NCBI RefSeq assembly: GCF_025231485.1
Contig: NZ_CP104003.1
Coordinates: 806,001-870,000 of the forward strand
Direction: 5' to 3'
Length of the DNA stretch: 64,000 bases
DNA from: Salinirubellus salinus
Lineage (GTDB): Archaea > Halobacteriota > Halobacteria > Halobacteriales > Haloarculaceae
Within the stretch, counting starts at the first letter, position 1, and each line of letters begins with the position of its first letter. The position numbers and the translations under genes were made by a program. Shown piece after piece: positions 1 through 64,000 of the stretch. Below the pieces are notes generated by a model. The model was given only the letters and a program-made list of their open reading frames with translations, searched no databases and was not told where the DNA came from.

Positions 1-346
1 GTCGAGTTCGTCGAGCCGGTGGTCGCTACGTGGATATGGCATGGGGAGTGGGGTGAGTTCGATATCGCAAATCTAGTTGGACACGTACTACCATAATACT
101 TGCCGCGAGTAGTTCAGATTCTGAAAACGAAGCCACTGCTTCGTACCTCAGCGTCCGCCCCCAACGGCGGTTCGTTCGCATACCCGCTACAGAGGCCCCT
201 GAAACGGGCACATCGGCGACGTAGTTCGACGGCGGTTCACGGACGGTGGGGACTCGACGAGATGCATCTCTCCGCGAGTGCGACCTCTTCTATCACGGAT
301 TGAAAGAATCAGGCCACTCAAAATTCGATTTCGAAAATTATGACGG
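1..346. other. Non-coding window edge
   Basis: I see no convincing gene here. The short open frames in this stretch are arginine-rich and lack recognisable motifs. The stretch is less GC-rich than the genes that follow and turns clearly AT-rich from about 300, leading into the promoter of the downstream permease unit. The gene to the left lies outside the window. Confidence 0.5.
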
Positions 347-356
347 CATATTTATC
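347..356 (+). promoter_or_regulatory. TATA-like box upstream of the leader ORF and permease
   Basis: The sequence catatttatc is centred about 28 bp before the ATG at 380. That is the spacing expected when archaeal transcription begins at or next to the start codon. It is the best promoter candidate for the APC-UspA gene and implies a leader of about 110 nt before the ATG at 493. Confidence 0.55.
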
Positions 357-379
357 TACTCGCGTGACCGAGGCGTCTC

Positions 380-493
380 ATGGAAGCGAAACCGGTCCGG
401 GAGGAGGTACGCTGTAGCCGAACCTCCGGGACCCGACCGTCGGGGTCGACGGCTGCGAGGGGTGTCCGAGTCGTTCGCACGGGGGCGAGCTGA
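380..493 (+). CDS. Possible 37-residue leader ORF coupled to the permease
   Basis: An ATG lies about 28 bp downstream of a TATA-like box and opens a 37-codon frame. Its TGA stop overlaps the permease ATG in the form TGATG, an arrangement typical of translational coupling. The peptide is basic, with about eight arginines, and has no recognisable domain. It could be a leader peptide controlling the permease, or simply an untranslated leader that happens to be open. The promoter position and exact stop-start overlap favour a function. The unusual composition and lack of a known family count against it. Confidence 0.35.
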   Translation: MEAKPVREEVRCSRTSGTRPSGSTAARGVRVVRTGAS

Positions 494-2739
494 TGGCCGA
501 CGAGGAGCTGGCCAAGGACCTCGGGTTGCTCTCGGCGCTCACCATCGGGATCGGGACGATGATCGGTGCGGGTATCTTCGTCCTCCCCGGCGTCGCTGCG
601 AGTACCGCCGGTCCGATCGTGGTCGTCTCGTTCATCGTGGGTGGGGCGATCGCCCTGGTGAACGCGCTGTCGGTCTCCGAACTCGGGACGGCGATGCCGA
701 AGGCCGGTGGCGGCTACTACTACGTCAACCGCGCGCTCGGCCCGCTGTTCGGCTCCATCGCCGGTCTCGGCGACTGGGTCGGTCTGGCGTTCGCCTCCGC
801 GTTCTACAGCATCGGCTTCGGCCAGTACCTCGCCACGCTGGTCCCGATACCGGGCGTCCTCTTCCTCAACGAGGTACAGGTGGGGGCACTCGTCGCCGGC
901 GCCGTCTTCGTCGGCGTCAACTACGTCGGCGCCAAGGAGACGGGCGGCGTCCAGACGGTCATCGTGACCCTGCTGTTGGCCATCCTCACCCTGTTCGCGA
1001 TACAGGGCTGGCTCTCGTTCGACTTCGGGACGCTGCTCGGCGACGGTGGCCTGGCACCGCTCGGCTACGGCGCCATCCTCCCGGGGACGGCGCTGGTGTT
1101 CGTCTCGTTCCTCGGCTACGCGAAGATCGCGACCGTCGCCGAGGAGCTGAAGAACCCCGGCCGGAACCTCCCGCTCGCGGTCGTCGGGAGCGTCCTCGTC
1201 GTCACCGTCATGTACGCGGTGCTGGTGAGCATCATGCTGGGCGTGGTGCCGTGGCCCGAGTTGAGTCAGTCCGCGCCGCTGACGCAGGCCACGCAGCTCG
1301 CGTTCCCCGGCGGGTTCGCCGGCATCGCGGTCTCCGTCGTCACGCTCGGGGCGTTGCTCGCCACGGCGTCGTCGGCCAACGCCTCCATCCTCGCGTCGGC
1401 CCGCATCAACTTCGCGATGGGCCGTGACCGCATCGTCACCAACTGGCTGAACGAGATCCACCCCTCGTTTGCGACGCCGTACCGCTCCATCCTCGTCACG
1501 GGCGCCATCATCGTCGTGTTCATCGCGGCGCTCGGGACTCGCATCGAGGTGCTGGCGAAGGCCGCGAGCGTGCTCCACCTCGTCGTCTACGCGCTGATGA
1601 ACGCTGCGTTGATCGTCTTCCGCGAGACCGACCCGGAGTACGACCCGGCGTTCCGCGTCCCGCTGTACCCCTTCACCCCGATACTGGGTATCGGGCTGTC
1701 GCTGGGCCTGCTCGCGTTCGTCGGCCAACAGGAACTGCTCCTATCGACGGTGTTCGTCGTCGTCGCGGTGGTGTGGTACTTCGTGTACGCTCGCGGCCAC
1801 GCGACCCGGCAGGGGCTGCTCGGGCGGTACGTCCTCGACCGCAGCGACGACCTCCCGCCGCCCGTCGTCGGTGCGGCGGCGACCGTCGCCCCGAACGGGG
1901 CCGGACAGTCGGACGCGCCGACGACGATGGTCGCGCTGTCGAACCCGCGAACCGAGCGGGCGCTGGTGTCGCTCGGCGCCGCCCTCGCGAGACACGACGG
2001 CGGACGGGTGCTCGCGACCCACGTCGTCCAGATACCCGACCAGACGTCTCTGGAGGCGGCGGCCGAGCAGCGTGACCGTATCTCGCGGATCTCGGAGAGC
2101 CTGCTGGCCGACGCGCAGGCCGACGCCGAACGACTGGGCGTCCCCATCGAGACCCGGACGATCCTCTCTCATCAGGGGCTCGCGGAGGTGTTCGACGCGG
2201 CTCGTGACCACGGCGTCGACCGGCTCGTGATGGGACACGGCGGGACGAGACTGGCCGGCGGTCGGGTCGAGAGTCGCCTCGAGGAGTTGACGCACGACCT
2301 CCCCTGTGACGTGCTCGTCCTCGACGAGCGGGGGTTCGACCCGACGGAGGTGCTCGTGCCGACCGCCGGTGGTCACTCCTCGGAGCTGTCCGCCGAGGTG
2401 GCACGGGCGCTCCGGGAGACGGTCGACGCCTCGGTGACGGTGCTTCACGTCGCCGACGACGCCGAGGACGGGCGTGCGTTCCTCGAGTCGTGGGTCGCCG
2501 ACCACGGACTGTCGGACGCGGAGTTACTGGTCGAGACCGGCGACGTGGAGGCAGCCATCGGCGACGCCGCGACCGACCGCACGCTCGTCATCGTCGGGGC
2601 CACGGAGCGGGGCCTCCTCTCACGGATCGTCGGCAGGTCCCTGCGGCTGTCCGTGCTCGAGGACCTCGACTCGGGTGTCCTGTTGGCCGAGCGACCACAC
2701 GAGCGGTCGCTCCGGGAGCGGCTGTTCGCCCGGCGGTAG
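493..2739 (+). CDS. APC-family amino acid permease with two C-terminal UspA domains
   Basis: A 748-residue membrane transporter. Residues 1 to about 440 form an APC-superfamily permease of roughly 12 membrane segments, with the hallmark TM1 motif GIGTMIGAGIFVLPG near residues 16-30. The remaining ~280 residues contain two tandem universal stress protein domains, the first starting near residue 475 (MVALSNPRTERALVSLG) and the second near residue 620 (EVLVPTAGGHSSELSAE). This fused layout is common in haloarchaea, where UspA domains may sense nucleotides and regulate transport. The substrate, probably an amino acid or cation, cannot be read from sequence. The ATG overlaps the stop of a short upstream ORF. 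No transport partners are adjacent. Confidence 0.93.
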   Translation: MADEELAKDLGLLSALTIGIGTMIGAGIFVLPGVAASTAGPIVVVSFIVGGAIALVNALSVSELGTAMPKAGGGYYYVNRALGPLFGSIAGLGDWVGLAFASAFYSIGFGQYLATLVPIPGVLFLNEVQVGALVAGAVFVGVNYVGAKETGGVQTVIVTLLLAILTLFAIQGWLSFDFGTLLGDGGLAPLGYGAILPGTALVFVSFLGYAKIATVAEELKNPGRNLPLAVVGSVLVVTVMYAVLVSIMLGVVPWPELSQSAPLTQATQLAFPGGFAGIAVSVVTLGALLATASSANASILASARINFAMGRDRIVTNWLNEIHPSFATPYRSILVTGAIIVVFIAALGTRIEVLAKAASVLHLVVYALMNAALIVFRETDPEYDPAFRVPLYPFTPILGIGLSLGLLAFVGQQELLLSTVFVVVAVVWYFVYARGHATRQGLLGRYVLDRSDDLPPPVVGAAATVAPNGAGQSDAPTTMVALSNPRTERALVSLGAALARHDGGRVLATHVVQIPDQTSLEAAAEQRDRISRISESLLADAQADAERLGVPIETRTILSHQGLAEVFDAARDHGVDRLVMGHGGTRLAGGRVESRLEELTHDLPCDVLVLDERGFDPTEVLVPTAGGHSSELSAEVARALRETVDASVTVLHVADDAEDGRAFLESWVADHGLSDAELLVETGDVEAAIGDAATDRTLVIVGATERGLLSRIVGRSLRLSVLEDLDSGVLLAERPHERSLRERLFARR

Positions 2740-2952
2740 GACGGGGTCGCCCGTCCCCGACCACGGTTCGGCCACGCTCGGTTGGCCGTCGTCACAGGCC
2801 GTTCCGAGTCCCCCGTCGACCGATGGGCTGATCTCGAGGTGCTGAGCGCCTGTTCAGCGACGGACGACGATTACATCCGGTCCGCGTCTCCTGAACTGTC
2901 CCGTCCCGACTGAGTAGGAAGCTTGAGGGGGGCGACAGGAGAGTCGGGAGTC

Positions 2953-3237
2953 ATGAGTCCGACCGTCCACGAGATTCGGAACGCGATTCGAGTGGCGACC
3001 GGTCGCTTCGAACGGGAGTTCGAGGCGTCGTTCACGAAGGAGGAGCTACAGGCGATCTGCGAGGCACTCGAGGTCGAGGTCGACGAGACGGGGCGGCCGT
3101 CGACGACGGGGATGCGACGACTCGTCCGGGTGCAGGTCGGCCTCGCGGAGTCGCGGGAGGCGGCTGGCGACTCCACGTTCCGGAAGGCCGACCTCCGAGC
3201 CATCGCCGATGAGATAGGGGCGTCGCCCGAGCCGTAG
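2953..3237 (+). CDS. Small haloarchaeal protein with an internally repeated motif
   Basis: A 94-residue acidic soluble protein that I cannot assign to a named family. Two segments resemble each other: FTKEELQAICEALEVEVD near residues 28-45 and FRKADLRAIADEIGASPE near residues 75-92. Both fit F-x-K-x-[ED]-L-x-A-I, which suggests an ancient duplication of a small helical unit. ATG 2953 is preferred over an in-frame upstream start at 2923 because the protein resemblance starts there and a weak TATA-like stretch (gaagcttgag) lies about 28 bp upstream. It stands between the permease and the convergent PhoU-type regulator. Confidence 0.75.
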   Translation: MSPTVHEIRNAIRVATGRFEREFEASFTKEELQAICEALEVEVDETGRPSTTGMRRLVRVQVGLAESREAAGDSTFRKADLRAIADEIGASPEP

Positions 3238-3315
3238 TCGCCAGTCGCCCGATCGGCTCGTCTGCCGTGATTCCCGACCCGAACACCGACGGCGCGCCCC
3301 CGACCGCAACGAACG

Positions 3316-4311
3316 TCAGGGCTTGGGGGCTGCCTTCTGCAGCGCGGTCTCCGCGATGTTGCCCCCGTAGTCCGCGCTCCGGGTGAGCGAGTCGACAACG
3401 AGGCCGAGCAGTTGTGCCTGTTGCGGGTCGAGGTCACGGATGGTGGCGTCGACCTCGCGGGCGTGTTCGTCGACCATCGTGACGTTCTCGCGTGCGTCGT
3501 TGGCGAGGCGGGTGGCCGTCTCGGACTCGTCCTCGAGCAGGGCGTCCATCGCCATGTCGATGGTCTCGATGGCCTCCTCGTAGAGCTCCTCGAGCGCCGT
3601 CGCGGCCCCCTCGGGGACCTCCCCGAGGTCGCGCGAGTGGTTGGCGATCTTCGTGGCGTGGTCGGCCACCCGCTCCAGTTGCCGGGCCGATGAGTGATAG
3701 TCGAAGCACGTCTCGCGGTCCAGACCGATCTCGGCGGCCGCACGGGGGTCGCGGAGGACCGACCGGAAGACACGCGAGACCATCGCCCAGAGTCGGTCCA
3801 CGTCATCGTCGCGCTGGACCACGTCCATCGCGAGGTCGTCGTCGTTCTCCACGAGGGCAGTCACGGCGTCGCCGAGCATCGTGGTCGCCACCAGCCGCAT
3901 CCGGGTGATGGCGTTGTGCATCGAGAGCTCCGAGGAGTCCAGCAAGTCCTGCAACTGGACCCGCTCGGAGGTCTCGCCGATGACCTCGAGCCCCACGAGG
4001 CCCTGCGCAGCCCGGCGGATGTTCCGGCGCTGGGCGGCGGTCACGCGCGCGGTCTCCAGCGTGATGATGTCGAACCCGGAGACGTACATCGTGATGACGG
4101 CACGGGTCAGTTGTTCGCCCTCGAGCCCCGTGATGTCGAGTGTGCCTTCGGACTTCTCCTCCTCGCGGCGCGGCGTGAGCAACAGGGCGTCGTCTTCGGG
4201 GTGGAACTCGACGACGCTCCCGCCGCTCACGCCGTTGTCCGTCGCCCACGTCTTCGGGAGCGAGACGGTGTACGTCGACCCACCGGTGACCTGGACCTTA
4301 CGCGTCTCCAT
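3316..4311 (-). CDS. Phosphate uptake regulator: AbrB-like DNA-binding domain plus PhoU domain
   Basis: 331 residues. The first ~50 residues form a SpoVT/AbrB-type swapped-hairpin DNA-binding domain (METRKVQVTGGSTYTVSLPK), and the rest is a PhoU-like helical bundle with the repeated pattern of acidic metal-binding positions (for example SARQLERVADHATKIANHS). In haloarchaea such fusions regulate phosphate uptake and phosphate-starvation genes. The start is supported by a TATA-like box 26-32 bp upstream, consistent with a leaderless mRNA. It is transcribed divergently from a second PhoU gene at 4731. The Pst transporter that would normally partner it is not in the window. Confidence 0.9.
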   Translation of the reverse strand: METRKVQVTGGSTYTVSLPKTWATDNGVSGGSVVEFHPEDDALLLTPRREEEKSEGTLDITGLEGEQLTRAVITMYVSGFDIITLETARVTAAQRRNIRRAAQGLVGLEVIGETSERVQLQDLLDSSELSMHNAITRMRLVATTMLGDAVTALVENDDDLAMDVVQRDDDVDRLWAMVSRVFRSVLRDPRAAAEIGLDRETCFDYHSSARQLERVADHATKIANHSRDLGEVPEGAATALEELYEEAIETIDMAMDALLEDESETATRLANDARENVTMVDEHAREVDATIRDLDPQQAQLLGLVVDSLTRSADYGGNIAETALQKAAPKP

Positions 4312-4336
4312 ACGTTACGGGTCAGGAACGACGCGA

Positions 4337-4343
4337 CATAAAT
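4337..4343 (-). promoter_or_regulatory. TATA-like box of the AbrB-PhoU gene
   Basis: On the minus strand this reads atttatg, 26-32 bp before the ATG at 4311, the expected position for a leaderless haloarchaeal transcript. Confidence 0.55.
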
Positions 4344-4625
4344 CAATCCATGTTCTATATACGGAGAGTCGAAACGATGTATCTCGGCCAACAATCACGC
4401 TCGACCACGATTACTCCCCGAGAACATCGGGGAAACCGAGGCTTCGACCTTCGACTACAGAGTCCTCTCTTGGGGCTCGAAATCTCGGTGTCGAACTGCT
4501 ATCGGCGCATCTCGTGACCGGGGTTCACAAGTGGGGCTGTGGAGTACTCGTAGGTACTGGGGGGAACCTAGCACTATATAGTTCTCTAGCGAAGTAATAT
4601 CGGTGCGCGTGACGGGGGGTGTTCG

Positions 4626-4643
4626 GCGATATCGACGCGATAT
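4626..4643. promoter_or_regulatory. Direct repeat, possible operator upstream of phoU
   Basis: Two copies of gcgatat start 11 bp apart (4626 and 4637), so they would face the same side of the helix. The first copy overlaps the palindrome cgatatcg. The location 90-105 bp before the phoU start suggests a regulator site, possibly for the neighbouring AbrB-PhoU protein. This is inference from spacing only. Confidence 0.3.
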
Positions 4644-4730
4644 GGCGGCAACATTTGGTGGTATCATCCCGCCACGATGCGTCCACGTGTGGACCAGTTA
4701 TGGTGTCGCAGCCAGTGGGCTGTCGTAAGG

Positions 4731-5405
4731 ATGGCTCGCGAACGATTCGCCGCGGCGCTCGACCGACTCCGCGACACCCTCGTCGAGATGGGCCGGCTGG
4801 TCGTCGACCGGCTGGACGACGCCGCTGCAGCCCTCGAACACGAGGACGCCGCCCGTGCTCGACGTGTCGTCGAGGGTGACGTCGAGGTCAACCAACTGTA
4901 CCGCGAGGTGGAGTCCCAGTGCATCGACCTGTTCGCCCTCCAGCAACCCGTCGCGAGCGACCTGCGACGGGTCGCCTCGACGTTCAAGATCTCGACGGAC
5001 CTCGAGCGGGTGGGTGACCTCGCGGTGAACCTCGCTCAGTACTCGCGGGAACTGAACCGGGACCTCTACGCCGAGGTCGCCCTCTCGGACATCGTCGACG
5101 CGGCTCGTCGGATGGTGGCGGACGCCGTCGAACTCTACGCCGAGGACGGCGACGAGTGGCGCTGTCACGAACTGGCGGACCGGGACACGGAACTCGACGC
5201 GATGTGTGCGCACGCGGGCCGGGTGGTCACCCTCGCACTCCTCGACCACCAGGCGTCGGCCGACGACGCCGCCGAACGACTCGTCGAGGACGTCTCGACG
5301 CTCCTGCTGACGGTCCGTGACCTCGAACGCGTCGGCGACCACGCGGTGAACGTCGCCGCACGGACGCTGTACGTGACGGAGGGGGACGACTCGCTACTCG
5401 AATAG
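4731..5405 (+). CDS. Phosphate signalling complex protein PhoU
   Basis: A 224-residue PhoU protein made of two three-helix repeats. Each repeat carries the family signature E/D-x3-D-x3-N: STDLERVGDLAVNLAQ in the first and VRDLERVGDHAVNVAA in the second, where the acidic residues bind metal clusters. PhoU proteins restrain phosphate uptake through the Pst transporter. The ATG at 4731 gives the usual family length and removes an arginine-rich extension that would start at 4677. A TATA-like agttatgg lies 27-34 bp upstream. It is divergent from the AbrB-PhoU gene, and a strong hairpin follows its stop. Confidence 0.92.
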   Translation: MARERFAAALDRLRDTLVEMGRLVVDRLDDAAAALEHEDAARARRVVEGDVEVNQLYREVESQCIDLFALQQPVASDLRRVASTFKISTDLERVGDLAVNLAQYSRELNRDLYAEVALSDIVDAARRMVADAVELYAEDGDEWRCHELADRDTELDAMCAHAGRVVTLALLDHQASADDAAERLVEDVSTLLLTVRDLERVGDHAVNVAARTLYVTEGDDSLLE

Positions 5406-5411
5406 AACCTC

Positions 5412-5456
5412 TTTGCGCGGCGGGTCCGCGCCTGCGGCGCGAACCGCTTGCGCAAA
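5412..5456 (+). terminator. Large hairpin immediately after phoU
   Basis: Outer arms TTTGCGC (5412-5418) and GCGCAAA (5450-5456) enclose an inner near-perfect GC-rich stem (GGTCCGCGCC pairing with GGCGCGAACC) with a three-base loop. It begins 7 bp after the phoU stop. No clear U-tract follows, so it may act as an mRNA 3' end stabiliser or processing site rather than a classical terminator. Confidence 0.5.
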
Positions 5457-5623
5457 CACGTTCACGAGAAAGGCGGCGCTCCCTTCGTTCGCGGATGCTA
5501 GCCCAGCCGCAGACTCGCGTCTCGTGGGCTATCGAACACTGGAGTCCTTGCTCCGAATCGGGCAGCGTTCTGCTGTCAGCGTACGCCGAGCGCCCCTCTT
5601 TCACGGACGTTTTACGAGGAGCG

Positions 5624-5646
5624 GTGCGCGAGCGAAGCGAGCGCAC
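5624..5646. repeat. GC-rich palindromic intergenic element
   Basis: Arms GTGCGC (5624-5629) and GCGCAC (5641-5646) flank gagcgaagcga. It lies between the convergent phoU and acetyltransferase genes. Similar cgagcg/cgctcg-rich palindromes recur in other gene-free gaps of this window. Confidence 0.45.
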
Positions 5647-5662
5647 CCGACGAGACAACGGT

Positions 5663-6391
5663 TCAGAGGTAGGCAGCGTCCCACCGCGTCGGCCGCCGCT
5701 GGTTCCCGCAGGTGTCACACTCCATCCGGCCCATCGTGTCCATGGAGGTGACGAGGCTCTCGCAGTTCGAACAGAAGAAGCCCCAGCGCTCGGCCCGGTC
5801 CTCGTCGCTGTAGACGACTTGGAACTCCCCCTTCGACCCACGGTCCGTGTCCCGGTGGTCGACGAACAGCTCCTGTCCGTCCGGGCCGGTGACGGGGAGG
5901 AGTTCCTCCTCCGCGGTCGGTTCGGCATAGATGTTCTCGATGTACTCCTCGCCGTCGATGTCGACGCGGCCCTCGCCGGCCTTCTCCAGCCCGTGGTGCT
6001 CGTAGAAGTCGTTGCCCTGTGCGTTGTCCGCGAGGACGCGGCCGCGGACGCTCTCTGCCCCCATCTCGGACAGCGCCGTGACCGTCTCCTCGTAGAGCTC
6101 GTCGCCGATCCCCTCGCCACGGTACATCGGGTCCACGTGGAGCCAGAGGATGTCGCCCCGGTCGTTCACGACGGCGCTCTCCGAGAAGGCGACCACCTCG
6201 TCGTCGCGCTCCACGACGAGGAGGAGTAACTCCTCGTCCTCGAGCTTCTCCGCGAACGCCTCCTCGCCGTACCAGTTCGCCACCGCACCCTCGATGGCGG
6301 AGGGACTCAGCGAGTACGACGCCTCCATCGACCGCTCGGCGACACCATGGACGGCACCCGCATCTCGGGCAGTAGCTTCACGGACCTGCAT
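5663..6391 (-). CDS. GNAT acetyltransferase fused to a C-terminal zinc ribbon
   Basis: 242 residues. Residues 1-150 are a GNAT acetyltransferase with the acetyl-CoA loop region (LHVDPMYRGEGIGDELYEE), including R-G-x-G-I-G. Residues ~165-242 form a second domain ending in a zinc ribbon with two CxxC pairs (FCSNCE and CDTCGN), resembling a small haloarchaeal domain of unknown function that also occurs alone (DUF5816 from memory). The acceptor substrate is unknown. The ATG at 6391 is chosen because TTTTATA lies 25-31 bp upstream and the family begins there; the open frame extends further up but that part is not protein-like. Confidence 0.85.
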   Translation of the reverse strand: MQVREATARDAGAVHGVAERSMEASYSLSPSAIEGAVANWYGEEAFAEKLEDEELLLLVVERDDEVVAFSESAVVNDRGDILWLHVDPMYRGEGIGDELYEETVTALSEMGAESVRGRVLADNAQGNDFYEHHGLEKAGEGRVDIDGEEYIENIYAEPTAEEELLPVTGPDGQELFVDHRDTDRGSKGEFQVVYSDEDRAERWGFFCSNCESLVTSMDTMGRMECDTCGNQRRPTRWDAAYL

Positions 6392-6415
6392 AACAGGTTG
6401 AACTACCGGAGACGG

Positions 6416-6422
6416 TATAAAA
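6416..6422 (-). promoter_or_regulatory. TATA box of the GNAT-zinc ribbon gene
   Basis: TTTTATA on the minus strand, 25-31 bp before ATG 6391. It decides the start codon in favour of 6391 and predicts a leaderless mRNA. Confidence 0.65.
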
Positions 6423-6641
6423 CCATACGCGGCGTCCGCTCGATCGGACGTGTATCCACTCGGTGACGACATGGCTACTATTTCCCACCAGTTCTGGTCC
6501 GCCCCGGCGACGAACGTGCAGGGAGCCGCAACACCACGGACCCGCCGCCTGCCAGCCCCCCGGAGACGGCCGCCTCGCCCGCCGAGAGGCGGATGGAGGC
6601 CCCCACGGTGAACAACCCACCGCGTGTCCTCCAATCGACGG

Positions 6642-7403
6642 TCACTCGAGTTCGAAGTGGAGTCGCTCGCGGTCGCTCCCGCCCGTCTCGCGTCCCGTGA
6701 CGCTGACCGTACCCACGGCCGCCGTGTCGGTGACGTGCGTGCCCGCACAGGCCGTCCGGTCGTACACGTCGCCCTCGCCCGGTCCGTCGACCTGCCCGCG
6801 CGGCTCCTCCCCGGGCGCGCCCACCTCGACGATCCGAAGCTCGGTGATGCTGTCGGGCAGGAGGTCGATACGGGTCCGGTCGGTGTCGAGTCGCGCCTCG
6901 GCCGCCTCGCGGCCCATCGTGTACCAGCGGACCGGCCTGCCGTCGTCGACGAGGTCGTTCATCCGGGCCTCGATGGTCGCCAGGTCGTCCTCGTCGAACC
7001 GTCCGTGTTCCACGTCGATGCGGGCGCGGTCGGCGTAGAGCTGGTTCCCGCGAGTCGGGGCGTCGTACGCCGCGAGGAGGAGCGCCGAGAGGAGGTGCTG
7101 GGCCGTGTGGTACCGCATGTGGGCCTCGCGGCGTTCCCAGTCGAGGTCGCCAGTCACCCTCGTACCCCCGGGGGGTGCCTCCCCGTCGAGTTCGTGGTAG
7201 ATGGTGTCGCGCTTCTGGACGTTCGTGACGTTCCACGTCTCTCCCGCTGCGGTGAGTGTGCCGTGGTCGGCGGGCTGGCCACCCCCCTCGGGGTAGAACT
7301 GGGTCCGGTCGAGGACCACCCGTGGCGGGTCCGAGAGCGACCGCTCGACGGTCGCCTCGAAGCGGCGCACCGACGAATCCTCGAGATACGACTGCTCGGT
7401 CAT
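6642..7403 (-). CDS. Alanyl-tRNA editing protein AlaX
   Basis: A free-standing 253-residue relative of the AlaRS editing domain. It hydrolyses Ser- or Gly-mischarged tRNA(Ala) in trans. The zinc-binding residues are visible: H99 and H103 in the HTAQHLLS motif, and C219 and H223 in CAGTHV. An N-terminal region with the GGQPADHGTL motif (residues 41-50) is typical of longer AlaX forms. The ATG at 7403 (MTEQSYLED) is preferred over 7433 because the extra ten residues match no family. It is divergent from the HD-domain gene. Confidence 0.92.
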   Translation of the reverse strand: MTEQSYLEDSSVRRFEATVERSLSDPPRVVLDRTQFYPEGGGQPADHGTLTAAGETWNVTNVQKRDTIYHELDGEAPPGGTRVTGDLDWERREAHMRYHTAQHLLSALLLAAYDAPTRGNQLYADRARIDVEHGRFDEDDLATIEARMNDLVDDGRPVRWYTMGREAAEARLDTDRTRIDLLPDSITELRIVEVGAPGEEPRGQVDGPGEGDVYDRTACAGTHVTDTAAVGTVSVTGRETGGSDRERLHFELE

Positions 7404-7584
7404 GGCTCCACCGAGGGGTGCCCCGCACTTCAACGACCCGTCGCTGGTCCCGCCGTGGTGGCGGCCACGGAGCGGGCGAGACAGCCCGCGCGCCCTCGGG
7501 TAGGTGTGTCTACCATAACCCTAAAGAGTCGTCTTGGCCACCATTAAAGTAAGATGACTAACGCGAACGCAACTGCGGTCTCTC

Positions 7585-7591
7585 GGAGGTG
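7585..7591 (+). promoter_or_regulatory. Strong Shine-Dalgarno site of the HD-domain gene
   Basis: GGAGGTG lies five bases before ATG 7597 and matches the archaeal anti-SD. This is uncommon in a window dominated by leaderless genes. A TATA-like ccattaaag near 7541-7549 would give a leader of about 20 nt. Confidence 0.6.
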
Positions 7592-7596
7592 GGCTG

Positions 7597-8292
7597 ATGG
7601 GCGTCGAGATCCGTGAGTCACCCGTCTCGGACGAGGAGTTCGAGGCGATGAAGCGGTTCGTCCACGACTACCTCGAGGCGAGCGTCGAGAACGAGGAGGA
7701 GGGTGGCCGGATGCGCTGGTACCCGTGGCACTCCGCCGAGTACCGGTTCAACCACATCCTCAACGTCACGGAGCTCGCGACCCACATCGCCCGGGAGGAG
7801 GGGGCGAACGTCGACATCACCCGTGTGGCCGCGCTGTTCCACGACATCTCCAAGCTAGAGGCCGACCAAGACGTCCACGCCGAGGAGGGCGCCCGCATCG
7901 CCCGCGAGTACCTGGAGACCCACGGCGACTACCCGGAGTCGTTCGTCGACCATGTGTGTGCGGCGGTCCGCGACCACTCCTTCCAGGGTGACCTCGCGGA
8001 CGTGTCGCTCGAGGCCCGCTGTCTGATGGAGGCCGACCTGCTCGACAAGGTGGGCGCCAACGGCACCACGCTGATGCTCCTCCGGATGGGCTACGAGGCC
8101 CGGACCCACATGGACGCCAACGAGATGGTCGGTCGCGTCCTCGAACGCGGCGAGGACGCCGTCTCGCGGGTCGTCTCGGACACGGCAGAGACGCTAGCCC
8201 ACCAGCGCCTGAAACGCGTCCGGTGGTTCAAGGAGTGGCTGGAGGGTGAGGTCGCGGAGATGGAGGTCGGCGCCGACTCCGACCCGCTCTGA
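7597..8292 (+). CDS. HD-domain metal-dependent phosphohydrolase
   Basis: 231 residues with a single HD domain. The metal-binding signature is seen as a first His in YRFNHILNV (about residue 53), the His-Asp pair in ALFHDISKLE (about residues 86-87), and a distal Asp in MEADLLDKVGAN (around 147). Proteins of this type usually hydrolyse nucleotides or nucleotide second messengers, but the substrate cannot be inferred. A Shine-Dalgarno sequence supports the start. It converges on the LysE gene with 7 bp between stop codons and shares an intergenic region with the divergent alaX. Confidence 0.88.
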   Translation: MGVEIRESPVSDEEFEAMKRFVHDYLEASVENEEEGGRMRWYPWHSAEYRFNHILNVTELATHIAREEGANVDITRVAALFHDISKLEADQDVHAEEGARIAREYLETHGDYPESFVDHVCAAVRDHSFQGDLADVSLEARCLMEADLLDKVGANGTTLMLLRMGYEARTHMDANEMVGRVLERGEDAVSRVVSDTAETLAHQRLKRVRWFKEWLEGEVAEMEVGADSDPL

Positions 8293-8299
8293 GGCCGGG

Positions 8300-8977
8300 T
8301 CAGACCGCCGTGAGCGTGGTCGCCGCGTCGTAGAGGAAGAACACCCCGAAGCCGACGAGCAGCGCTGCACTCAGGTACGCGACGACGGGCGCCAGTCGGT
8401 CGACCCGTCGCCGGGCCGCGACGAGCGCCGCCGGGAACCCGGTTATCCAGATGCCGATACCGCCGAACAGACCGACGAGCAGCGCCGGCGTCCCCGTCTC
8501 GACGACGAGCAACCCCGCCACGGAGGCACCGACGGCCTCCGCCAGCAGGTCGATGCGGCCCGCCTCGAGCAAACCGACGCCCACCGTCAGCCAGAACAGT
8601 ATCTGGTACGGATTCGTCAGCGCGAGGACGAACGCCTTACGGAACCCCTTCGACTCCCCCTCTGGTGTCCCCTCCGCCGTGAACGTCTCCGTGGCCTCGG
8701 TGGCGGCTCCGTAGGCGAAGTAGAGCATCAGCACGCCGCCGACGCCGACCATCGCGGCTCGAAGCAGGGGTAACTGCTCGACGAACGCGACGACACCCAG
8801 CAGCGCGAGGACGAAGAACGCGAAGTCGGCCGTCGCCGCCCCGAGGCCTGCCTTGAACCCGGCGTCCCACCCTCGCAAGACGGACTCCTCGGCGATGATG
8901 GCGTTCATGGGTCCGGGCGGAGCCGCGAGCGCGAGGCCGAACACCGTCCCCGCGAGGAGCGTCGTCAGCGTACTCAT
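8300..8977 (-). CDS. LysE/RhtB-family amino acid exporter
   Basis: A 225-residue inner-membrane protein with about six hydrophobic segments. The N-terminal signature LALAAPPGPMNAIIAEESV matches the LysE family motif (P-P-G-P at residues ~20-23), and the central ALTNPYQILFW segment is also conserved. Such proteins export lysine, threonine, homoserine or related metabolites; the substrate here is unknown. It sits alone on the minus strand between the convergent HD gene and the polB cluster, with a 201-bp gap upstream that holds a nested inverted repeat. Confidence 0.85.
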   Translation of the reverse strand: MSTLTTLLAGTVFGLALAAPPGPMNAIIAEESVLRGWDAGFKAGLGAATADFAFFVLALLGVVAFVEQLPLLRAAMVGVGGVLMLYFAYGAATEATETFTAEGTPEGESKGFRKAFVLALTNPYQILFWLTVGVGLLEAGRIDLLAEAVGASVAGLLVVETGTPALLVGLFGGIGIWITGFPAALVAARRRVDRLAPVVAYLSAALLVGFGVFFLYDAATTLTAV

Positions 8978-9133
8978 CTACAGCGGCTACCGGGTGGGTG
9001 GGCAAAGGGCTTGCGTGGTGAGAGTTGGTGACACGATCGTGGTGGCGTGCGGGTCACGGTCCGGAGGCGGTGCTGATGCGGACGAGCGTAGCTACCCGCT
9101 GCGAGGTGCGAAGCGCCGAGCAGCGCCTTTTTC

Positions 9134-9177
9134 ACCCATGTTGTTGCGCGAGCGAACCCGAGCGCAAGAAGATGGGT
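9134..9177. repeat. Nested inverted repeat just downstream of polB
   Basis: Outer arms ACCCAT (9134-9139) and ATGGGT (9172-9177) enclose inner arms TTGCGC (9144-9149) and GCGCAA (9162-9167). The element ends 1 bp from the polB stop codon (minus strand), so the polB transcript would end in a two-tier hairpin. The TTGCGC/GCGCAA arms resemble those of the hairpin after phoU. Confidence 0.5.
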
Positions 9178-9178
9178 C

Positions 9179-12007
9179 CTACATGAAGGACCCGAGCCCC
9201 GTCTGCTCCTGTCCGCTCTTGACCTCCTCCCACGACACGTCCAGCGCCTCCAGGATTCGCTCGATGGGGCCTCGCAGCGTCCGGTCGAGCATCTTGTCCC
9301 AGTCCACCTCGAACTCCTCGGGGATCTGGTCGGCGAACTCGAAGCAGATGACGTCCTGTTCGCGCTTGAACTCGCCGTAGAGCGCGTCCTCGGCGGGGTC
9401 GAGACCGAGTTCCGACTCGACGCGCTGGAAGAAGTCGTCGTGGACGCGCTCGAGGTAGAGCCGTTTCGGTTTCGAGCCACGGCCGAAGTTGGTGCCGAGG
9501 AGCTCGTTCGCGTACTTCGCGCCCCGGACCTGCGCGGTGTCCGTGTCGTAGTCGTCGAGTCGCTTGCCGATGCCGCCCGGGATGCCGATGCGTTCGAGGT
9601 CCACGTTCCCCCGCTGGAACTCCTCGATGACGTCGTGGACGTACGTCTTCACCTCGTCCAGGTCCGTGCCGGTCACGACCATCTCGATGACCTCCTTCTG
9701 GACCTCCTTGGTGATGGGCGCGATGTCCGAGCGCTTGTACTCGAACCCGGTGATGTCGATGTCGTCGACGTCCTTGCCCTCCTTCCAGACGATGTGTCCG
9801 GCGTAGCGTTTCTTCTTGCCCGCTTGGAAGAACCGCCGGTAGAGCTTCTCGAACTCGATCTGGAAGCGGTGCTCCTCGGCGTTCATGCTCGCCGCGAGGT
9901 CGGCGTAGGAGGCGTTGATGTTCTCCTCGAGTTGGAACGACTGCTCGATAGCTTCTGACACCGAGAGTTCTTGTCCGAATTCTATCATGACGCTGTCGGT
10001 GTCACCATACGCCACCTCGTGGCCCAGTTCCTGCACGCTCTGCTCGGTGAACGAGATGACCTCTCGACCCGTCGCCGTCACCGCGGCGCCCATGTCCTTG
10101 TCGTAGAGGCGGAACCGGTCCCAGCCGAGCACGCCGTACAGCGAGTTCATGATGACCTTCACGGCGGCCTGCTGGCTGTCGTAGGTCGCGTACGCCTCGC
10201 TCCCGGGCTCGTGCTCGTCCCGGAGCGCCTTCTTGTTCTCGCGCTCTTCCAGCAGGTTGGTGACCATCTCGCGGATGATGCCGTCCGGTTCCTTCCGGAA
10301 GTGCATCCCGTTGGGTGCGACGTAGGTGTCGCCGTCGTAGGCGTCGGGGTCGTCGACGTACGTCTCGGGCGAGAGGTTCAGCGTCACCATGCACATCGGG
10401 TACAGCGACTTGAGGTCGAGCACGGAGACGTTCTCGCGGACGCCCGTGATGGGGTCGAAGACGGCCCCGCCCTCGTAGTCCTCGCTCTCGACGGCCCCCT
10501 TCGACGGGAGCGCGAAGTCGCCGTGGACCTCGTGGAGGATGTAGAGGTCCACCGCGTCGCCGGGTGTGGTCGCGTCCTCGAGCTTGCAGCCCACGAACGA
10601 GGCCACCTCCTCCCAGAAGGGGATGACCTCCTGCCGACGGTCGATCTCGACACACAGCTCCACGTCACGGAGGTTGTACTCCAGCAGGCGCTCGGGGTCC
10701 TGCTCCCACAGGTCGCCGATGTCGCCCGTGTAGCGTTCCTTGCCGACGCCGAGTTCGGTCTCGCCGACCGCGTCCAGCCGGTAGGACTCCAGTTCGGTGA
10801 ACTGTCGGCGCTTGTAGGCGTAGAGCAGGTCGAACACCACGCGCCCTTTCACGTTCGGGCCACCCCACCCGGAGTCCCACACCTCGTCCACGCGAGACAG
10901 GTGGTCGGACTGGAGCACGTCCGAATCGACCGCGCCGTCGTCGACCAGTCGGTCGATGCGGTCGATGAGGTACGGCATGTCGAAGTCCTCGAAGTTCCAG
11001 CCCGTCAGTACGTCGGGGTCCGTCTCCCGGAGGTACTCGACGAAGGCGTGGAGCATCTCGCCCTCGTCGTCGAACGCCTCGACGCGGACGTCGAGCTCGT
11101 CCTCGCCGATGGGGTCGTACCCGGAGAGGTCGTCCGGTCCCGCCACGCCGTCGGGTGCGGTGTAGAGCCAGACGACGTACTCGTCGTCGTAGGAGTCGTG
11201 CGAGGTGAGACAGACGATGGGCTCCTCGCCGTCCTCGGGGAACCCCGAGCGGTCGTCCACCTCGATGTCGAACGTGTTCACGCGGGGGCTGACCTGCAGG
11301 TCGACGGGCGCGATCTCGGTGTGGTGGACCCGGAGCGCCTCCCCGGAGCCCTCGCGAGCCGGCACCGAGACCCCGCTGTTGATGTCCTTGTCGATGAGCA
11401 GGCGGTTCGGGAAGAGGATGTCCGCCTCGTAGTGGTCGAACTGGTCGCGGAGCTGGCCCACGTCTCGCGGGGTCTGACCGAACACCTTCACCAGGTCCTC
11501 GTCACGGATGGAGCGGTGGACGACGAGTTCGTCGTCGGCGTGTTCCTCGTCGACCAGGTGACCGTCGGCGCGGAGGTCGCCGTAGGTCTCGACGCCGGTC
11601 AGTCGGGCCTCCTCCACGATGCGCGAGTCGGTGAGGTCGTCGGTCGTCACGGGGCCGTCGGTGTCCCCGTGGCCGAGGTCCGCCAGCGGCGTGTAGAAGT
11701 ACGGCCGGAAGCCGTAGACGCGAGCGTGGACGGGTTCTGGAGTGCCGTCCTCGGCCTCCTCGCGACCGAAGACGTGGAGGACCGGGAACTCGTCGTCCCC
11801 GTACCCCTCGACGGTGTAGTCGACCTGCGTGACCGAGAACTCGACACGTTCGTCGGTCGGGGGGAACCGCTCCTCGTCGATGTCGACGAGTTCCGCGTGC
11901 TGCCCCCCGTTGCCGGCGACGTGTTCGGCCTCGCCCTCGGGCCGCTCGTCGCCTGCGCCGAAGTCCCCGAACGTGGATTGGGCTTCAGAGTCGCCCCCGT
12001 CTGTCAT
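9179..12007 (-). CDS. Family B replicative DNA polymerase, intein-free
   Basis: 942 residues. N-terminal and 3'-5' exonuclease motifs are present: NTFDIEVDD (Exo I), LTGWNFEDFDMPYL (Exo II) and YNLRDVELC (Exo III). Polymerase motifs follow: DLKSLYPM (motif A), KVIMNSLYGVLG (motif B) and YGDTDSV (motif C, the catalytic Asp pair). All three common archaeal intein sites are uninterrupted. The C-terminus QTGLGSFM is a PCNA-interacting peptide. The ATG at 12007 has taaaaac 24-30 bp upstream, which supports it over 12070. It is the main or repair replicase of the cell together with PolD. Confidence 0.96.
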   Translation of the reverse strand: MTDGGDSEAQSTFGDFGAGDERPEGEAEHVAGNGGQHAELVDIDEERFPPTDERVEFSVTQVDYTVEGYGDDEFPVLHVFGREEAEDGTPEPVHARVYGFRPYFYTPLADLGHGDTDGPVTTDDLTDSRIVEEARLTGVETYGDLRADGHLVDEEHADDELVVHRSIRDEDLVKVFGQTPRDVGQLRDQFDHYEADILFPNRLLIDKDINSGVSVPAREGSGEALRVHHTEIAPVDLQVSPRVNTFDIEVDDRSGFPEDGEEPIVCLTSHDSYDDEYVVWLYTAPDGVAGPDDLSGYDPIGEDELDVRVEAFDDEGEMLHAFVEYLRETDPDVLTGWNFEDFDMPYLIDRIDRLVDDGAVDSDVLQSDHLSRVDEVWDSGWGGPNVKGRVVFDLLYAYKRRQFTELESYRLDAVGETELGVGKERYTGDIGDLWEQDPERLLEYNLRDVELCVEIDRRQEVIPFWEEVASFVGCKLEDATTPGDAVDLYILHEVHGDFALPSKGAVESEDYEGGAVFDPITGVRENVSVLDLKSLYPMCMVTLNLSPETYVDDPDAYDGDTYVAPNGMHFRKEPDGIIREMVTNLLEERENKKALRDEHEPGSEAYATYDSQQAAVKVIMNSLYGVLGWDRFRLYDKDMGAAVTATGREVISFTEQSVQELGHEVAYGDTDSVMIEFGQELSVSEAIEQSFQLEENINASYADLAASMNAEEHRFQIEFEKLYRRFFQAGKKKRYAGHIVWKEGKDVDDIDITGFEYKRSDIAPITKEVQKEVIEMVVTGTDLDEVKTYVHDVIEEFQRGNVDLERIGIPGGIGKRLDDYDTDTAQVRGAKYANELLGTNFGRGSKPKRLYLERVHDDFFQRVESELGLDPAEDALYGEFKREQDVICFEFADQIPEEFEVDWDKMLDRTLRGPIERILEALDVSWEEVKSGQEQTGLGSFM

Positions 12008-12030
12008 GGAATCGGCTTGGGAGCGACGGC

Positions 12031-12037
12031 TAAAAAC
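12031..12037 (-). promoter_or_regulatory. TATA-like box of polB
   Basis: On the minus strand gtttttag begins 24-30 bp before ATG 12007, which supports that start codon and a leaderless mRNA. Confidence 0.5.
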
Positions 12038-12135
12038 CCCGGTGGTCCGGGCGCAGCCACGGGCGTGCACCGGTGGCTCGCGTCACCATTCACCCCGACG
12101 CCCTCCGGCACTTCGCGGATTGACTCGGCCCGAAA

Positions 12136-12143
12136 GGATATAC
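12136..12143 (+). promoter_or_regulatory. TATA box of the 52-residue gene
   Basis: ggatatac is placed 25-32 bp before ATG 12168. It favours this ATG over the one at 12150, which would lie too close to the box. Confidence 0.6.
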
Positions 12144-12167
12144 CGTGTCATGCTGTACCAGAGTGCG

Positions 12168-12326
12168 ATGCCAGACACCACCCCTTCGGACGTCGCATCG
12201 GACCCGTCGAGCGAGCAGACGGTCGAGTTCTACGAGACCGAGGAGGGTGTGGTCCTCTACGACGCCGACAACCCACTCGGCTGGATACAGTCCCGCTCGG
12301 CGCTGGCGGTCGACGCGATGCGCTGA
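12168..12326 (+). CDS. 52-residue conserved haloarchaeal small protein
   Basis: A small acidic protein with the core VEFYETEEGVVLYDADNPLG followed by WIQS. I recognise the pattern as a widespread haloarchaeal small-protein family of unknown function. No membrane segment or metal site is visible. The start at 12168 follows from the TATA box 25-32 bp upstream. It is followed by a membrane protein gene and a winged-helix gene on the same strand. Confidence 0.75.
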   Translation: MPDTTPSDVASDPSSEQTVEFYETEEGVVLYDADNPLGWIQSRSALAVDAMR

Positions 12327-12389
12327 GCAGTCACCGACGACGCGCCGCTCCCCGAACGGTTTTTGACCACGCCACCCCTCCCAGGAGAC

Positions 12390-12758
12390 GTGAGTCCCTT
12401 CGAGGAGGACGAGGACGCCTGGCCGGACGAGCCCAAGGAGTTCGACCCCAATAGTCTGGGCCCCGACATCCCGAAGGCACCCGCTGCCCCGAACCTCGCC
12501 GACCGTGACGCCCCCCGCGACGTGGCCAACGCGTTCTGGGCAGCCGTCATCTTCGCGAACGTCGGGTTGCTCGGCGTCTCGCTCGGCCCGATGCTCTGGT
12601 ACTTCGAGGGGATGGCCCAGTTGGGCGGGGGCATCTTCCTCGTCGGCGTCGTCGCGCTCGGGATGACCTACCGCCGGTACTACGCCTTCATGAACCGCGA
12701 GAAGCCCGAGGACGTGGACCACGAGACGGACCGCGAGGACGCCCCCGGTGGCGACTGA
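12390..12758 (+). CDS. Small haloarchaeal membrane protein, GTG start
   Basis: 122 residues with an acidic cytosolic N-terminus (EEDEDAWPDEPKEFDP), then two hydrophobic segments (AFWAAVIFANVGLLGVSLG and GGGIFLVGVVALGM), and a charged C-tail. I recognise no catalytic motif. The GTG at 12390 is preferred over TTG 12363 because ggtttttga sits about 27-30 bp upstream. It is 3 bp from the following gene, so the two are probably co-transcribed. Confidence 0.75.
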   Translation: MSPFEEDEDAWPDEPKEFDPNSLGPDIPKAPAAPNLADRDAPRDVANAFWAAVIFANVGLLGVSLGPMLWYFEGMAQLGGGIFLVGVVALGMTYRRYYAFMNREKPEDVDHETDREDAPGGD

Positions 12759-12761
12759 GCC

Positions 12762-13193
12762 GTGCAGGTACTCGAAGACGGCGAGGGGACCCGGTACGTC
12801 CTCCTCAAGCGATCCGGCGAAAGTTCGCTCGTTAGAGACGTCGAGACGGGTGAGTCGAGGTACCTCCCGAACGAGGAACTCTCCCAGGTCGAGGGTGCGT
12901 CCCCGCTCGAGACGGCCGCGACCGCCGTCCCCGAACCCGCCCGACGGGTCCTCCGTGCGACCCACACCGACCCGGCCCTCGGCCTCCTCCTCGAACTCGA
13001 CGCTCGTGGCCCCACGCCGGTCCGGGCGCTGCTGGACTACGAGATGTGCGAGTCGGACCTCCACGGCACGCTCGCGGAGTTCCGTGCGGCCGGACTCGTC
13101 GAGGAGGCGACCGTCTACGGCGAGCGCGGCTACGCCGTCACGGAGACGGCTCGCGCGGGACTGGCGGTCCTGCGCGGCGACGCGCCGGAGTGA
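12762..13193 (+). CDS. Haloarchaeal winged-helix-like regulator, GTG start
   Basis: 143 residues. The first ~55 form a beta-rich segment (YVLLKRSGESSLVRDVETG), and residues ~70-140 look like a winged helix (LLDYEMCESDLHGTLAEFR, then AGLVEEATVYGERGYAVTET). This resembles small archaeal transcription regulators of the MarR/ArsR type, though I know of no characterised member. The GTG lies 3 bp after the upstream membrane gene, suggesting one operon. It may regulate that operon or act elsewhere. Confidence 0.72.
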   Translation: MQVLEDGEGTRYVLLKRSGESSLVRDVETGESRYLPNEELSQVEGASPLETAATAVPEPARRVLRATHTDPALGLLLELDARGPTPVRALLDYEMCESDLHGTLAEFRAAGLVEEATVYGERGYAVTETARAGLAVLRGDAPE

Positions 13194-13208
13194 CTGCGGC
13201 GCGGGTCG

Positions 13209-13364
13209 TCAGCGCCCCTCGAACTGGAGCTCCCGCTCGGGGTCCTCGGCGACGACCCACCAGTGGACGTCGGCCTTCGGGTGTCGGCGCTCGACGTGGT
13301 CCTCCAGCTCGGTCGATTCGTCGAAGTCCTTCCCGCAGAGGTTGCATCGGTGGTGGTGCGCCAT
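13209..13364 (-). CDS. C2H2 zinc-finger microprotein next to rad50
   Basis: A 51-residue ORF. The sequence contains a classical finger: C7-x2-C10-x12-H23-x4-H28 (CNLCGKDFDESTELEDH then VERRH), followed by a Trp-rich acidic tail. Codon use is strongly GC3-biased, as in neighbouring genes, and the finger makes chance coding unlikely. It starts 38 bp downstream of the rad50 stop on the same strand and may share its transcript. Single C2H2 fingers in haloarchaea are mostly uncharacterised; a DNA, RNA or protein binding role is possible. Confidence 0.72.
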   Translation of the reverse strand: MAHHHRCNLCGKDFDESTELEDHVERRHPKADVHWWVVAEDPERELQFEGR

Positions 13365-13402
13365 GTGTCAACGCATGCGACCGAACGTCATGTCACTGAC
13401 GG

Positions 13403-16093
13403 TCAGTCGTCTCCCGTCAACTCCGCGAGTGCCGCCGCGTCGATAGCGCCGCCCTCGTGACCCACGGACGAGCGGTTCGTCGTCGTGTCCTTCTCGACGG
13501 TGACGAGGTCGTCGGCCGCCCCGACCAGTTCCTCGTCGTGGCTGACGACGAGAATCTGCTCCACGCCGAACCCGCGCATCGTCTCGACCAGCTCGACGAG
13601 CTTCGAGACGTGCCCCGAGTCGAGGAACACGGTCGGCTCGTCGAGGATGAGCGGCGGCATCGGCGTCTCCCCCTCGATGCCCTCGGCCAGCAGGCGGTAG
13701 ATGGCACACCGCAGCGCGAGGTTGAAGATGGCCCGCTCGCCCCCGGACAACTGTTCTGGGTCCAGCGGCTCCCCGTCCTTCTGGAAGACGGTGAGGTCGT
13801 ACTCGCCGTCGAGTTCGATGCGGGCGTACGAGTCGTTCTGGTAGAGCAGTTCGAACGTCTCGTTCAGCAGGCTCTCCAGCCGGCGGACGTTCCGCTGGCG
13901 TAACTCGGCCCGCAGGTCGGCGTACATCTCCTGCAGTTCGTAGGCCTCGTCGTAGAGCGACTGGAGGCGGTCGACGGTGGCTGACACCTCCTCGTGGCGC
14001 TGGTGGAGCGACTCCAGCGTCTCGATGTCGTTGCGGACCCCACCGATGGCATCGCGCAGGTCGATCTCGCGCTCGTGGAGGTCCTCCAGCCGGGCGTCGA
14101 TCTTCTCGAGGTACTGCTCGGCCCGCTCCTTCTCTCCCCGTGCGTGCTCGACCTGGTCCTCGTCGAACTCGTCGGCCAACTCCCGTCTCTCGGCACGCTT
14201 CTCGGCCAGGCGCTCGCGCCGGAGGTCGTTCTGCTCCGTCAGGTTCGCCCGCTGCTCGCGCAATCGCGCGACGGCGTCCTCGTGCTCGGTGATTGCCTCG
14301 TTCAGGTCGACCACCCGGTCCAGCCGTTCGAGAGCCTCGTCGACGGTCGACTTCTCGGTGTTCAGGTCGCCGATGGCCGTCTTGACGGTCGCCACCTCCT
14401 CGCGTGCCTCGGCCGCCGCCTCGCGCGCTTCCGCTGCCTCGGCCTCGAGGTCGTCGGCCTCCTCACGCAACCGCTCGACGGCCGCCGCCCGCTCCTCGAA
14501 GTTGCCCGCCTGTTCGTCCACCAGCGTCCGGAGGTTCTCGAGGTTCGACTCCCGCTGGTCGAGGTCGGCCGCCCGCTCGACCCACTCCTCCGCCCGGCGC
14601 AGTCGTTCCTCGAGTTCCGTCACGCGTTCGCGTGCCGCCTCGAGTTCGGCCTCCAGGTCGGCGACGGCCTCGCGGTCGTCGTCGAGCGTCTCCACGTGGG
14701 GGGAGTCCTCGACGGGCTGGCCACACTCCGGACACTTGCCCTCCTCGCGGAGTCGTTCGGTCTCCGCGACGGCCTCGCGCTTCGCCGTCAGGGTCGCCTC
14801 GAGTTCGGCCACTCGCTCGCGGGCGTCGGTCAGGTCGCTGGCGACGGACTCGCGGTGGTCCTCCACGCCGTCACGGTCGACCGGCGCCTCGTCGAACGCC
14901 TCCCGGTTCGTGGCGACCGTCTCCTCGAGCGCCGAGAGCTTCTCGCGACGCTCGCTAAGCTGTTCCCGGTCGCTCTCCAGGTCTCGTTCCCGCTCGTCGG
15001 CCTCCTCGCGCTTCGACTGGGCTTCCGCCGTGTGTTCCTCCGCACGTTCCGCGGCTCGCTCCGCGGTCGACGCGTGCTCCTGTTTCTCCAGCAGGCGCTC
15101 CTGTATCGACTCTCTGACCTCCTCCAGCCGGCTCTCCAGCTCCTCGCGGCGGGCCTCGAGGGCCGCCGACTCGGGACGGTCCAGCTCCGTCTCCGCCAGC
15201 ACCGACGCGCGCTCCGAACGGCGCTCCTCGGCCGTCTCGCGGTGCTCGGATATCTCGTCGGCCTTCCGCTCGCGCTCCGCCTCGCGCTTCTCGATGGCCG
15301 CCTCGAGGTCCGCGATCTCGGACTCCAGTTCCTCGATGTCGGCCTGTGCCTCGCGGTACTCCTCCAGTACGGTCTCGGCCTGCTGGCGTGTCTCCGCCGC
15401 TGGTTCCCGCTTGGTCTCCAGTTGCGCGACCTCGTTCTCGACCTCCTTCAGCTCCGACTCGAGCCCGTTCAGTCGCTGGTACAGCTCCTCGTCCTCCTTC
15501 TCGGTGATCTGTGACTCCAGTTCCGAGAGCGCACCCCGCTTGTCGTCCCGGACGTGTTTCACCCCGAGGCGAGCGTTCTTCGCCCGCTCGCGGTACGTCT
15601 CCAGTTTCCCCAGTTGCAGGAGGTCGTCGATCATGTCCTGCCGGTCGCCCGGCGAGGCGTTGATGAGCTTGTTGACCTCGCCCTGGCGGACGTACGCGCA
15701 GTTGACGAACGCCTCGGAGTCCATCCGGAGGAGCTCCGTCACCCGTGCTCGCACGTCGGTGGCGCCGTCCACCGTCTCGTCTGGCCCTTCCAGCACGCAG
15801 GTCGTCGTCTGGGCGCTGTCACCGCGGACCCGGATCTCGCGTTCGACGTGGTAGTCGCGGCCGGCGTGGCTGAACCAGAGCTCGATGCGGGCGTCCTCGG
15901 CACCGATGGTGACCACGTCGTCCAGCGTCTTGTCGAGCGCCCGGTGGCCGTAGAGCGCGAAGAAACACGCCTCCAGCAGCGAGGACTTGCCCGACCCGTT
16001 CGGGCCGTGGATGACGGTGACCCCCGGTTCGAGCACGAGGTCGGCGTCCGCGTAGCACTTGAAGTGCTCCAGTCTGACCCGGTCGAACCTCAC
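13403..16093 (-). CDS. DNA double-strand break repair ATPase Rad50
   Basis: 896 residues, normal archaeal length. The Walker A GPNGSGKSS is at residues 30-38, the ABC signature LSGGERA near 781, and Walker B with D-loop LILDEPTVFLDSG near 818. Between them lie about 600 residues of antiparallel coiled coil with a central zinc hook CPEC near residue 452 that dimerises two complexes. Rad50 tethers DNA ends and controls the Mre11 nuclease. Its ATG overlaps the mre11 stop by 4 bp, showing translational coupling. Confidence 0.97.
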   Translation of the reverse strand: MRFDRVRLEHFKCYADADLVLEPGVTVIHGPNGSGKSSLLEACFFALYGHRALDKTLDDVVTIGAEDARIELWFSHAGRDYHVEREIRVRGDSAQTTTCVLEGPDETVDGATDVRARVTELLRMDSEAFVNCAYVRQGEVNKLINASPGDRQDMIDDLLQLGKLETYRERAKNARLGVKHVRDDKRGALSELESQITEKEDEELYQRLNGLESELKEVENEVAQLETKREPAAETRQQAETVLEEYREAQADIEELESEIADLEAAIEKREAERERKADEISEHRETAEERRSERASVLAETELDRPESAALEARREELESRLEEVRESIQERLLEKQEHASTAERAAERAEEHTAEAQSKREEADERERDLESDREQLSERREKLSALEETVATNREAFDEAPVDRDGVEDHRESVASDLTDARERVAELEATLTAKREAVAETERLREEGKCPECGQPVEDSPHVETLDDDREAVADLEAELEAARERVTELEERLRRAEEWVERAADLDQRESNLENLRTLVDEQAGNFEERAAAVERLREEADDLEAEAAEAREAAAEAREEVATVKTAIGDLNTEKSTVDEALERLDRVVDLNEAITEHEDAVARLREQRANLTEQNDLRRERLAEKRAERRELADEFDEDQVEHARGEKERAEQYLEKIDARLEDLHEREIDLRDAIGGVRNDIETLESLHQRHEEVSATVDRLQSLYDEAYELQEMYADLRAELRQRNVRRLESLLNETFELLYQNDSYARIELDGEYDLTVFQKDGEPLDPEQLSGGERAIFNLALRCAIYRLLAEGIEGETPMPPLILDEPTVFLDSGHVSKLVELVETMRGFGVEQILVVSHDEELVGAADDLVTVEKDTTTNRSSVGHEGGAIDAAALAELTGDD

Positions 16094-17502
16094 GCGAAGT
16101 CACCCCAGTCGGTCTGCCCGTCGTCGGCCGCTCCCGTGGACTCCTCGCCATCGTCGGCGTCCGGTGGGGAACCGGCATCGGCCGTCCCGCCGCCGTCCGT
16201 CTCCGTGGCCGCCGCGGCGGGGTCCGGCTCCGGTTCCGGCTCGCCGGCGTCTCCGCCCTCGCCGTCGGCCGCGTCGTCGCCGGCCTCCTCTGCGTCCGCG
16301 GCCATCCGCTCGGCCGCCGTGCTCGCGTCGGGACCGCCGCCCGTCTCCGTCGCTGTCTCCGGTGCCGGGTCGAACGCGCCATCGGCCTCACCGTCGCCGT
16401 CGAGGAGTGCCTCGACACGGGATTCGACCGTCTCCGCGACCGTCGAGTCGGCCACCTTGCTCGCCCGGACCACCTCGTCCAGTTCGCGCGCGGCGGGCGA
16501 CAGCCCCATCTCGCGGACCCGCTCGCGCACCGCCTCGTCCGGGTCGGCGAACGACACCTCGACACCGCCCGCGTCGTCGAACTCACGCCGGTCCGTGACG
16601 CGGACGACCAGCGCGCCCGCCTCTCGGACCTGCTCTTCGACCTGTGCGGGGGCGACAGGCTCGCCCTCGCCATCGATGGAGACGATGGTGACGGCGTCGG
16701 TCAGGTCGTACTCGGCGACGCGCTCGCGGACCCGGTCGACCCCCTCGCCCTCGGAGAGGTCGACGTCGACGAACCGGAACTCGCGGGTGGGGAGCCCGCG
16801 GCGGGTGATGGTCACCTCGCCGCCCTCGCCGCCCGCTGCGTCGAACGTGACGATGTTGTACCCACGGTCCTCGCGTTCGTCGGCGCTCGCGCGTTCGGTC
16901 GACCCGCAGTAGGTGAGCCAGGTCCCGTCCTCGGCCCGCTTGACGCCGGGCTTGTGGTTGTCGCCGAGCAACATCGCGTCGAGGTCGACGGTCGACTCGG
17001 CCAGCACCTCCTCGGCGTCCCAGTCGCCGTAGTCGAACGGCTGGAACAGGCCGTGGGTGACGAGTGCGGCGAACGAGGCGTCGTGGTCGGTGAAGCGGTA
17101 CTCGAGGTCCGGACGCTTGCTCTTGGGGACGTAGTCGAGACCGTAGAATGCCGTGTCGCCGACCACGACCGGGTCGTCGCCGAGGCGCGTGGCCAGTCCC
17201 AGCGAGGCGAACAGGTCGAGCCACTGGGCGTCGCGCTTGACCTCGTGGTTGCCGACGACGGCGAGGAAGGGGATGCCGGCGTCGTCGAGGTCGCGGAGGA
17301 CCGAGAGTGTCCCGAGGATGTCGACGAGTTCCGGGCGGCGGTCGTGGAAGAGGTCGCCGGCGTGGACGACGGCGTCCACGTCGTCCTCGATGGCGTCGTC
17401 GACCACGGCCCCGAACGCGTCGAGGAAGTCCTGTCGTCGCTCGGGGGAGTGGTACTGCTGGTAGCCGAGGTGGGTGTCCCCCGTGTGGATTACCCGCGTC
17501 AT
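16090..17502 (-). CDS. DNA repair exonuclease Mre11
   Basis: 470 residues. The phosphoesterase motifs are intact: D9 and H11 in GDTHLG, D50 in HAGDLFHD, N85-H86 in GNHE, then the later VTHG and GDNHKPG histidines. These coordinate two Mn ions for 3'-5' exonuclease and endonuclease activity. The C-terminal 130 residues are acidic, low in complexity and probably disordered, ending in QTDWGDFA. That end fits a PCNA-interacting peptide (Q-x2-hydrophobic-x2-F). Overlap with rad50 by 4 bp confirms the complex. The ATG is unambiguous because the first strand of the fold starts immediately. Confidence 0.96.
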   Translation of the reverse strand: MTRVIHTGDTHLGYQQYHSPERRQDFLDAFGAVVDDAIEDDVDAVVHAGDLFHDRRPELVDILGTLSVLRDLDDAGIPFLAVVGNHEVKRDAQWLDLFASLGLATRLGDDPVVVGDTAFYGLDYVPKSKRPDLEYRFTDHDASFAALVTHGLFQPFDYGDWDAEEVLAESTVDLDAMLLGDNHKPGVKRAEDGTWLTYCGSTERASADEREDRGYNIVTFDAAGGEGGEVTITRRGLPTREFRFVDVDLSEGEGVDRVRERVAEYDLTDAVTIVSIDGEGEPVAPAQVEEQVREAGALVVRVTDRREFDDAGGVEVSFADPDEAVRERVREMGLSPAARELDEVVRASKVADSTVAETVESRVEALLDGDGEADGAFDPAPETATETGGGPDASTAAERMAADAEEAGDDAADGEGGDAGEPEPEPDPAAAATETDGGGTADAGSPPDADDGEESTGAADDGQTDWGDFA

Positions 17503-17573
17503 CTGTCGAAGACTGTGCCGTCACCGACCAAAGGGGTTGTGCGACCGGAGCGGAACTGAACGCGGGCGTGACC

Positions 17574-17834
17574 TCACTCGCCGGCCAGCGTGTAGACCCG
17601 CTTTCGCGCGTCCGTGAACGCCACCCGCGAGTGGACGACGCCGGCGTCCTCCAGTCGCGAGAGCGCGTACCGGACCGTCCGGGCCGGCAGGAGCGTCTCG
17701 TCAGCGAGGCCGGTCTGCGTGAGCTGCCCCTCGTGTTCCAGCGCCTTCGCCACCAGTTTCGCGCTCGGGGGCAGGTCGCTGACCGCCCCCCAGTCGACCC
17801 GTTCGCCCGTCCGTTCGGGCCTGCTCGTGCTCAT
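17574..17834 (-). CDS. Small MarR/TrmB-type winged-helix regulator
   Basis: 86 residues forming a single winged helix: recognition region QTGLADETLLPARTVRYALS and wing DAGVVHSRVAFTDARKRVYT. There is no ligand-binding domain. It lies between mre11 and the divergent pan gene. The intergenic region is AT-rich with several TATA-like stretches (for example around 17863 and 17877) that could serve it. The position suggests it could regulate PAN or itself, but that is inference. Confidence 0.8.
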   Translation of the reverse strand: MSTSRPERTGERVDWGAVSDLPPSAKLVAKALEHEGQLTQTGLADETLLPARTVRYALSRLEDAGVVHSRVAFTDARKRVYTLAGE

Positions 17835-18012
17835 CGTGCCCGTCGGTTCGTGATTCGATTGGATAATAGTTTCTATTTATATTATTACTGCAGAGTATCA
17901 ACTCCCCGAAGCGACCTCGGCCGGCGTCCCACCGGCGTCCGCCGATTTCGGGCGTGCGAGCGGCTGACGCTACCCGAAACCTCTTAACACGTCAAGGCCC
18001 TACGGAGTGGCA

Positions 18013-19230
18013 ATGACAGAGTCTGTTGATGACGTCGATATGCCGTACGACGAGGACGCGTCACAACAGGATAAGGTGGAAGCCTTAGAGGAGCGCCTCG
18101 AAATCCTGGAGTCGCAGAACGAGGAGATGCGCGACAAGCTCCTCGACGCCAACGCCGAGAACAACAAGTACCAGCAGAAGTTGGAACGGCTCACCCACGA
18201 GAACAAGAAGCTCAAGCAGTCCCCGCTGTTCGTCGCCACCGTCCAGGAGATCACGGACGAGGGCGTCGTCATCAAGCAGCACGGGAACAACCAGGAGGCG
18301 CTCACCGAGGTCACCGACGAGATGCGCCAGAACCTCGCGCCCGACGACCGGGTCGCAGTCAACAACTCTCTCTCCATCGTCAAGATCCTCGACGACGAGA
18401 CGGACGTCCGGGCCCGCGTGATGCAGGTCGAGAAGAAACCGGAGGTCTCCTACGCGGACATCGGTGGCATCGACGAGCAGATGGAGGAGGTCCGCGAGAC
18501 CGTCGAGATGCCGCTCAAGTCCCCCGAGATGTTCGACCAGGTCGGCATCGACCCGCCGAGCGGTGTGCTTCTCTACGGCCCACCGGGCACGGGCAAGACG
18601 ATGCTGGCCAAGGCCGTCGCCAACCAGACCGACGCCACCTTCATCAAGATGGCCGGCTCCGAACTCGTCCACAAGTTCATCGGTGAGGGCGCGAAGCTCG
18701 TCCGTGACCTGTTCGAACTCGCGCGCCAGCACGAACCGGCCGTCATCTTCATCGACGAGATCGACGCCATCGCCTCGAAACGCACCGAGTCAAAGACGAG
18801 CGGCGACGCCGAGGTCCAGCGGACGATGATGCAGCTCCTCTCGGAGATGGACGGCTTCGAGGACCGCGGCCAGATCTCCATCATCGCCGCGACGAACCGC
18901 TTCGACATGCTCGACCCCGCCATCCTCCGGCCGGGTCGCTTCGACCGCCTCATCGAGGTCCCCAAGCCCGACGAGGACGGGCGCGAGATCATCTTCCGCA
19001 TCCACACGCGGAACATGAACGTCTCCGACGACGTCTCGTTCGAGGAACTCGCCGAGGAGGCAGACGAGGCCTCCGGTGCGGACATCAAGGCAATCTGCAC
19101 GGAGGCCGGGATGTTCGCCATCCGCGACGACCGCACCGAGGTCCGGATGGAGGACTTCCGCGCGGCGTGGGAGAAAATCAAGCAGGCCGAGAGCGAGGAG
19201 GACGACGAGGTCTCGAAGACGTTCGCCTGA
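18013..19230 (+). CDS. Proteasome-activating nucleotidase PAN
   Basis: 405-residue AAA+ ATPase that unfolds substrates for the 20S proteasome. An N-terminal coiled coil covers residues ~20-68, then an OB domain follows with the conserved Pro71. The AAA module has Walker A GPPGTGKT (189-196), a pore-loop segment near HKFIGEGA, and Walker B VIFIDEIDAIA. The last residues are Lys-Thr-Phe-Ala, so Phe takes the Tyr position of the HbYX motif and Thr the hydrophobic one. ATG 18013 is preferred over GTG 18007 because cttaac lies about 27 bp upstream. Confidence 0.95.
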   Translation: MTESVDDVDMPYDEDASQQDKVEALEERLEILESQNEEMRDKLLDANAENNKYQQKLERLTHENKKLKQSPLFVATVQEITDEGVVIKQHGNNQEALTEVTDEMRQNLAPDDRVAVNNSLSIVKILDDETDVRARVMQVEKKPEVSYADIGGIDEQMEEVRETVEMPLKSPEMFDQVGIDPPSGVLLYGPPGTGKTMLAKAVANQTDATFIKMAGSELVHKFIGEGAKLVRDLFELARQHEPAVIFIDEIDAIASKRTESKTSGDAEVQRTMMQLLSEMDGFEDRGQISIIAATNRFDMLDPAILRPGRFDRLIEVPKPDEDGREIIFRIHTRNMNVSDDVSFEELAEEADEASGADIKAICTEAGMFAIRDDRTEVRMEDFRAAWEKIKQAESEEDDEVSKTFA

Positions 19231-19260
19231 GTCGGTGGTCGGTCGGTCCCCGTCGCCCGT

Positions 19261-20862
19261 TCAGTCCTCCGCCACCGCCGTCCCCTCCGGGTCCACCTCG
19301 TCGCTCCGGAGACGGAACTTCTGCACCTTCCCGCTCGGGTTCTTCGGCAGTTCCTCCACGAAGTAGTAGGCCCGCGGGCGCTTGAAGTCGGCCAGCCGGT
19401 CCGTCTCCAGCATGTACGCATCCAGCGTCTCTGCGTCCGCCTCGCCGACGATGTAAGCGACGACGCGCTCGCCCCACTGGTCGTCCGGTTCGCCGACCAC
19501 CGCGGCCTCCACCACCTCGTCGTGGGCGAACAGCACGTCCTCCACCTCGCTCGGGTAGACGTTCTCCCCGCCGGAGATGATCATGTCGTCCTTCCGGTCG
19601 ACGACGAACAGGTAGCCGTCCTCGTCCTGGTAGCCGAGGTCACCCGTGTAGTACCAGGTCCGCCCGCCCTGCTCCCGGAGCGACTCGGCGGTGGCCTCTG
19701 GTCGGTTCCAGTACTCGCGCATCGTACACGGCCCCGAGATCAGTATCTCGCCGACCTCGCCCTGCTCGACGGTGGCGTCGGGGGCGGCGTCCGGTTCGAC
19801 GACGCGGATGGAGTGGTTGAGCGCGGCCGTCCCCGCAGAGCCCTGCTTCGAGCGCTGCTCGTCTGGGGACTGGAACGTCCCACACGGGCCGATCTCGGTC
19901 ATCCCGTAGGCCTGCACGTAGTCCTCACAGAGGTGCTCCATGCAGAGGTCGAGCACGCGCTCCGGCATCGGCGCGGCCCCGTAGAGCCCCAGCCGGAGCG
20001 AGGAGACGTCGTGGTCCGTCTCGGCCGCGGTCCGGGCGATGGCGTTCCACGCCGTCGGCGCGGCGAACATCAGGGACACGTCGTGTTCCTCGACGGCCGA
20101 CAGCGTGGCGACCGGGTCGAACTCGTGTTGAATCACGTTCGTCGCGCCGCGGTGGACCCGCGGGAAGAGGTTGGCGTGGAGCTCCGCGCAGTGGTAGAGC
20201 GGCAGGATGGAGAGCCCCACGTCCTCCGCACGGACGTTCATCTCCGCGATGCAGAGGAGGCTGTGTTCGACCATGTCGCGGTGCTCGTGGACCACGCCCT
20301 TCGGCCGGCCGGTCGTGCCCGAGGTGTAGATGAACGCGTAGGCGTCGTCCTCGGCGACGGTCACGGCGGGCCGGGCGCTGGACCCGGCTTCGAGGAGGCC
20401 GTAGAACTCGTGGGCGTACTCGGGAGTATCGGGGTCGTTCCCCTCGTCGCCGGGGGCTGGGACCCAGAGGTACTCCGAGACGGTCTCGAGGTCAGGTCGC
20501 GCGCCCTCGACGGCCTCGCGGGTGGCATCCTCGAAGACCACGACCTCGGCGCCGGCGTCGTTCACGATGAACTCCACCTCGCCGGCCGGGAGGCGGTAGT
20601 TGAGCGGGTTGAAGACGGCGCCGAGCTTCGCGCAGGCGTAGACCGTGAGCACCATCTCCGAGCCGTTGTGCAGCATCGTCGAGACCCGGTCGCCCTTCTC
20701 CACGCCCAGGTCGGCGAGCGCGTTCGCCAGTCGATTCACCCGTTCGTCGAACTCGCGGTAGGTCCAGCGCTGGTCACGCCGTGGGTAGACGACCGCCTCC
20801 CGGTCCGGGTAGCGGTCGACGGTCTGCTCCAGCGTGTCGGCTATCGTGGTTCCCGTTCGCAT
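19261..20862 (-). CDS. AMP-forming acyl-CoA synthetase
   Basis: 533 residues of the ANL superfamily. The P-loop [16 protein letters not shown] is seen near residues 179-194. Motif [10 protein letters not shown] near 318, the hinge-region [20 protein letters not shown] near 415, and the C-terminal catalytic Lys in [13 protein letters not shown] near 515 are also present. It activates a carboxylic acid, probably a medium or long-chain fatty acid, to its CoA thioester. It is monocistronic, convergent with pan and divergent from rpo11. The exact acid cannot be read from sequence. Confidence 0.9.
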
Positions 20863-20998
20863 GGCTCATCGTACCGTCGGGCAAGGCCGCCATAAGCCTG
20901 GGGGCGGGCCGGTCGGACGGTGGCCGCACCGGCGAGGTTCGGGAGCGGGACGGACACCGGTTCGCAAGGTTGATACGGCCGATTCCAGTATCCCGTGT

Positions 20999-21280
20999 AT
21001 GGACCTACGCGTCATCGCGAACCGCGAGAACGAACTCTCCATCGAGATCGCGGGCGAGGACCACACCTTCATGAACGTGCTGAAGGGCGCGCTCCTCGAG
21101 ACGGAGGGGGTCGCGGCCGCGACGTACGACATGAACCCCGAACAGTCCGGTGGCCAGACCGACCCCATCCTGACGATCAAGACCGAGGGCGGGGCGAAGC
21201 CGCTCGACGCCCTCGAGGCCGCCGCGAAGAACGTCAAGGACAAGACCGTCTCGTTCCGCGAGGCGTTCGAGGCGGCCTGA
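20999..21280 (+). CDS. DNA-directed RNA polymerase subunit L (Rpo11)
   Basis: 93 residues, the usual length of the archaeal Rpb11 homologue. It carries the family motif [20 protein letters not shown], then a strand and long C-terminal helix. With subunit D it forms the heterodimer that seeds RNA polymerase assembly. ATG 20999 is preferred over the longer frame at 20834 because the protein starts with the family sequence MDLRVI and gttgatac lies 24-32 bp upstream. Confidence 0.95.
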
Positions 21281-21298
21281 GCACGCGCTCTTCTCTCT

Positions 21299-21478
21299 CT
21301 ACGCGCCCACCCAGAACGAGCCGTGCGCCTCGCACCAGAACCACGACTCGTGGAGGCGGGGCGCGTCGTGACCGCAATCGGGGCAGTCGACGGTATCGGC
21401 CTCCGCTCGCGTGCTCGCCTCCATCGCACCGTACACCTCGCGCCACCCGCCGGAGGGTGAGTCACGCTCGCGGGGCAT
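21299..21478 (-). CDS. 59-residue zinc-finger microprotein
   Basis: A small protein with a CPDCGH knuckle near residues 32-37 and a second half ending CEAHGSFWVGA, giving a C-x2-C ... C-x2-H zinc site. No known function. ATG 21478 is chosen because it gives a 17-bp overlap with the preceding zinc-ribbon gene, compatible with coupling, while the next in-frame start (21556) would overlap by about 95 bp. It converges on rpo11 with 18 bp between stops. Confidence 0.6.
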   Translation of the reverse strand: MPRERDSPSGGWREVYGAMEASTRAEADTVDCPDCGHDAPRLHESWFWCEAHGSFWVGA

Positions 21479-21653
21479 CGGTCCCTCCGCGGCCGTCACA
21501 CTCCGGACAGCCGTGGCGAAGTCGTGGGTCGGTTCGCTCGCGGCCGCACCGCTCACACCGGAAGTAGTAGTGGTCGAGGCGGCCGTACTGGTCGGTGGCG
21601 GCGTGCGGACCCGAGACGTGTGGGCCCGGCCGCTCGCGTGCTGAGGCTCTCAT
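21462..21653 (-). CDS. 63-residue zinc-ribbon microprotein
   Basis: The sequence has two cysteine pairs, CERCG and CPEC, spaced as a rubredoxin-like zinc ribbon (residues ~34-53), after a Tyr-rich segment RLDHYYF. The tail is Asp/Arg-rich. Such small zinc fingers are abundant in haloarchaea and mostly uncharacterised. It overlaps the next microprotein gene in a different frame by 17 bp, so the two are probably one operon. The start at ATG 21653 was chosen because no family sequence is seen before it. Confidence 0.68.
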   Translation of the reverse strand: MRASARERPGPHVSGPHAATDQYGRLDHYYFRCERCGRERTDPRLRHGCPECDGRGGTDAPRA

Positions 21654-21815
21654 GATCGGTGAGTCGGGTGTGTCCTGCCTGACTCGTGGCGAGCGTCCTA
21701 GCCGACCGACGGGCAAAAGGCAGCGCCTACCTCGGTGGAACTGAAATATGGTGAGCGTTCTGTCGTGGCCGCGCGGGCCGTAGCCGTCGTCTCGAGACAG
21801 TTCCGCGTCGGGGCC

Positions 21816-22631
21816 TCAGAGGCGGACAGGCACGTCGTGTTCGGCGAGGTACTCCTTGACCTCGCGGATGGAGTACTCGCCGAAGTGGAAGATGGACGCA
21901 GCGAGGCCGGCGTCCGCGCCCGCCTCGGTGAACACCTCGTACATGTGTTCCGGGCTCCCGGCGCCAGAGGAGGCGATGACGGGCGTGGAGACGGTGTCAC
22001 AGACCGCCTTCGTCAGGGGGATGTCGTAGCCATCCTTCGTGCCGTCGGCGTCGATGGAGTTGACGAACAGTTCGCCCGCGCCCCGTGCCTCGCTCTCCTC
22101 GGCCCACGAGACGACGTCGACGCCCGTCCCCTCGCGGCCGCCCTTCTTGGTGCACTCGAACCAGACGCTCTCGCCGTCCACGGAGACGTAGTGCTCGCCC
22201 TGCTCGTCGTAGCGCCGGCGCGCGTCGACGCTGATGACGATACACTGGCTGCCGAACGCCTCGGCACCCTCGGTGATGAGTTCCGGTCGCTCCAGTGCGC
22301 CCGTCGTGATGGACACCTTGTCCGCCCCGGCCCGGAGCGTCTCCTTGATGTCGTCCTTCGTGCGGATGCCCCCGCCGACGGTGAGGGGGATGAACACCTC
22401 GTCGGCCACCTCGTTGACGACGTGGAGCATCGTCTCGCGGCCCTCCGCGCTCGCGGTGATGTCGAGGAAGACGAACTCGTCGGCGCCCGCCTCATTGTAC
22501 TTCTTCGCCATCTCCACCGGGTCACCCGTGTACTCGAGGTCGGTGAAGTTGACGCCGGTGTAGACGGCGGGGTTCCCGTCGTCGTCGAGGTCGACGTCGA
22601 TACAGGGGATGATCCGCTTGGTGAGCGTCAT
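21816..22631 (-). CDS. Imidazole glycerol phosphate synthase subunit HisF
   Basis: 271-residue (beta/alpha)8 cyclase. The N-terminal catalytic Asp is D12 in RIIPCIDVD. Phosphate-binding loops [10 protein letters not shown] and [10 protein letters not shown] and the second catalytic Asp in IVISVDARR are intact. With the glutaminase HisH it converts PRFAR to IGP and AICAR in histidine synthesis. HisH is not in the window. The open frame extends to 23015, but only the part from ATG 22631 resembles the family. Confidence 0.96.
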
Positions 22632-22736
22632 TCGATACCCGCAGTTGCGACGGCCCGCGTTTGACGGTTTCGGAGAACTGGCGCAGGACAACCGAGAGTT
22701 CACCACTACCGAGACTGTAGGTGAATCCAGATACTC

Positions 22737-23216
22737 ATGGCGACCAGAATACACGGCTGGGAACGGGAGTCCACCGACCCGGTCCTCGTTCGGCGGTTCG
22801 TGCGGAGCCTGTTCGAGGGTGATGCCGACGGCGCAACCGCGCTGGTGAGCGAGCGCTGCGTGTTCCACGGGTCCTGGGTCGACGAGGGCGACGACGGCGA
22901 GGCGGCCGTGGACACGGCGCTGGAGCTGGTCGGCTCGGCCGACGTGGAGCTCGAGACCGTCGAGACCACGGACACCGAGGGGCTCATCTCGGCTACCGTG
23001 ACGACGAGCGGCCACGGCGGTCCCCCGGTGTCACCCGATCCGGAGGCCACCGCGCTGACCGACGCCGACGCGGAGGTGCCGCCGTTCGCGACCTGTCGTG
23101 TCGAGGACGACCGCATCGTCGAGGTCTGGCTCGACGTAGCCCAACTCGGCGACGGGACGAGCGGGCCACTCGGGGCGCTCCTCGGCCGGGTCTCGGCCTG
23201 GCTCCACGCCGACTGA
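22737..23216 (+). CDS. SnoaL-like (NTF2-fold) protein
   Basis: 159 residues with the opening helix ESTDPVLVRRFVRSLFEGDA and later strands (FHGSWVDEGD, PPFATCRVEDDRIVEVWLDV) typical of the NTF2-like cone. Members include polyketide cyclases, ketosteroid isomerase relatives and many proteins of unknown ligand. A loop of about 20 residues around 95-112 is rich in Pro, Asp and Ala and may be disordered. It is divergent from hisF, and the small membrane protein follows on the same strand. Catalysis is unproven. Confidence 0.7.
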   Translation: MATRIHGWERESTDPVLVRRFVRSLFEGDADGATALVSERCVFHGSWVDEGDDGEAAVDTALELVGSADVELETVETTDTEGLISATVTTSGHGGPPVSPDPEATALTDADAEVPPFATCRVEDDRIVEVWLDVAQLGDGTSGPLGALLGRVSAWLHAD

Positions 23217-23272
23217 CCGGGCCCGGGTCGCGTTCCGATAGTACGAAGTTGTGGCACCGTGCAGTGGGTACC

Positions 23273-23443
23273 ATGGCAGACCACGCTGACGACGGCGGAC
23301 ACTCGGACCACCACGAGCACGACGAAGGTCGCTCGACGGCCCCGCAGAGCGCGTACACCGGCCGCGACGTGGCCGTCGGCTGGGTCGTCGCCCTCGTCGG
23401 CCTCCTCGTCACGTTCGGCATCCCCATCGCACTGACCATCTGA
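23273..23443 (+). CDS. 56-residue small membrane protein with His-rich N-terminus
   Basis: The N-terminal 25 residues are rich in His, Asp and Glu (ADHADDGGHSDHHEHDEG) and the C-terminal half is one hydrophobic segment (VAVGWVVALVGLLVTFGIP). It resembles short haloarchaeal single-span proteins found beside various genes. The His/Asp cluster could bind metal, which is inference. The start at ATG 23273 gives the soluble-then-membrane layout; the earlier start at 23249 adds only unmatched residues. Confidence 0.68.
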   Translation: MADHADDGGHSDHHEHDEGRSTAPQSAYTGRDVAVGWVVALVGLLVTFGIPIALTI

Positions 23444-23483
23444 GCGAGCGACCGTTTTTCTCCCCTGGGGTCGGACGGCCCCC

Positions 23484-24455
23484 ATGCGAGTCATCTCGGA
23501 CGAGGACGTGGCAGCGGTGCTGTCACTCCCGGAACTGCTGGACGTCTGCGAGCGAGCGCTGCTGGCAGACGGCCGCGGCGAGACGGTGCGCCCGGACCGA
23601 CCCCACTACCCCCTCGGTGCCGGACTGGACGGCCCAGAACCGCTCGGGACGGGACTGACGATGCCGGCCTACGTCGAGGGGGAGCCCTACGCGGCGACGA
23701 AACTGGCGACGGTCCACCCCGACAACCCCTCGCACGGTCTCCCCACCGTCCGGGCACACCTCTCGCTCGTCGACGCGCGGACCGGCGAGCCGGTCGCCCT
23801 GCTCTCCGCCGAGCGCCTGACGAACGCCCGCACGGGCTGTATCGGTGGACTGGCGACGCGCGAACTGGCAGTCGACGGCCCGCTCACGGTCGGCGTCCTC
23901 GGCGCCGGCGCGCAGGCCCGCTGGCAGACCCGCGCCATCGCCGCCGCACGCGAGGTGGAGGCCGTCCGCCTCTACTCGCCGAGCCACTCGCGCGAGCGGT
24001 GCGCCGCGGACCTCCGGGAGCGCGGTCTCGACGCCTCGGCCGTCGACACGCCGCGTACAGCCGTCGAGGGGGCCGACGTGGTCGTCACAGCGACGACGAG
24101 CCACGACCCCGTCTTCCCCGCCGACGCGCTCTCGCCCGGGACGCTGGTCGTCGCCGTCGGCGCGTACACGAGCGAGATGCAGGAACTCGACCCGGCGGTG
24201 TTCGACCGCGCGGCACGCGTCTTCGCGGACGTGCCGGAGGAGGTGGCCGAGGTCGGTGACCTCCGGGGGACCGGCCTCGACGTGGGCGACCTCGTCCCGC
24301 TCTCGTCGGCCCTCGCCGGCGAGGCGGGCCGGGAGACGGACGAGGAGATACTGGTCGCAGAGAGCGTGGGGACGGCCGTCCTCGACGCGGCGGGTGGGGC
24401 CCACCTCTACGGGCGAGCGGTCGAGGCAGGACTCGGGAGCGAGGTGTCGCTCTAG
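23484..24455 (+). CDS. Ornithine cyclodeaminase / archaeal alanine dehydrogenase family
   Basis: 323 residues. The substrate-binding Lys lies in ATKLATVHPDN (about K71), and the Rossmann NAD site is VGVLGAGAQARWQTRAI (about 133-149). The general acid/base Asp is probably in FADVPEEVAEVGDL near residue 256. Family members deaminate ornithine to proline or oxidise or reduce alanine and similar amino acids; this sequence alone does not settle which. The ATG has gaccgttttt about 26-33 bp upstream. Its 3' end overlaps the convergent lipoprotein gene by 4 bp. Confidence 0.85.
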   Translation: MRVISDEDVAAVLSLPELLDVCERALLADGRGETVRPDRPHYPLGAGLDGPEPLGTGLTMPAYVEGEPYAATKLATVHPDNPSHGLPTVRAHLSLVDARTGEPVALLSAERLTNARTGCIGGLATRELAVDGPLTVGVLGAGAQARWQTRAIAAAREVEAVRLYSPSHSRERCAADLRERGLDASAVDTPRTAVEGADVVVTATTSHDPVFPADALSPGTLVVAVGAYTSEMQELDPAVFDRAARVFADVPEEVAEVGDLRGTGLDVGDLVPLSSALAGEAGRETDEEILVAESVGTAVLDAAGGAHLYGRAVEAGLGSEVSL

Positions 24456-25819
24456 TCCACGCGGACGGTCACGGTGGCGTTCGACTCGTCGGGGGCGGGA
24501 CCGACGCTCGTCGAGGCGTCGACGAAGCCCGCGGGCCCGACCCTGACGACGACGGTTCGAGGGGTCGGTCGGTCGAGCGCGTACGTCCACTCGCCCCGCC
24601 AGCGGTCGGGCTCGACCCGCTCGACTCGCGCGCCGGCCCACGCCCGGAAGGCCTCGGCGAAGGCCGTCGCGTTCTCGGCGTCGTCCCACCGGGTCACCAG
24701 CGCGTGGCCACGGGCCCCGGACGGGTCGGCGAACGAGATTCGAGTGTCGTTGCCCCAGCCGTCGGCCGCGCGGGCGGCCCGCGTCTGGTCGAGTTCGCTC
24801 GCCAGCGACGACCGGAGGAACAGTTCGCCGACACGGGTCCGCGGCGGCGCGAGCGTCCGGTTCCACTCGCCCGGTCCGTCCGCGACCCGGACGTCGAGGG
24901 AGACGAGCGCGTCACCGCGACCGGGGTGGAGGACGGCCTCCGTCGTCCGTGGCATCGAGCGGTAGACGCGGTTCAGGCGGGCCGGCGAGTCGACACTCGC
25001 GTTCACGTAGGCGTAGCCGAAGCGGTAGGGGGCGAACGCGTAGCGCGAGAGACCCGTCGCGTTCCGGTGGCTGGCGGCGACCCCTGCGGCCGGACTGCGC
25101 CCCTCGGTCTGGTAGGTCCGCCAGTAGCGTTCCTGGACGTAGGTGGCCGCCCCCTCGACGACGGCCCGTTCGGCCGCCGACTCGTCGATTGACCCGCCGA
25201 ACACGAGGCCGAGCGTGCTCACCACGCGCTCGCGGAACTGGACGACGTGGACGTACTCGTGGGCGAGGACGTGTTCGACGTAGACGGCGTCGCCGGTCAC
25301 GCGCTCGTTCACGTACACCGTACTCGGGTCGGAGACGAACGCCGCGACGGTGCCGTTCCCTCCGGTCCGGGTCAACCCGAACATCCGGTAGAACTCCGGT
25401 GGGTCGCTCGTGCCGGCGGGCACCTCGAGTATCTGGACGACGCGCGGGCCGGGGGACTCCGTCTCCAGTAACGCGGCCGTCCGTTCGTACACCAGCGTCG
25501 TGTTCACCGGCAGGCTGCCGCCACGGACCTCGATGCGACCGGTCCGTTCCGGCGGACCGAGGACCGGGTCGAGGACGTCCTCGCTCCCGTTCGTGGTGGG
25601 AGCCGTGGTCGTCGTGGCCGTCCGGGGCGAGGGTGTGGGGGTGGCCATCGGCGTCGACGTGGCGGTCGGCGTCTGCGGTGTGGCCGTCGAGCTGTCCGGT
25701 GGAGTCGTCGTCCCCACGGTCGGTGACGGCGACGGCTCGGCGTACTCGGGCTGGTACCCGACGCCGCCACAGCCGGCGAGGACCACACAGAGCGTCAGGA
25801 GGAGGGCGGGGGTGCGCAC
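24452..25819 (-). CDS. Surface lipoprotein of the Hvo_1808 type with an HExxH motif
   Basis: 455 residues. A signal peptide with lipobox LAGC (C17) anchors it to the membrane outside the cell. A Pro/Thr/Ser linker (residues 25-78) follows. The extracellular domain includes HEYVH at residues 187-191, a zinc-metalloprotease-like motif, though no third zinc ligand is obvious to me. The C-terminal portion has beta-rich repeats. This resembles the haloarchaeal Hvo_1808 surface protein family. Its substrate is unknown. It is convergent with the cyclodeaminase gene and precedes purL on the same strand. Confidence 0.78.
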   Translation of the reverse strand: MRTPALLLTLCVVLAGCGGVGYQPEYAEPSPSPTVGTTTPPDSSTATPQTPTATSTPMATPTPSPRTATTTTAPTTNGSEDVLDPVLGPPERTGRIEVRGGSLPVNTTLVYERTAALLETESPGPRVVQILEVPAGTSDPPEFYRMFGLTRTGGNGTVAAFVSDPSTVYVNERVTGDAVYVEHVLAHEYVHVVQFRERVVSTLGLVFGGSIDESAAERAVVEGAATYVQERYWRTYQTEGRSPAAGVAASHRNATGLSRYAFAPYRFGYAYVNASVDSPARLNRVYRSMPRTTEAVLHPGRGDALVSLDVRVADGPGEWNRTLAPPRTRVGELFLRSSLASELDQTRAARAADGWGNDTRISFADPSGARGHALVTRWDDAENATAFAEAFRAWAGARVERVEPDRWRGEWTYALDRPTPRTVVVRVGPAGFVDASTSVGPAPDESNATVTVRVD

Positions 25820-25862
25820 GACGGCGCTACGCCGCCGCCGCTAATGACAGTTCGGGAAGGGG

Positions 25863-28031
25863 TCAGTCCATCTCGCGGTCGACGACGGCCCGGAGGTCGA
25901 CGACGTGCTCGTGTTCGAGGACGATGGTCTCGTCGCCGGCCTCCACCGCGAGCGAACCCGAGCGGTCCGTCGTCCCGACGTGTGCGACGGGCGCGACGCC
26001 GTCGAACGCCTCGCGGACGGCGTCGGGGTCCGTGGTCTCGATCACGGCGCGGCCCACGGCCTCGTTGAACAGCACGCGGTGCAGGTCGTCGGCAGCGAGG
26101 TCGACGCTCGCCCCGGTCGCGGGTGTCACCATCTCGGCGAGTGCGACGGCGAGGCCGCCGTGGCTCACGTCGTGTGCGGCCCGGACCGATTCGTGGTCGG
26201 CCACCTCAGCCAGCGCCGCGACGAAGGCCGGTGCGGTGTCGGCCACGGCGGGGAAGGCGTCCTCCCCGCCGAACTGGGCGAGGTACTCACTCCCGCCGAG
26301 GCCGACGCTCTCGCCGGCGAGTGCGCGGTCGCCGACGACGAGGAGGTCGCCCTCCCCGGTGAACGCGCCGGGAGGGGCGTCGAACCCGGAGCGGGTTCCG
26401 ACCATCGCCAGCGTCGGCGTAGGCGGGATGGGCCCGGTCACGGAGTCGTTGTAGAGCGAGACGTTCCCGCCGACGACTGGCACCGAGAGGGCCGTACACG
26501 CGTCGGCGAGTCCCGAGACGATGTCGGAGAAGCCGCCGTACACGTCCGGTTTCTCGGGGTTGCCGCCGTTCAGGCAGTCGACGGCGGCGAGCGGGGTCGC
26601 GCCCTTCGCCGCGAGGTTGGTCGCGTTCTCCACGGCGCAGGCTCGGGCACCCTCGTAGGGGTTCGCCGTCGTCCAGTTGGGGTCCGCGCCGGCGGAGATG
26701 GCGAGGCCGAGGCCCTCGCCGTCCGCGCCGACGGCCTCCCGGATGGCCATCACGGCCGCGTCGTCGCCGGGCCGGTTCGCCGTCCGGAGCCCGACCTCGT
26801 GGTCGTACTGCCGGTAGACCCAGCGTTTCGACGCGGTGTTCGGCGCGCCGACGACGGCCTCGAACGCCTCCCGGAGGTCCGCGTCGGGGAGGGCCGTCTC
26901 CGGTTCGGGCTGGGGTTCGGTCGCGAGGTCGTTCAGCGGCGCCCCGTCCGCGAGGTACTCGGCGGGCACGTCGACGACCGTCTCGCCCTCGAACGTGCAG
27001 ACGTAGTTCCCCTCGGTGACCTCGCCGATGTCGGAGAAGCCGAGGTCGTACTTCTCGGCCACCTCGCGGACCGCGTCGACGTTCTCCGGCCGGACCTCGT
27101 AGCACATCCGCTCCTGTGACTCGGCCAGTAGGATCTCCAGCGCGACCATGTTCGGTTCGCGCTGGTGGACGCGGTCCAGTTCGATGCGAGCGCCCTTCCC
27201 GCCCTTCGCGATCATCTCGGAGGAGGCTCCTCCGAGGCCCGCCGCGCCGAGGTCACGGGCGCTCTCGACGAGCCGCCGGTCGACGAGTTCCTCGCTCGCC
27301 TCGATGAGGAGCTTCTCGGCGTAGGGGTCGCCGACCTGTACCGCGGGTCGGTCCTCCGTCTCGGCGTCCTCGGCGAGGTCCTCACTCGCGAAGGAGGCCC
27401 CGCCGAGGCCGTCGCGTCCGGTCGCGTTCCCGACGAGCACGAGGCGGTTGCCCACCGCCTGTGCCTCGGCCGTGACGAGGCGGTCGGTGTCCGTGACGAG
27501 GCCCACACACGAGACGTTGACGAGCGGGTTCCCCTCGTAGTCGTCGTGGAACGCGACGCTCCCGCCGACCGTGGGGACGCCGATGCAGTTGCCGTAGTGA
27601 CTGATGCCCTCGACGACGCCCTCGAAGAGGTAGCGCGAGTGCTCGCGGTCGAACGCGCCGAAGTAGAGCGAGTCCGTGAGGGCGATGGGGTAGGCGCCCA
27701 TCGAGAGCGTGTCGCGGACGATGCCGCCGACGCCCGTCGCCGCGCCGTCGAACGGGTCGACGTACGACGGGTGGTTGTGGCTCTCGATACCCATCGTGAT
27801 GTAGACGTCCTCGGCGTCGTCGGCCGTGGGGAGCGCGACGACGGCCGCGTCGTCGCCGGGACCGACGACGACCTGGTCGCCCTCGCTGTCGAACCGGGAG
27901 AGGAGCATCCGCGAGGAGCGGTAGGCGCAGTGTTCACTCCAGAGGTTCTCGAACAGCGCTTCCTCGGCGGGCGTGGGGTCGCGGCCCAGTTCGTCGACCA
28001 CGAGGGCGTGGTCCGACGGGGTGAGGCTCAT
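25863..28031 (-). CDS. Phosphoribosylformylglycinamidine synthase subunit PurL
   Basis: 722 residues, the size of the small-type PurL that works with PurQ and PurS. It carries two AIRS-like halves. N-terminal [13 protein letters not shown] holds the substrate His, and later elements include [20 protein letters not shown], a nucleotide/phosphate loop, and [13 protein letters not shown]. It converts FGAR and glutamine-derived ammonia to FGAM using ATP. The ATG is at 28031 next to a divergent PHP gene. PurQ and PurS are not in the window. Confidence 0.96.
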
Positions 28032-28134
28032 TGGGCGTGGGTGCGGGAGAGCCGGTGAAAGCGCTTTCCATCAGCCGACGCCCGCGTCGCGGCGGACCGC
28101 ACCGCTTTTCTTCCACACTCTCTTCCGGACGGTC

Positions 28135-28818
28135 GTGCTTTCGGTCGAGCTCCACTGTCACTCCGCGCTCTCGTACGACGCACACGACCCCGTCGAACTC
28201 CTGCTGGAGCAGGCGGCGGGCGTGGGGCTCGACGCCATCGCCGTCACCGACCACGACGAGATCGACGCGTCGCTCCGGGCGGCGGAACTCGCCCGGAACT
28301 ACGACCTCGTCGGCATCCCCGGCATCGAGGTCTCGTCGGCCGCCGGCCACGTCCTCGGTCTCGGCGTGCGTGAGGCCATCCCGCCGGGACGCACGTTCGT
28401 GGAGACGGTCGACCGCATCCGCGGGCAGGGTGGCATCGCGGTCGTCCCGCACCCGTTCCAGACCTCCAGACACGGCGTCGCGCCCCACGTCACCGAGACG
28501 GAACTCGCCTCGGCCGACGCCATCGAGGTCTACAACTCCCGGCTCCTCACGGGGCTGGCGAACCGCTGGGCCGAGTCGTTCGCCGTCGACCACGGCCTGC
28601 CGATGACCGCCGGGAGCGACGCGCACATCTCCGAGATGGTCGGACAGGCCGTCACGATGGTCGACACGGACGACCGCGACCCGTGGGCCATCCTCGACGC
28701 CGTCCGCGAGGGGAAGACGGAGGTACTGGGCAAGCGGACGCCGTGGCGCATCTCGCTCAAGCAGTTCGGGGGCGGCATCCGCCGTCGCATCGTCAGCGGC
28801 GTCCGCCACGCCATCTGA
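28135..28818 (+). CDS. PHP-domain metal-dependent phosphoesterase
   Basis: 227 residues with intact PHP metal motifs: HCHSALS (residues ~7-13), VTDHDEID near 38-45, IPGIEVS with a Glu ligand near 62, PHPFQ near 105, and GSDAH near 162. PHP proteins hydrolyse phosphoesters such as nucleoside 3',5'-bisphosphate or histidinol phosphate. It starts at GTG 28135, with cttttct about 26-30 bp upstream. It is 1 bp from the following asparagine synthetase-like gene, so they are an operon, divergent from purL. The substrate is unknown. Confidence 0.85.
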   Translation: MLSVELHCHSALSYDAHDPVELLLEQAAGVGLDAIAVTDHDEIDASLRAAELARNYDLVGIPGIEVSSAAGHVLGLGVREAIPPGRTFVETVDRIRGQGGIAVVPHPFQTSRHGVAPHVTETELASADAIEVYNSRLLTGLANRWAESFAVDHGLPMTAGSDAHISEMVGQAVTMVDTDDRDPWAILDAVREGKTEVLGKRTPWRISLKQFGGGIRRRIVSGVRHAI

Positions 28819-28819
28819 G

Positions 28820-30022
28820 ATGACGTGGCACGTCCACGGCAACCGGCAGGCCGCCGAACGCGGCGCCGCCGACCGGGACCCACTCGTCGGCACAGACGTC
28901 GTCTTCCAGCCCTGCCGGGGCTACGCCTACGCCGTGGACCGGGAGGGAGGGACGGCCATCGGCCGTGACGTGCTCGGGCGCTACCCTATCTACTACGACC
29001 GGGAGCGGTCGGACCGCTGGGCGTTCGACCCGACGGAACTCGACGCCCCGGAACTCCTTCCCGCCGGGACGATGCGCGTCTTGCCGAACGACCCGGACCA
29101 CGAGGCCGCCCCGGAGGCGGAACGCCTCTTCGACCTGCCCCGGGGCAGCCCGGACCACGACGACCCCTCGGCGGTCAGCCTGCTCCTCCACCGACGACTG
29201 AATGGAGCGTTCGCCGACGTGGAACGCGAGGCGCGACGGGAGGACCACCGCGTCGCCGTGGCCTTCTCGGGCGGCGTGGATTCGGCCGTCGTCGCGGCCG
29301 GCCTGCGCGAGGAACGCCGCCGGCAGGCCGCGGACGACGCTGCCCCCGAGCCGAGTTGCTACGTCGTCGGCTTCCCCGACAGTCAGGACGTGGCCGTCGC
29401 CCGCGAGACGGCCGCGGCGCTCGACCTGCACCTCCGCGTGGTGGAACTGACCCACGCGACACTCGAGCGGGCGGTGCCAGAGGTGGCCCGCGCCATCGGT
29501 CGGACCAACCCGATGGACGTGAGCATCGCCCTGCCGCTCTACCTCGCCGGCGAACGCGCCGCGGCCGAGGGCTACACGCACCTCGCCGTCGGGCAGGGCG
29601 CGGACGAACTGTTCGGCGGGTATCAGAAGGTGGTGGACCCCGCGGGCGACCACCGCGTCGAGGCGGAGACGGTCCGCGGGGCACGCCGCGAGACGATGCT
29701 GTCGCTCCCCGAGCAGTTGCCGCGGGACGTGCTGGCGCTCCGCGCGGCTGGCGTCGAGCCGGTCGCCCCGTTCCTGGACGACCGCGTCGTCGACCTCGGG
29801 CTCCACCTCGCCCCCGAGTGCATCGTCGAGGGCGACCGCCGGAAGGTGGCGCTGCGCGAGGCGGCGCACCACCGACTCCCCGAGGCGGTCGCCGAACGCG
29901 ACAAGAAGGCGGTCCAGTACGGGTCGAACGTCTCGCGGGAACTCGACCGACTGGCCCGGCGGGCCGGATTCAAGCGCCGGATGGACGACCACGTCGGGCA
30001 GTACGTGCGGTCGCTACTCTGA
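28820..30022 (+). CDS. Asparagine synthetase-like protein without the glutaminase Cys
   Basis: 400 residues. The C-terminal part is an AsnB synthetase domain with the PP-loop SGGVDS at 150-155, the GQGADELFGGY motif near 258-268, and RDKKAVQYGS at the end. Residues 1-110 look like a shrunken Ntn glutaminase half: IGRDVLGRYPIYY resembles the AsnB core, but the protein begins Met-Thr-Trp and no catalytic Cys2 can be formed. It would need free ammonia or another amine donor, and may adenylate and amidate a different acid. It is co-transcribed with a PHP phosphoesterase. It overlaps the convergent NUDIX gene by 9 bp. Confidence 0.85.
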   Translation: MTWHVHGNRQAAERGAADRDPLVGTDVVFQPCRGYAYAVDREGGTAIGRDVLGRYPIYYDRERSDRWAFDPTELDAPELLPAGTMRVLPNDPDHEAAPEAERLFDLPRGSPDHDDPSAVSLLLHRRLNGAFADVEREARREDHRVAVAFSGGVDSAVVAAGLREERRRQAADDAAPEPSCYVVGFPDSQDVAVARETAAALDLHLRVVELTHATLERAVPEVARAIGRTNPMDVSIALPLYLAGERAAAEGYTHLAVGQGADELFGGYQKVVDPAGDHRVEAETVRGARRETMLSLPEQLPRDVLALRAAGVEPVAPFLDDRVVDLGLHLAPECIVEGDRRKVALREAAHHRLPEAVAERDKKAVQYGSNVSRELDRLARRAGFKRRMDDHVGQYVRSLL

Positions 30023-30514
30023 GTCGGCCGGGTCCTCCGCCGCGTCGACCGTCTCGATGGCCCGCAGGCCCGCCTCGACCACGTCGTCCGCGAGTTCGTC
30101 CGCCCGCTCGCGCAGGTCGGCCGGCGTGAACCACTCCCACGACTCGGGGTGGGCTTCGTCGTGCCCGTCGGGGTCGATGTCGCGTGACTCGGCGTGGCCG
30201 TAGAAGACGAAGTCGACGTGCTGGTGACTCACCCGGCCGTCCGGGTGGACGTCGATGTCCTCCAGCAGGAAGTGCTGTGGCTGCGGGAGCGAACTCGCGG
30301 TCTCCGAGTCGAGGTCGCCCGTCTCGGTGACGAGTTCCACGTCGAGTCCCGTCTCCTCGCGGGCCTCGCGGAGCGCGGCCTCGTGGGGGAGTTCGTCGCG
30401 GTCGACGTGGCCGCCGGGCGGGAGCCACATCTCGAGTCGCTCGTGCTCGTGCAGGCAGGTGGCGCCGTCGCTCACGACGTAGACGGTGGCGACGAAGTGG
30501 CGGGTGGTCTCCAT
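30014..30514 (-). CDS. NUDIX hydrolase
   Basis: 166 residues. The Nudix box is present and complete: GGHVDRDELPHEAALREAR followed by EETGL (G-x5-E-x7-R-E-x2-E-E-x-G). Such enzymes cleave nucleoside diphosphates linked to other groups, with Mg. A His-rich stretch and an acidic tail flank the box. ATG 30514 (METTRHF) gives the family length; the open frame before it is not protein-like. It lies 37 bp downstream of the zinc-ribbon gene on the same strand and may share a transcript. Confidence 0.87.
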   Translation of the reverse strand: METTRHFVATVYVVSDGATCLHEHERLEMWLPPGGHVDRDELPHEAALREAREETGLDVELVTETGDLDSETASSLPQPQHFLLEDIDVHPDGRVSHQHVDFVFYGHAESRDIDPDGHDEAHPESWEWFTPADLRERADELADDVVEAGLRAIETVDAAEDPADSE

Positions 30515-30551
30515 ACCGACCCTGCGAGTGCGGGTGGTTTCGGGGTTGTGG

Positions 30552-30800
30552 TTACGCGCGGAGGTCGGCGAGACTGACGTGCCCCTCGCGCATCGCGACG
30601 CGCATCTTCTCGTCCCCGGAGAGTTCGTCCCAGTCCTCCGGACGCTCGTCCTCGGGCACCCGGTCGGCCAGCGCGAGCAACGCCTCCCGGATGAAGTGGC
30701 TCCACGCCCCGCACTCCTCGCAGGTACGGACGAGCGTGGGCACGGCGTAGGTCCGCTCCGTGACCGCGCCGCACTCCGCACAGACGTATCGTTCGCTCAC
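30552..30800 (-). CDS. 82-residue protein with a rubredoxin-type zinc ribbon
   Basis: CAECG near residues 7-11 and CEECG near 27-31 form a four-Cys zinc site. The C-terminal half is helical and acidic (REALLALADRVPEDERPEDW) and ends with EKMRVAMREGHVSLADL. No function is known to me. It lies just downstream of tfb on the same strand, 48 bp away, and upstream of the NUDIX gene. It could associate with nucleic acid or protein, as other small haloarchaeal zinc proteins may. Confidence 0.7.
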   Translation of the reverse strand: MSERYVCAECGAVTERTYAVPTLVRTCEECGAWSHFIREALLALADRVPEDERPEDWDELSGDEKMRVAMREGHVSLADLRA

Positions 30801-30848
30801 GGTCGGAGTTCGTCAGCCGGGGGTTTCAACGTTGGTATAGGACGAGCC

Positions 30849-31823
30849 TCAGGCCGCGATGCCGCTCTCGGCCTCCAGCAGTTCGTGGTAGCGGTTCCGG
30901 ATGGTGACCTCGCTGATGTTGGCCACGTCGCTGACCTCGTTCTGCGTGACCTTCTCGTTCGTCAGGAGCGAGGCGGCGTACACCGCGGCGGCGGCGAGGC
31001 CGACCGGGGACTTCCCGGAGTGGATTCCCTCGCGCTTGGCCGACTGGAGGAGCTGGCGCGCGCGGCGCTCTGCCTCGTCGGAGAGCCCGAGTTCGCTGGC
31101 GAACCGCGGGACGTAGCTCTCGGGGTCCGCCGGCTCGATCTCCAGTTTGAGCTCGCGGACGACGTAGCGGTAGGTGCGGGCGACCTCGTCCTTCTCGACG
31201 CGCGAGACGGCCGTGATCTCGTCGAGCGAGCGCGGCGTGCCGGCCTGCCGGGCGGCAGCGTAGAGCGACGACGTGGCGACGCCCTCGATGGAGCGCCCCG
31301 GCAGGAGGTTCTCGGAGAGGGCACGTCGGTAGATGACCGACGCGGTCTCGCGGACGTTCTCGGGCAGGCCGAGCGCCGAGGCCATCCGGTCGATCTCGCC
31401 GAGCGCCTGCTTGAGGTTGCGCTCCTTGGAGTCGCGGGTGCGGAACCGCTCGTTCCACGTCCGGAGTCGCTGCATCTTCTGGCGCTGGCGGGAGTTCAGG
31501 GAGTTGCCGTAGGCGTCCTTGTCCTGCCAGCCGATGTTCGTCGACAGCCCCTTGTCGTGCATCATGTTCGTGGTTGGGGCGCCGACGCGGGACTTCTGGT
31601 CCTTCTCGGCCGAGTCGAAGGCGCGCCACTCGGGGCCGTGGTCGATCTCGTCCTCCTCGACGACGAGACCACACTCGGTACAGACCGTCTCGCCGTGTTC
31701 GGTGTCCTGTGCGAGGTTGCCGCTGCACTCGGGACAGGTGAGTTCGTCGGTCGGCTCTTCTCGCTCGGGCTGTTCCTCCTCGTCGCGTTCGCGCTGGAAG
31801 CGTCTGACGTTGGTGTCCGACAT
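30849..31823 (-). CDS. Transcription initiation factor TFB
   Basis: 324 residues. The N-terminal zinc ribbon has C30, C33, C48 and C51, followed by the B-finger/linker with GPEWRAFDS. Two cyclin-like repeats then bind TBP-DNA and BRE; the second ends with SEVTIRNRYHELLEAESGI. TFB recruits RNA polymerase to TATA promoters; haloarchaea usually have several paralogues. ATG 31823 is chosen over 31901, since the earlier frame is not family-like. A TATA-like tttaag lies ~80 bp upstream, so this mRNA probably has a ~50-nt leader, unlike most genes here. Confidence 0.96.
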   Translation of the reverse strand: MSDTNVRRFQRERDEEEQPEREEPTDELTCPECSGNLAQDTEHGETVCTECGLVVEEDEIDHGPEWRAFDSAEKDQKSRVGAPTTNMMHDKGLSTNIGWQDKDAYGNSLNSRQRQKMQRLRTWNERFRTRDSKERNLKQALGEIDRMASALGLPENVRETASVIYRRALSENLLPGRSIEGVATSSLYAAARQAGTPRSLDEITAVSRVEKDEVARTYRYVVRELKLEIEPADPESYVPRFASELGLSDEAERRARQLLQSAKREGIHSGKSPVGLAAAAVYAASLLTNEKVTQNEVSDVANISEVTIRNRYHELLEAESGIAA

Positions 31824-31900
31824 TGGTGGGAGTGGGTGAGAGGGCTCTGGTAGGGTGAGAACGGCGGCGTCTCTCTCGTCTATTAGTTCTCGCTGGAGCA

Positions 31901-31910
31901 ACTTAAATGC
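31901..31910 (-). promoter_or_regulatory. TATA-like box of tfb
   Basis: gcatttaagt on the minus strand. It is 78-87 bp before ATG 31823, so a 5' leader of about 50 nt is expected. Confidence 0.5.
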
Positions 31911-32017
31911 TGGGACTCCGGACGGCCGCCTTCGTCGGGTTCCAGCCCCATCGCCGGGTTGTCGCCCCCGGACACGCTTCCGAAATCCTCAATGCCGGGC
32001 CGCGTTCGGGTACGGGT

Positions 32018-32293
32018 ATGGATAGACGCGTCGACGACGAGGAGGTCCGTCACGTCGCTTCGCTGGCGCGGGTCGACCTCGACGACGAGGAGGTCGCCCT
32101 GTTCGCCGAGCAGTTCGCGGACATCCTCGACTACTTCGACGCCCTCGACGAGGTGCCCGAAGTGGAGAGCGAGGCCGAACTGGACAACGTGATGCGCCCC
32201 GACGAGGTCCGCGAGGGGCTCACGCAGGAGGAGGCGCTACAGAACGCACCCGAGACCGAGGACGGGTTCTTCAAGGGCCCGAAGGTGGGATGA
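32018..32293 (+). CDS. Asp/Glu-tRNA amidotransferase subunit GatC
   Basis: 91 residues. The family opening helix EEVRHVASLARVDLDDEE and the central VPEVESEAELDNVMRPDEV motif are present. GatC stabilises GatA and GatB in the GatCAB complex that makes Asn-tRNA(Asn) or Gln-tRNA(Gln) from the mischarged forms. ATG 32018 gives the normal length. Its stop overlaps the gatA start. GatB is not in the window. It is divergent from tfb. Confidence 0.93.
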   Translation: MDRRVDDEEVRHVASLARVDLDDEEVALFAEQFADILDYFDALDEVPEVESEAELDNVMRPDEVREGLTQEEALQNAPETEDGFFKGPKVG

Positions 32294-33570
32294 TGGTGGC
32301 CGAGGACCTCAACGCCTTCGTCACCCGCGAGGAGCTCGAGCCGACTGGCGACGGGCCCCTCTCCGGACGCACGGTCGCGGTCAAGGACAACATCTCGACC
32401 GAGGGAGTCCGCACGACCTGCGGGTCGAACATGCTCGCGCACTACGTCCCGCCGTACGACGCGACGGTCGTCGAGCGCCTCAAGGCGGCCGGTGCGACCA
32501 TCGTCGGCAAGACGAACATGGACGAGTTCGGGATGGGCACCACCACCGAGACGTCCGCGTTCGGCCCGACGCAGAACCCCGCCGCGCCCGGTCGGGTCCC
32601 CGGTGGCTCCTCGGGTGGGAGCGCGGCCGCCGTCGCCGCCGGCGAGGCCGACCTCGCGCTCGGCACCGACACGGGTGGTTCCATCCGCTGTCCGGCCGCG
32701 TTCTGTGGCGTCGTCGGCATCAAGCCCACCTACGGTCTCGTCTCGCGCTACGGGCTGGTCGCGTACGCCAACAGCCTCGAACAGATCGGTCCCATCGCGC
32801 CGACCGTCGAGGAGGCGGCCGAACTGCTCGAGGTCGTGAGCGGCCCCGACGAACGGGACGGCACCACCCGTGAACCGGCGGACGGCACCGACTACGCGAG
32901 CGCCGCCGACGGCGACGTGGACGGACTCACCGTCGGCGTCCCGACCGAACTGCTCGATGGGGCCGACGAGGGCATCGTCGAGACGTTCTGGGACGCGCTG
33001 GACGACCTCGAGGCGCAGGGGGCCGAGTACACCGAGGTCTCCCTGCCCAGCGTCGAGACGGCCGTCCAGGCCTACTACGTCATCGCGATGAGCGAGGCGT
33101 CCTCGAACCTCGCGCGGTTCGACGGCGTGCGCTACGGGCAGAGCGGCGGCTACGACGGCAACTGGAACGAGACGTTCGCCCGCTCCCGCGAGGAGGGGTT
33201 CGGCGCGGAGGTCAAGCGCCGTATCCTGCTCGGGACCTACGCGCTCTCGGCCGGCTACCACGACAAGTACTACGCCAAGGCACAGGACGCCCGGGCGTGG
33301 GTCAAGCGGGACTTCGACGAGACGTTCGCCGACGTGGACGTCGTCGCCTCCCCGACGATGCCCGTCCCACCGTTCGAACTCGGTGAGAGCCTCGACGACC
33401 CGCTGCAGATGTACCTCGCGGACGCCAACACGGTGCCCGTGAACCTCGCGAACCTCCCCGCCATCTCCGTCCCGGCGGGCGAGGCCGACGGCCTCCCGGT
33501 CGGCCTCCAGTTCGTCGCCCCGGCGTTCGGGGAGCGGACGCTCGTCCGCGCCGGGTCCGCGCTGGCCTGA
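32290..33570 (+). CDS. Asp/Glu-tRNA amidotransferase subunit GatA
   Basis: 426-residue amidase-signature enzyme. The Ser-cisSer-Lys triad is intact: K32 in VAVKDNIS, S107 in GGSSGGS and nucleophile S131 in GTDTGGSIRCP. GatA hydrolyses glutamine and feeds ammonia to GatB. It overlaps gatC by 4 bp (ATGA), and a second in-frame ATG follows at once. Length is at the short end for the family, typical of haloarchaea. Confidence 0.95.
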   Translation: MMVAEDLNAFVTREELEPTGDGPLSGRTVAVKDNISTEGVRTTCGSNMLAHYVPPYDATVVERLKAAGATIVGKTNMDEFGMGTTTETSAFGPTQNPAAPGRVPGGSSGGSAAAVAAGEADLALGTDTGGSIRCPAAFCGVVGIKPTYGLVSRYGLVAYANSLEQIGPIAPTVEEAAELLEVVSGPDERDGTTREPADGTDYASAADGDVDGLTVGVPTELLDGADEGIVETFWDALDDLEAQGAEYTEVSLPSVETAVQAYYVIAMSEASSNLARFDGVRYGQSGGYDGNWNETFARSREEGFGAEVKRRILLGTYALSAGYHDKYYAKAQDARAWVKRDFDETFADVDVVASPTMPVPPFELGESLDDPLQMYLADANTVPVNLANLPAISVPAGEADGLPVGLQFVAPAFGERTLVRAGSALA

Positions 33571-33619
33571 GAGCCCGTCTCACCCCCGCGGAACGTTCTT
33601 GTCGGCGACCCCCCGACGT

Positions 33620-33625
33620 GGAGGT
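33620..33625 (+). promoter_or_regulatory. Shine-Dalgarno site fixing a GTG start
   Basis: GGAGGT lies six bases before GTG 33632, favouring this start over TTG 33599 for the phosphoesterase. It lies in the 61-bp gap after gatA, so the gene may be read from the gatCA transcript. Confidence 0.5.
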
Positions 33626-33631
33626 CCAGCC

Positions 33632-34219
33632 GTGACCCGCTACGTCGTCTCCGATCACCACTTCACCCACGACAACATCATCCGCTACTGCGACCGCCCC
33701 TTCACGTCGGTCGGCGAGATGCACGACGTGATGCTCTCGCGGTTCCACGAGAGGGTCTCGCCGGGCGACACACTGCTCCACCTCGGGGACGTGGCGATGG
33801 CGATGAACGACGGGACCGTGACGACCGAGTGGCTCGGTCGGCTCTCCGACGACGCCGTCCTCGTCCGCGGCAACCACGACGCCGGGCTCGACCCCGAGGA
33901 CGTGCCGTTCCCGGTCGTCCGGTCGTGCGTCGTCGCGGTCGGCGACCGGCGGTTCTACTGCACCCACCGTCCGGCGGACGCGCCCGACGGGTGGGACGGC
34001 TGGGTCCTCCACGGCCACCACCACGACAACCACCCCGAGGCGTTCCCGCTGGTCCACCTTGCCGCCCGCCGAATCAACGTCAGCGTGGAGCTGCTGGACT
34101 ACAGACCGCTCGCACTCCCCGTCCTGTCCCGCCTGCTCGACGCGTGCGAGGCCCTGGACCACGGCCCGGTCCGTAACCACGAGGTCGCTGCCGAACTCCT
34201 GGAGCGGTACGACGGCTGA
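33632..34219 (+). CDS. Calcineurin-type metallophosphoesterase
   Basis: 195 residues. Metal motifs: SDHHFTHDN (residues ~6-14, in place of the canonical D-x-H), HLGDVAMAM with the bridging Asp near 51, RGNHD near 81-85, and HGHHHDNHPE near 129-138. The histidine cluster and overall layout resemble small archaeal phosphoesterases whose substrates are unknown. The GTG start is supported by GGAGGT six bases upstream. It is 61 bp from gatA on the same strand, so may be co-transcribed. Confidence 0.83.
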   Translation: MTRYVVSDHHFTHDNIIRYCDRPFTSVGEMHDVMLSRFHERVSPGDTLLHLGDVAMAMNDGTVTTEWLGRLSDDAVLVRGNHDAGLDPEDVPFPVVRSCVVAVGDRRFYCTHRPADAPDGWDGWVLHGHHHDNHPEAFPLVHLAARRINVSVELLDYRPLALPVLSRLLDACEALDHGPVRNHEVAAELLERYDG

Positions 34220-34266
34220 GCCGCACGGCGAGAAGCTCGGGGCGGCGGTCGGTATCGCGGAGGGGG

Positions 34267-34276
34267 CAAAAATTGA
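34267..34276 (+). promoter_or_regulatory. TATA-like box of the 94-residue membrane protein
   Basis: caaaaattga ends 26 bp before ATG 34302, consistent with a leaderless mRNA. Confidence 0.5.
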
Positions 34277-34301
34277 TGCTTTCTCGCGCCCGAGTAGTAT
34301 C

Positions 34302-34586
34302 ATGGTGGTCGCTAACGATGCACACGGGCACACCGACACCGACCCACCCGGGGCCGGCGTCGCCACGCACGTCGGCTGTAGCGTCGCCGGCGCGCTCGTC
34401 ACCATCGGTTTCGTCGGTGTCGTGGGCGCCGGCACTGTGTTCGCCGCGCTCTCGGCGCTCGAGTACCTCTCGACGACCCTGTTCGTCTGGCTGGTGCTGG
34501 TCTGGTGGGTCGTCTGGTGGCTGGCCGCCGAGCTCGTCGTCGGCCGGGTCCGTGGTCGTCGCGCCGGACGGACGAACACTACCTGA
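34302..34586 (+). CDS. 94-residue membrane protein with two segments
   Basis: A polar His/Asp-rich N-terminus is followed by two hydrophobic segments: VAGALVTIGFVGVVGAGTVF and a Trp-rich LVLVWWVVWWLAAELVVG. The C-tail is Arg-rich (RVRGRRAGRTNTT), which would place it in the cytosol. No motif reveals a function. A TATA-like box 26-35 bp upstream supports the start. The photolyase gene follows 80 bp later. Confidence 0.68.
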   Translation: MVVANDAHGHTDTDPPGAGVATHVGCSVAGALVTIGFVGVVGAGTVFAALSALEYLSTTLFVWLVLVWWVVWWLAAELVVGRVRGRRAGRTNTT

Positions 34587-34666
34587 GGACGCTCCACGCC
34601 GGCCCCGCCGGCACCGACACCGCCGGTGCCCGAACGCCTTTGCGAGCGGCCGCCCTCCTCGTCGTC

Positions 34667-36169
34667 GTGACCGACATCGCCGTGTGGCACCGCGCGGACC
34701 TCCGTCCCACCGACAACGCGGCGCTGGCGGCCGCCGCGCACGACGGCCACCCCGCCCCGCTGTTCTGCTTCGACTCGCAGTTCTACGGCACGGACGGCCT
34801 GGCCTGCGACGCCCGACTCCGGTTCCTCCACGAGTCGCTGACCGACCTCCGAGAGCGCTACCGCGCCATCGGGTCCGACCTCGCGCTCGTCCACGCCGAC
34901 CCCCGCGAGCGAATCCCGGCGCTCCTCGCCGACGGGTACGAGGTGTACGTGAACGCGGACGTGACCGCCCGTTACGGACGTGACCGCGACGCGGACCTGC
35001 TCTCCCGCGACGGCGTCTCGGCCTTCGGTGAGGACGGCATCGTCCGGAACGCGGCCGACCCACGGGACGGCTGGGACGACCAGTGCGAGGCCTACTTCGA
35101 GGCGGACCCGCACCCGGTCCCGGAGTCGCTGTCGGCGAATCCCCTCGACAGCGAGGTGACCATCGAGGACGTGGAACGCCGGTACGACGTGGTCCCCGAG
35201 AAACGCGACGTGCCGACAGGTGGTCGGACCGAGGCCGAGCGGCGACTGGGCGAGTTCGTCGACCGGATCCGTGCGTACCCGCGGGTCGTCTCGCCCCCCG
35301 CTGCGGCCGAACGAAACGGTTCGCGCCTCTCCGCCTACCTGAAGTTCGGCTGTCTGTCCACGCGGGAAGTCTACCGACGGGTCCAGCGCGCCCCGGAGTG
35401 CCGTGGCCGCGAACTGTTCGTCTCGCGACTCTACTGGAACCGCCACTACCACCAGAAACTGCAGGACTGGGCCGGGTGGGCGGACCGGGCGGTGAACCCC
35501 GTCTTCCACGGCCTCTACCGGAGCGAACACGACTCCGAACTCCTGGCCGCATGGAAGGAAGGCCGGACCGGTTTCCCGATGGTCGACGCCTCCATGCGGG
35601 CGCTCGTCGAGACGGGATTCCTGAACTTCCGGATGCGGGCGATGTGCGCCTCGTTCCTCACCTACGTCCTCCGGGAGCCGTGGACGCTCGGTGCGGACTT
35701 CTTCTACTACCACCTCGTGGACGCCGCGATGGGTATCAACCACACCCAGTGGCAGTCACAGGCGGGGGTCGTCGGCGTCCACTCCGTCCGCGTGTACGAC
35801 CCCGCGAAGCAGGGCCGGGAATACGACCCCGACGGCGAGTTCGTCCGCGAGTACGTCCCCGAACTGGCCGCGCTGCCGGACGAACACCTCCCGCGACCCG
35901 AGAAGGCCCCGCTCGCGGTGCTCGAGGAGGCAGGCGTCGAACTCGGCGCGGACTACCCGTATCCGGTCGTCGACTACGAGCGACGGGCGGCCGCGGCCCG
36001 CGAGCGATTCGCCCGCCTCGACGACCGCGCTACGGAGGCGATCCGGACCGACCGGGCGGTGTGGCGCCGCGCCTCGCTCTCGACGGAGCGGCGCGAGCGA
36101 CTGCGCGACGACGAGGCCGACGCCGGTGGCGAGACCGGGAGCGGACAGGCCAGTCTCGACGAGTTCTGA
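34667..36169 (+). CDS. Deoxyribodipyrimidine photolyase / cryptochrome
   Basis: 500 residues. The N-terminal Rossmann antenna domain (AVWHRADLRPTDNAALAAA) is followed by the FAD-binding helical domain, with SAYLKFGCLSTREVYRRV, RLYWNRHYHQKLQDW, KEGRTGFPMVDASMRAL and the loop NHTQWQSQAG. These match class I photolyases that repair CPDs with blue light. The C-terminus GQASLDEF fits a PCNA-interacting peptide. GTG 34667 is preferred over the 34505 start because the antenna fold begins there. Sunlit brines make such a repair enzyme expected. Confidence 0.92.
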   Translation: MTDIAVWHRADLRPTDNAALAAAAHDGHPAPLFCFDSQFYGTDGLACDARLRFLHESLTDLRERYRAIGSDLALVHADPRERIPALLADGYEVYVNADVTARYGRDRDADLLSRDGVSAFGEDGIVRNAADPRDGWDDQCEAYFEADPHPVPESLSANPLDSEVTIEDVERRYDVVPEKRDVPTGGRTEAERRLGEFVDRIRAYPRVVSPPAAAERNGSRLSAYLKFGCLSTREVYRRVQRAPECRGRELFVSRLYWNRHYHQKLQDWAGWADRAVNPVFHGLYRSEHDSELLAAWKEGRTGFPMVDASMRALVETGFLNFRMRAMCASFLTYVLREPWTLGADFFYYHLVDAAMGINHTQWQSQAGVVGVHSVRVYDPAKQGREYDPDGEFVREYVPELAALPDEHLPRPEKAPLAVLEEAGVELGADYPYPVVDYERRAAAARERFARLDDRATEAIRTDRAVWRRASLSTERRERLRDDEADAGGETGSGQASLDEF

Positions 36170-36217
36170 AGGTGCACGACCGGGAGGCCTAAGCCGCTGC
36201 CGTGCCCCACTGCAGCC

Positions 36218-36523
36218 ATGACCACGTGGCGACTGTTCGCAAACCTCGCCGAGGCCGCCGACACCCGAGAGGTGCAGGTGCCGGCCGGTCCCGGTGACAC
36301 GTTCCGCGACGCGCTCGACCAGTTGCTCGAGGCCCACCCCGACCTCGCCGACCTGATACTCGACGAGGACGGCGACATCCACGACCACATCCGCGTCCTG
36401 CGCAACGACAGCAACCCGTTTGTCAGCGACGACGGGTTCGAGACCGTCCTCGAGGAGGGCGACGAACTGGCGCTGTTCCCGCCCGTCAGCGGCGGCTGCC
36501 TCGCCTCGGCCTCGGACGAGTAG
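36218..36523 (+). CDS. SAMP1-like ubiquitin-fold modifier with masked diglycine
   Basis: 101 residues. The MoaD/ubiquitin-like beta-grasp resembles haloarchaeal SAMP1: opening MTTWRLFANLAEAADTREV, middle IHDHIRVLRND, end DELALFPPVSGG. In SAMP1 the diglycine is the C-terminus, which E1 UbaA adenylates. Here G92-G93 are followed by eight residues, CLASASDE, so it cannot be activated without processing. The codon right after the Gly pair is TGC, one base from TGA. The gene stands alone between photolyase and a GNAT gene. Confidence 0.85.
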   Translation: MTTWRLFANLAEAADTREVQVPAGPGDTFRDALDQLLEAHPDLADLILDEDGDIHDHIRVLRNDSNPFVSDDGFETVLEEGDELALFPPVSGGCLASASDE

Positions 36524-36630
36524 ACGACGGGCGCCGAGGCCGGACGGACAGCAGTGCCCCGCGGTGCCGAGCGCAGCGGCTGGGTCCATCCTTCCCGACT
36601 GCACGGGGGAGGGACGAGCGTCCGGGCCGT

Positions 36631-37551
36631 CTACCGCCGGCCACTCAGGTCCTTCTCCAGCACGAAGTCCGGTTCGTCGGAGAACCCTCCCCGGCCGTAC
36701 GCCGCGTCGGAGACGTACCGGACCGTCTCCGGGATGAGCACGCGCGTCCGGTCGGCGCCGACGCTCGCCGCGTCCCGCGCGATGGCCGCGAACAGCGCCT
36801 TGGCGGCCGCGAGGTCCGACCAGACGCCGACGCCGTACTCCGCCCAGCGTTCGGCCTCCCCCTCGTCGTTCTCCCGTTCGTAGTCCCGGACCCGGAACGT
36901 CGTCGCCCGGACCCGCTCGTCCATGTCGTCGACGAGCGAGACGACCGCCGTCTCCTCGGCGGCCCGTTCCAGTTTCTCGAGGGTCAACTCCGAGAGCGCC
37001 CACGACTCGCCCGTGTCGAGGGCGAGCCCCCGGAGTTCGTCGCTGGCCGGCGACCGGCGGTAGCAGGTCCACGCCGTCGTCGGGTCGCGGTCCACCACGA
37101 GGTCCGCTTCCGCCCGCGCGTCCGGGTCCGGGGTGGGGTGTGCCCACCGGAACTCAGTGCAGGGGTCGAACCCGACCGACCGGGACTGGCCGAGGCCGGC
37201 GGCGTTCCACGAGAACACCATGTTCCGACAGACGCTCGCGCCACGCTCGGCGGCCCAGTCGAACAGCGCGTACGTCAACTGCGGGCTGACCTTCTGCCCG
37301 CGGTACGCCGGGTTCACGCGCATCGCCTGCGCCCACGCCTCGTGGTCCGAGACGAGGACACCCTGACAGATGCCCGCGAGCACCCCCTCCTCGTCCGGGT
37401 CGAGGACGAACGTCCGCTGGTCGTCCCCCTCCGACTCCATCCACGAGTCGTACACGCGGGGGATGTAGTCGCCGCCGCGGTCGGGCCAGGTGTTCTCCGT
37501 GAAGGCGACGACCGCCTCGCGGTCCTCGGGGGTCGCCTGTCGGACCTCCAT
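36631..37551 (-). CDS. Large GNAT-family acetyltransferase
   Basis: 306 residues. Residues 1-130 form a GNAT domain with the acetyl-CoA region MRVNPAYRGQKVSPQLTYAL. Residues ~200-306 have a second weak GNAT-like half (ETAVVSLVDDMDERVRATTF, then GVGVWSDLAAAKALFAAIAR), suggesting duplicated architecture as in some archaeal two-domain acetyltransferases. The acceptor is unknown. ATG 37551 lies 2 bp from the gatD stop on the same strand, so the two are co-transcribed, which also fixes the start. Confidence 0.83.
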   Translation of the reverse strand: MEVRQATPEDREAVVAFTENTWPDRGGDYIPRVYDSWMESEGDDQRTFVLDPDEEGVLAGICQGVLVSDHEAWAQAMRVNPAYRGQKVSPQLTYALFDWAAERGASVCRNMVFSWNAAGLGQSRSVGFDPCTEFRWAHPTPDPDARAEADLVVDRDPTTAWTCYRRSPASDELRGLALDTGESWALSELTLEKLERAAEETAVVSLVDDMDERVRATTFRVRDYERENDEGEAERWAEYGVGVWSDLAAAKALFAAIARDAASVGADRTRVLIPETVRYVSDAAYGRGGFSDEPDFVLEKDLSGRR

Positions 37552-37553
37552 CG

Positions 37554-38804
37554 TCACAGCCAGGGCGTCGACCGGTCCTGTATCTCGCCGGCCAGCGAGG
37601 TGCGGACCGTCTCGCGCACCGCGGCGTCGTCGACGTTCGCCAGCGTCCACATCAGTTTCACCACCATCGTCTCGGGCAGGGTGTCCTCGCCCTCGACGAC
37701 GCCGGCGTCGAGGAGGTCGCGACCCGTGTCGTAGACGCGGTCACAGACACGTCCCTCGAGACACTGGCTGGTCATCACGACGGTGGTGCCGTCCTCGACC
37801 ATCTCCCCCAGCCGCTCGACGAGGTCCGTGTGGACGTGGCCCAGCCCGGTCCCTTCGACGACGAGGCCGGCCTTCCCCTCGTAGACGTCGAGGACGGCCG
37901 GGTCCATCCCCGGCACGAACTTCAGCAGTTCCACCTCGCGCTCGAGGTCCGGCGCGACCTCGAGTTCGACGGCGCCACGCTCGGTGTACTCGCGGCGGAA
38001 CGTGACCTCGCCGGTCTCGTAGTCCACCTCACCGAGCGGCTTCGCGCCGACCGTCTCGAAGGCGTCGCGCCGCGAGGTGTGGTTCTTCCGGACGCGGGTG
38101 CCGCGGTGCAGCGCACACGCGTCGTCGGACTCCGAGGCGTGCATGCAGACCATCACCTCGGCGGCGTCGGCCTTCGCGGCCTCGACCGCACAGACGGCGT
38201 TCATCACGTTGTCCGAGGAGGGCCGGTCGGCCGAGCGTTGACTCCCCGTGAACACGATGGGCACCGGCGTCTCCAGCATGAACGAGAGCGCGCTGGCGGT
38301 GTACTGCATCGTGTCCGTGCCGTGCATCACGACGACGCCGTCGGCGCCCGCTTCGATCTCCTCGCGTACCGCCTCGGCGAGATCTGTCCAGATGTCGGGG
38401 TCCATGTTCTCCGAGAGGATGTTGGCGACGACGCGCCCCCGGTAGTTCGCCCGGCCGGCGAGGTCAGGCACCGCCCGGAGGACGTCCTCGGCGTCGAACT
38501 GTGCCGTGACGGCGCCCGTGCGGTAGTCGACGGTCGAGGCGATGGTCCCGCCGGTAGAGATGAGCGAGACGGTCGGCAGGTCGTCGTCGAAGGCGACTTC
38601 GGAGGTGCCGCCGACGTTCTGGGCCCGTTCGACGTCGCGGACGCCGGACTCGAGTATCTCGACGTCGGCGTCCGCGCGGTCCACGCCGACGTTGTAGCCG
38701 CCGTCCAACTTCACGACGAGGTGGTCGGCCGTCGTCGACGGTAAGAGGACGCCCTCGTAGGTCGTCCCGCTCCGTTCGACACGGACCCGGTCTCCCGCGT
38801 TCAT
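37554..38804 (-). CDS. Glu-tRNA(Gln) amidotransferase subunit D (GatD)
   Basis: 416 residues. An N-terminal SH3-like domain (residues ~1-50) precedes an asparaginase-type AnsA domain with the family motifs STGGTIAS (83-90), MHGTDTM near 160, and a Lys in VRKNHTSRR. GatD hydrolyses glutamine and hands ammonia to GatE for Glu-tRNA(Gln) amidation, an archaea-only route. GatE is not in the window, so the genes are unlinked. A GNAT gene follows 2 bp downstream. Confidence 0.94.
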   Translation of the reverse strand: MNAGDRVRVERSGTTYEGVLLPSTTADHLVVKLDGGYNVGVDRADADVEILESGVRDVERAQNVGGTSEVAFDDDLPTVSLISTGGTIASTVDYRTGAVTAQFDAEDVLRAVPDLAGRANYRGRVVANILSENMDPDIWTDLAEAVREEIEAGADGVVVMHGTDTMQYTASALSFMLETPVPIVFTGSQRSADRPSSDNVMNAVCAVEAAKADAAEVMVCMHASESDDACALHRGTRVRKNHTSRRDAFETVGAKPLGEVDYETGEVTFRREYTERGAVELEVAPDLEREVELLKFVPGMDPAVLDVYEGKAGLVVEGTGLGHVHTDLVERLGEMVEDGTTVVMTSQCLEGRVCDRVYDTGRDLLDAGVVEGEDTLPETMVVKLMWTLANVDDAAVRETVRTSLAGEIQDRSTPWL

Positions 38805-38853
38805 GGACGAGGCTTCCCCGGCACCGGACTTGAAAGCACCTATGGTCGGGCGA

Positions 38854-39192
38854 CTACGCCGACTCGACCTCGTCGAGGACGGGCGATGTGTCGCTGCCCC
38901 GTGAGTCGAACGCCGCCTCCTCCCGGATACGGACGCGGCCGTCGTCGTGCCGTTCGAGACGGTTCAGCGAGTACCCCTCCTCCCGGCGGCCGTCGCTCCG
39001 GATCTGGAGGTAGCGGATCCGGAGGTCGGCGCCGTCTCTGACGCCGGCGAGGACCCCCACCACCACCGGCCCACCACGGTACGTCGCCCACACGAGGCCG
39101 TCGTCCTCGCGGAACTCGAAACGGACTGCTCCGCTCCCCGCTCGTCCCCCCGCGGGGCGGAACGTCCGCCCGTCCAGTGATTGCCTGCGCAT
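38854..39192 (-). CDS. 112-residue small haloarchaeal protein
   Basis: A beta-strand-rich protein of alternating short segments: DGRTFRPAGG, RFEFREDDGLVWATYRGG, VVVGVLAGVRDG, LRIRYLQIRSDGR, RVRIREEAAFDSRG. The repeated strand pattern suggests a small beta barrel. It resembles a conserved archaeal/bacterial family, some annotated (without evidence, in my view) as N-acetylglutamate synthase. No catalytic residue is obvious. The TATA-like stretch 25-36 bp upstream sets the start. It is divergent from the membrane protein gene at 39307. Confidence 0.72.
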   Translation of the reverse strand: MRRQSLDGRTFRPAGGRAGSGAVRFEFREDDGLVWATYRGGPVVVGVLAGVRDGADLRIRYLQIRSDGRREEGYSLNRLERHDDGRVRIREEAAFDSRGSDTSPVLDEVESA

Positions 39193-39216
39193 ACACCACC
39201 AGCGAGCGGGGGCGTG

Positions 39217-39228
39217 GTATGTCTTGTG
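39217..39228 (-). promoter_or_regulatory. TATA-like box of the 112-residue gene
   Basis: On the minus strand acaagacatacc lies 25-36 bp before ATG 39192. The divergent gene starts only 115 bp away, so the promoters of the two genes sit close together. Confidence 0.45.
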
Positions 39229-39306
39229 TTGCCACTGGGACAGTTCGGCCCACGGGACGCCTCCGGCCGTCCCGGGAAAAGACCGATGTACTCGCGGCCC
39301 CTCCCG

Positions 39307-39846
39307 ATGTTCGTGAGCGACACGGACGAACTGCTCCGGGAGGTCGAACGGCAGACGGACTCTGACATCCGGAGCGACGACGGTGGCAGCGAGCGTCACG
39401 CCGGGAGCGACGCCTCGGCCGCGTCGACCCAGCAGGAATCAGAGGCCGCCACAACGTCGGGGGGAATCCGGTCGCGACTCCCCGATCGGCCGTCGGTTCC
39501 GACGCTCCTCACGCCGCGTGGCCTGCTGCTCTCGGTAGTCCTGACCGTCGTCGGCTTCCTGCTCGGGGGGTTCGTCCCGCTGGTGGGTGGCGTCACGGGC
39601 CTGCTCGGTATCGGCGTCGCGGGCTTCGTGCTCGGCCTCGTCGGGAAGGGGCGCTACCTCGAACTCGCGCTCTCGGGGGCCGCGACGGGCGCCGTCGCGT
39701 TCTTCCTCGACAGACTCGTCCTGTCCGTGGTCGCGGACTTCGCCCTCCCGCTGACGCTGGTGGGCGGTACCGCGGGGCTGGTGGCCGCGGTGCTCGGCCT
39801 CTACTTCGGTCGTGACCTGCGAGACGGGCTGACCCGGAGCGTCTGA
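39307..39846 (+). CDS. Haloarchaeal membrane protein with acidic cytosolic N-terminus
   Basis: 179 residues. The first ~65 are acidic and polar (SDTDELLREVERQTDSDI, then Asp/Ser/Ala-rich). About four hydrophobic segments follow (LLLSVVLTVVGFLLGGFVP, LLGIGVAGFVLGLVG, GAATGAVAFFLDRLVL and LTLVGGTAGLVAAVLGLYFG), with Gly-rich turns similar to DUF456-type proteins. Function unknown. Start is ATG 39307 or GTG 39313; both fit. It is convergent with an ArsR-type regulator, with one base between stop codons. Confidence 0.72.
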   Translation: MFVSDTDELLREVERQTDSDIRSDDGGSERHAGSDASAASTQQESEAATTSGGIRSRLPDRPSVPTLLTPRGLLLSVVLTVVGFLLGGFVPLVGGVTGLLGIGVAGFVLGLVGKGRYLELALSGAATGAVAFFLDRLVLSVVADFALPLTLVGGTAGLVAAVLGLYFGRDLRDGLTRSV

Positions 39847-39847
39847 G

Positions 39848-40519
39848 TCACTCCTCGCGGAGCGACCAGCGGTCACCGTCCGACTCGACGACGCCGTGGC
39901 GCGCGAGCGTCTCGAGTGCCTCCTCGACCATCTCGGGCGAGGCGTCCACCCGGTGCGAGAGCTTCGGCACCGTCTCGGCGCCGTTCGCCATCGCGGCCAG
40001 CACCTCCGCGTAGAACCGGCCGTCGAGACTCCCGTGGCCGTCGAACGACTCGGAGAGACGGTCCATCACGTCCGTGATGCGGCCCTGCACCCAGCGCTGG
40101 GCCATCGAGAGTTCGTTCTCCAGCCCCTCGAGCCGGTCGAGCTCGCCCGCGAGGGCGTGGGCGTCGCTGGGGTCGTCCTCGAGTGAGCTCGAGACGTCGA
40201 GCGAGAGGTAGCGACATCGGCCGAAATCGAGCCCGCGGGAGGCCGGATACGCGGACTTCGTCCCGAACCCGTACGGCGTGACGTTCACCTCGAGCCTGAG
40301 GTTCCGGGCGATGGAGAAGTACTTGCGACGCTGGCTGTCGACCCGCGACTCGACGAGCCCCGCGTCCTCCAGTTTACGCAGGTGGTCGATGACCGCCTTG
40401 GGACTCACGCCGAGGTACTCGCTGATCTCCGTGACGTAACAGGGCTTCCGCGCCAGCAACCGCAGGATACGTCTGCGGTTCTCGTTCCCCAGGAGGTCGA
40501 GCAGCGCGGCTGAGTCCAT
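39848..40519 (-). CDS. ArsR-type winged-helix transcriptional regulator
   Basis: 223 residues. The N-terminal winged helix is clear: LLDLLGNENRRRILRLLARK then VTEISEYLGVSPKAVIDHLR and AGLVESRVDSQRRKYFSIAR. The C-terminal ~130 residues form a helical domain ending in a second wHTH-like piece (VPKLSHRVDASPEMVEEALE then RHGVVESDGDRW). No metal-binding Cys set is visible, so ligand is unknown. It lies downstream of the secreted coiled-coil gene on the same strand, 38 bp away, and may be its regulator. Confidence 0.82.
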   Translation of the reverse strand: MDSAALLDLLGNENRRRILRLLARKPCYVTEISEYLGVSPKAVIDHLRKLEDAGLVESRVDSQRRKYFSIARNLRLEVNVTPYGFGTKSAYPASRGLDFGRCRYLSLDVSSSLEDDPSDAHALAGELDRLEGLENELSMAQRWVQGRITDVMDRLSESFDGHGSLDGRFYAEVLAAMANGAETVPKLSHRVDASPEMVEEALETLARHGVVESDGDRWSLREE

Positions 40520-40557
40520 CGGCCACGGGTACGGTCCCGAGAGGAAAAAGGGTGACT

Positions 40558-41580
40558 CTACTCGGTCGACGCCGTCTCGGCGTCGTCACCGCCGTCCTCC
40601 GTGTCCTCACCGCCATCCTCGGTGGCGGTGTCGGTCGGCGTGGCCGTCGGTTCGGCGGTCTCGGTGTCAGCGTCGCTCGCGTCGGACTGGCCGCGCTTGG
40701 GCGGGTCGCCCTGCGGGTCACGCTCGTCTGCGGCCGGTCGGTCCGAACTGCCGTCGCCCGTGGACGGCGGGCCCGCGTCGCCGGAGCGACCGGGGTCGTC
40801 GCCCTCGGGGACCGCCGTCTCGTCGACGGCCTCCGTCTCGTTCTCGACGTCGACGCCGTCTTCGCGGTCCGGCCCTCGGTCACGGTCCGGCCCACGGTCA
40901 CGGTCCGGCCCACGGTCGCTCGGCGGGCCGTGTTCGTCGTCCCGGTCGACCAGTCCACGGGCGAGTTCCGACACCTCGGGCCCGGTCAGGTTCCGCGCTT
41001 CGGTCCGGAGTTCGTCGAGCGCCGTCCCGTCGAGGCTGACGTTGGCCCGCCGAGCGACGTCCTCGGTCTGCGAGATGGAGGCGTTCAGGCTCTCCGATTG
41101 CTCGGCGAGTCGGGCCGCCTCCGCTCGCTCCCTGACGGTCACGTTCTCGCCGCCGAGGAGGTCGGCGCGCTCCTCGCGGAGTTCGGCGATACGCCGGTCG
41201 ATCTGTGCGGCCCGCTGGCTGACGAGTCGGGCCCGCTCGGAGGCGTTCGACCGTTCGAATCTGGCCTCGAAGAGCCCGTCTTCCACCTCGTTCTCGGCGT
41301 CCGCGGCGCTGGTCTGCATGAACGAGGAGACGACCGCCCCGAACGTGGGCGGCTCGCTCGTCGCGTTCGTCTCGTTGGCCCCGCTGGTGGCGTTCGTCGA
41401 GTCCTCGGCCGTCGTGGTCGGTGCTGGCGTCTGCGTGGTGGTCGTGTTCCCGTCCCCCTCCTGCATCGCCGGCACCGCCGCGTCCCCCGACGCGACCGGC
41501 GCGGCGACGGCGCCGACGGCACCAGTGGCGACGACGAGCAGGGCCGCCACCAGTACCGTCAGCATCGTGAGTCGATTCAT
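40558..41580 (-). CDS. Secreted or surface coiled-coil protein with acidic repeats
   Basis: 340 residues. A signal sequence (LTMLTVLVAALLVVATGAVG) is followed by a Thr-rich linker with several N-glycosylation sequons (NAT, NET, NST). A coiled-coil portion spans residues ~95-190 (RAAQIDRRIAELREERADLL). The tail is a long low-complexity acidic region holding three copies of DRGPDR. The overall layout resembles secreted haloarchaeal proteins found beside ArsR-type regulators. No enzyme motif. Function unknown, perhaps envelope assembly. Confidence 0.75.
   Translation of the reverse strand: MNRLTMLTVLVAALLVVATGAVGAVAAPVASGDAAVPAMQEGDGNTTTTQTPAPTTTAEDSTNATSGANETNATSEPPTFGAVVSSFMQTSAADAENEVEDGLFEARFERSNASERARLVSQRAAQIDRRIAELREERADLLGGENVTVRERAEAARLAEQSESLNASISQTEDVARRANVSLDGTALDELRTEARNLTGPEVSELARGLVDRDDEHGPPSDRGPDRDRGPDRDRGPDREDGVDVENETEAVDETAVPEGDDPGRSGDAGPPSTGDGSSDRPAADERDPQGDPPKRGQSDASDADTETAEPTATPTDTATEDGGEDTEDGGDDAETASTE
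40865..40918. repeat. Three 18-bp tandem repeats inside the secreted protein gene
   Basis: Units start at 40865, 40883 and 40901, nearly identical (cggtccggcccacggtca with one or two changes). They encode three six-residue units of Arg-Gly-Pro-Asp-Arg-Asp type in the disordered tail. Repeat number is likely to vary among relatives. Confidence 0.7.
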
Positions 41581-41676
41581 CTCTATCCAGAACTATCCCT
41601 TCTCCCACCTAAAACACGGTACTCCGTTCGTTCGGTTCACGTCTCGTCGTGACGAACGCAGACCGTCCAATAGCGT

Positions 41677-42315
41677 TCAAGCGGCTGTCTCGTCGGCTCG
41701 TTCGAACACGACGGCCGCGAGGCCGACGGTGAGGAACGTGAGCGCGAACGTGGCCACCGCGAGCGCCGGCCCGGCCTCGTAGCGCAGCGGCGGGTGGAGC
41801 CCGAAGCCGTAGTCGACCACGTCGTTCACCAGCGAGATGACCAGCGCGAACGCGAGCGCCCCACGGGTGGTGTGTGAGTAGTGCGGGACGAGCAGCGCGA
41901 GGCCGACGAATCCGAGGTGACTCAGCATCACGCCCCAGTAGCCGTAGAGGTCCGGGAAGTACGCCGAGAAGCCGAGGTTGAGCGCCACGGCCGTCCACAG
42001 TCCGAACTTCACGAGCCAGACGAACGCGAGCGTGTGGAGGTAGACCAGCGGCGTGTTGCTCGGGGCACCCTCCAGTCGGCGCCCGAGGTTCGGCAGGAGC
42101 GTCAGGAACGACGCCGTGACGAGTGCCGTCGCGACGGGCGAGTCCGCGAACAGCGGCCAGAGGAACGTCGACACCGACGCGAGGCCACGGTCGACGTAGA
42201 ACCGGAAGCCGACGAGGGTCAGCGCCGTCGTCAACACGAGGAGGAGGACCAGCGTGGCCGTCCCCTCGAGGTACTCGCGGGCCACGCGCTCGGGCAGGGG
42301 GTTCACGCCAGCCAC
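41677..42315 (-). CDS. DUF1405-type membrane protein
   Basis: 212 residues with about six or seven hydrophobic segments, starting TLVLLLVLTTALTLVGFRFY and including LYLHTLAFVWLVKFGLWTA-like and YGYWGVMLSHLGFVGLALL stretches. The polar residues within segments (WLVKFG, LSHLG, DVVDYGFG) match the archaeal/bacillary DUF1405 membrane family. Function unknown. A GTG at 42315 gives the usual N-terminus; GTG 42306 is an alternative. It is divergent from the small protein gene at 42428. Confidence 0.78.
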   Translation of the reverse strand: MAGVNPLPERVAREYLEGTATLVLLLVLTTALTLVGFRFYVDRGLASVSTFLWPLFADSPVATALVTASFLTLLPNLGRRLEGAPSNTPLVYLHTLAFVWLVKFGLWTAVALNLGFSAYFPDLYGYWGVMLSHLGFVGLALLVPHYSHTTRGALAFALVISLVNDVVDYGFGLHPPLRYEAGPALAVATFALTFLTVGLAAVVFERADETAA

Positions 42316-42427
42316 GTCGGGACGGACCCGCAAAGTCGTGTCGCCACGACGCCGACGGGGTTCTCGTCCCCGAGAAACGCGGGACAAGACTCATATACTC
42401 GTATGTTCTGTGTCAACAGGTAACACG

Positions 42428-42781
42428 ATGTTCGAACCGTTCTCCGGGGCGTACTACCTCGGACGACTCTACCTGGAACCGCACGACGCCGAGCGCGTCG
42501 TGATGCAGCGCGCCCAGCACGAACGGGTGAACGAACAGCTCTACGGCGGCGAGGACGCGGCCATCCGCCGCCTCGACCACCCACTGGTGATGAAGGTGGG
42601 GAACGCCCACCTGTCGGTCCACGGGGCGGACGACGTGCCCGAGCGGACGCTCGGCTTCCCGCCGGGGCTGCTCGAACGCCTCGACGTCGACGCCCCCACG
42701 CTGAGCGAGGTGCTCCTCGCCAAGGCCGAACGGGCCGAGCAGTTGCTCTCCCTCGGCGGCACCGACACCGCGGCGGTCTGA
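42428..42781 (+). CDS. 117-residue conserved haloarchaeal protein (DUF5802-like)
   Basis: The start MFEPFSGAYYLGRLYLEP is characteristic of a haloarchaeal family I recall as DUF5802. A central conserved strand RRLDHPLVMKVGNAHLSVHG and a Leu-rich acidic helix at the end follow. No catalytic or metal motif. The ATG fits a TATA-like catatac about 30-40 bp upstream. It is followed 51 bp later by the Vms1-like gene on the same strand, so a shared transcript is possible. Confidence 0.72.
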   Translation: MFEPFSGAYYLGRLYLEPHDAERVVMQRAQHERVNEQLYGGEDAAIRRLDHPLVMKVGNAHLSVHGADDVPERTLGFPPGLLERLDVDAPTLSEVLLAKAERAEQLLSLGGTDTAAV

Positions 42782-42832
42782 CCGCACGACCGGAGCAGGG
42801 GACTTTACTCCCCTCCCGGCGTCGGCCCGGTC

Positions 42833-43714
42833 ATGCTGGACCGCCTGCTCGGTCGGGAGCCACTCAAGGAGCGAATCGCGGACCTCGAGGAGGACCTCCA
42901 CCACACCGAGCGCGAGCTGGAGGCGGAACGCGACCGACGGAAGGCGGCCGTCACCGACCGACAGCGGGCCGACGAACGGGTGAACCGACTGGAGGACCGG
43001 GTGGCGGAGCTGGAGGACCGGGTGACCGACGCCGACGAGGGGGCCGACCTCTCGTTCCGGCACGAGGAGTCGCTCCGCGGTGGCCGGCTCGACGCCGTCC
43101 TCGGCCGGCTCGAGTCCGTCGAGAGTGACCCTGAGGGCCTCCTCAGCGCCTACGTCGACGGTGAGGTTCCCGACCACGTCGTCGAGACGCTCGGCGACCG
43201 GACGCCACTCGTCAGGCGAGCCGAACCGTGTCTCGTCTACGCGGACGACGCCGGCCTGCTGGCCGTGGCGCTCGACCCACCCGTCGCCCCCGAGCCGTTC
43301 CTCGACTGGGCCGACACGTTCCGGGTCGAACGGTCGTGGTTCGAGCCGCGCGGTCGGCACGCCGTCGGCCTCGTCCGTGCCGACCTGTTCGCCCTCGGGG
43401 TGTACGAGGACGGCGAGCGTGTCTCGTTCGAGGGATTCACCTCGGACGTGATGGGCGAGCACTCGAAGGGGGGCTTCTCGCAGGCCCGGTTCGAGCGCAT
43501 CCGCGACGGGCAGATCGACGACCACCTCGACCGGTGTCGTGAAGCGCTCGCGGCGGTCGACGCACCGCGCTATCTCACCGGCGAGCGAGTCGTCCTCACG
43601 GAGTTCACCGACCTCGCGGCCGTCACGCGCCCCGTCGACGCCACGGGGAAGCCCGAACCCGCGCTCGAGGACGCCGTCCACGAGTTCTGGACAGCACGGC
43701 TGGCCGGGCTGTAG
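42833..43714 (+). CDS. Vms1/Ankzf1-type peptidyl-tRNA hydrolase
   Basis: 293 residues. An N-terminal coiled coil (residues ~10-70) precedes an eRF1-like release-factor domain. The signature GEHSKGGFSQARFERIR occurs at residues 208-224, with Q217 in the position of the catalytic Gln of Vms1/VLRF1. In eukaryotes Vms1 releases nascent chains from stalled 60S ribosome complexes. An archaeal member may rescue stalled ribosomes. No zinc finger or Cdc48-binding motif is present. Function here is inferred from family only. Confidence 0.83.
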   Translation: MLDRLLGREPLKERIADLEEDLHHTERELEAERDRRKAAVTDRQRADERVNRLEDRVAELEDRVTDADEGADLSFRHEESLRGGRLDAVLGRLESVESDPEGLLSAYVDGEVPDHVVETLGDRTPLVRRAEPCLVYADDAGLLAVALDPPVAPEPFLDWADTFRVERSWFEPRGRHAVGLVRADLFALGVYEDGERVSFEGFTSDVMGEHSKGGFSQARFERIRDGQIDDHLDRCREALAAVDAPRYLTGERVVLTEFTDLAAVTRPVDATGKPEPALEDAVHEFWTARLAGL

Positions 43715-43791
43715 CGACCCGGTCAGGACGGCTCCGCTGGCCGGGCTCTGAGCCGGCACAGAACTAAGCGCCCCCCCCGAGTCCACCCGGT

Positions 43792-44829
43792 ATGACCGAG
43801 ACCACCGACCGGCGGCGCGTCCTCGTCCTCGCCCACGAGGGGTTCCCGGACCGGGCGAAGACGGCCGTCGGTCTGCTGCGCTACGGCCCGCACGAGGTGG
43901 TCGGGGTCCTCGACCGCGAGATCGCCGAGTCGAGCCCCGACGCCCGCGTGAGCGACTACCTCGACGACGTGCCCGACGCCCCCATCCTCGGCCGGGCGGA
44001 CGAGGCCGACGCGTTCGACACGCTCGTCGTCGGCGTCGCCCCGATCGGCGGCGGATTCGACCGCTCGTGGCGTCCGGACGTCCGGCGGGCCATCGAGTCC
44101 GGCGCGGACGTGTGGGCCGGCCTCCACTACCTCCTGAACGAGGACGAGGAGTTCGCACGGCTCGCGGCGGAACACGACGTCGACCTCTGGGACGTGCGCG
44201 AGCCACCGGCCGACCTGACCGTCTCGGACGGGGAAGCCGGCGACGTGGACGCGACCGTCGTCCTGACCGTGGGGTCGGACTGCTCGACGGGGAAGATGAC
44301 GACGACGATGGAGCTCTACGAGGCGGCCCGCGACCGCGGCTGGGACGCCGGGTTCGTCCCCACCGGCCAGACCGGCGTGATGGTCGCCGGCGACGGAATC
44401 GTCGTCGACCGCACGATATCGGACTTCACCGCCGGCGCCACCGAACGCGGCGTCCTCGCTGCGGCCGACCACGACTACGTCTTCGTGGAGGGGCAGGGCG
44501 CCATCACGCACCCGGCGTACTCCGGCGTGACGTGTGGCATCCTCCACGGTGCGATGCCGGACGCGATGGTGCTCTGTCACGAGGCCGGCCGTGAGGCCGT
44601 CCATGGCTACGAGTCGTTCCCGCTCGCGGCTCCGGAGACGCTCGTCTCGCTCTACGAGGACCTCGCCAGACCCGTCCACGAGGGCCGAGTCGTCGCGGGA
44701 GCGTTGAACACTCACCACCTCGACGAGGCGGCGGCCCACGACGCCGTCGAGGGCTTCGCCGACTCCGCGGGCGTCCCGACCACGGACCCGGTGCGGTTCG
44801 GCGTCGGGGAGGTGCTCGACGCACTATGA
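43792..44829 (+). CDS. DUF1611 protein (DgcN-type, D-glutamate N-acetyltransferase candidate)
   Basis: 345 residues. A P-loop GSDCSTGKMTTT sits near residues 162-173, in a Rossmann-like core; the N-terminal half holds a second Rossmann-like unit. This is the DUF1611 family. Some members, called DgcN, acetylate D-glutamate in a pathway described for marine bacteria and halophilic archaea. It overlaps by 4 bp the epimerase gene that would act next. Family assignment is strong; the substrate is inferred from the pair. Confidence 0.82.
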   Translation: MTETTDRRRVLVLAHEGFPDRAKTAVGLLRYGPHEVVGVLDREIAESSPDARVSDYLDDVPDAPILGRADEADAFDTLVVGVAPIGGGFDRSWRPDVRRAIESGADVWAGLHYLLNEDEEFARLAAEHDVDLWDVREPPADLTVSDGEAGDVDATVVLTVGSDCSTGKMTTTMELYEAARDRGWDAGFVPTGQTGVMVAGDGIVVDRTISDFTAGATERGVLAAADHDYVFVEGQGAITHPAYSGVTCGILHGAMPDAMVLCHEAGREAVHGYESFPLAAPETLVSLYEDLARPVHEGRVVAGALNTHHLDEAAAHDAVEGFADSAGVPTTDPVRFGVGEVLDAL

Positions 44830-45881
44830 GGCTCGAGACCGACGTCGAGCGTGTGCGGCTCGAGACCGCCGAACCGTTCGGCATCTCACGCGGCACGACC
44901 ACGGGGACGCAGAACGTCGTCGTCCGCATCGGGGACGGCGAGCACGTCGGACTCGGGGCGGCCGCGCCCTCGACGCGCTACGGCGAGACGGCGGCGACGG
45001 TGGAGACGGTCCTGCCCGACCTCCTCGCCGTCGTGGAGGACGTGGCCGACCCGCACGCTATCGACGCGGTCCACGCGGGCATGGACCGGGTCGTCCGTCG
45101 CAACCCCGCGGCGAAGGCAGCCGTCGACGTCGCGCTCCACGACCTCGCGGCCAAGCGCGTCGGCCTCCCGCTCTACCGCCACCTCGGACTCGGGACCGAC
45201 GGGGTGACCTCCTCGTACACCGTCTCGCTGGCCGACGCGGAGACGATGGCCGACCGGGCGCGCGCGGCCACCGACGCCGGTTACGAGGTGCTGAAGGTGA
45301 AACTCGGCGCGGGAGACGGCGCCGACCGGGACCGGTTCGACGCCGTCCGGGCCGCCGCCCCTGGGGCGACCGTCCGCGTCGACGCCAACGAGGCGTGGAC
45401 CCCCAAGCAGGCCGTCCGGAACGCCGCGTGGCTGGCCGACGGCGACGTGGAGTTCCTCGAACAGCCGGTGCCCGCGTCGGACCCGGAGGGGCTGCGGCAG
45501 GTCTACGAGCACGCGCCGCTCCCCGTCGCCGTCGACGAGTCCTGTGAGGTGGCGAGCGACGTGCCGCAGGTCGCCGACCGGGCGGACGTGGTCGTGGTGA
45601 AACTGATGAAGTGCGGCGGTGTCAGACCCGCTCTGGAGGCCATCCACGCGGCCCGCGCCCACGGCCTCGAGGTGATGCTCGGCTGTATGCTGGAGACGAA
45701 CGCTGCCATCGCCGCCGGTGCACACCTCGTCCCGCTGCTCGACTACGCCGACCTCGACGGCTCACTGCTCCTCGCGAGCGACCCGTACGACGGCGTGCCG
45801 ATGCCGAACGGGACCCTCGAACCGACCACCTTCGACCGGCCGGGGACCGGCGCGCGCCCGGCGACGAACGGTGACGGCTAA
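44826..45881 (+). CDS. Enolase-superfamily epimerase (dipeptide epimerase / DgcA type)
   Basis: 351 residues. The muconate-lactonising-type barrel has the catalytic KVK at 157-159 (second Lys is the base). Metal ligands are in VDANEAW near 183, EQPVP near 211 and VDESCEVA near 236, and the second Lys base is in VVKLMKCGG near 261. Dipeptide epimerases (L-Ala-D/L-Glu) share this set; the neighbour DUF1611 gene suggests N-acetyl-D-glutamate racemisation instead. Start ATG overlaps the preceding gene by 4 bp. Confidence 0.85.
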   Translation: MRLETDVERVRLETAEPFGISRGTTTGTQNVVVRIGDGEHVGLGAAAPSTRYGETAATVETVLPDLLAVVEDVADPHAIDAVHAGMDRVVRRNPAAKAAVDVALHDLAAKRVGLPLYRHLGLGTDGVTSSYTVSLADAETMADRARAATDAGYEVLKVKLGAGDGADRDRFDAVRAAAPGATVRVDANEAWTPKQAVRNAAWLADGDVEFLEQPVPASDPEGLRQVYEHAPLPVAVDESCEVASDVPQVADRADVVVVKLMKCGGVRPALEAIHAARAHGLEVMLGCMLETNAAIAAGAHLVPLLDYADLDGSLLLASDPYDGVPMPNGTLEPTTFDRPGTGARPATNGDG

Positions 45882-45905
45882 GTCGCGGGCCGCGTTCGGG
45901 CTGCC

Positions 45906-46361
45906 GTGAGCGACACAGACACCGACAGCGACACAGAGCACTTCCGGCGACTCGAACGGATGTTCCACGACGCGCCCTGCAACCAGGCGTACGAGCACGT
46001 CGACCTGACCGTCGGCCGCGGGGAGGCGGAACTCGTCCTCCGGGCGGAGGAGTCGATGCACCACCCCGGCGGCGGCGTCCACGGGACGTACTACTTCAAA
46101 CTCCTCGACGACGCCGCGTTCTTCGCGGCCAACTCGCTGGTCGAGGACGTGTTCGTCCTGACGACGGAGTTCAACCTCTACCTCGAACGGCCCGTCTCGA
46201 CCGGCGACATGGTCGCACACGGCGAGGTGGTCAACGACAACCCCCGCCAACTGCTCGCGGAGGCCGTCGTCCACGACGCCGACGGGAACGAGATCGCACG
46301 CGGCACCGGGTCGTTCAGTCGGTCGTCGGTCGAACTCGACGAGTCCATCGGGTACCGCTGA
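45906..46361 (+). CDS. PaaI-type hotdog thioesterase
   Basis: 151 residues. The hotdog fold's conserved stretch MHHPGGGVHGTYYFKLLDDA (residues ~46-65) is present with the His-Gly-Gly pattern, and later TEFNLYLERPVSTGDM. Such enzymes hydrolyse acyl-CoA thioesters; the natural acyl group is unknown. GTG 45906 is 24 bp after the epimerase stop, so it may belong to the same operon. Its N-terminal Asp/Thr repeat is low in complexity. The FAD gene follows 43 bp later. Confidence 0.84.
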   Translation: MSDTDTDSDTEHFRRLERMFHDAPCNQAYEHVDLTVGRGEAELVLRAEESMHHPGGGVHGTYYFKLLDDAAFFAANSLVEDVFVLTTEFNLYLERPVSTGDMVAHGEVVNDNPRQLLAEAVVHDADGNEIARGTGSFSRSSVELDESIGYR

Positions 46362-46404
46362 GCGAACCGACAACCCGAGGTGGGTCGGGGGCCTCGGGGG
46401 CAGC

Positions 46405-47175
46405 ATGAACGACGTGACCGACGCGACGGACGCGTTCGACACCACGGTCTGTATCGTCGGAGCGGGGGTCTCCGGCCTCACCTGCGGGACGTTCACGGCT
46501 CGCGCGGGGCTAGAGACGCTCCTCGTCGACGGCGGGGAGTCCATCCTCCGGCGGAACGCCCACCTCGAGAACGTCCCCGGCTTCCCCGCCGGGGTGAACG
46601 CGCGGACGTTCCTCGACGGGAGCCGCGAGGCGGCTGCGGACGCTGGCTGTCGGTTCGTGGAAGGGCGAGCCGTCGCCACCACCGAGCACGAGGAGGGGTT
46701 CACGCTCGAACTGGACGACGGCCGCACGGTCGAGACCCGATTCCTCGTCGCGGCCTCGTGGGCCGACGCCGCCTATCTCCCCGACGCCGTGGAGACGGAC
46801 CAGCGGGGGAGCAAGACGTACGTCACCGCCGACGAGTACGGCCGAACGTCCCTCGAGGGTGTCTTCGCCGCTGGACGACTGGCCGGCAAGCCCCACCAGA
46901 CCGTCGTGGCGGCCGGCCACGGCGCGGAGGTGGGCCTCTCCGTCGTCGAGGCGAGCGAGGTGCCGTTCTACCACGACTGGGTCGTGCCCGAGGGGTACTT
47001 CACCGACCGCGACCGCCCGGAGCCGCCGGGCTGTGAGGAGATTCCCGCCGAGGAGTGGTCCGAGCGCGAGCGCGTGGCCCGCGAGCGGATGCGTGCCTTG
47101 CTCGCGGAACCACACCCGGACGACCCGACGCCACACCCGTCGCTGGCGGCGTCGGACGGGACCGACGAGCGGTAG
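46405..47175 (+). CDS. Thioredoxin reductase-like FAD protein lacking the NADPH domain
   Basis: 256 residues, shorter than the ~300-330 of thioredoxin reductase. The FAD site GAGVSG is at 19-24, and the second FAD motif YGRTSLEGVFAAGRLAG at ~145-161. The central NADPH-binding insert and the CxxC redox pair are absent, so a different electron donor or a non-redox FAD role is likely. The acidic C-tail after residue 185 is haloarchaeal. It lies between the thioesterase and coaBC on one strand. Confidence 0.8.
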   Translation: MNDVTDATDAFDTTVCIVGAGVSGLTCGTFTARAGLETLLVDGGESILRRNAHLENVPGFPAGVNARTFLDGSREAAADAGCRFVEGRAVATTEHEEGFTLELDDGRTVETRFLVAASWADAAYLPDAVETDQRGSKTYVTADEYGRTSLEGVFAAGRLAGKPHQTVVAAGHGAEVGLSVVEASEVPFYHDWVVPEGYFTDRDRPEPPGCEEIPAEEWSERERVARERMRALLAEPHPDDPTPHPSLAASDGTDER

Positions 47176-47218
47176 CCGGTCGCCGAACGCGGCCGGACCC
47201 CGACGACCGACGGCGGAC

Positions 47219-47227
47219 GGTTTTTGT
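47219..47227 (+). promoter_or_regulatory. TATA-like box of coaBC
   Basis: ggtttttgt lies 24-32 bp before ATG 47251. It supports that start and a separate leaderless transcript for coaBC. Confidence 0.55.
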
Positions 47228-47250
47228 CCGGGGGCGACGGAGCGGTTCCT

Positions 47251-48411
47251 ATGCTAGAGGGCGTCAACGTCGCACTCGGGGTCAGTGGCTCCATCGCCGC
47301 CGTGAAGACGGTGGAGTTGGCCCACGAACTCAGACGACAGGGGGCCGAGGTCCGCGCCGTGATGACGGGGGCGGCGCAGGGTATCGTCCACCCGTGGTCA
47401 CTGGAGTTCGCCACCGAGAACGACGTGGTCACAGAGATAACGGGGCGGGTCGAACACGTCGAACTCTGCGGGCGCGAGGGGTGGGCCGACGTGCTCCTCC
47501 TCGCTCCGGCGACGGCCAACACGGCCGGCAAGATAGCGGGCGCCGTGGACGACACCCCCGTCACCACCTGCGCGACGGTGGCCATCGGCGCCGGGATGCC
47601 CGTCGTGGTGGCGCCCGCGATGCACGAACCGATGTACGACCACCCCGGTGTCCTCGACGCGCTCGACACGCTGGAGTCGTGGGGCGTCTCGATGGTCGAC
47701 CCGCGGATCGAGGAGGGGAAGGCGAAGATAGCCACGGAGGCCGATATCGTCCGCGAGGTGGCCCGCGCGGCGACGCCCGACACCCTCGCCGGCAGGCGCG
47801 TCGTCGTCACCTCCGGCGGGACGAGCGAACCCATCGACCCGGTCCGGGTCATCGCGAACCGCGCCTCGGGCCGGACGGGGCGGGCGGTGGCCGCTGCCTG
47901 CTACGTCGCCGGTGCGGAAGTCGTCCTCGTCCACGACGGCCCCGAGATGCCCTACGCGACAACGGAACAGGTGGAGACGGCCGCCGAGATGCTCGCGGCC
48001 GTGGAGGACCACGCACCCGACGCGCACGCCCTCGTCTCGGCCGCCGCCGTCTCGGACTACACCGTGGAGGCCAGCGACGAGAAGGTGCGTTCGGGACGAG
48101 ACCTCACCCTCGACCTCCAGCCGACGCCGAAACTGGTCGACACGGTCCGGGAGGCCCACCCCGATCTCGCCATCGTCGGGTTCAAGGCTGAGACCAGTGG
48201 GGACGACGAGGCGATGGTCCAGCACGCACGCGACCTGCTCGAGCGCGTGGGGATGGCGTTCGTCGTCGCCAACGACGCGAGCGTGATGGGCCGGGACGAC
48301 ACCCGCGTCCTCGTCGTCCGCGAGGCCGAGCTCCGGGAGTTCGAGGGGTCGAAGACGGCGCTCGGGACGCTCGTCGCGGCGGAGCTGGCGAGCGAACTCG
48401 GCGGCGAGTGA
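47251..48411 (+). CDS. Bifunctional CoaBC of coenzyme A synthesis
   Basis: 386 residues. The N-terminal flavin-dependent decarboxylase (CoaC) has GVSGSIAAVKTVELA and PAMHEPMYDHPG. The C-terminal ligase (CoaB) has VTSGGTSEPIDPVR, NRASGRTGRA and AAAVSDYTVE. It joins phosphopantothenate to cysteine and then decarboxylates the product. ATG 47251 is chosen over 47224 because of a TATA-like box 24-32 bp upstream. The gene ends 42 bp before a convergent membrane protein gene. Confidence 0.94.
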   Translation: MLEGVNVALGVSGSIAAVKTVELAHELRRQGAEVRAVMTGAAQGIVHPWSLEFATENDVVTEITGRVEHVELCGREGWADVLLLAPATANTAGKIAGAVDDTPVTTCATVAIGAGMPVVVAPAMHEPMYDHPGVLDALDTLESWGVSMVDPRIEEGKAKIATEADIVREVARAATPDTLAGRRVVVTSGGTSEPIDPVRVIANRASGRTGRAVAAACYVAGAEVVLVHDGPEMPYATTEQVETAAEMLAAVEDHAPDAHALVSAAAVSDYTVEASDEKVRSGRDLTLDLQPTPKLVDTVREAHPDLAIVGFKAETSGDDEAMVQHARDLLERVGMAFVVANDASVMGRDDTRVLVVREAELREFEGSKTALGTLVAAELASELGGE

Positions 48412-48453
48412 GGCTCGGGGCCCGCCACATCCACGACGGTATCCTCGACGGGG

Positions 48454-48807
48454 TCACAGCACGAGGAGGAGGTGGAGTGCCCCGAGCGACGAGCCACCGA
48501 GGATCCAGACCCACGAGAACCGACTCTCGAACTGGAGCAGGGGGTGTTCACGGAGCCCGACGTGTAACAGCCCGTGGACGATGGCGAACGCGTCGAAGCC
48601 GACCTGGAACGGGAGCGACGCCACGTACCACAGGATGAGGACGACCAGCGGGACGTGGAGCGTGGTGAACAGTCGATAGCCGAGTTCGTCACTCACCGGC
48701 ACGGGGGCGACGAAGAACCGCCACTCCCGCTGACGGACCGCGTCGAGTTCGTGGACGAACAGGAACGAGACCACGGTCAGGAACAGAGCCTGGGTGACGG
48801 CAGTCAT
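48454..48807 (-). CDS. 117-residue four-segment membrane protein
   Basis: Four hydrophobic segments (LFLTVVSFLFVHELDAV, LHVPLVVLILWYVA, FDAFAIVHGLLHVG, VWILGGSSLGALHLLLVL). Polar residues in them, especially HELDAVRQREWR early and VHGLLHV in the third segment, suggest a DUF6713-like family with possible metal or haem binding by the histidines. Function unknown. It converges on coaBC and lies downstream of the XRE regulator in the same direction. Confidence 0.7.
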   Translation of the reverse strand: MTAVTQALFLTVVSFLFVHELDAVRQREWRFFVAPVPVSDELGYRLFTTLHVPLVVLILWYVASLPFQVGFDAFAIVHGLLHVGLREHPLLQFESRFSWVWILGGSSLGALHLLLVL

Positions 48808-48932
48808 ACGACGACCCCGTGGAGTGGAGACTTAGGGGTTTGGCGGGCACGGGCGGCGTTCACCACCGTGTGCGGCCCTCCGTTCGGGTCGCTCCCGGAA
48901 CCCACGTACCGGAGCACCCCGGCGGAGCGTGC

Positions 48933-49637
48933 TCAGGGGAGCGCACGCAACCGCTCCAGCATCTCCTCCAGGTCGAGGTCCGTCACCGCGAGCGAGAAAC
49001 CGTCGGCCCGCGCGAGGCGCGGGGCGTGCTCCCAGAGCGACTCCGGCGTCATCCCGTGGAGGAGGACGGCACTCGGCGTGGGCGTGACGACGCGCATCGC
49101 CACCAGCGGCGACTCGCCGCGCGTGACACGAGTGAACACGAGCGCCCGGTTCGTCGACTGGCCGTAGAGGCGGTAGAACTCCTCGCTGGAGAGGCGCGTG
49201 ATGGCCTCGATAGAGTCGATGACCGTGTGACCGGCGACCGTCGTCGCCTTCCCCTCGGCGACCTCGGTGGCGTCGACGGCGTCGTAGAACCGCGAGAGCG
49301 GGATGGTCGCCGGGTACTCCCGCAGGTCGTGGACGATGTCCGAGTCGAAGCCCGCGGAGAGCACGCGCCCGAACTGCCGCACGTGGTGGCCACCACGGCG
49401 CTCGTCGATGGTCAGCAGGGCCTCGACGAGACGGCGGACGACGCCGATACCCGGTGAGGTCCGTCGGCCGGCCTCGTAGTCCGAGACGACGGAGGGCGAG
49501 ACGTCGAGTTCGGCCGCGAGGTCGGTCTGGGAGACCTCGAACTCCGTGCGCCACTTGCGGAGCGTGGCACCGGGGTCGGCGGAGAGGGTGACCTCTCCGG
49601 CCATCTTCTCGGCGAGTTCGCGGCGTGGGTCCGACAC
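48933..49637 (-). CDS. XRE-type helix-turn-helix regulator with a C-terminal sensor domain
   Basis: 234 residues, GTG start. The HTH spans residues ~27-75: WRTEFEVSQTDLAAELDVS then SVVSDYEAGRRTSPGIGVV. The C-terminal 140 residues are an alpha/beta domain (TVAGHTVIDSIEAITRLSSE, then VTPTPSAVLLHGMTPESLWE) that resembles a ligand-binding domain of archaeal regulators. It is divergent from the tandem membrane hydrolase genes, which suggests that it could control them. The ligand is unknown. Confidence 0.82.
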   Translation of the reverse strand: MSDPRRELAEKMAGEVTLSADPGATLRKWRTEFEVSQTDLAAELDVSPSVVSDYEAGRRTSPGIGVVRRLVEALLTIDERRGGHHVRQFGRVLSAGFDSDIVHDLREYPATIPLSRFYDAVDATEVAEGKATTVAGHTVIDSIEAITRLSSEEFYRLYGQSTNRALVFTRVTRGESPLVAMRVVTPTPSAVLLHGMTPESLWEHAPRLARADGFSLAVTDLDLEEMLERLRALP

Positions 49638-49708
49638 GGGCGTCGAGAGCGGTCTGCAGGCGATAAGCCTCACGGTCGTTGTCCCCCACCGGTGCATCCC
49701 GGGGAGAG

Positions 49709-49715
49709 GTTTATC
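49709..49715 (+). promoter_or_regulatory. TATA box of the tandem membrane hydrolase operon
   Basis: gtttatc lies 25-31 bp before ATG 49740, which fits a leaderless mRNA and supports that start. Confidence 0.6.
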
Positions 49716-49739
49716 ACCGCCGACTCCACATCTCCGCCG

Positions 49740-50414
49740 ATGCCACCGACGCTGGTCCACGCGGCGCTCGGGGCGATGCTCGGCGCGGCGCTCCTCGAGG
49801 ACGCGTACAGCCGCCGAGCGCTCGGTGTCGTCGCCCTCGCCGCCGCCCTCCCGGACCTCGACGCCCCACTCTCCCTCCTCGTCCCCGGGCTGCACGGCGC
49901 GGCGCTCCACACTCTCTTGCTCCCGCTGGGGCTCGCAGCGCTGCTCTACTGGGACGCCCGGCGCGCCCGGCCGTGGCTGATCGCACGGTTCGGCCCGACC
50001 GCGCTCCACGTCGCCGCCGTCGCGCTGCTCGCGTGGGCCGTCGCCGGCACCGGCCTCGACCTGCTCAACCTCGCCGCGGCCAACCCCGTCTGGCCGCTCG
50101 ACTCGATGTTCTACTCCGTGACCGGGAAACTGGAGTACACGACGGCGCAGGGCGTCGTCCAGACGTTCTACAACTACTCCCCGCAGGGGATGTACACGCA
50201 CTACGTCGGACAGCGTGGCGCTCCCCCGAAGTTCTGCAACCCGAACGCGTGGAATCCGACGTGCACGGCGACGCCACCGGCGGGCGTCGAACGCATCCTC
50301 CCCGCCATCCAGGGTGGCTGGCAGGTGCTGCTGCTCGGAGCGGGCGTGGTCGTCGTCGTCGCCCGTGACCGTCTCGCCCGGCGTGCGCTCGACACGGACG
50401 GGGTGGACCGCTGA
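49740..50414 (+). CDS. YdjM/LexA-binding-type membrane metal-dependent hydrolase, copy A
   Basis: 224 residues with about five hydrophobic segments. The early LVHAALGAMLGAALLEDAY, then ALPDLDAPLSLLVPGLHGAA and LHTLLLPLGLAALL hold the conserved His and Asp residues (H, PDLD, HG, HT) proposed as metal ligands in this family. A loop of ~60 residues between segments contains FCNPNAWNPTCTA, two cysteines that may form a disulfide outside. It is followed immediately by a paralogue, overlapping by one base. Confidence 0.8.
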   Translation: MPPTLVHAALGAMLGAALLEDAYSRRALGVVALAAALPDLDAPLSLLVPGLHGAALHTLLLPLGLAALLYWDARRARPWLIARFGPTALHVAAVALLAWAVAGTGLDLLNLAAANPVWPLDSMFYSVTGKLEYTTAQGVVQTFYNYSPQGMYTHYVGQRGAPPKFCNPNAWNPTCTATPPAGVERILPAIQGGWQVLLLGAGVVVVVARDRLARRALDTDGVDR

Positions 50415-51178
50415 TGCCATCGAGCGTCGTCCACGTGGGGTTCGCGCTCCTCCTCGCCGCGGGCCTGCTGGGGTCGGCCTACGACCGGCGGGCACTCGCT
50501 GTCGTCGCCGGCGCCGTGGTGTTCGCCGACCTCGACGTGTTCACCTCGCTCGTCGTGGAGGGCTCACACCGCGCGATGTTCCACACGCTGCTCGTCCCCC
50601 TGTTCGTCGGGACGTACCTCTACGCCGACACCCACTGGCGGGAGTCGTCACTCGTCCGGGCGCGCGTCGGGGACCGCGGCGTACGGGTCGCGTGGGTCGC
50701 CATCGCCGCCTTCTGCCTGTCGGCCGTCGGTCTCGACCTGTTCACGGCGGCTGGAGTCAACCCGTTCTACCCCCTGTTCGACCAGTTCTACGCGTTCAAC
50801 GGTCAGGTGACGTGGTCGTCCGTGGACGGACTGACGCAGACGTTCGTGCAGGTGGGCCAGCAGTCGCCCGACTCCACGGCGGGTGGCGGGGCCGGGAGAA
50901 CGACGGTGGACGTGGGACAGAAGGGGACCTCGCAGGAGTACCGCGTCGGGAGCGGCATCGACCCGTCGCGTGGCCCCGAACCCGCGAACGTCGAACGGGT
51001 GTTTCCCGTCGTCTACAACGGCTGGCAGACGTTCCTCACGCTGACGGGGCTCCTCGTGACGACCGTGAAACTCCGTGGCCTCCCGGCGTGGACGGCCGCG
51101 CGGACAGGCCGTGGGCAGGGCGAGGTTCCAAGTACCGAGCCGTCCGAGACGGGTGACGTGGAGGCCACCGATGACTGA
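50414..51178 (+). CDS. YdjM-type membrane metal-dependent hydrolase, copy B
   Basis: 254 residues, a paralogue of the preceding gene: VVHVGFALLLAAGLLGSAYD, VVFADLDVFTSLVVEGSHRA and HTLLVPLFVGTYLYAD align with copy A. The N-terminal HV, DLD, H and HT residues are retained. The polar loop lacks the cysteines and is Gly/Ser-rich. Its ATG overlaps the stop of copy A (TGATG). The last eight bases overlap the GNAT gene that follows. Substrate unknown. Confidence 0.8.
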   Translation: MPSSVVHVGFALLLAAGLLGSAYDRRALAVVAGAVVFADLDVFTSLVVEGSHRAMFHTLLVPLFVGTYLYADTHWRESSLVRARVGDRGVRVAWVAIAAFCLSAVGLDLFTAAGVNPFYPLFDQFYAFNGQVTWSSVDGLTQTFVQVGQQSPDSTAGGGAGRTTVDVGQKGTSQEYRVGSGIDPSRGPEPANVERVFPVVYNGWQTFLTLTGLLVTTVKLRGLPAWTAARTGRGQGEVPSTEPSETGDVEATDD

Positions 51179-51671
51179 CAGTGTCGTGCGGGCGTACGAC
51201 CCGAAGACGGACGCGGAGGCGCTCTGGGAGTTGAAACGCCGCTTCGAGCGTGAACTCGGGGCTGGAGGCGGGCCGGAGAAGTCCGCGACGTACGACGCGA
51301 AGCTCGACGCCGACTACCGCGAGCGCTACCTGGCGTGGGTGGCACGGTGCGTCGCCGACGAGGAGTGCCTGTTCGTGGCCGAGGCCCGCGGCGATGGGGC
51401 GGGACTCGACGGGTACGTGTTCATGCTCCCGGAACGGCTCGCGATGGTCTGGGACGCCGCCGTCGTCAACGAGGTGTACGTCTGTGCGAGTCGACGGGGG
51501 AGTGGCCTCGCAGATGCGCTCTTCGAGCGGGGGCTGGCCCACGCCCGCCAGCAGTCACTCCCGCTGGACCGGGTGGTGCTGGACGTGGACCGCGAGAACA
51601 GCCGTGCCCGCGCGTTCTACGCCAGACACGGCTTCGAACACTGGGGCGAGATGGTCGCCCGCGACCTATAG
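51171..51671 (+). CDS. GNAT acetyltransferase
   Basis: 166 residues. The acetyl-CoA binding loop CASRRGSGLADALFERGLAH and following FYARHGFEHWGEMV define a GNAT. It resembles archaeal ribosomal-protein or small-molecule acetyltransferases; acceptor unknown. The ATG overlaps the preceding gene by 8 bp, so it belongs to the same operon. It converges on the next gene with an overlap of 6 bp at the stop codons. Confidence 0.85.
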   Translation: MTDSVVRAYDPKTDAEALWELKRRFERELGAGGGPEKSATYDAKLDADYRERYLAWVARCVADEECLFVAEARGDGAGLDGYVFMLPERLAMVWDAAVVNEVYVCASRRGSGLADALFERGLAHARQQSLPLDRVVLDVDRENSRARAFYARHGFEHWGEMVARDL

Positions 51672-52247
51672 CTGCGGCGACGACGATTCGGCGGACGACC
51701 CTCCCGTGAGCGAGGCGACGACGGCGCCGACGGCACCGAAGACGACGGGGTAGACCACACCAGCCAGCAGCACACCCGTCACGAGGTCCGGGGTCACGTT
51801 CTCCGTGGCGAACAGGAAGACGCCGACCACCGACAACAGGCCGTAGCCGAGGACGACGGTGACCCCGCTCAGGGCGGCGTCGGCCGTGTCGAGGTCCGAT
51901 GCACCCACGTACCGGCCGACGGCGAGGCCGGCGACGAGGAGCAAGAGCGGCGGGACGACGTAGAGCAGCGGCGTGAAGCCGTTCTCACCGCCGATGGCGT
52001 TGGTCGCGCCGCCACCGAAGAACCCGAGGTCGACGACAGTGTTCACGAAGTGCGCGTTGAAGAACACCCAGCCGACGGCCTGCCAGACGCCGATCTCGGC
52101 CGCCTCCAGCACGCGTCCGAACAGGGAGTTCTGGATGTCGCCGCTGGCGACGAGGTAGGTACACAGGTACGACAGTACCCACGCCGCGACCCCCGCGGCG
52201 GCACCGACGCCGACTGGCAACTCTCGGTCTCCGACTGAGACAGACAT
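51666..52247 (-). CDS. 193-residue haloarchaeal membrane protein
   Basis: Four to six hydrophobic segments, such as AAAGVAAWVLSYLCTYLVA, LLYVVPPLLLLVAGLAVG, GVTVVLGYGLLSVVGVFLFA and LVTGVLLAGVVYPVVFGAVG. A polar loop has FFNAHFVNTVVDLGFFGGG. No catalytic motif. Family unknown to me. ATG 52247 begins the sequence MSVSVGDRELP. It overlaps the convergent GNAT stop by 6 bp. Confidence 0.72.
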   Translation of the reverse strand: MSVSVGDRELPVGVGAAAGVAAWVLSYLCTYLVASGDIQNSLFGRVLEAAEIGVWQAVGWVFFNAHFVNTVVDLGFFGGGATNAIGGENGFTPLLYVVPPLLLLVAGLAVGRYVGASDLDTADAALSGVTVVLGYGLLSVVGVFLFATENVTPDLVTGVLLAGVVYPVVFGAVGAVVASLTGGSSAESSSPQL

Positions 52248-52297
52248 CGTGTCTCGTCCCTCGAGCGGCGACGGAAAGAAAGTTCTGGCCGAACCCG

Positions 52298-53203
52298 TCA
52301 GTCCGCGTCGCGTCGGTCGGGGTCGGTCTCCGCAACGATGGTCTCGACCCGGTCCTCGTAGGCGGCCTCCCACTCGCGGTAGACCCCGTAGGAGGGTTCC
52401 CGGTCGCGGAAGTCGCCCTCGAGGTCGGCGAGCGAGTCGGGGTCTGGCGCGAACTCGGGGTCACGGCCCCGGACCGCGTCGAGTGCGCGGGCCAGCGCGG
52501 GTCTGTCGTCGCCGTCGGGGACCTCGTGGGCGACGATGCCGACGCTCCAGCGGACCAGCATCGCGAACATCAGCACGTTGGCGAGGAGGTAGACGAACGC
52601 CGGCGTGAGGGGGTCGTACCCCTGCAGCGTGACGAGACCGAGGAGCGTCGTTCCGACGACCTCGCGGACGTAGAGCCACAGGCCGAGCGCCCCCAGCACG
52701 AGGAAGAACCCGAGGTAGCCCAGCAACTGCGCCCGTCGGTGGGTCTGGTGGACCGCCGGCGTGTTCCCGGTCCGGAGCCAGAGTTCCCAGGTGAGGTACG
52801 GTCCCTCGAGTTCGCGGTTGATCTTGCTCTCGAGGAACGAGAGGAAGTCCCCGGCCCGCATCATCCGGCTCTGCTCGGTGAGCCAGAGAGAGGTGGAGAC
52901 GATGACGATGGGCGGGATGGAGGCGACGATGAGCTGTGTCACCAGTGGGTCGCCGTCCGAGAGCGCGGGGAGGACGCCGCTGAACTGCAACCCGTAGACG
53001 ATGCCCACGACCACCGCGCCGCCGAGGATGATCTGGTTCTGGAAGTCGATGCTCTGGGAGATCTCCTCGCGGAGGGTCCGGTAGAGGTCCATCATCACCT
53101 CGACGCGCTCGTCCATCTCGAACGTCGACGCGCCGTTGGCTGACGGGTGGCCCCCCCAGTGCCCGCTCCCCACTCGTCCCGCCTCCGTCTCGTCCCCACT
53201 CAT
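52298..53203 (-). CDS. 301-residue four-segment membrane protein
   Basis: Residues 1-45 are soluble and Gly/Asp-rich. Hydrophobic segments are IILGGAVVVGIVYGLQFSGV and LIVASIPPIVIVSTSLWLTE near residues 60-120, LLGYLGFFLVLGALGLWLYV near 165, and FVYLLANVLMFAMLVRWSVG near 205. The acidic C-terminal domain is probably cytosolic. I find no known motif. ATG 53203 is chosen because the TATA-like gtttatg lies 26-32 bp upstream. It precedes the membrane protein at 51666 in transcription order. Confidence 0.72.
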   Translation of the reverse strand: MSGDETEAGRVGSGHWGGHPSANGASTFEMDERVEVMMDLYRTLREEISQSIDFQNQIILGGAVVVGIVYGLQFSGVLPALSDGDPLVTQLIVASIPPIVIVSTSLWLTEQSRMMRAGDFLSFLESKINRELEGPYLTWELWLRTGNTPAVHQTHRRAQLLGYLGFFLVLGALGLWLYVREVVGTTLLGLVTLQGYDPLTPAFVYLLANVLMFAMLVRWSVGIVAHEVPDGDDRPALARALDAVRGRDPEFAPDPDSLADLEGDFRDREPSYGVYREWEAAYEDRVETIVAETDPDRRDAD

Positions 53204-53228
53204 CGACAGGAACACACACCGCCCACGT

Positions 53229-53235
53229 CATAAAC
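53229..53235 (-). promoter_or_regulatory. TATA box of the 301-residue membrane gene
   Basis: gtttatg on the minus strand, 26-32 bp before ATG 53203; fits a leaderless mRNA. Confidence 0.6.
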
Positions 53236-53265
53236 CCGACTACTACGGCCGGATTCCGAGTCCCG

Positions 53266-53862
53266 TCACGCCTCTCCCTCCCGCTCCTCGGCGGTGACGG
53301 TGAATCGATAGACGTCGGCCGGGCCGTCGGGGTACCGTTCGTGGTTCCGCAGGACCCCCTCCTCGCGCCCGCCCGCTCGCTCCACGTACTCCGAGATTGC
53401 CCGGTAAGAGTTCTCGTTGCCCACGGCACAGGTCACGGCCACGCACTCGAGGTCCAGCCGTTCGAACGCCACCCCCATCAGCGCGTGGGCGCGTTCACCG
53501 GAGTACCCGCGACCCCAGAACGGCTGCCGGAGCCACGTCCCGAGCGTCGCCACCGAGCGGTCCCAGTCGACGCCGAAGCCCCCGAGACCGGCGAACTCGC
53601 CCGCACCGTCCTCACCCGCCCGCGGGTAGAGGGCGTACTGGACACCCTCGCCCGTGGCGAACTGCTCGGCACAGGCGTCGAGGAACTCGCGGGTCTCGTT
53701 TGGGTGGCGGTGGGGGTCCCACGTCAGGAACTCGGTCACCCGGTCGATGCTCGGGGCACCCTCACGGACGTGTTCGTACAGGTCGAGCGGGTCCAGCGTC
53801 TCCCCGGTCAGCGCACGGAGGTGCAGGCGGTCGGTCTCGAGCTCGGCGGGGAACAGCGACAT
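53266..53862 (-). CDS. RimJ/RimL-type GNAT acetyltransferase
   Basis: 198 residues. The opening FPAELETDRLHLRALTGETL and motif LGTWLRQPFWGRGYSGERAH (with the acetyl-CoA loop) followed by LECVAVTCAVGNENSYRAI are typical of RimJ/RimL N-alpha or ribosomal-protein acetyltransferases. The acceptor is unknown. ATG 53862 is preferred over 53889, as the family starts with FPAELETDRL just after it. It lies alone between the 301-residue membrane gene and a small ORF on the same strand. Confidence 0.86.
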   Translation of the reverse strand: MSLFPAELETDRLHLRALTGETLDPLDLYEHVREGAPSIDRVTEFLTWDPHRHPNETREFLDACAEQFATGEGVQYALYPRAGEDGAGEFAGLGGFGVDWDRSVATLGTWLRQPFWGRGYSGERAHALMGVAFERLDLECVAVTCAVGNENSYRAISEYVERAGGREEGVLRNHERYPDGPADVYRFTVTAEEREGEA

Positions 53863-53979
53863 GCTCGCACCCAGACGGGGGGCCGTCAAAACGGTTGGCC
53901 GGGCGTGTCACGGCGTTCCGTGCCGTGCCGACGCGACCGCTCGGCGGTGGAGTACGGACGGCGAACAGTGGACAGCAGG

Positions 53980-54129
53980 TCAGCGGCGGCCGGAGGAGAG
54001 CGAGGTGGCGACGTCGAGGACGAGGCCGAGCGGGACGACCAGCGTCTCCGCAGCAGTCGTTACGTTCGGCCGGGGTCGTCGACTCCGGCGGCGGGATTCG
54101 GCGTCGTCCTCACGTTCCGTGTGCGGCAT
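53980..54129 (-). CDS. Possible 49-residue microprotein with an ideal promoter
   Basis: This ORF of 50 codons has an ATG at 54129 and a TATA-like gtttaagt 24-31 bp upstream, the same geometry as the confident genes here. The peptide has an acidic/basic N-terminus (MPHTEREDDAESRRRSRRP) and a hydrophobic C-terminal stretch (ETLVVPLGLVLDVATSL), which may be membrane-bound. Codon use is GC3-rich. I know no family. It is more than 100 bp from the GNAT gene that follows. Confidence 0.5.
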   Translation of the reverse strand: MPHTEREDDAESRRRSRRPRPNVTTAAETLVVPLGLVLDVATSLSSGRR

Positions 54130-54152
54130 GGTCTCAATGATGACACACCAGT

Positions 54153-54160
54153 ACTTAAAC
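54153..54160 (-). promoter_or_regulatory. TATA-like box of the 49-residue ORF
   Basis: gtttaagt on the minus strand, 24-31 bp before ATG 54129. Confidence 0.5.
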
Positions 54161-54404
54161 TATGTGTCGGATTCACGTAGGGGGACGCACGTACTGGTAC
54201 AAGAACCCCCGATATGTGTATTATATATACTCGAGCACACAGTTTATATCCATAATATCGTCGGGATTCTAGGTGGGGCTGCGGTACCGTCGGCCGTTCG
54301 TCGAGAACGGCAGGTCGGCGCTCGCCGGACCCTCCGTCTGACGCACGTCGTGCGGTAGCCGGTGCGGTCGCGTCGCGACCACGGGCAGCCCCTCGGAAGA
54401 AGTA
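54161..54404. other. AT-rich intergenic island upstream of rfcL
   Basis: This gap lies between the small ORF and rfcL, transcribed divergently. Part of it (about 54206-54265) is extremely AT-rich against the high-GC background, with several TATA-like runs. Arms related to cccccgatat and atatcgtcggg flank the AT core (around 54206 and 54261). I see no gene. It may hold promoters or a melting site, and I found no origin-recognition-box sequence. Confidence 0.55.
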
Positions 54405-54413
54405 GGTATAACC
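54405..54413 (+). promoter_or_regulatory. TATA box of rfcL
   Basis: ggtataacc is 23-31 bp before ATG 54436. It supports the start and a leaderless mRNA. Confidence 0.6.
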
Positions 54414-54435
54414 GTGGGCCAGCGCTAGCCCGTGT

Positions 54436-55923
54436 ATGACCGACTGGACGGAGACGTACCGTCCGACCACGCTGTCGGACCTCCGGGGCAACGACAAGGC
54501 CCGCGAGAGCCTCCACTCGTGGGCCCGCTCGTGGGGCGACCACCGCGAGGCCGCCGTCATCCACGGCTCGCCGGGGGTCGGCAAGACGAGTGCGGCCCAC
54601 GCGCTTGCCAACGACATGGGGTGGGACGTGATGGAACTGAACGCCAGCGACTCGCGGACCCGCGACCAGATCGAGAAGGTCGCCGGTGGCGCCGCGATGA
54701 ACCGCTCGCTGACGGGCACGGGTCGACAGCTCGTGATACTGGACGAGGCGGACAACCTCCACCAGCACAAGGACCGCGGCGGCGCCCGCGCGATGACGGA
54801 CCTCGTGAAGTCGGCGAACCAGCCCATCGTCCTCATCGCCAACGACTACTACGACATGAGCCGGGGGCTGCGGAACGCCTGCCGCGAGATCGAGTTCCGG
54901 GACGTCTCGGCCCGCTCCATCCTCCCCGCCCTGCGAGACATCTGCCGGCGCGAGGGGGTGCAGTACGACGACGAGGCGCTCGAGCGTATCGCCGAACGCA
55001 ACTCGGGCGACCTGCGCGGCGCCATCAACGACCTGCAGGCGGTCGCGGAGGGCCGGGACCACCTCACCGTCGCGGACATCTCCACCGGGAGCCGCGACCG
55101 GTCGGTCGGCATCTTCGAGTTCCTCGACGGCGTGTTGAAAGAGGAGGGCGCGCAGGAAGCGCTCCAGTTGGCGTACGACGCCGAGGAGAACCCCGAGGAC
55201 CTCCTGCAGTGGGTCGAGGACAAGGTGCCGATGGTGTACGAGGGCCAGGAACTCGCCGACGCGTACGAGTTCATCTCGAACGCCGACCGCTGGCAGGGTC
55301 GCGTCCGGGCGACGCAGAACTACTCCTACTGGCGCTACATCTCCGACAACGTCGCCGCGGGCGTCGCCAGCGTCCGGCGCTCCACGCGCGGCGGGTGGAC
55401 CCGCTACGGCGGGTACCCCTACCGCTCCTCGCGCGACGCGACCCGCGACCACGTCGCCCAGCAGATCGCCGAGGCCGAGGGCGTCAGCATCGCCACGGCT
55501 CGCCGCGAGTACCTCCCGTTCCTCGCCTCGATGGTCGAGTACTGCAAGCCCCGCGAACTCGCCGTCGCCATCGCCGCCCGCTACGAACTCGACGCCGAGC
55601 ACCTCGCGTACGTCTCCGGGTCCGGCAAGGACACGAACAAGGTTCAGGAGATAATCGAGGACGCCGAACGCCTCCGCGAGGAGCAGGCCGTCGAGCACTC
55701 CGGCGGCGCGTTCGCCCCGGGCGAGCGTGAACTCGACGACGACGCCGTCGAGGTGGAGATAACGGACGACGGTGGGGAGGCGGACGCGGACGCCGAGGAC
55801 GACGGACAGGCGACGCTGTTCGACTCGGACGATGGGGCGGCCGACGACGACGCGGTGGCAGCCAACGACGCGGAGGACTCAGAGGAGGACGACCAGCAGT
55901 CGGGGCTCTCGGACTTCATGTGA
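54436..55923 (+). CDS. Replication factor C large subunit
   Basis: 495-residue clamp loader ATPase. Walker A is GSPGVGKT at 44-51 and Walker B VILDEADNL near 100. Sensor and arginine-finger helices follow. The C-terminal ~85 residues are acidic and disordered and carry two PIP-box-like peptides: an internal QATLFDSD at about 458-465 and the final QSGLSDFM. RfcL, with the RfcS subunits, opens PCNA and loads it on DNA. RfcS genes are not in the window. The start is fixed by a TATA box 23-31 bp upstream. Confidence 0.95.
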   Translation: MTDWTETYRPTTLSDLRGNDKARESLHSWARSWGDHREAAVIHGSPGVGKTSAAHALANDMGWDVMELNASDSRTRDQIEKVAGGAAMNRSLTGTGRQLVILDEADNLHQHKDRGGARAMTDLVKSANQPIVLIANDYYDMSRGLRNACREIEFRDVSARSILPALRDICRREGVQYDDEALERIAERNSGDLRGAINDLQAVAEGRDHLTVADISTGSRDRSVGIFEFLDGVLKEEGAQEALQLAYDAEENPEDLLQWVEDKVPMVYEGQELADAYEFISNADRWQGRVRATQNYSYWRYISDNVAAGVASVRRSTRGGWTRYGGYPYRSSRDATRDHVAQQIAEAEGVSIATARREYLPFLASMVEYCKPRELAVAIAARYELDAEHLAYVSGSGKDTNKVQEIIEDAERLREEQAVEHSGGAFAPGERELDDDAVEVEITDDGGEADADAEDDGQATLFDSDDGAADDDAVAANDAEDSEEDDQQSGLSDFM

Positions 55924-55950
55924 GCGCCGGGAGAGCGGGTCGGGTCGCGC

Positions 55951-56937
55951 CTAGCGCGCTCGACCCGTCCCCAGCCCCGGGATGGACGTGCGTTCCTCGA
56001 CGACGCCCATCACGAGCGACGCCGACAACACCATCGCGAGGTAGAACAGCGCCGCGACGGAGTATATCTCGACGTAGCGGTACGTGTCGCCGCCGATGTC
56101 CCGCGCGTAGAAGAACAGCTCGCCGACGGTGATGAAGCTCGCCAGCGAGGAGTACTTGATGAGGTAGACGAGTTCGTTCGACCACCCCGGGATGGCGAAC
56201 CGGAGCCCCTGCGGCAGGACGACGTGCCGGATGCCGCCCAGTTTCGAGAGCCCGATGGACCGCGCGGCGGTGAGTTGCCCGGAGTCGACGGACAACAGCG
56301 CCGACCGGATGTACTCGGACTGGTAGGCTGCGGAGTTGATGGTGAAGCCGATGAACGCGACCCAGACGGCCGTCCCAGGTATCCACCCCGTCCCGACGCC
56401 GGGGACCTCGCGGACGTACTGCGTCAGCGAGAGGCCGAAGTAGAGGACGAACAGCTGCGCGAGCAGCGGCGTCCCGCGGATGAGTTCGGTGAAGCTCAGC
56501 GACACCCACCGCGTCGCCCGGTTCCCGTAGACGCGGGCGACGCTCAGGGGCACCGCCAGCACCAGTCCGGCGAGGATGGAGACGACGGTGAGGACGACGG
56601 TGAGCCACGCCCCCGCCGCCAGTTGTGGGAGCGCCTCGACACCGAACGCGAGGAAGTCGAACCCGCCAGCGAACCAGTCGAGGACACCGTCGAGCGGCGC
56701 TGGTGCGGCGGCGTTCCGGAGTGCCTCGCCGGCCGTGACGAACTGCTCGCTCGGGAAGAACGACTCCCGGGCGCTCACGTTCGTCCCGGGGACGACGACC
56801 CAGTCGTAGACCCAGCGGACGCCGAGCCACGCCCAGAACGGGACGAGTACGGCCAGCAGGCGGGCGCGGCCGCCGAACTCCAGACTGACACCGCGACTCT
56901 CCGCCGCGGACTCCGCGGGGGCGGACTCCGTGCTCAC
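55951..56937 (-). CDS. Polar amino acid ABC transporter permease 1
   Basis: 328 residues, longer than the usual ~220-250. The typical GlnP/HisM core (residues ~115-320) includes the EAA loop LTAARSIGLSKLGGIRHVVL. An extra N-terminal membrane segment and ~70-residue extracytoplasmic region (VVPGTNVSARESFFPSEQFV) precede the core. Its ATG overlaps the ATPase stop by 4 bp, placing it last in the operon SBP-permease-ATPase-permease. It would pair with permease 2 as a heterodimeric channel. Confidence 0.9.
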   Translation of the reverse strand: MSTESAPAESAAESRGVSLEFGGRARLLAVLVPFWAWLGVRWVYDWVVVPGTNVSARESFFPSEQFVTAGEALRNAAAPAPLDGVLDWFAGGFDFLAFGVEALPQLAAGAWLTVVLTVVSILAGLVLAVPLSVARVYGNRATRWVSLSFTELIRGTPLLAQLFVLYFGLSLTQYVREVPGVGTGWIPGTAVWVAFIGFTINSAAYQSEYIRSALLSVDSGQLTAARSIGLSKLGGIRHVVLPQGLRFAIPGWSNELVYLIKYSSLASFITVGELFFYARDIGGDTYRYVEIYSVAALFYLAMVLSASLVMGVVEERTSIPGLGTGRAR

Positions 56938-57776
56938 GGTCCTTCCCCTCGCCTCGTTTCACTCGGCTCACCATCGTCGGACTCCCGACGGCCGTCCGAC
57001 GAGGATCGCGGTCCTGCGGACCGCTCACCCTCGTCGTGCAGGCCGGTCAGCCGCTCCAGGAACTGCGCGGTCCGTTCCTCCTCCGGTGCGTCGAACAGCT
57101 GGTCCGGGAGCCCGCGCTCGACCACCTTCCCGCCGTCGAGGAACGAGAGCGTGGAGGCGACCTCGCGGGCGAAGCCCATCTCGTGGGTGACGCAGAGCAT
57201 CGTCATGCCCTCGTCGGCGAGGTCGCGCATCACGGTCAGGACCTCCCCGATGAGCTCCGGGTCCAGCGCCGACGTGGGCTCGTCGAACAGCATCAGTTCG
57301 GGGTCCATCGCCAGCGCGCGGGCGATACCGACGCGCTGTTTCTGCCCGCCAGAGAGTTCGCCGGGGTAGGAGTCGGCCTGGTCGGCGAGTCCCACCCGTT
57401 CGAGGTGGGCCATCGCGTCCTCACGTGCCGCCGCCTTCTCCATCCCCCGGACCTCCCTGAGCCCGAGCGTGACGTTCCCCAGCGCGGTCCGGTGGGCGAA
57501 CAGGTTGAAGTCCTGGAACACCATCCCGACACGCCGGCGCAGGTCGTTCTCGTCCATCGCGTAGGCGTCCTCACCGTCGAGGTAGATGTGGCCAGAGTCG
57601 ATCTCTGTTAGCCGGTTCACGCATCGCAACATGGTCGACTTCCCGCTCCCGGACGGCCCGATGACGACCTCGACGTCGCCGCGGTCCATCCCGAAGTCGA
57701 TGCCCCGGAGCACTCTCTCGTCCCCGTAGGACTTGTGGACGTCCTCGAACCGGAGGAGGTCGGTGTCGGCGCTCAT
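56934..57776 (-). CDS. Polar amino acid ABC transporter ATP-binding protein
   Basis: 280 residues. Walker A GPSGSGKST near 40-48, Q-loop FQDFNLF near 88-94, signature LSGGQKQRVGIARAL near 140-154, and Walker B LMLFDEPTSALD near 159-170 are intact. The Gln/His class of importers matches. The last ~30 residues are a Ser/Arg/Asp-rich tail with no family match and contain, in the DNA, a perfect 17-bp hairpin (57008-57024) also seen in an intergenic gap. It overlaps both flanking permeases by 4 bp. Confidence 0.94.
   Translation of the reverse strand: MSADTDLLRFEDVHKSYGDERVLRGIDFGMDRGDVEVVIGPSGSGKSTMLRCVNRLTEIDSGHIYLDGEDAYAMDENDLRRRVGMVFQDFNLFAHRTALGNVTLGLREVRGMEKAAAREDAMAHLERVGLADQADSYPGELSGGQKQRVGIARALAMDPELMLFDEPTSALDPELIGEVLTVMRDLADEGMTMLCVTHEMGFAREVASTLSFLDGGKVVERGLPDQLFDAPEEERTAQFLERLTGLHDEGERSAGPRSSSDGRRESDDGEPSETRRGEGP
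57008..57024. repeat. 17-bp perfect hairpin inside the ABC ATPase tail
   Basis: GCGGTCC, a three-base loop and GGACCGC. The same palindrome, on the opposite strand, occurs at 62770-62786 outside any gene. It encodes part of the non-conserved C-terminal tail of the ATPase, so it may be a mobile or amplified palindrome tolerated at the gene's end. Confidence 0.55.
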
Positions 57777-58537
57777 CGCGACCCCTCCCCGGGGATGGTG
57801 AACCGCTCACCGAGGGCGTCGAGCCCCCGGTTGGTGACGAACGTGAGGACGAAGTAGACGGCAGAGACGGCGAGGATGACCTCGAACACGGCCGTCGACT
57901 CCTGGACGAAGAGGTTGAACCCGGTCGTCAGCAGCTCCGCGAGACCGATGAAGAAGGCCACGCTCGTGTCCTTCAGGACGATGGTGTACTCGTTCTGGAA
58001 GCCCGGAATCGAGCGCCGGAGCGCCTGTGGCACCACGACGTGCCGGATGGCACCGAGCTTCGAGAGGCCGACCGAGCGGGCGGCCTCCATCTGGCCCTCT
58101 CCGACGCTCTGGATGGCGCCGCGGAAGATCTGTGCCTGGTAGGCGGCCGACCGTAACCCGAGCCCCAGCGTCGCCGCGAAGAACGCGTCCAGTCCGAACT
58201 CCGTCCCGAGCACCGACACCCGTCCCCCGGGCAGCGGGATTGGGAGGACGAAGAACGTGAACGCGAAGATGACGACGATGGGCGTCCCTCGGAGGAGGAC
58301 ACCCACGTTCCGGACGAGGTCCGCGAGTCGCCCCTTCCCGTACACCTCGACGATACCCGCCGGGAGGCCCGCGAGGACGCCGACCGCGACGCTCGTCAGC
58401 GTGAGCAGGATGGTGATGGCGGTGCCCGCGAGCAGGAACTCCCGGTTGCGCCAGACGAACTCCCAGTCGGACTGCTGGAGCGGGACGAGCAGGTCAGCGA
58501 ACGCGGGCACCGCCGGACTCAGCACGAGCGACTCCAT
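57773..58537 (-). CDS. Polar amino acid ABC transporter permease 2
   Basis: 254 residues with about five membrane segments. A first segment [20 protein letters not shown] and the EAA loop [20 protein letters not shown] are typical of HisM/GlnP. ATG 58537 (MESLVLSP) is chosen because the frame upstream overlaps the substrate-binding protein gene. It begins 4 bp after the SBP stop and overlaps the ATPase gene by 4 bp, so the whole group is translated as one unit. Confidence 0.92.
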
Positions 58538-58541
58538 CGGT

Positions 58542-59408
58542 CTACTCGCTACCGAACCACTCGTTGCGGAGTTCCTCGTAGGTGCCGTTGTCCCGGACCG
58601 CGGCGAGACCGTCGTTGATGGCCTGCTGGCGTGCACTGTCGTTCTGGCGGACGCCGAATCCGTAGCGCTCGCCCGTCTCGTAGACGAATGCGACCGTCAC
58701 GTCGCGCTGGTCGGCGAACGTCGCCCCGACCGGCTGGTCGAGGACGATGGCGTCGATGTTGCCGTTCTCGAGGTCCTGCACCGCGAGCGTGTAGTTGCCG
58801 TAGACCCGCTTGTTCGACTCCTGGAGCTTGCCCTCCTCGATGAGCTGGGTGTCGACGACACCCTCGCCGGTGGTCCCCTCCTGGACGCCGACCATCCGAC
58901 CAGAGAGGTCGTCGAGCGACTCCGGCACGAAGTCGCCACCCTCCAGCACGATGACGGACTGGTCGGCCGAGTAGTACGGGTCCGAGAAGTCGATGACCTG
59001 GTCGCGCTCGTCCGTGATGGTCATCGCCGCGGCGATGGCGTCGATGCGCTCGTCACGCAGCGCGGGAATGAGCGCGTCGAACTCGAACTCGCGCCACCCG
59101 CCGAACTCGTACTCCGTCTCCGCGACGATGGCCTCGAACAGTTCGACGTCGAACCCGGTCAGTTCGCCGTCCTCCTTGATCTCGAACGGGGGGAACCCGG
59201 GCGCCGTGCCTGCGACGATCTGCGGGGCCGGGGTCTCGGTCGGCGTGGCGGTGTCGGTGTCGCCACCGTCGCCGTTCCCGTCACCGTTCCCGTCACCGTC
59301 TCCCCCGCCATTGCCGCCGTCACTCGTGCACCCGGCCAGCGTCGCGGTCACGCCCGCGGCGCCGACTGCCTTCAGGTACGACCGCCGGTCGATGTCTCTG
59401 GATACCAT
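58542..59408 (-). CDS. Tat-exported substrate-binding lipoprotein for polar amino acids
   Basis: 288 residues, family 3 solute-binding protein. The N-terminus has a twin-arginine motif in [10 protein letters not shown] and a lipobox LAGC (Cys27), so it is exported folded and lipid-anchored. A Gly/Asp/Asn-rich linker ([16 protein letters not shown]) follows. The binding domain includes [20 protein letters not shown] (residues ~67-86), typical of amino acid-binding proteins, and [13 protein letters not shown]. The exact amino acid cannot be deduced. It is the first gene of the operon. Confidence 0.94.
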
Positions 59409-59477
59409 ACACCTCAGTACAAAAAGGGCGCGTTAGTAGTTTACCCTCCAGCCCGGAACCCCGGACGACCGTCTGGT

Positions 59478-60296
59478 TCAGTCGTCGCTCGGCGCTCTGC
59501 CGGACCGCACGACGGCCGGCCCCGAGCCTCGACGGACGGCCACGAGCGCCACGACCACGGCCACGAACGCGAGCACAGCGCCCGCGAGCATCAGCAGTTC
59601 GCCGGTCCCGCCGTAGGCCTGCCGTCCGACGACCAGCTCGGCGAACAGCAGCGCGGCGGCCCCACCTGCCAGCGACCGGACCCGTCCTGTCGAGGTGAGT
59701 GTGGTCGCCACGAGCGCGGCGTAGGCCGTCATCCCGACGGCGTAGAACCCGACCTGCACGAGCTCGCTGTAGACGAAGACGAGGCGAGGCGAGAGGGCGA
59801 CGTAGACCGGGAACAGCACCGCGACGAGCAGGAGTGCGGTCTCGCGGCGCGAACGGAGGTCGACCACGGGGTCCCACGCCCACGTCGCCGCCGCGAACAG
59901 GAGCGTCAGGATGGTGAACGCCGTGACGAAGTGCGCGAGCAGGATGAGCAGTTCGTACTGCGTGACCGTGAGCGCCCCGAGGACGATCTGGGAGGGGAGG
60001 ACGAGCGTCGCCCCGGCCAGCGCGTAGCGCACCTTCCGGTCGACGCCCTGCCGGAACGCCCGTATCGTCGTCCCGAGGACGACGAACCCGGTCACCATCG
60101 CCCAGAGGCGGTGGAACCACTCGACGAACGAGGGCCAGTTCGCCGGGAAGAGGCCGAACACCGCGCCGTCGCAGAGCGGCCACCGGCCCGCACAGGTCAG
60201 CCCCGCGCCGTCCGCGGCGGTGTAGACGCCGAGGAGGACGAGGACGAACGTCAGGCCAGCCGAGAGCCCGGCCAGTCGGCGTGTCAGTCGGTCCAT
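59478..60296 (-). CDS. COX15/CtaA-family haem A synthase homologue, half-degenerate
   Basis: 272 residues with about eight membrane segments. H62 in EWFHRLW and H122 in LLAHFVTAF match the first haem-binding pair of CtaA, and C35 and C42 match the extracytoplasmic Cys pair. The second half has no histidine at all, so the second haem pair is missing. The enzyme converts haem O to haem A for terminal oxidases. The single intact site could be catalytic. ATG 60296 is preferred, since the upstream frame lies opposite malic enzyme. Confidence 0.82.
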
Positions 60297-60404
60297 ACCC
60301 GCCCTCGGGACTGCGACGACAAATGTCGTTCGTTCGCGGAGACGGACCGGCGACCCGACCACGGTACAGCATACCTTTTTGATGGTTCGCACCGCCGTCG
60401 AGGC

Positions 60405-62657
60405 ATGGGACTCGACGAGGACTCTCTCGACTATCACCGGCAGGAACCGCCGGGCAAACTGGAGATCTCGACAACGAAACCGACCAACACGCAGCGTGAC
60501 CTCTCGCTCGCGTACTCGCCGGGCGTCGCCGCGCCGTGCCGCGAGATCCGCGACGATCCGGACGAGGCCTACTCCTACACCGCGAAGGGGAACATGGTGG
60601 GCGTCGTCTCGAACGGCACCGCCGTCCTCGGCCTCGGTGACATCGGCGCGCAGGCGTCCAAGCCCGTCATGGAGGGCAAGGGCGTCCTGTTCAAGCGCTT
60701 CGCCGACATCGACGTGTTCGACATCGAACTCGATCAGGACGACCCGGACGAGTTCATCCGGTCCGTAGCGGCGATGGAACCCACGTTCGGTGGCGTCAAC
60801 CTCGAGGACATCAAGGCGCCGGAGTGCTTCCAGATCGAGGAGGAGCTCCGCGAGCAGATGGACATCCCCGTCTTCCACGACGACCAGCACGGGACCGCCA
60901 TCATCTCCGGTGCCGCGCTGCTCAACGCCTGCGAGATAACGGGCAAGGACATCTCCGAACTCGACATCGTCTTCTCCGGGGCCGGCGCGAGCGCCCTCGC
61001 CACGGCCCGATTCTACGTCTCGCTCGGCGCGGACCGCGAACGCATCACGATGTGTGACTCCTCGGGCATCATCACGCAGGAACGTGCCGATGCGGGCGAG
61101 GTGAACGAGTACAAGCGCGAGTTCGCCACGGCCCGCGAGGGGGGCGACCTCGCGGACGCGATGACGGACGCCGACGTGTTCGTCGGCCTCTCTATCGGTG
61201 GACTCGTCGACGAGGCGATGGTCCAGTCGATGGCCGATGACCCCATCATCTTCGCGATGGCGAACCCCGACCCGGAAATCCCGTACCCGGACGCGAAGGC
61301 CGCCCGCGACGACACCGTCATCATGGCCACGGGGCGCTCGGACTACCCGAACCAGGTCAACAACGTCCTCGGGTTCCCGTTCATCTTCCGTGGGGCGCTG
61401 GACGTGCGTGCCACCGAGATCAACGAGGAGATGAAACGCGCCGCGGCGCAGGCGCTCGCCGACCTCGCCCGGCAGGACGTGCCCGACGCCGTCGTCAAGG
61501 CCTACGGCGACCAGCCGCTCCAGTTCGGCCCGGAGTACCTCATCCCCAAGCCGCTCGACCCGCGGGTCCTGTTCGAGGTGGCGCCCGCCGTCGCACAGGC
61601 CGCCGTCGACAGCGGCTGTGCCCGGAAGGAACTCGACGTGGAGCAGTACGTCGAGCGCCTCGAAGCGCGCCTCGGGAAGTCCCGCGAGATGATGCGGGTC
61701 GTCCTGAACAAGGCGAAGTCACAGCCCAAGCGCGTCGTCCTCGCCGAGGGCGACGACGAGAAGATGATCCGCGCGGCCTACCAGCTCGTCGAGCAGGGGA
61801 TCGCCGAACCCGTCCTCATCGGCGACCGCGAGGAGATCTGGGAGACGAGTCAGGACCTCGGGCTCGACTTCGACCCCGAGGTCGTCGACCCCGAGGAGGG
61901 GAACCTCGACGCCTACGCCGAGCGGCTCTACGAACTCCGCCAGCGCAAGGGCGTGACCCGCCGCGAGGCCGACGAACTCGTCCAGGAGGGCAACTACCTC
62001 GGCAGCACGATGGTGGAGATGGGCGACGCCGACGCGATGCTCACCGGCCTGATGCACCACTACCCGTCGGCACTCCGCCCGCCGCTCCAGGTCATCGGCA
62101 CCGAGGAGGACGTGGACTACGCCGCCGGTGTCTACATGCTGACGTTCAAGAACCAGGTCGTCTTCTGCGCGGACACCACGGTCAACCAGGCACCCGACGA
62201 GGAGGTGCTCTCCGAGGTGGCCAAGCAGACGGCCAAGCTCGCCCGGCGGTTCAACGTCGAACCCCGCGTGGCGATGCTCTCGTACTCGGACTTCGGGAGC
62301 GTGAACAACCCCGGCACGGCGAAGCCCCGCGACGCCGCCGAGATGCTCCGGGAGGACCCCGAGGTGGACTTCCCGGTCGACGGCGAGATGCAGGCCGACA
62401 CGGCCGTCGTCGAGGAGATGCTCACCGGCGACTACAGTTTCAACGAACTCGAGGAACCCGCGAACGTCCTCGTGTTCCCCAACCTCGAAGCGGGGAACAT
62501 CGCCTACAAACTGCTCCAGCGCCTCGGCGGCGCGGAGGCCATCGGCCCGATGCTCGTCGGGATGGACAAGCCCGTCCACGTCCTGCAGCGCGGCGACGAG
62601 GTGAAGGACATCGTGAATCTGGCGGGCGTGGCGGTGGTGGACGCGCAGGACGACTGA
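60405..62657 (+). CDS. NADP-type malic enzyme with a C-terminal phosphotransacetylase domain (MaeB)
   Basis: 750 residues. The malic enzyme half (1 to ~425) has [15 protein letters not shown], the catalytic [10 protein letters not shown] and the NAD(P) loop [15 protein letters not shown]. Residues ~430-750 form a PTA domain ([15 protein letters not shown], and [13 protein letters not shown]). It decarboxylates malate to pyruvate; the PTA half usually binds acetyl-CoA as a regulatory site. ATG 60405 is preceded at 26-32 bp by ccttttt. The same frame is open to 58257 but opposite other genes, so it is not coding upstream. Confidence 0.95.
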
Positions 62658-62879
62658 CCTCTCTTTACTCCTCGGGCTTCCTCGCTCGCTGCGCTCGCTT
62701 CGGGGAGCCACTCGTCGCAAAAACGCGGAGAAAAACTGCGCCCCTCGCTACGCTCGGGGCGGGTGGTGAGCGGTCCGCAGGACCGCGAGTCTCGGCAGGC
62801 GAGTGATAACGAGTCTACCGGTGGACCTCGCTCGCTGACGCTCGCTCGGACAGGGGCGGCGACCGCACCGCACGCGTTT
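62658..62879. repeat. Palindrome-rich gap downstream of maeB
   Basis: The gap contains several cgctcg/cgagcg-type palindromes, a gcccctcgct...gctcggggc hairpin around 62741 and the perfect 17-bp hairpin GCGGTCC-gca-GGACCGC at 62770-62786. No open frame stands out. It separates two convergent genes and may terminate both. Confidence 0.5.
62770..62786. terminator. Perfect 17-bp hairpin between convergent genes
   Basis: GCGGTCC and GGACCGC arms with a three-base loop, 113 bp after the maeB stop. The identical palindrome, inverted, lies in the tail of the ABC ATPase gene at 57008-57024. Confidence 0.45.
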
Positions 62880-64000
62880 TCACTCGTGCGCCGGCGCGGC
62901 CTCCAGCAGTTCCCGCGCAGCCTCCCGGTCCACCGTCCCCGACGCCGTCCGCGGGAGTTCGTCGGTGAACACGACCGTCTTCGGCTTCTTGAACCCGGCC
63001 AGACGGCCGTCGAGGAACTCGAGGAGTTCGTCCTCCGCCACGTCGCCGACGACGAGCGCGGCGACCCGCTCGCCCCACTCCTCGTCCGGCAGGCCGAGGA
63101 CGGCCGCGTCCGAGACCATCGGGTGGTTCCGGAGGACGTCGAGCACGTCGCCGGGGTCGACGTTCTCGCCGCCCGTGACGATGCGGTCGTCCGCCCGGTT
63201 GAGGACGAACAGGCGACCGTTCTCGTCGCGGTAGCCCACGTCGCCCGTCCGGAACCCGTGGGTGCAGAACGACTCACGGGTCGAGGCCACGTCGCCGTAG
63301 TACCCCGCGGTGACGGTCGGACCGGAGACGACGATCTCGCCCGTCTCGTCCGTCCCGACCGGCCGGTGGTCCTCGTCGACGATGGTCACGTCGGTGAACA
63401 CGAGCGGGTTCCCGACCGTCCCGACTGCCTCGCGGGCCTCCCGCGGGGTCGCGGTGGCGATCTGCGAGGAGGTCTCGGTCATGCCGTAGGTGGGCGCGAC
63501 GGGCACGTCGCGTTCGAGACAGTCCCGGAGGAGCGTGCGCGGCGCCTTGGCCCCGCCGAGGAGGACGAACCGGAACGAGTCGGGGAAGGGGTCGTCGTCG
63601 TACGTGTCGAGGATACGTCGCAGCATCGTCGGGACGAGCGAGGTACAGGTCGCCCCGGTCCGGTGCATCGCCTCGACGGTCCGTTCGGGGTCGAACCCAC
63701 CCCCCGACCCCTCGACGACGACACTCGTCCCGTAGAGTACCGACCGATACACCGGTGCCAGCCCGCCCATGTGGTACATCGGGAGTGGGTCGTACCACCG
63801 GTCCTCGGGGAGGACGCCGAGGCGGAAGGCCGAGGCGCCGGCGCTGACCGCGAGGTTCGTCGCGGTGAGCGCGACGGCCTTCGGCGTCCCCGTCGTCCCC
63901 GAGGTGAACAGCATCACCTGTACGTCGTTGGGCGTCAACGCCGGGAGGTCGTAGGTCTCCGGCGAGACGCCGAGGAGGTCCCGGGTCCCGGCGTCTTCGT
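62880..64000 (-). CDS. AMP-forming CoA ligase (MenE-like), 5' end off the window
   Basis: At least 373 residues, partial: the start lies beyond 64000. The P-loop LFTSGTTGTPKAVALT is near the visible N-terminal part, then PTYGMTETSSQIA, the GDVGYRDENGRLFVLNRADD hinge, and the C-terminal lysine motif RTASGTVDREAAREL. These define the ANL superfamily; the compact form and TETSSQ motif resemble o-succinylbenzoate-CoA ligase of menaquinone synthesis. Other men genes would need to lie outside the window to confirm. Confidence 0.85.
   Translation of the reverse strand, partial: EDAGTRDLLGVSPETYDLPALTPNDVQVMLFTSGTTGTPKAVALTATNLAVSAGASAFRLGVLPEDRWYDPLPMYHMGGLAPVYRSVLYGTSVVVEGSGGGFDPERTVEAMHRTGATCTSLVPTMLRRILDTYDDDPFPDSFRFVLLGGAKAPRTLLRDCLERDVPVAPTYGMTETSSQIATATPREAREAVGTVGNPLVFTDVTIVDEDHRPVGTDETGEIVVSGPTVTAGYYGDVASTRESFCTHGFRTGDVGYRDENGRLFVLNRADDRIVTGGENVDPGDVLDVLRNHPMVSDAAVLGLPDEEWGERVAALVVGDVAEDELLEFLDGRLAGFKKPKTVVFTDELPRTASGTVDREAARELLEAAPAHE

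Follow-up and report, generated by a model that had tools for sequence, protein, structure and literature searches.

The window is a 64,000-nucleotide stretch of the Salinirubellus salinus genome (contig NZ_CP104003.1, positions 806,001 to 870,000, forward strand). At positions 36218–36523, on the plus strand, it carries an ORF that begins with ATG and encodes a 101-residue ortholog of the modifier SAMP1. The protein ends in ELALFPPVSGG-CLASASDE, followed by a TAG stop codon at 36521–36523. The diglycine pair, residues 92 and 93 (36491–36496), closes the VSGG motif, which is invariant in SAMP1 alignments, and is the presumed point of cleavage and activation. The eight residues after the pair, CLASASDE, encoded by bp 36497–36520, form a C-terminal cap. 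An earlier, sequence-only reading of the window had described a ubiquitin-fold, SAMP1-like protein in which VSGG is followed by CLASASDE, with a TGC codon, one base from TGA, directly after the Gly pair (36497–36499). The description is correct to the base, and the TGC codon is indeed there. Since the diglycine is not free in the translated product, we call the encoded protein a SAMP1 ortholog in capped-precursor form and not ready SAMP1. A 9-nt perfect inverted repeat, CGGCCTCGG / CCGAGGCCG, with arms at 36507–36515 and 36534–36542 and assigned to neither strand, spans the end of the cap and the stop codon. An overlap of the tail with a downstream gene was rejected; the next plausible ORF lies on the opposite strand, from 36631.

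The window protein scores 115.8 bits against the NCBIfam SAMP1 equivalog NF041918, for which the cut-off is 60, and it matches Pfam ThiS (3.5e-11) and the Haloferax SAMP1 structures 2l83 (2.1e-19) and 3po0 (3.6e-19). The alignments to these structures span the core, which is well conserved, as far as the GG pair. An AlphaFold model built with 21 sequences (mean pLDDT 74.4, pTM 0.60) has the ubiquitin-like order of elements; the match to the solved structures and the model agree on a β-grasp fold, with VSGG closing the domain. The end of the protein is probably flexible, since residues 91–101 are modelled with pLDDT below 50. The gene lies at 0.84 Mb of the first of two contigs (G000:C1) in a genome that is 100% complete.

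A census of the window's family (f1), assembled by homology search with no motif requirement, covered 146 genomes, with S. salinus as the sole representative of its genus. SAMP1 was found in 132 at E ≤ 1e-12, and each gene was read; a partial match without GG (G137) was excluded, leaving 131 readable genes. In 112 of these a stop codon directly follows GG, and in 19 there is a tail. Natronomonas (g16) accounts for most of the tails, with 16 of its 20 genomes tailed, as follows: SGVSQTLV, DGGVAQRPV, SRK, AR, CRR, AR, RR, GR, CGAG, CEAG, GR, KVQ, SSVAQRPV, RR, RRR, and AR. The others are CLASASDE in S. salinus, a single S in G052, and RR in G077. VSGG is intact in all 19 tailed genes, with no decay of the motif. 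Fifteen of the 19 tails have four residues or fewer, versus 16 of the 112 untailed genes with a second in-frame stop within four codons (Fisher 3.5e-8); the tails in this family are more than chance.

The sequence-only reading had called for a comparison with the SAMP1 tails of close relatives. In the nearest genera, all four Haloglomus (g6) and both Halorarius (g9) genes stop directly after GG. A relative carrying this tail in a different role would have told against that reading; none was seen. The tails of relatives are unrelated in sequence, and a single ancestral conserved tail was therefore rejected. The same reading had offered two alternatives, loss of a stop codon or maturation of a precursor by a protease of the desampylase type. 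The comparative data favour both together, but the specific change from TGA to TGC cannot be demonstrated, since the stop codons of the nearest relatives are TAG, TAA or TGA. Taken alone, the eight-residue tail of the window is compatible with a single simple stop loss and, being longer and without Arg, could be a recent one.

A desampylase gene, jamm1, lies on the minus strand at 3.22 Mb of G000:C1 (L172:2900–3328). Its product scores 171.8 bits against NF041370, the equivalog of the Haloferax desampylase HvJAMM1 (cut-off 130). It retains the HxHPx7Sx2D signature in the form HSHPx7Sx2D (HSHPRGPARPSGVD), and upstream of it EEVCGVL, whose Glu we take to be the upstream Glu of the JAMM motif. 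The gene for UbaA, an E1 of the ThiF family (PF00899, 8.5e-84), occupies G000:C1 3218626–3219336. The two genes are convergent, lying tail-to-tail with an overlap of about 10 bases (L172:2037–3328; G000:C1 about 3218536–3219827). The flanking sequence retrieved for 22 JAMM1 loci includes UbaA in 13 cases, and that for six loci of the other JAMM class in none. About 2.4 Mb separates jamm1 from the SAMP1 gene, and the two share no operon.

A search with Pfam PF14464 separated two classes of JAMM protein, a strong one (best E below 1e-15) present in some genera and a weak one, and the weak-scoring class is what remains in family genomes that lack JAMM1. The weak-class protein of S. salinus matches A. 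fulgidus AfJAMM (AfJAMM/JAMM2 class). AfJAMM has been grouped with HvJAMM2, and in the portion of the report available the class is described as inactive on its own (PMC4895103). Elsewhere in the S. salinus genome, one long frame (L199:1276–3066, plus strand; G000:C2 about 64798–66015) joins a JAB-like domain, with HTHP...S..D, to a ThiF domain, and as judged from its sequence encodes a fused JAB-E1 protein.

Across the haloarchaea, capped SAMP1 orthologs with short, unrelated tails after GG occur in 60 genomes from 22 genera and eight families, including Natronomonas, Halorientalis (g11) and many Halorubrum, and 45 of the 60 tails are one to four residues long. In a public species collection, whose matching records supply the names given here for the genus codes, 30 of 80 loci are tailed, 15 of them from Halorubrum; the tailed species include Natronomonas gomsonensis, Halorientalis marina, Halalkalicoccus paucihalophilus, Haloplanus ruber and Halopenitus malekzadehii. 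Outside the family, tails were sought with two DNA patterns that combine FPPVxGG with most non-stop codons, and the matches were filtered with the SAMP1 profile, those with a profile score below 12 or an upstream frame of fewer than 30 codons being dropped. A match in G367, which lacks JAMM1, was dropped as a chance hit; the true SAMP1 of that genome was read as untailed. Because the patterns require FPPVxGG, conservation of the motif outside f1 is partly by construction. The patterns yielded 41 tailed genes, every one in a host with JAMM1, and this count is a lower bound because the patterns do not reach tails whose first codon is TCR, TTR or TGG. A further 206 genomes outside the family have JAMM1 but yielded no tail; among 80 of them checked for a stop immediately after GG, 68 have one.

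Among the 57 tails no longer than 14 residues, Arg is the last residue in 36, and most tails begin with Ser, Ala or Arg. Arg-ended tails are the majority in 11 of the 22 genera (binomial 1.5e-4, with 15.3% as the downstream background). This figure is not claimed as proof of selection at the protein level: inheritance inflates the counts, and in Halorubrum an inverted repeat is involved. At many Halorubrum loci, the Arg codon of the tail and the TAG stop lie inside this DNA repeat, although Halorubrum genes without it retain Arg too. The repeat, GACCGATAGATCGGTC-like and conserved, lies just 3′ of the SAMP1 GG and is followed by CGTTTCAAACG at L344, L345, L349, L357, L361, L371, L375, L385 and other loci. 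The arrangement suggests that a DNA-level element overlaps the end of samp1 in Halorubrum.

The distribution of tails follows that of JAMM1. In the family, 18 of 53 genomes with JAMM1 are tailed versus one of 78 without it (Fisher 1.5e-7; this test and the two below treat related genomes as independent). The exception, G134, is an 82% complete genome whose Natronomonas congeners have JAMM1, and it is the only tailed genome without a match to this protease family, whose activity and specificity for GG are established. A genome can have JAMM1 and no tail, as do 35 of the 53, those of the nearest genera included. The order-wide draw comprised 392 genomes, with NF041370 above its cut-off in 273. 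Outside the family, 247 of 299 genomes have JAMM1 (E below 1e-15, with G286 and G311 weaker than the others), and 52 lack it, 42 having no match and 10 a weak one (among the latter G306, at 2.2e-14). SAMP1 was matched in 50 of these 52, and 49 end exactly in GG and a stop. The fiftieth match, from the 59% complete genome G160 (58 bits, VAGG and a long extension), was judged a paralog and left out. Thus, at least 41 of 247 genomes with JAMM1 are tailed outside the family versus none of the 49 read without it (Fisher 4.7e-4). Counted by genus, tails occur in 22 of 72 with JAMM1 versus none of 24 without (Fisher 0.0013). Two genera, g60 and g90, include genomes with and without JAMM1; in each, the tailed species has JAMM1 and the congeners without it are untailed. 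Taken together, the sequence comparisons favour repeated gain of tails, nearly always in genomes with an HvJAMM1-type desampylase.

Since caps are found almost only alongside the gene for a protease that cuts after GG, SAMP1 in these lineages is probably made as a precursor and then trimmed. We propose, with a probability of roughly 0.7, that capped pro-SAMP1 is trimmed by JAMM1 before UbaA activates it. The steps would be as follows. The samp1 gene would encode a pro-SAMP1 in which CLASASDE covers the C-terminal diglycine; JAMM1, encoded beside UbaA elsewhere in the genome, would take off the cap exactly after GG; UbaA would then adenylate the freed glycine; and the activated SAMP1 would pass sulfur to MoaE for molybdopterin synthesis and be conjugated to lysines. 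The beginning and end of this chain rest on sequence and on work in Haloferax; that JAMM1 cuts CLASASDE, and that the cut is needed, we infer. In the text available of PMC4443979, HvJAMM1 is described as cutting a linear SAMP1-MoaE fusion exactly after GG, in vitro and in vivo. The in vivo cleavage depended on jamm1 and was absent when GG was deleted, and a SAMP1 fusion supported DMSO respiration only with jamm1 (PMC4443979). The same source gives as established that UbaA and MoaE chemically require a free C-terminal Gly. As to the origin of the caps, a desampylase that already cuts after the SAMP1 GG would make loss of the stop codon harmless, so caps could arise repeatedly, and once capped, SAMP1 would depend on JAMM1 for its function.

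It is tempting to extend the proposal: JAMM1 would double as the maturation protease of pro-SAMP1, tolerated stop losses would lock lineages into JAMM1 as by a ratchet in eight families, and the short, often Arg-ended caps would have been selected as a gate that controls activation of the modifier, not left by random read-through. This extended version is possible but doubtful.

A cap might instead be removed by some other peptidase, a carboxypeptidase, a general protease or JAMM2, with the link to JAMM1 being indirect. A carboxypeptidase that prefers basic residues would suit the many Arg-ended caps, and S. salinus has a JAMM2-class protein. However, genes of the weak JAMM class are also present in tailless lineages and therefore do not explain the distribution of tails, the class is the one reported as inactive alone, and the Arg of the Halorubrum tails, coded with the stop inside an inverted repeat, may be a DNA-level effect. 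We consider removal by another peptidase improbable.

Slightly less probable still is that the association of tails with JAMM1 reflects shared ancestry, with tails neutral or tolerated in clades that keep JAMM1 and capped SAMP1 either working or dispensable untrimmed. The SAMP1 trees are poorly resolved, a strict independent-pairs test on a tree of 221 rows has only three supported pairs and no statistical power, and 16 of the 19 family cases come from the single genus Natronomonas. Against this, the best tree, itself weakly supported, requires at least 18 changes of tail state, and tails are spread over 22 genera in eight families while none of the 24 genera without JAMM1 has one. The requirement of UbaA and MoaE for a free glycine also argues against a capped protein that works untrimmed, and VSGG is not decaying in the tailed genes of the family.

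It is very unlikely that SAMP1 of S. salinus was disabled by stop loss and that its role as sulfur carrier passed to another ubiquitin-fold protein. Three further proteins of this fold are encoded in the genome (L002, L003 and L194), but all three lack a free C-terminal GG, and SAMP1 itself keeps a well-conserved core and an intact VSGG. No uncapped SAMP1-like substitute was found among the ubiquitin-fold proteins of S. salinus, a search that covered SAMP1-like and not SAMP2-type proteins. A sequencing or assembly error, with TGA as the true codon at 36497–36499, would need one base in a species represented by a single assembly, but it is scarcely credible and was set aside, because caps recur in 60 genomes, those of G126 and G127 likewise starting with TGC, and the S. 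salinus genome is complete.

Capped bacterial sulfur carriers with a JAMM protease are exemplified by QbsE with QbsD, and CysO/Mec+ and HcyS/HcyD are further capped or JAMM-processed carriers. The window SAMP1 has the ubiquitin fold and the GG with a short extension that are found in carriers of the QbsE and PtmS2 kind. PtmS2 (GG-MV) and PtmS3 (GG-C) are likewise bacterial ubiquitin-fold proteins with GG and a few residues, in genomes with a JAMM protease, and capped bacterial carriers typically need a protease, as the portion of PMC6006322 available describes. The protease gene is clustered with the gene for the bacterial PtmS2, whereas in S. salinus the capped protein is a general modifier and sulfur carrier, and jamm1 adjoins the UbaA gene rather than that of the carrier. 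Within the archaea, the likeness is to Caldiarchaeum subterraneum, in which the JAMM proteases CsRpn11 and CsJAMM process the precursors of ubiquitin and SAMP: nine residues that follow GG are removed from CsUb-pre, and CsJAMM cleaves CsSAMP precursors (PMC6043591). That lineage is distant and the work on it describes single precursors, whereas the haloarchaeal caps have been gained and altered repeatedly in a single order. Ubiquitin and SUMO precursors of eukaryotes, and bacterial BilA with BilC, also have C-terminal residues removed to expose GG, although eukaryotes use other proteases and BilA is a two-domain, ISG15-like protein, according to the part of PMC11354881 at hand. A comparative study of 2010, as far as its text was available, describes archaeal ubiquitin-like proteins as having a C-terminal GG and as seldom associated with Jab genes (PMC2948915). 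Capped carriers and ubiquitin precursors are thus already known. In the open-licence literature, a scope outside which most subscription papers fall, we found no report of a naturally capped haloarchaeal SAMP1, of its recurrent use, or of its link to JAMM1.

Most work on SAMP1 comes from Haloferax volcanii, whose gene encodes the ready form and which tolerates deletion of jamm1. The modifier, E1 and desampylase of that species (SAMP1, UbaA, HvJAMM1) are orthologous to the S. salinus set, but its SAMP1 gene already ends in GG and the fusion that is cleaved there is man-made, whereas the S. salinus gene is naturally capped. If the proposal of trimming by JAMM1 is true, the desampylase would be needed before any modification can occur in Natronomonas, many Halorubrum, Halalkalicoccus and others, and it follows that jamm1 should be essential for growth that depends on the molybdenum cofactor in the tailed genera. 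Capped SAMP1 would then be a natural, repeated evolutionary experiment on the mutual dependence of ubiquitin-type precursors and their proteases, one that can be tested in a genetically tractable archaeon.

The remaining ubiquitin-fold proteins of S. salinus end in other ways. L002 (L002:1150–1839, minus strand; G000:C1 about 2214100), which scores 98.2 bits against NF041918, has a MoaD/SAMP1-like domain and, after its VAGG, another domain about 130 residues long; as judged from the sequence, this natural internal GG might also be cut by JAMM1. L003 (L003:1477–1770, plus strand; G000:C1:1593994–1594272) is a SAMP1-like paralog at 49.4 bits, below the cut-off of 60, and ends in TKGGC, with a single Cys as its cap, as in bacterial PtmS3. 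L194 (L194:1483–1884, minus strand; G000:C1 about 2533562–2533834), of the ThiS type, ends in YPFMYCC and resembles the CC-ended arCOG00539 family of Halobacteria mentioned in the available text of PMC2948915.
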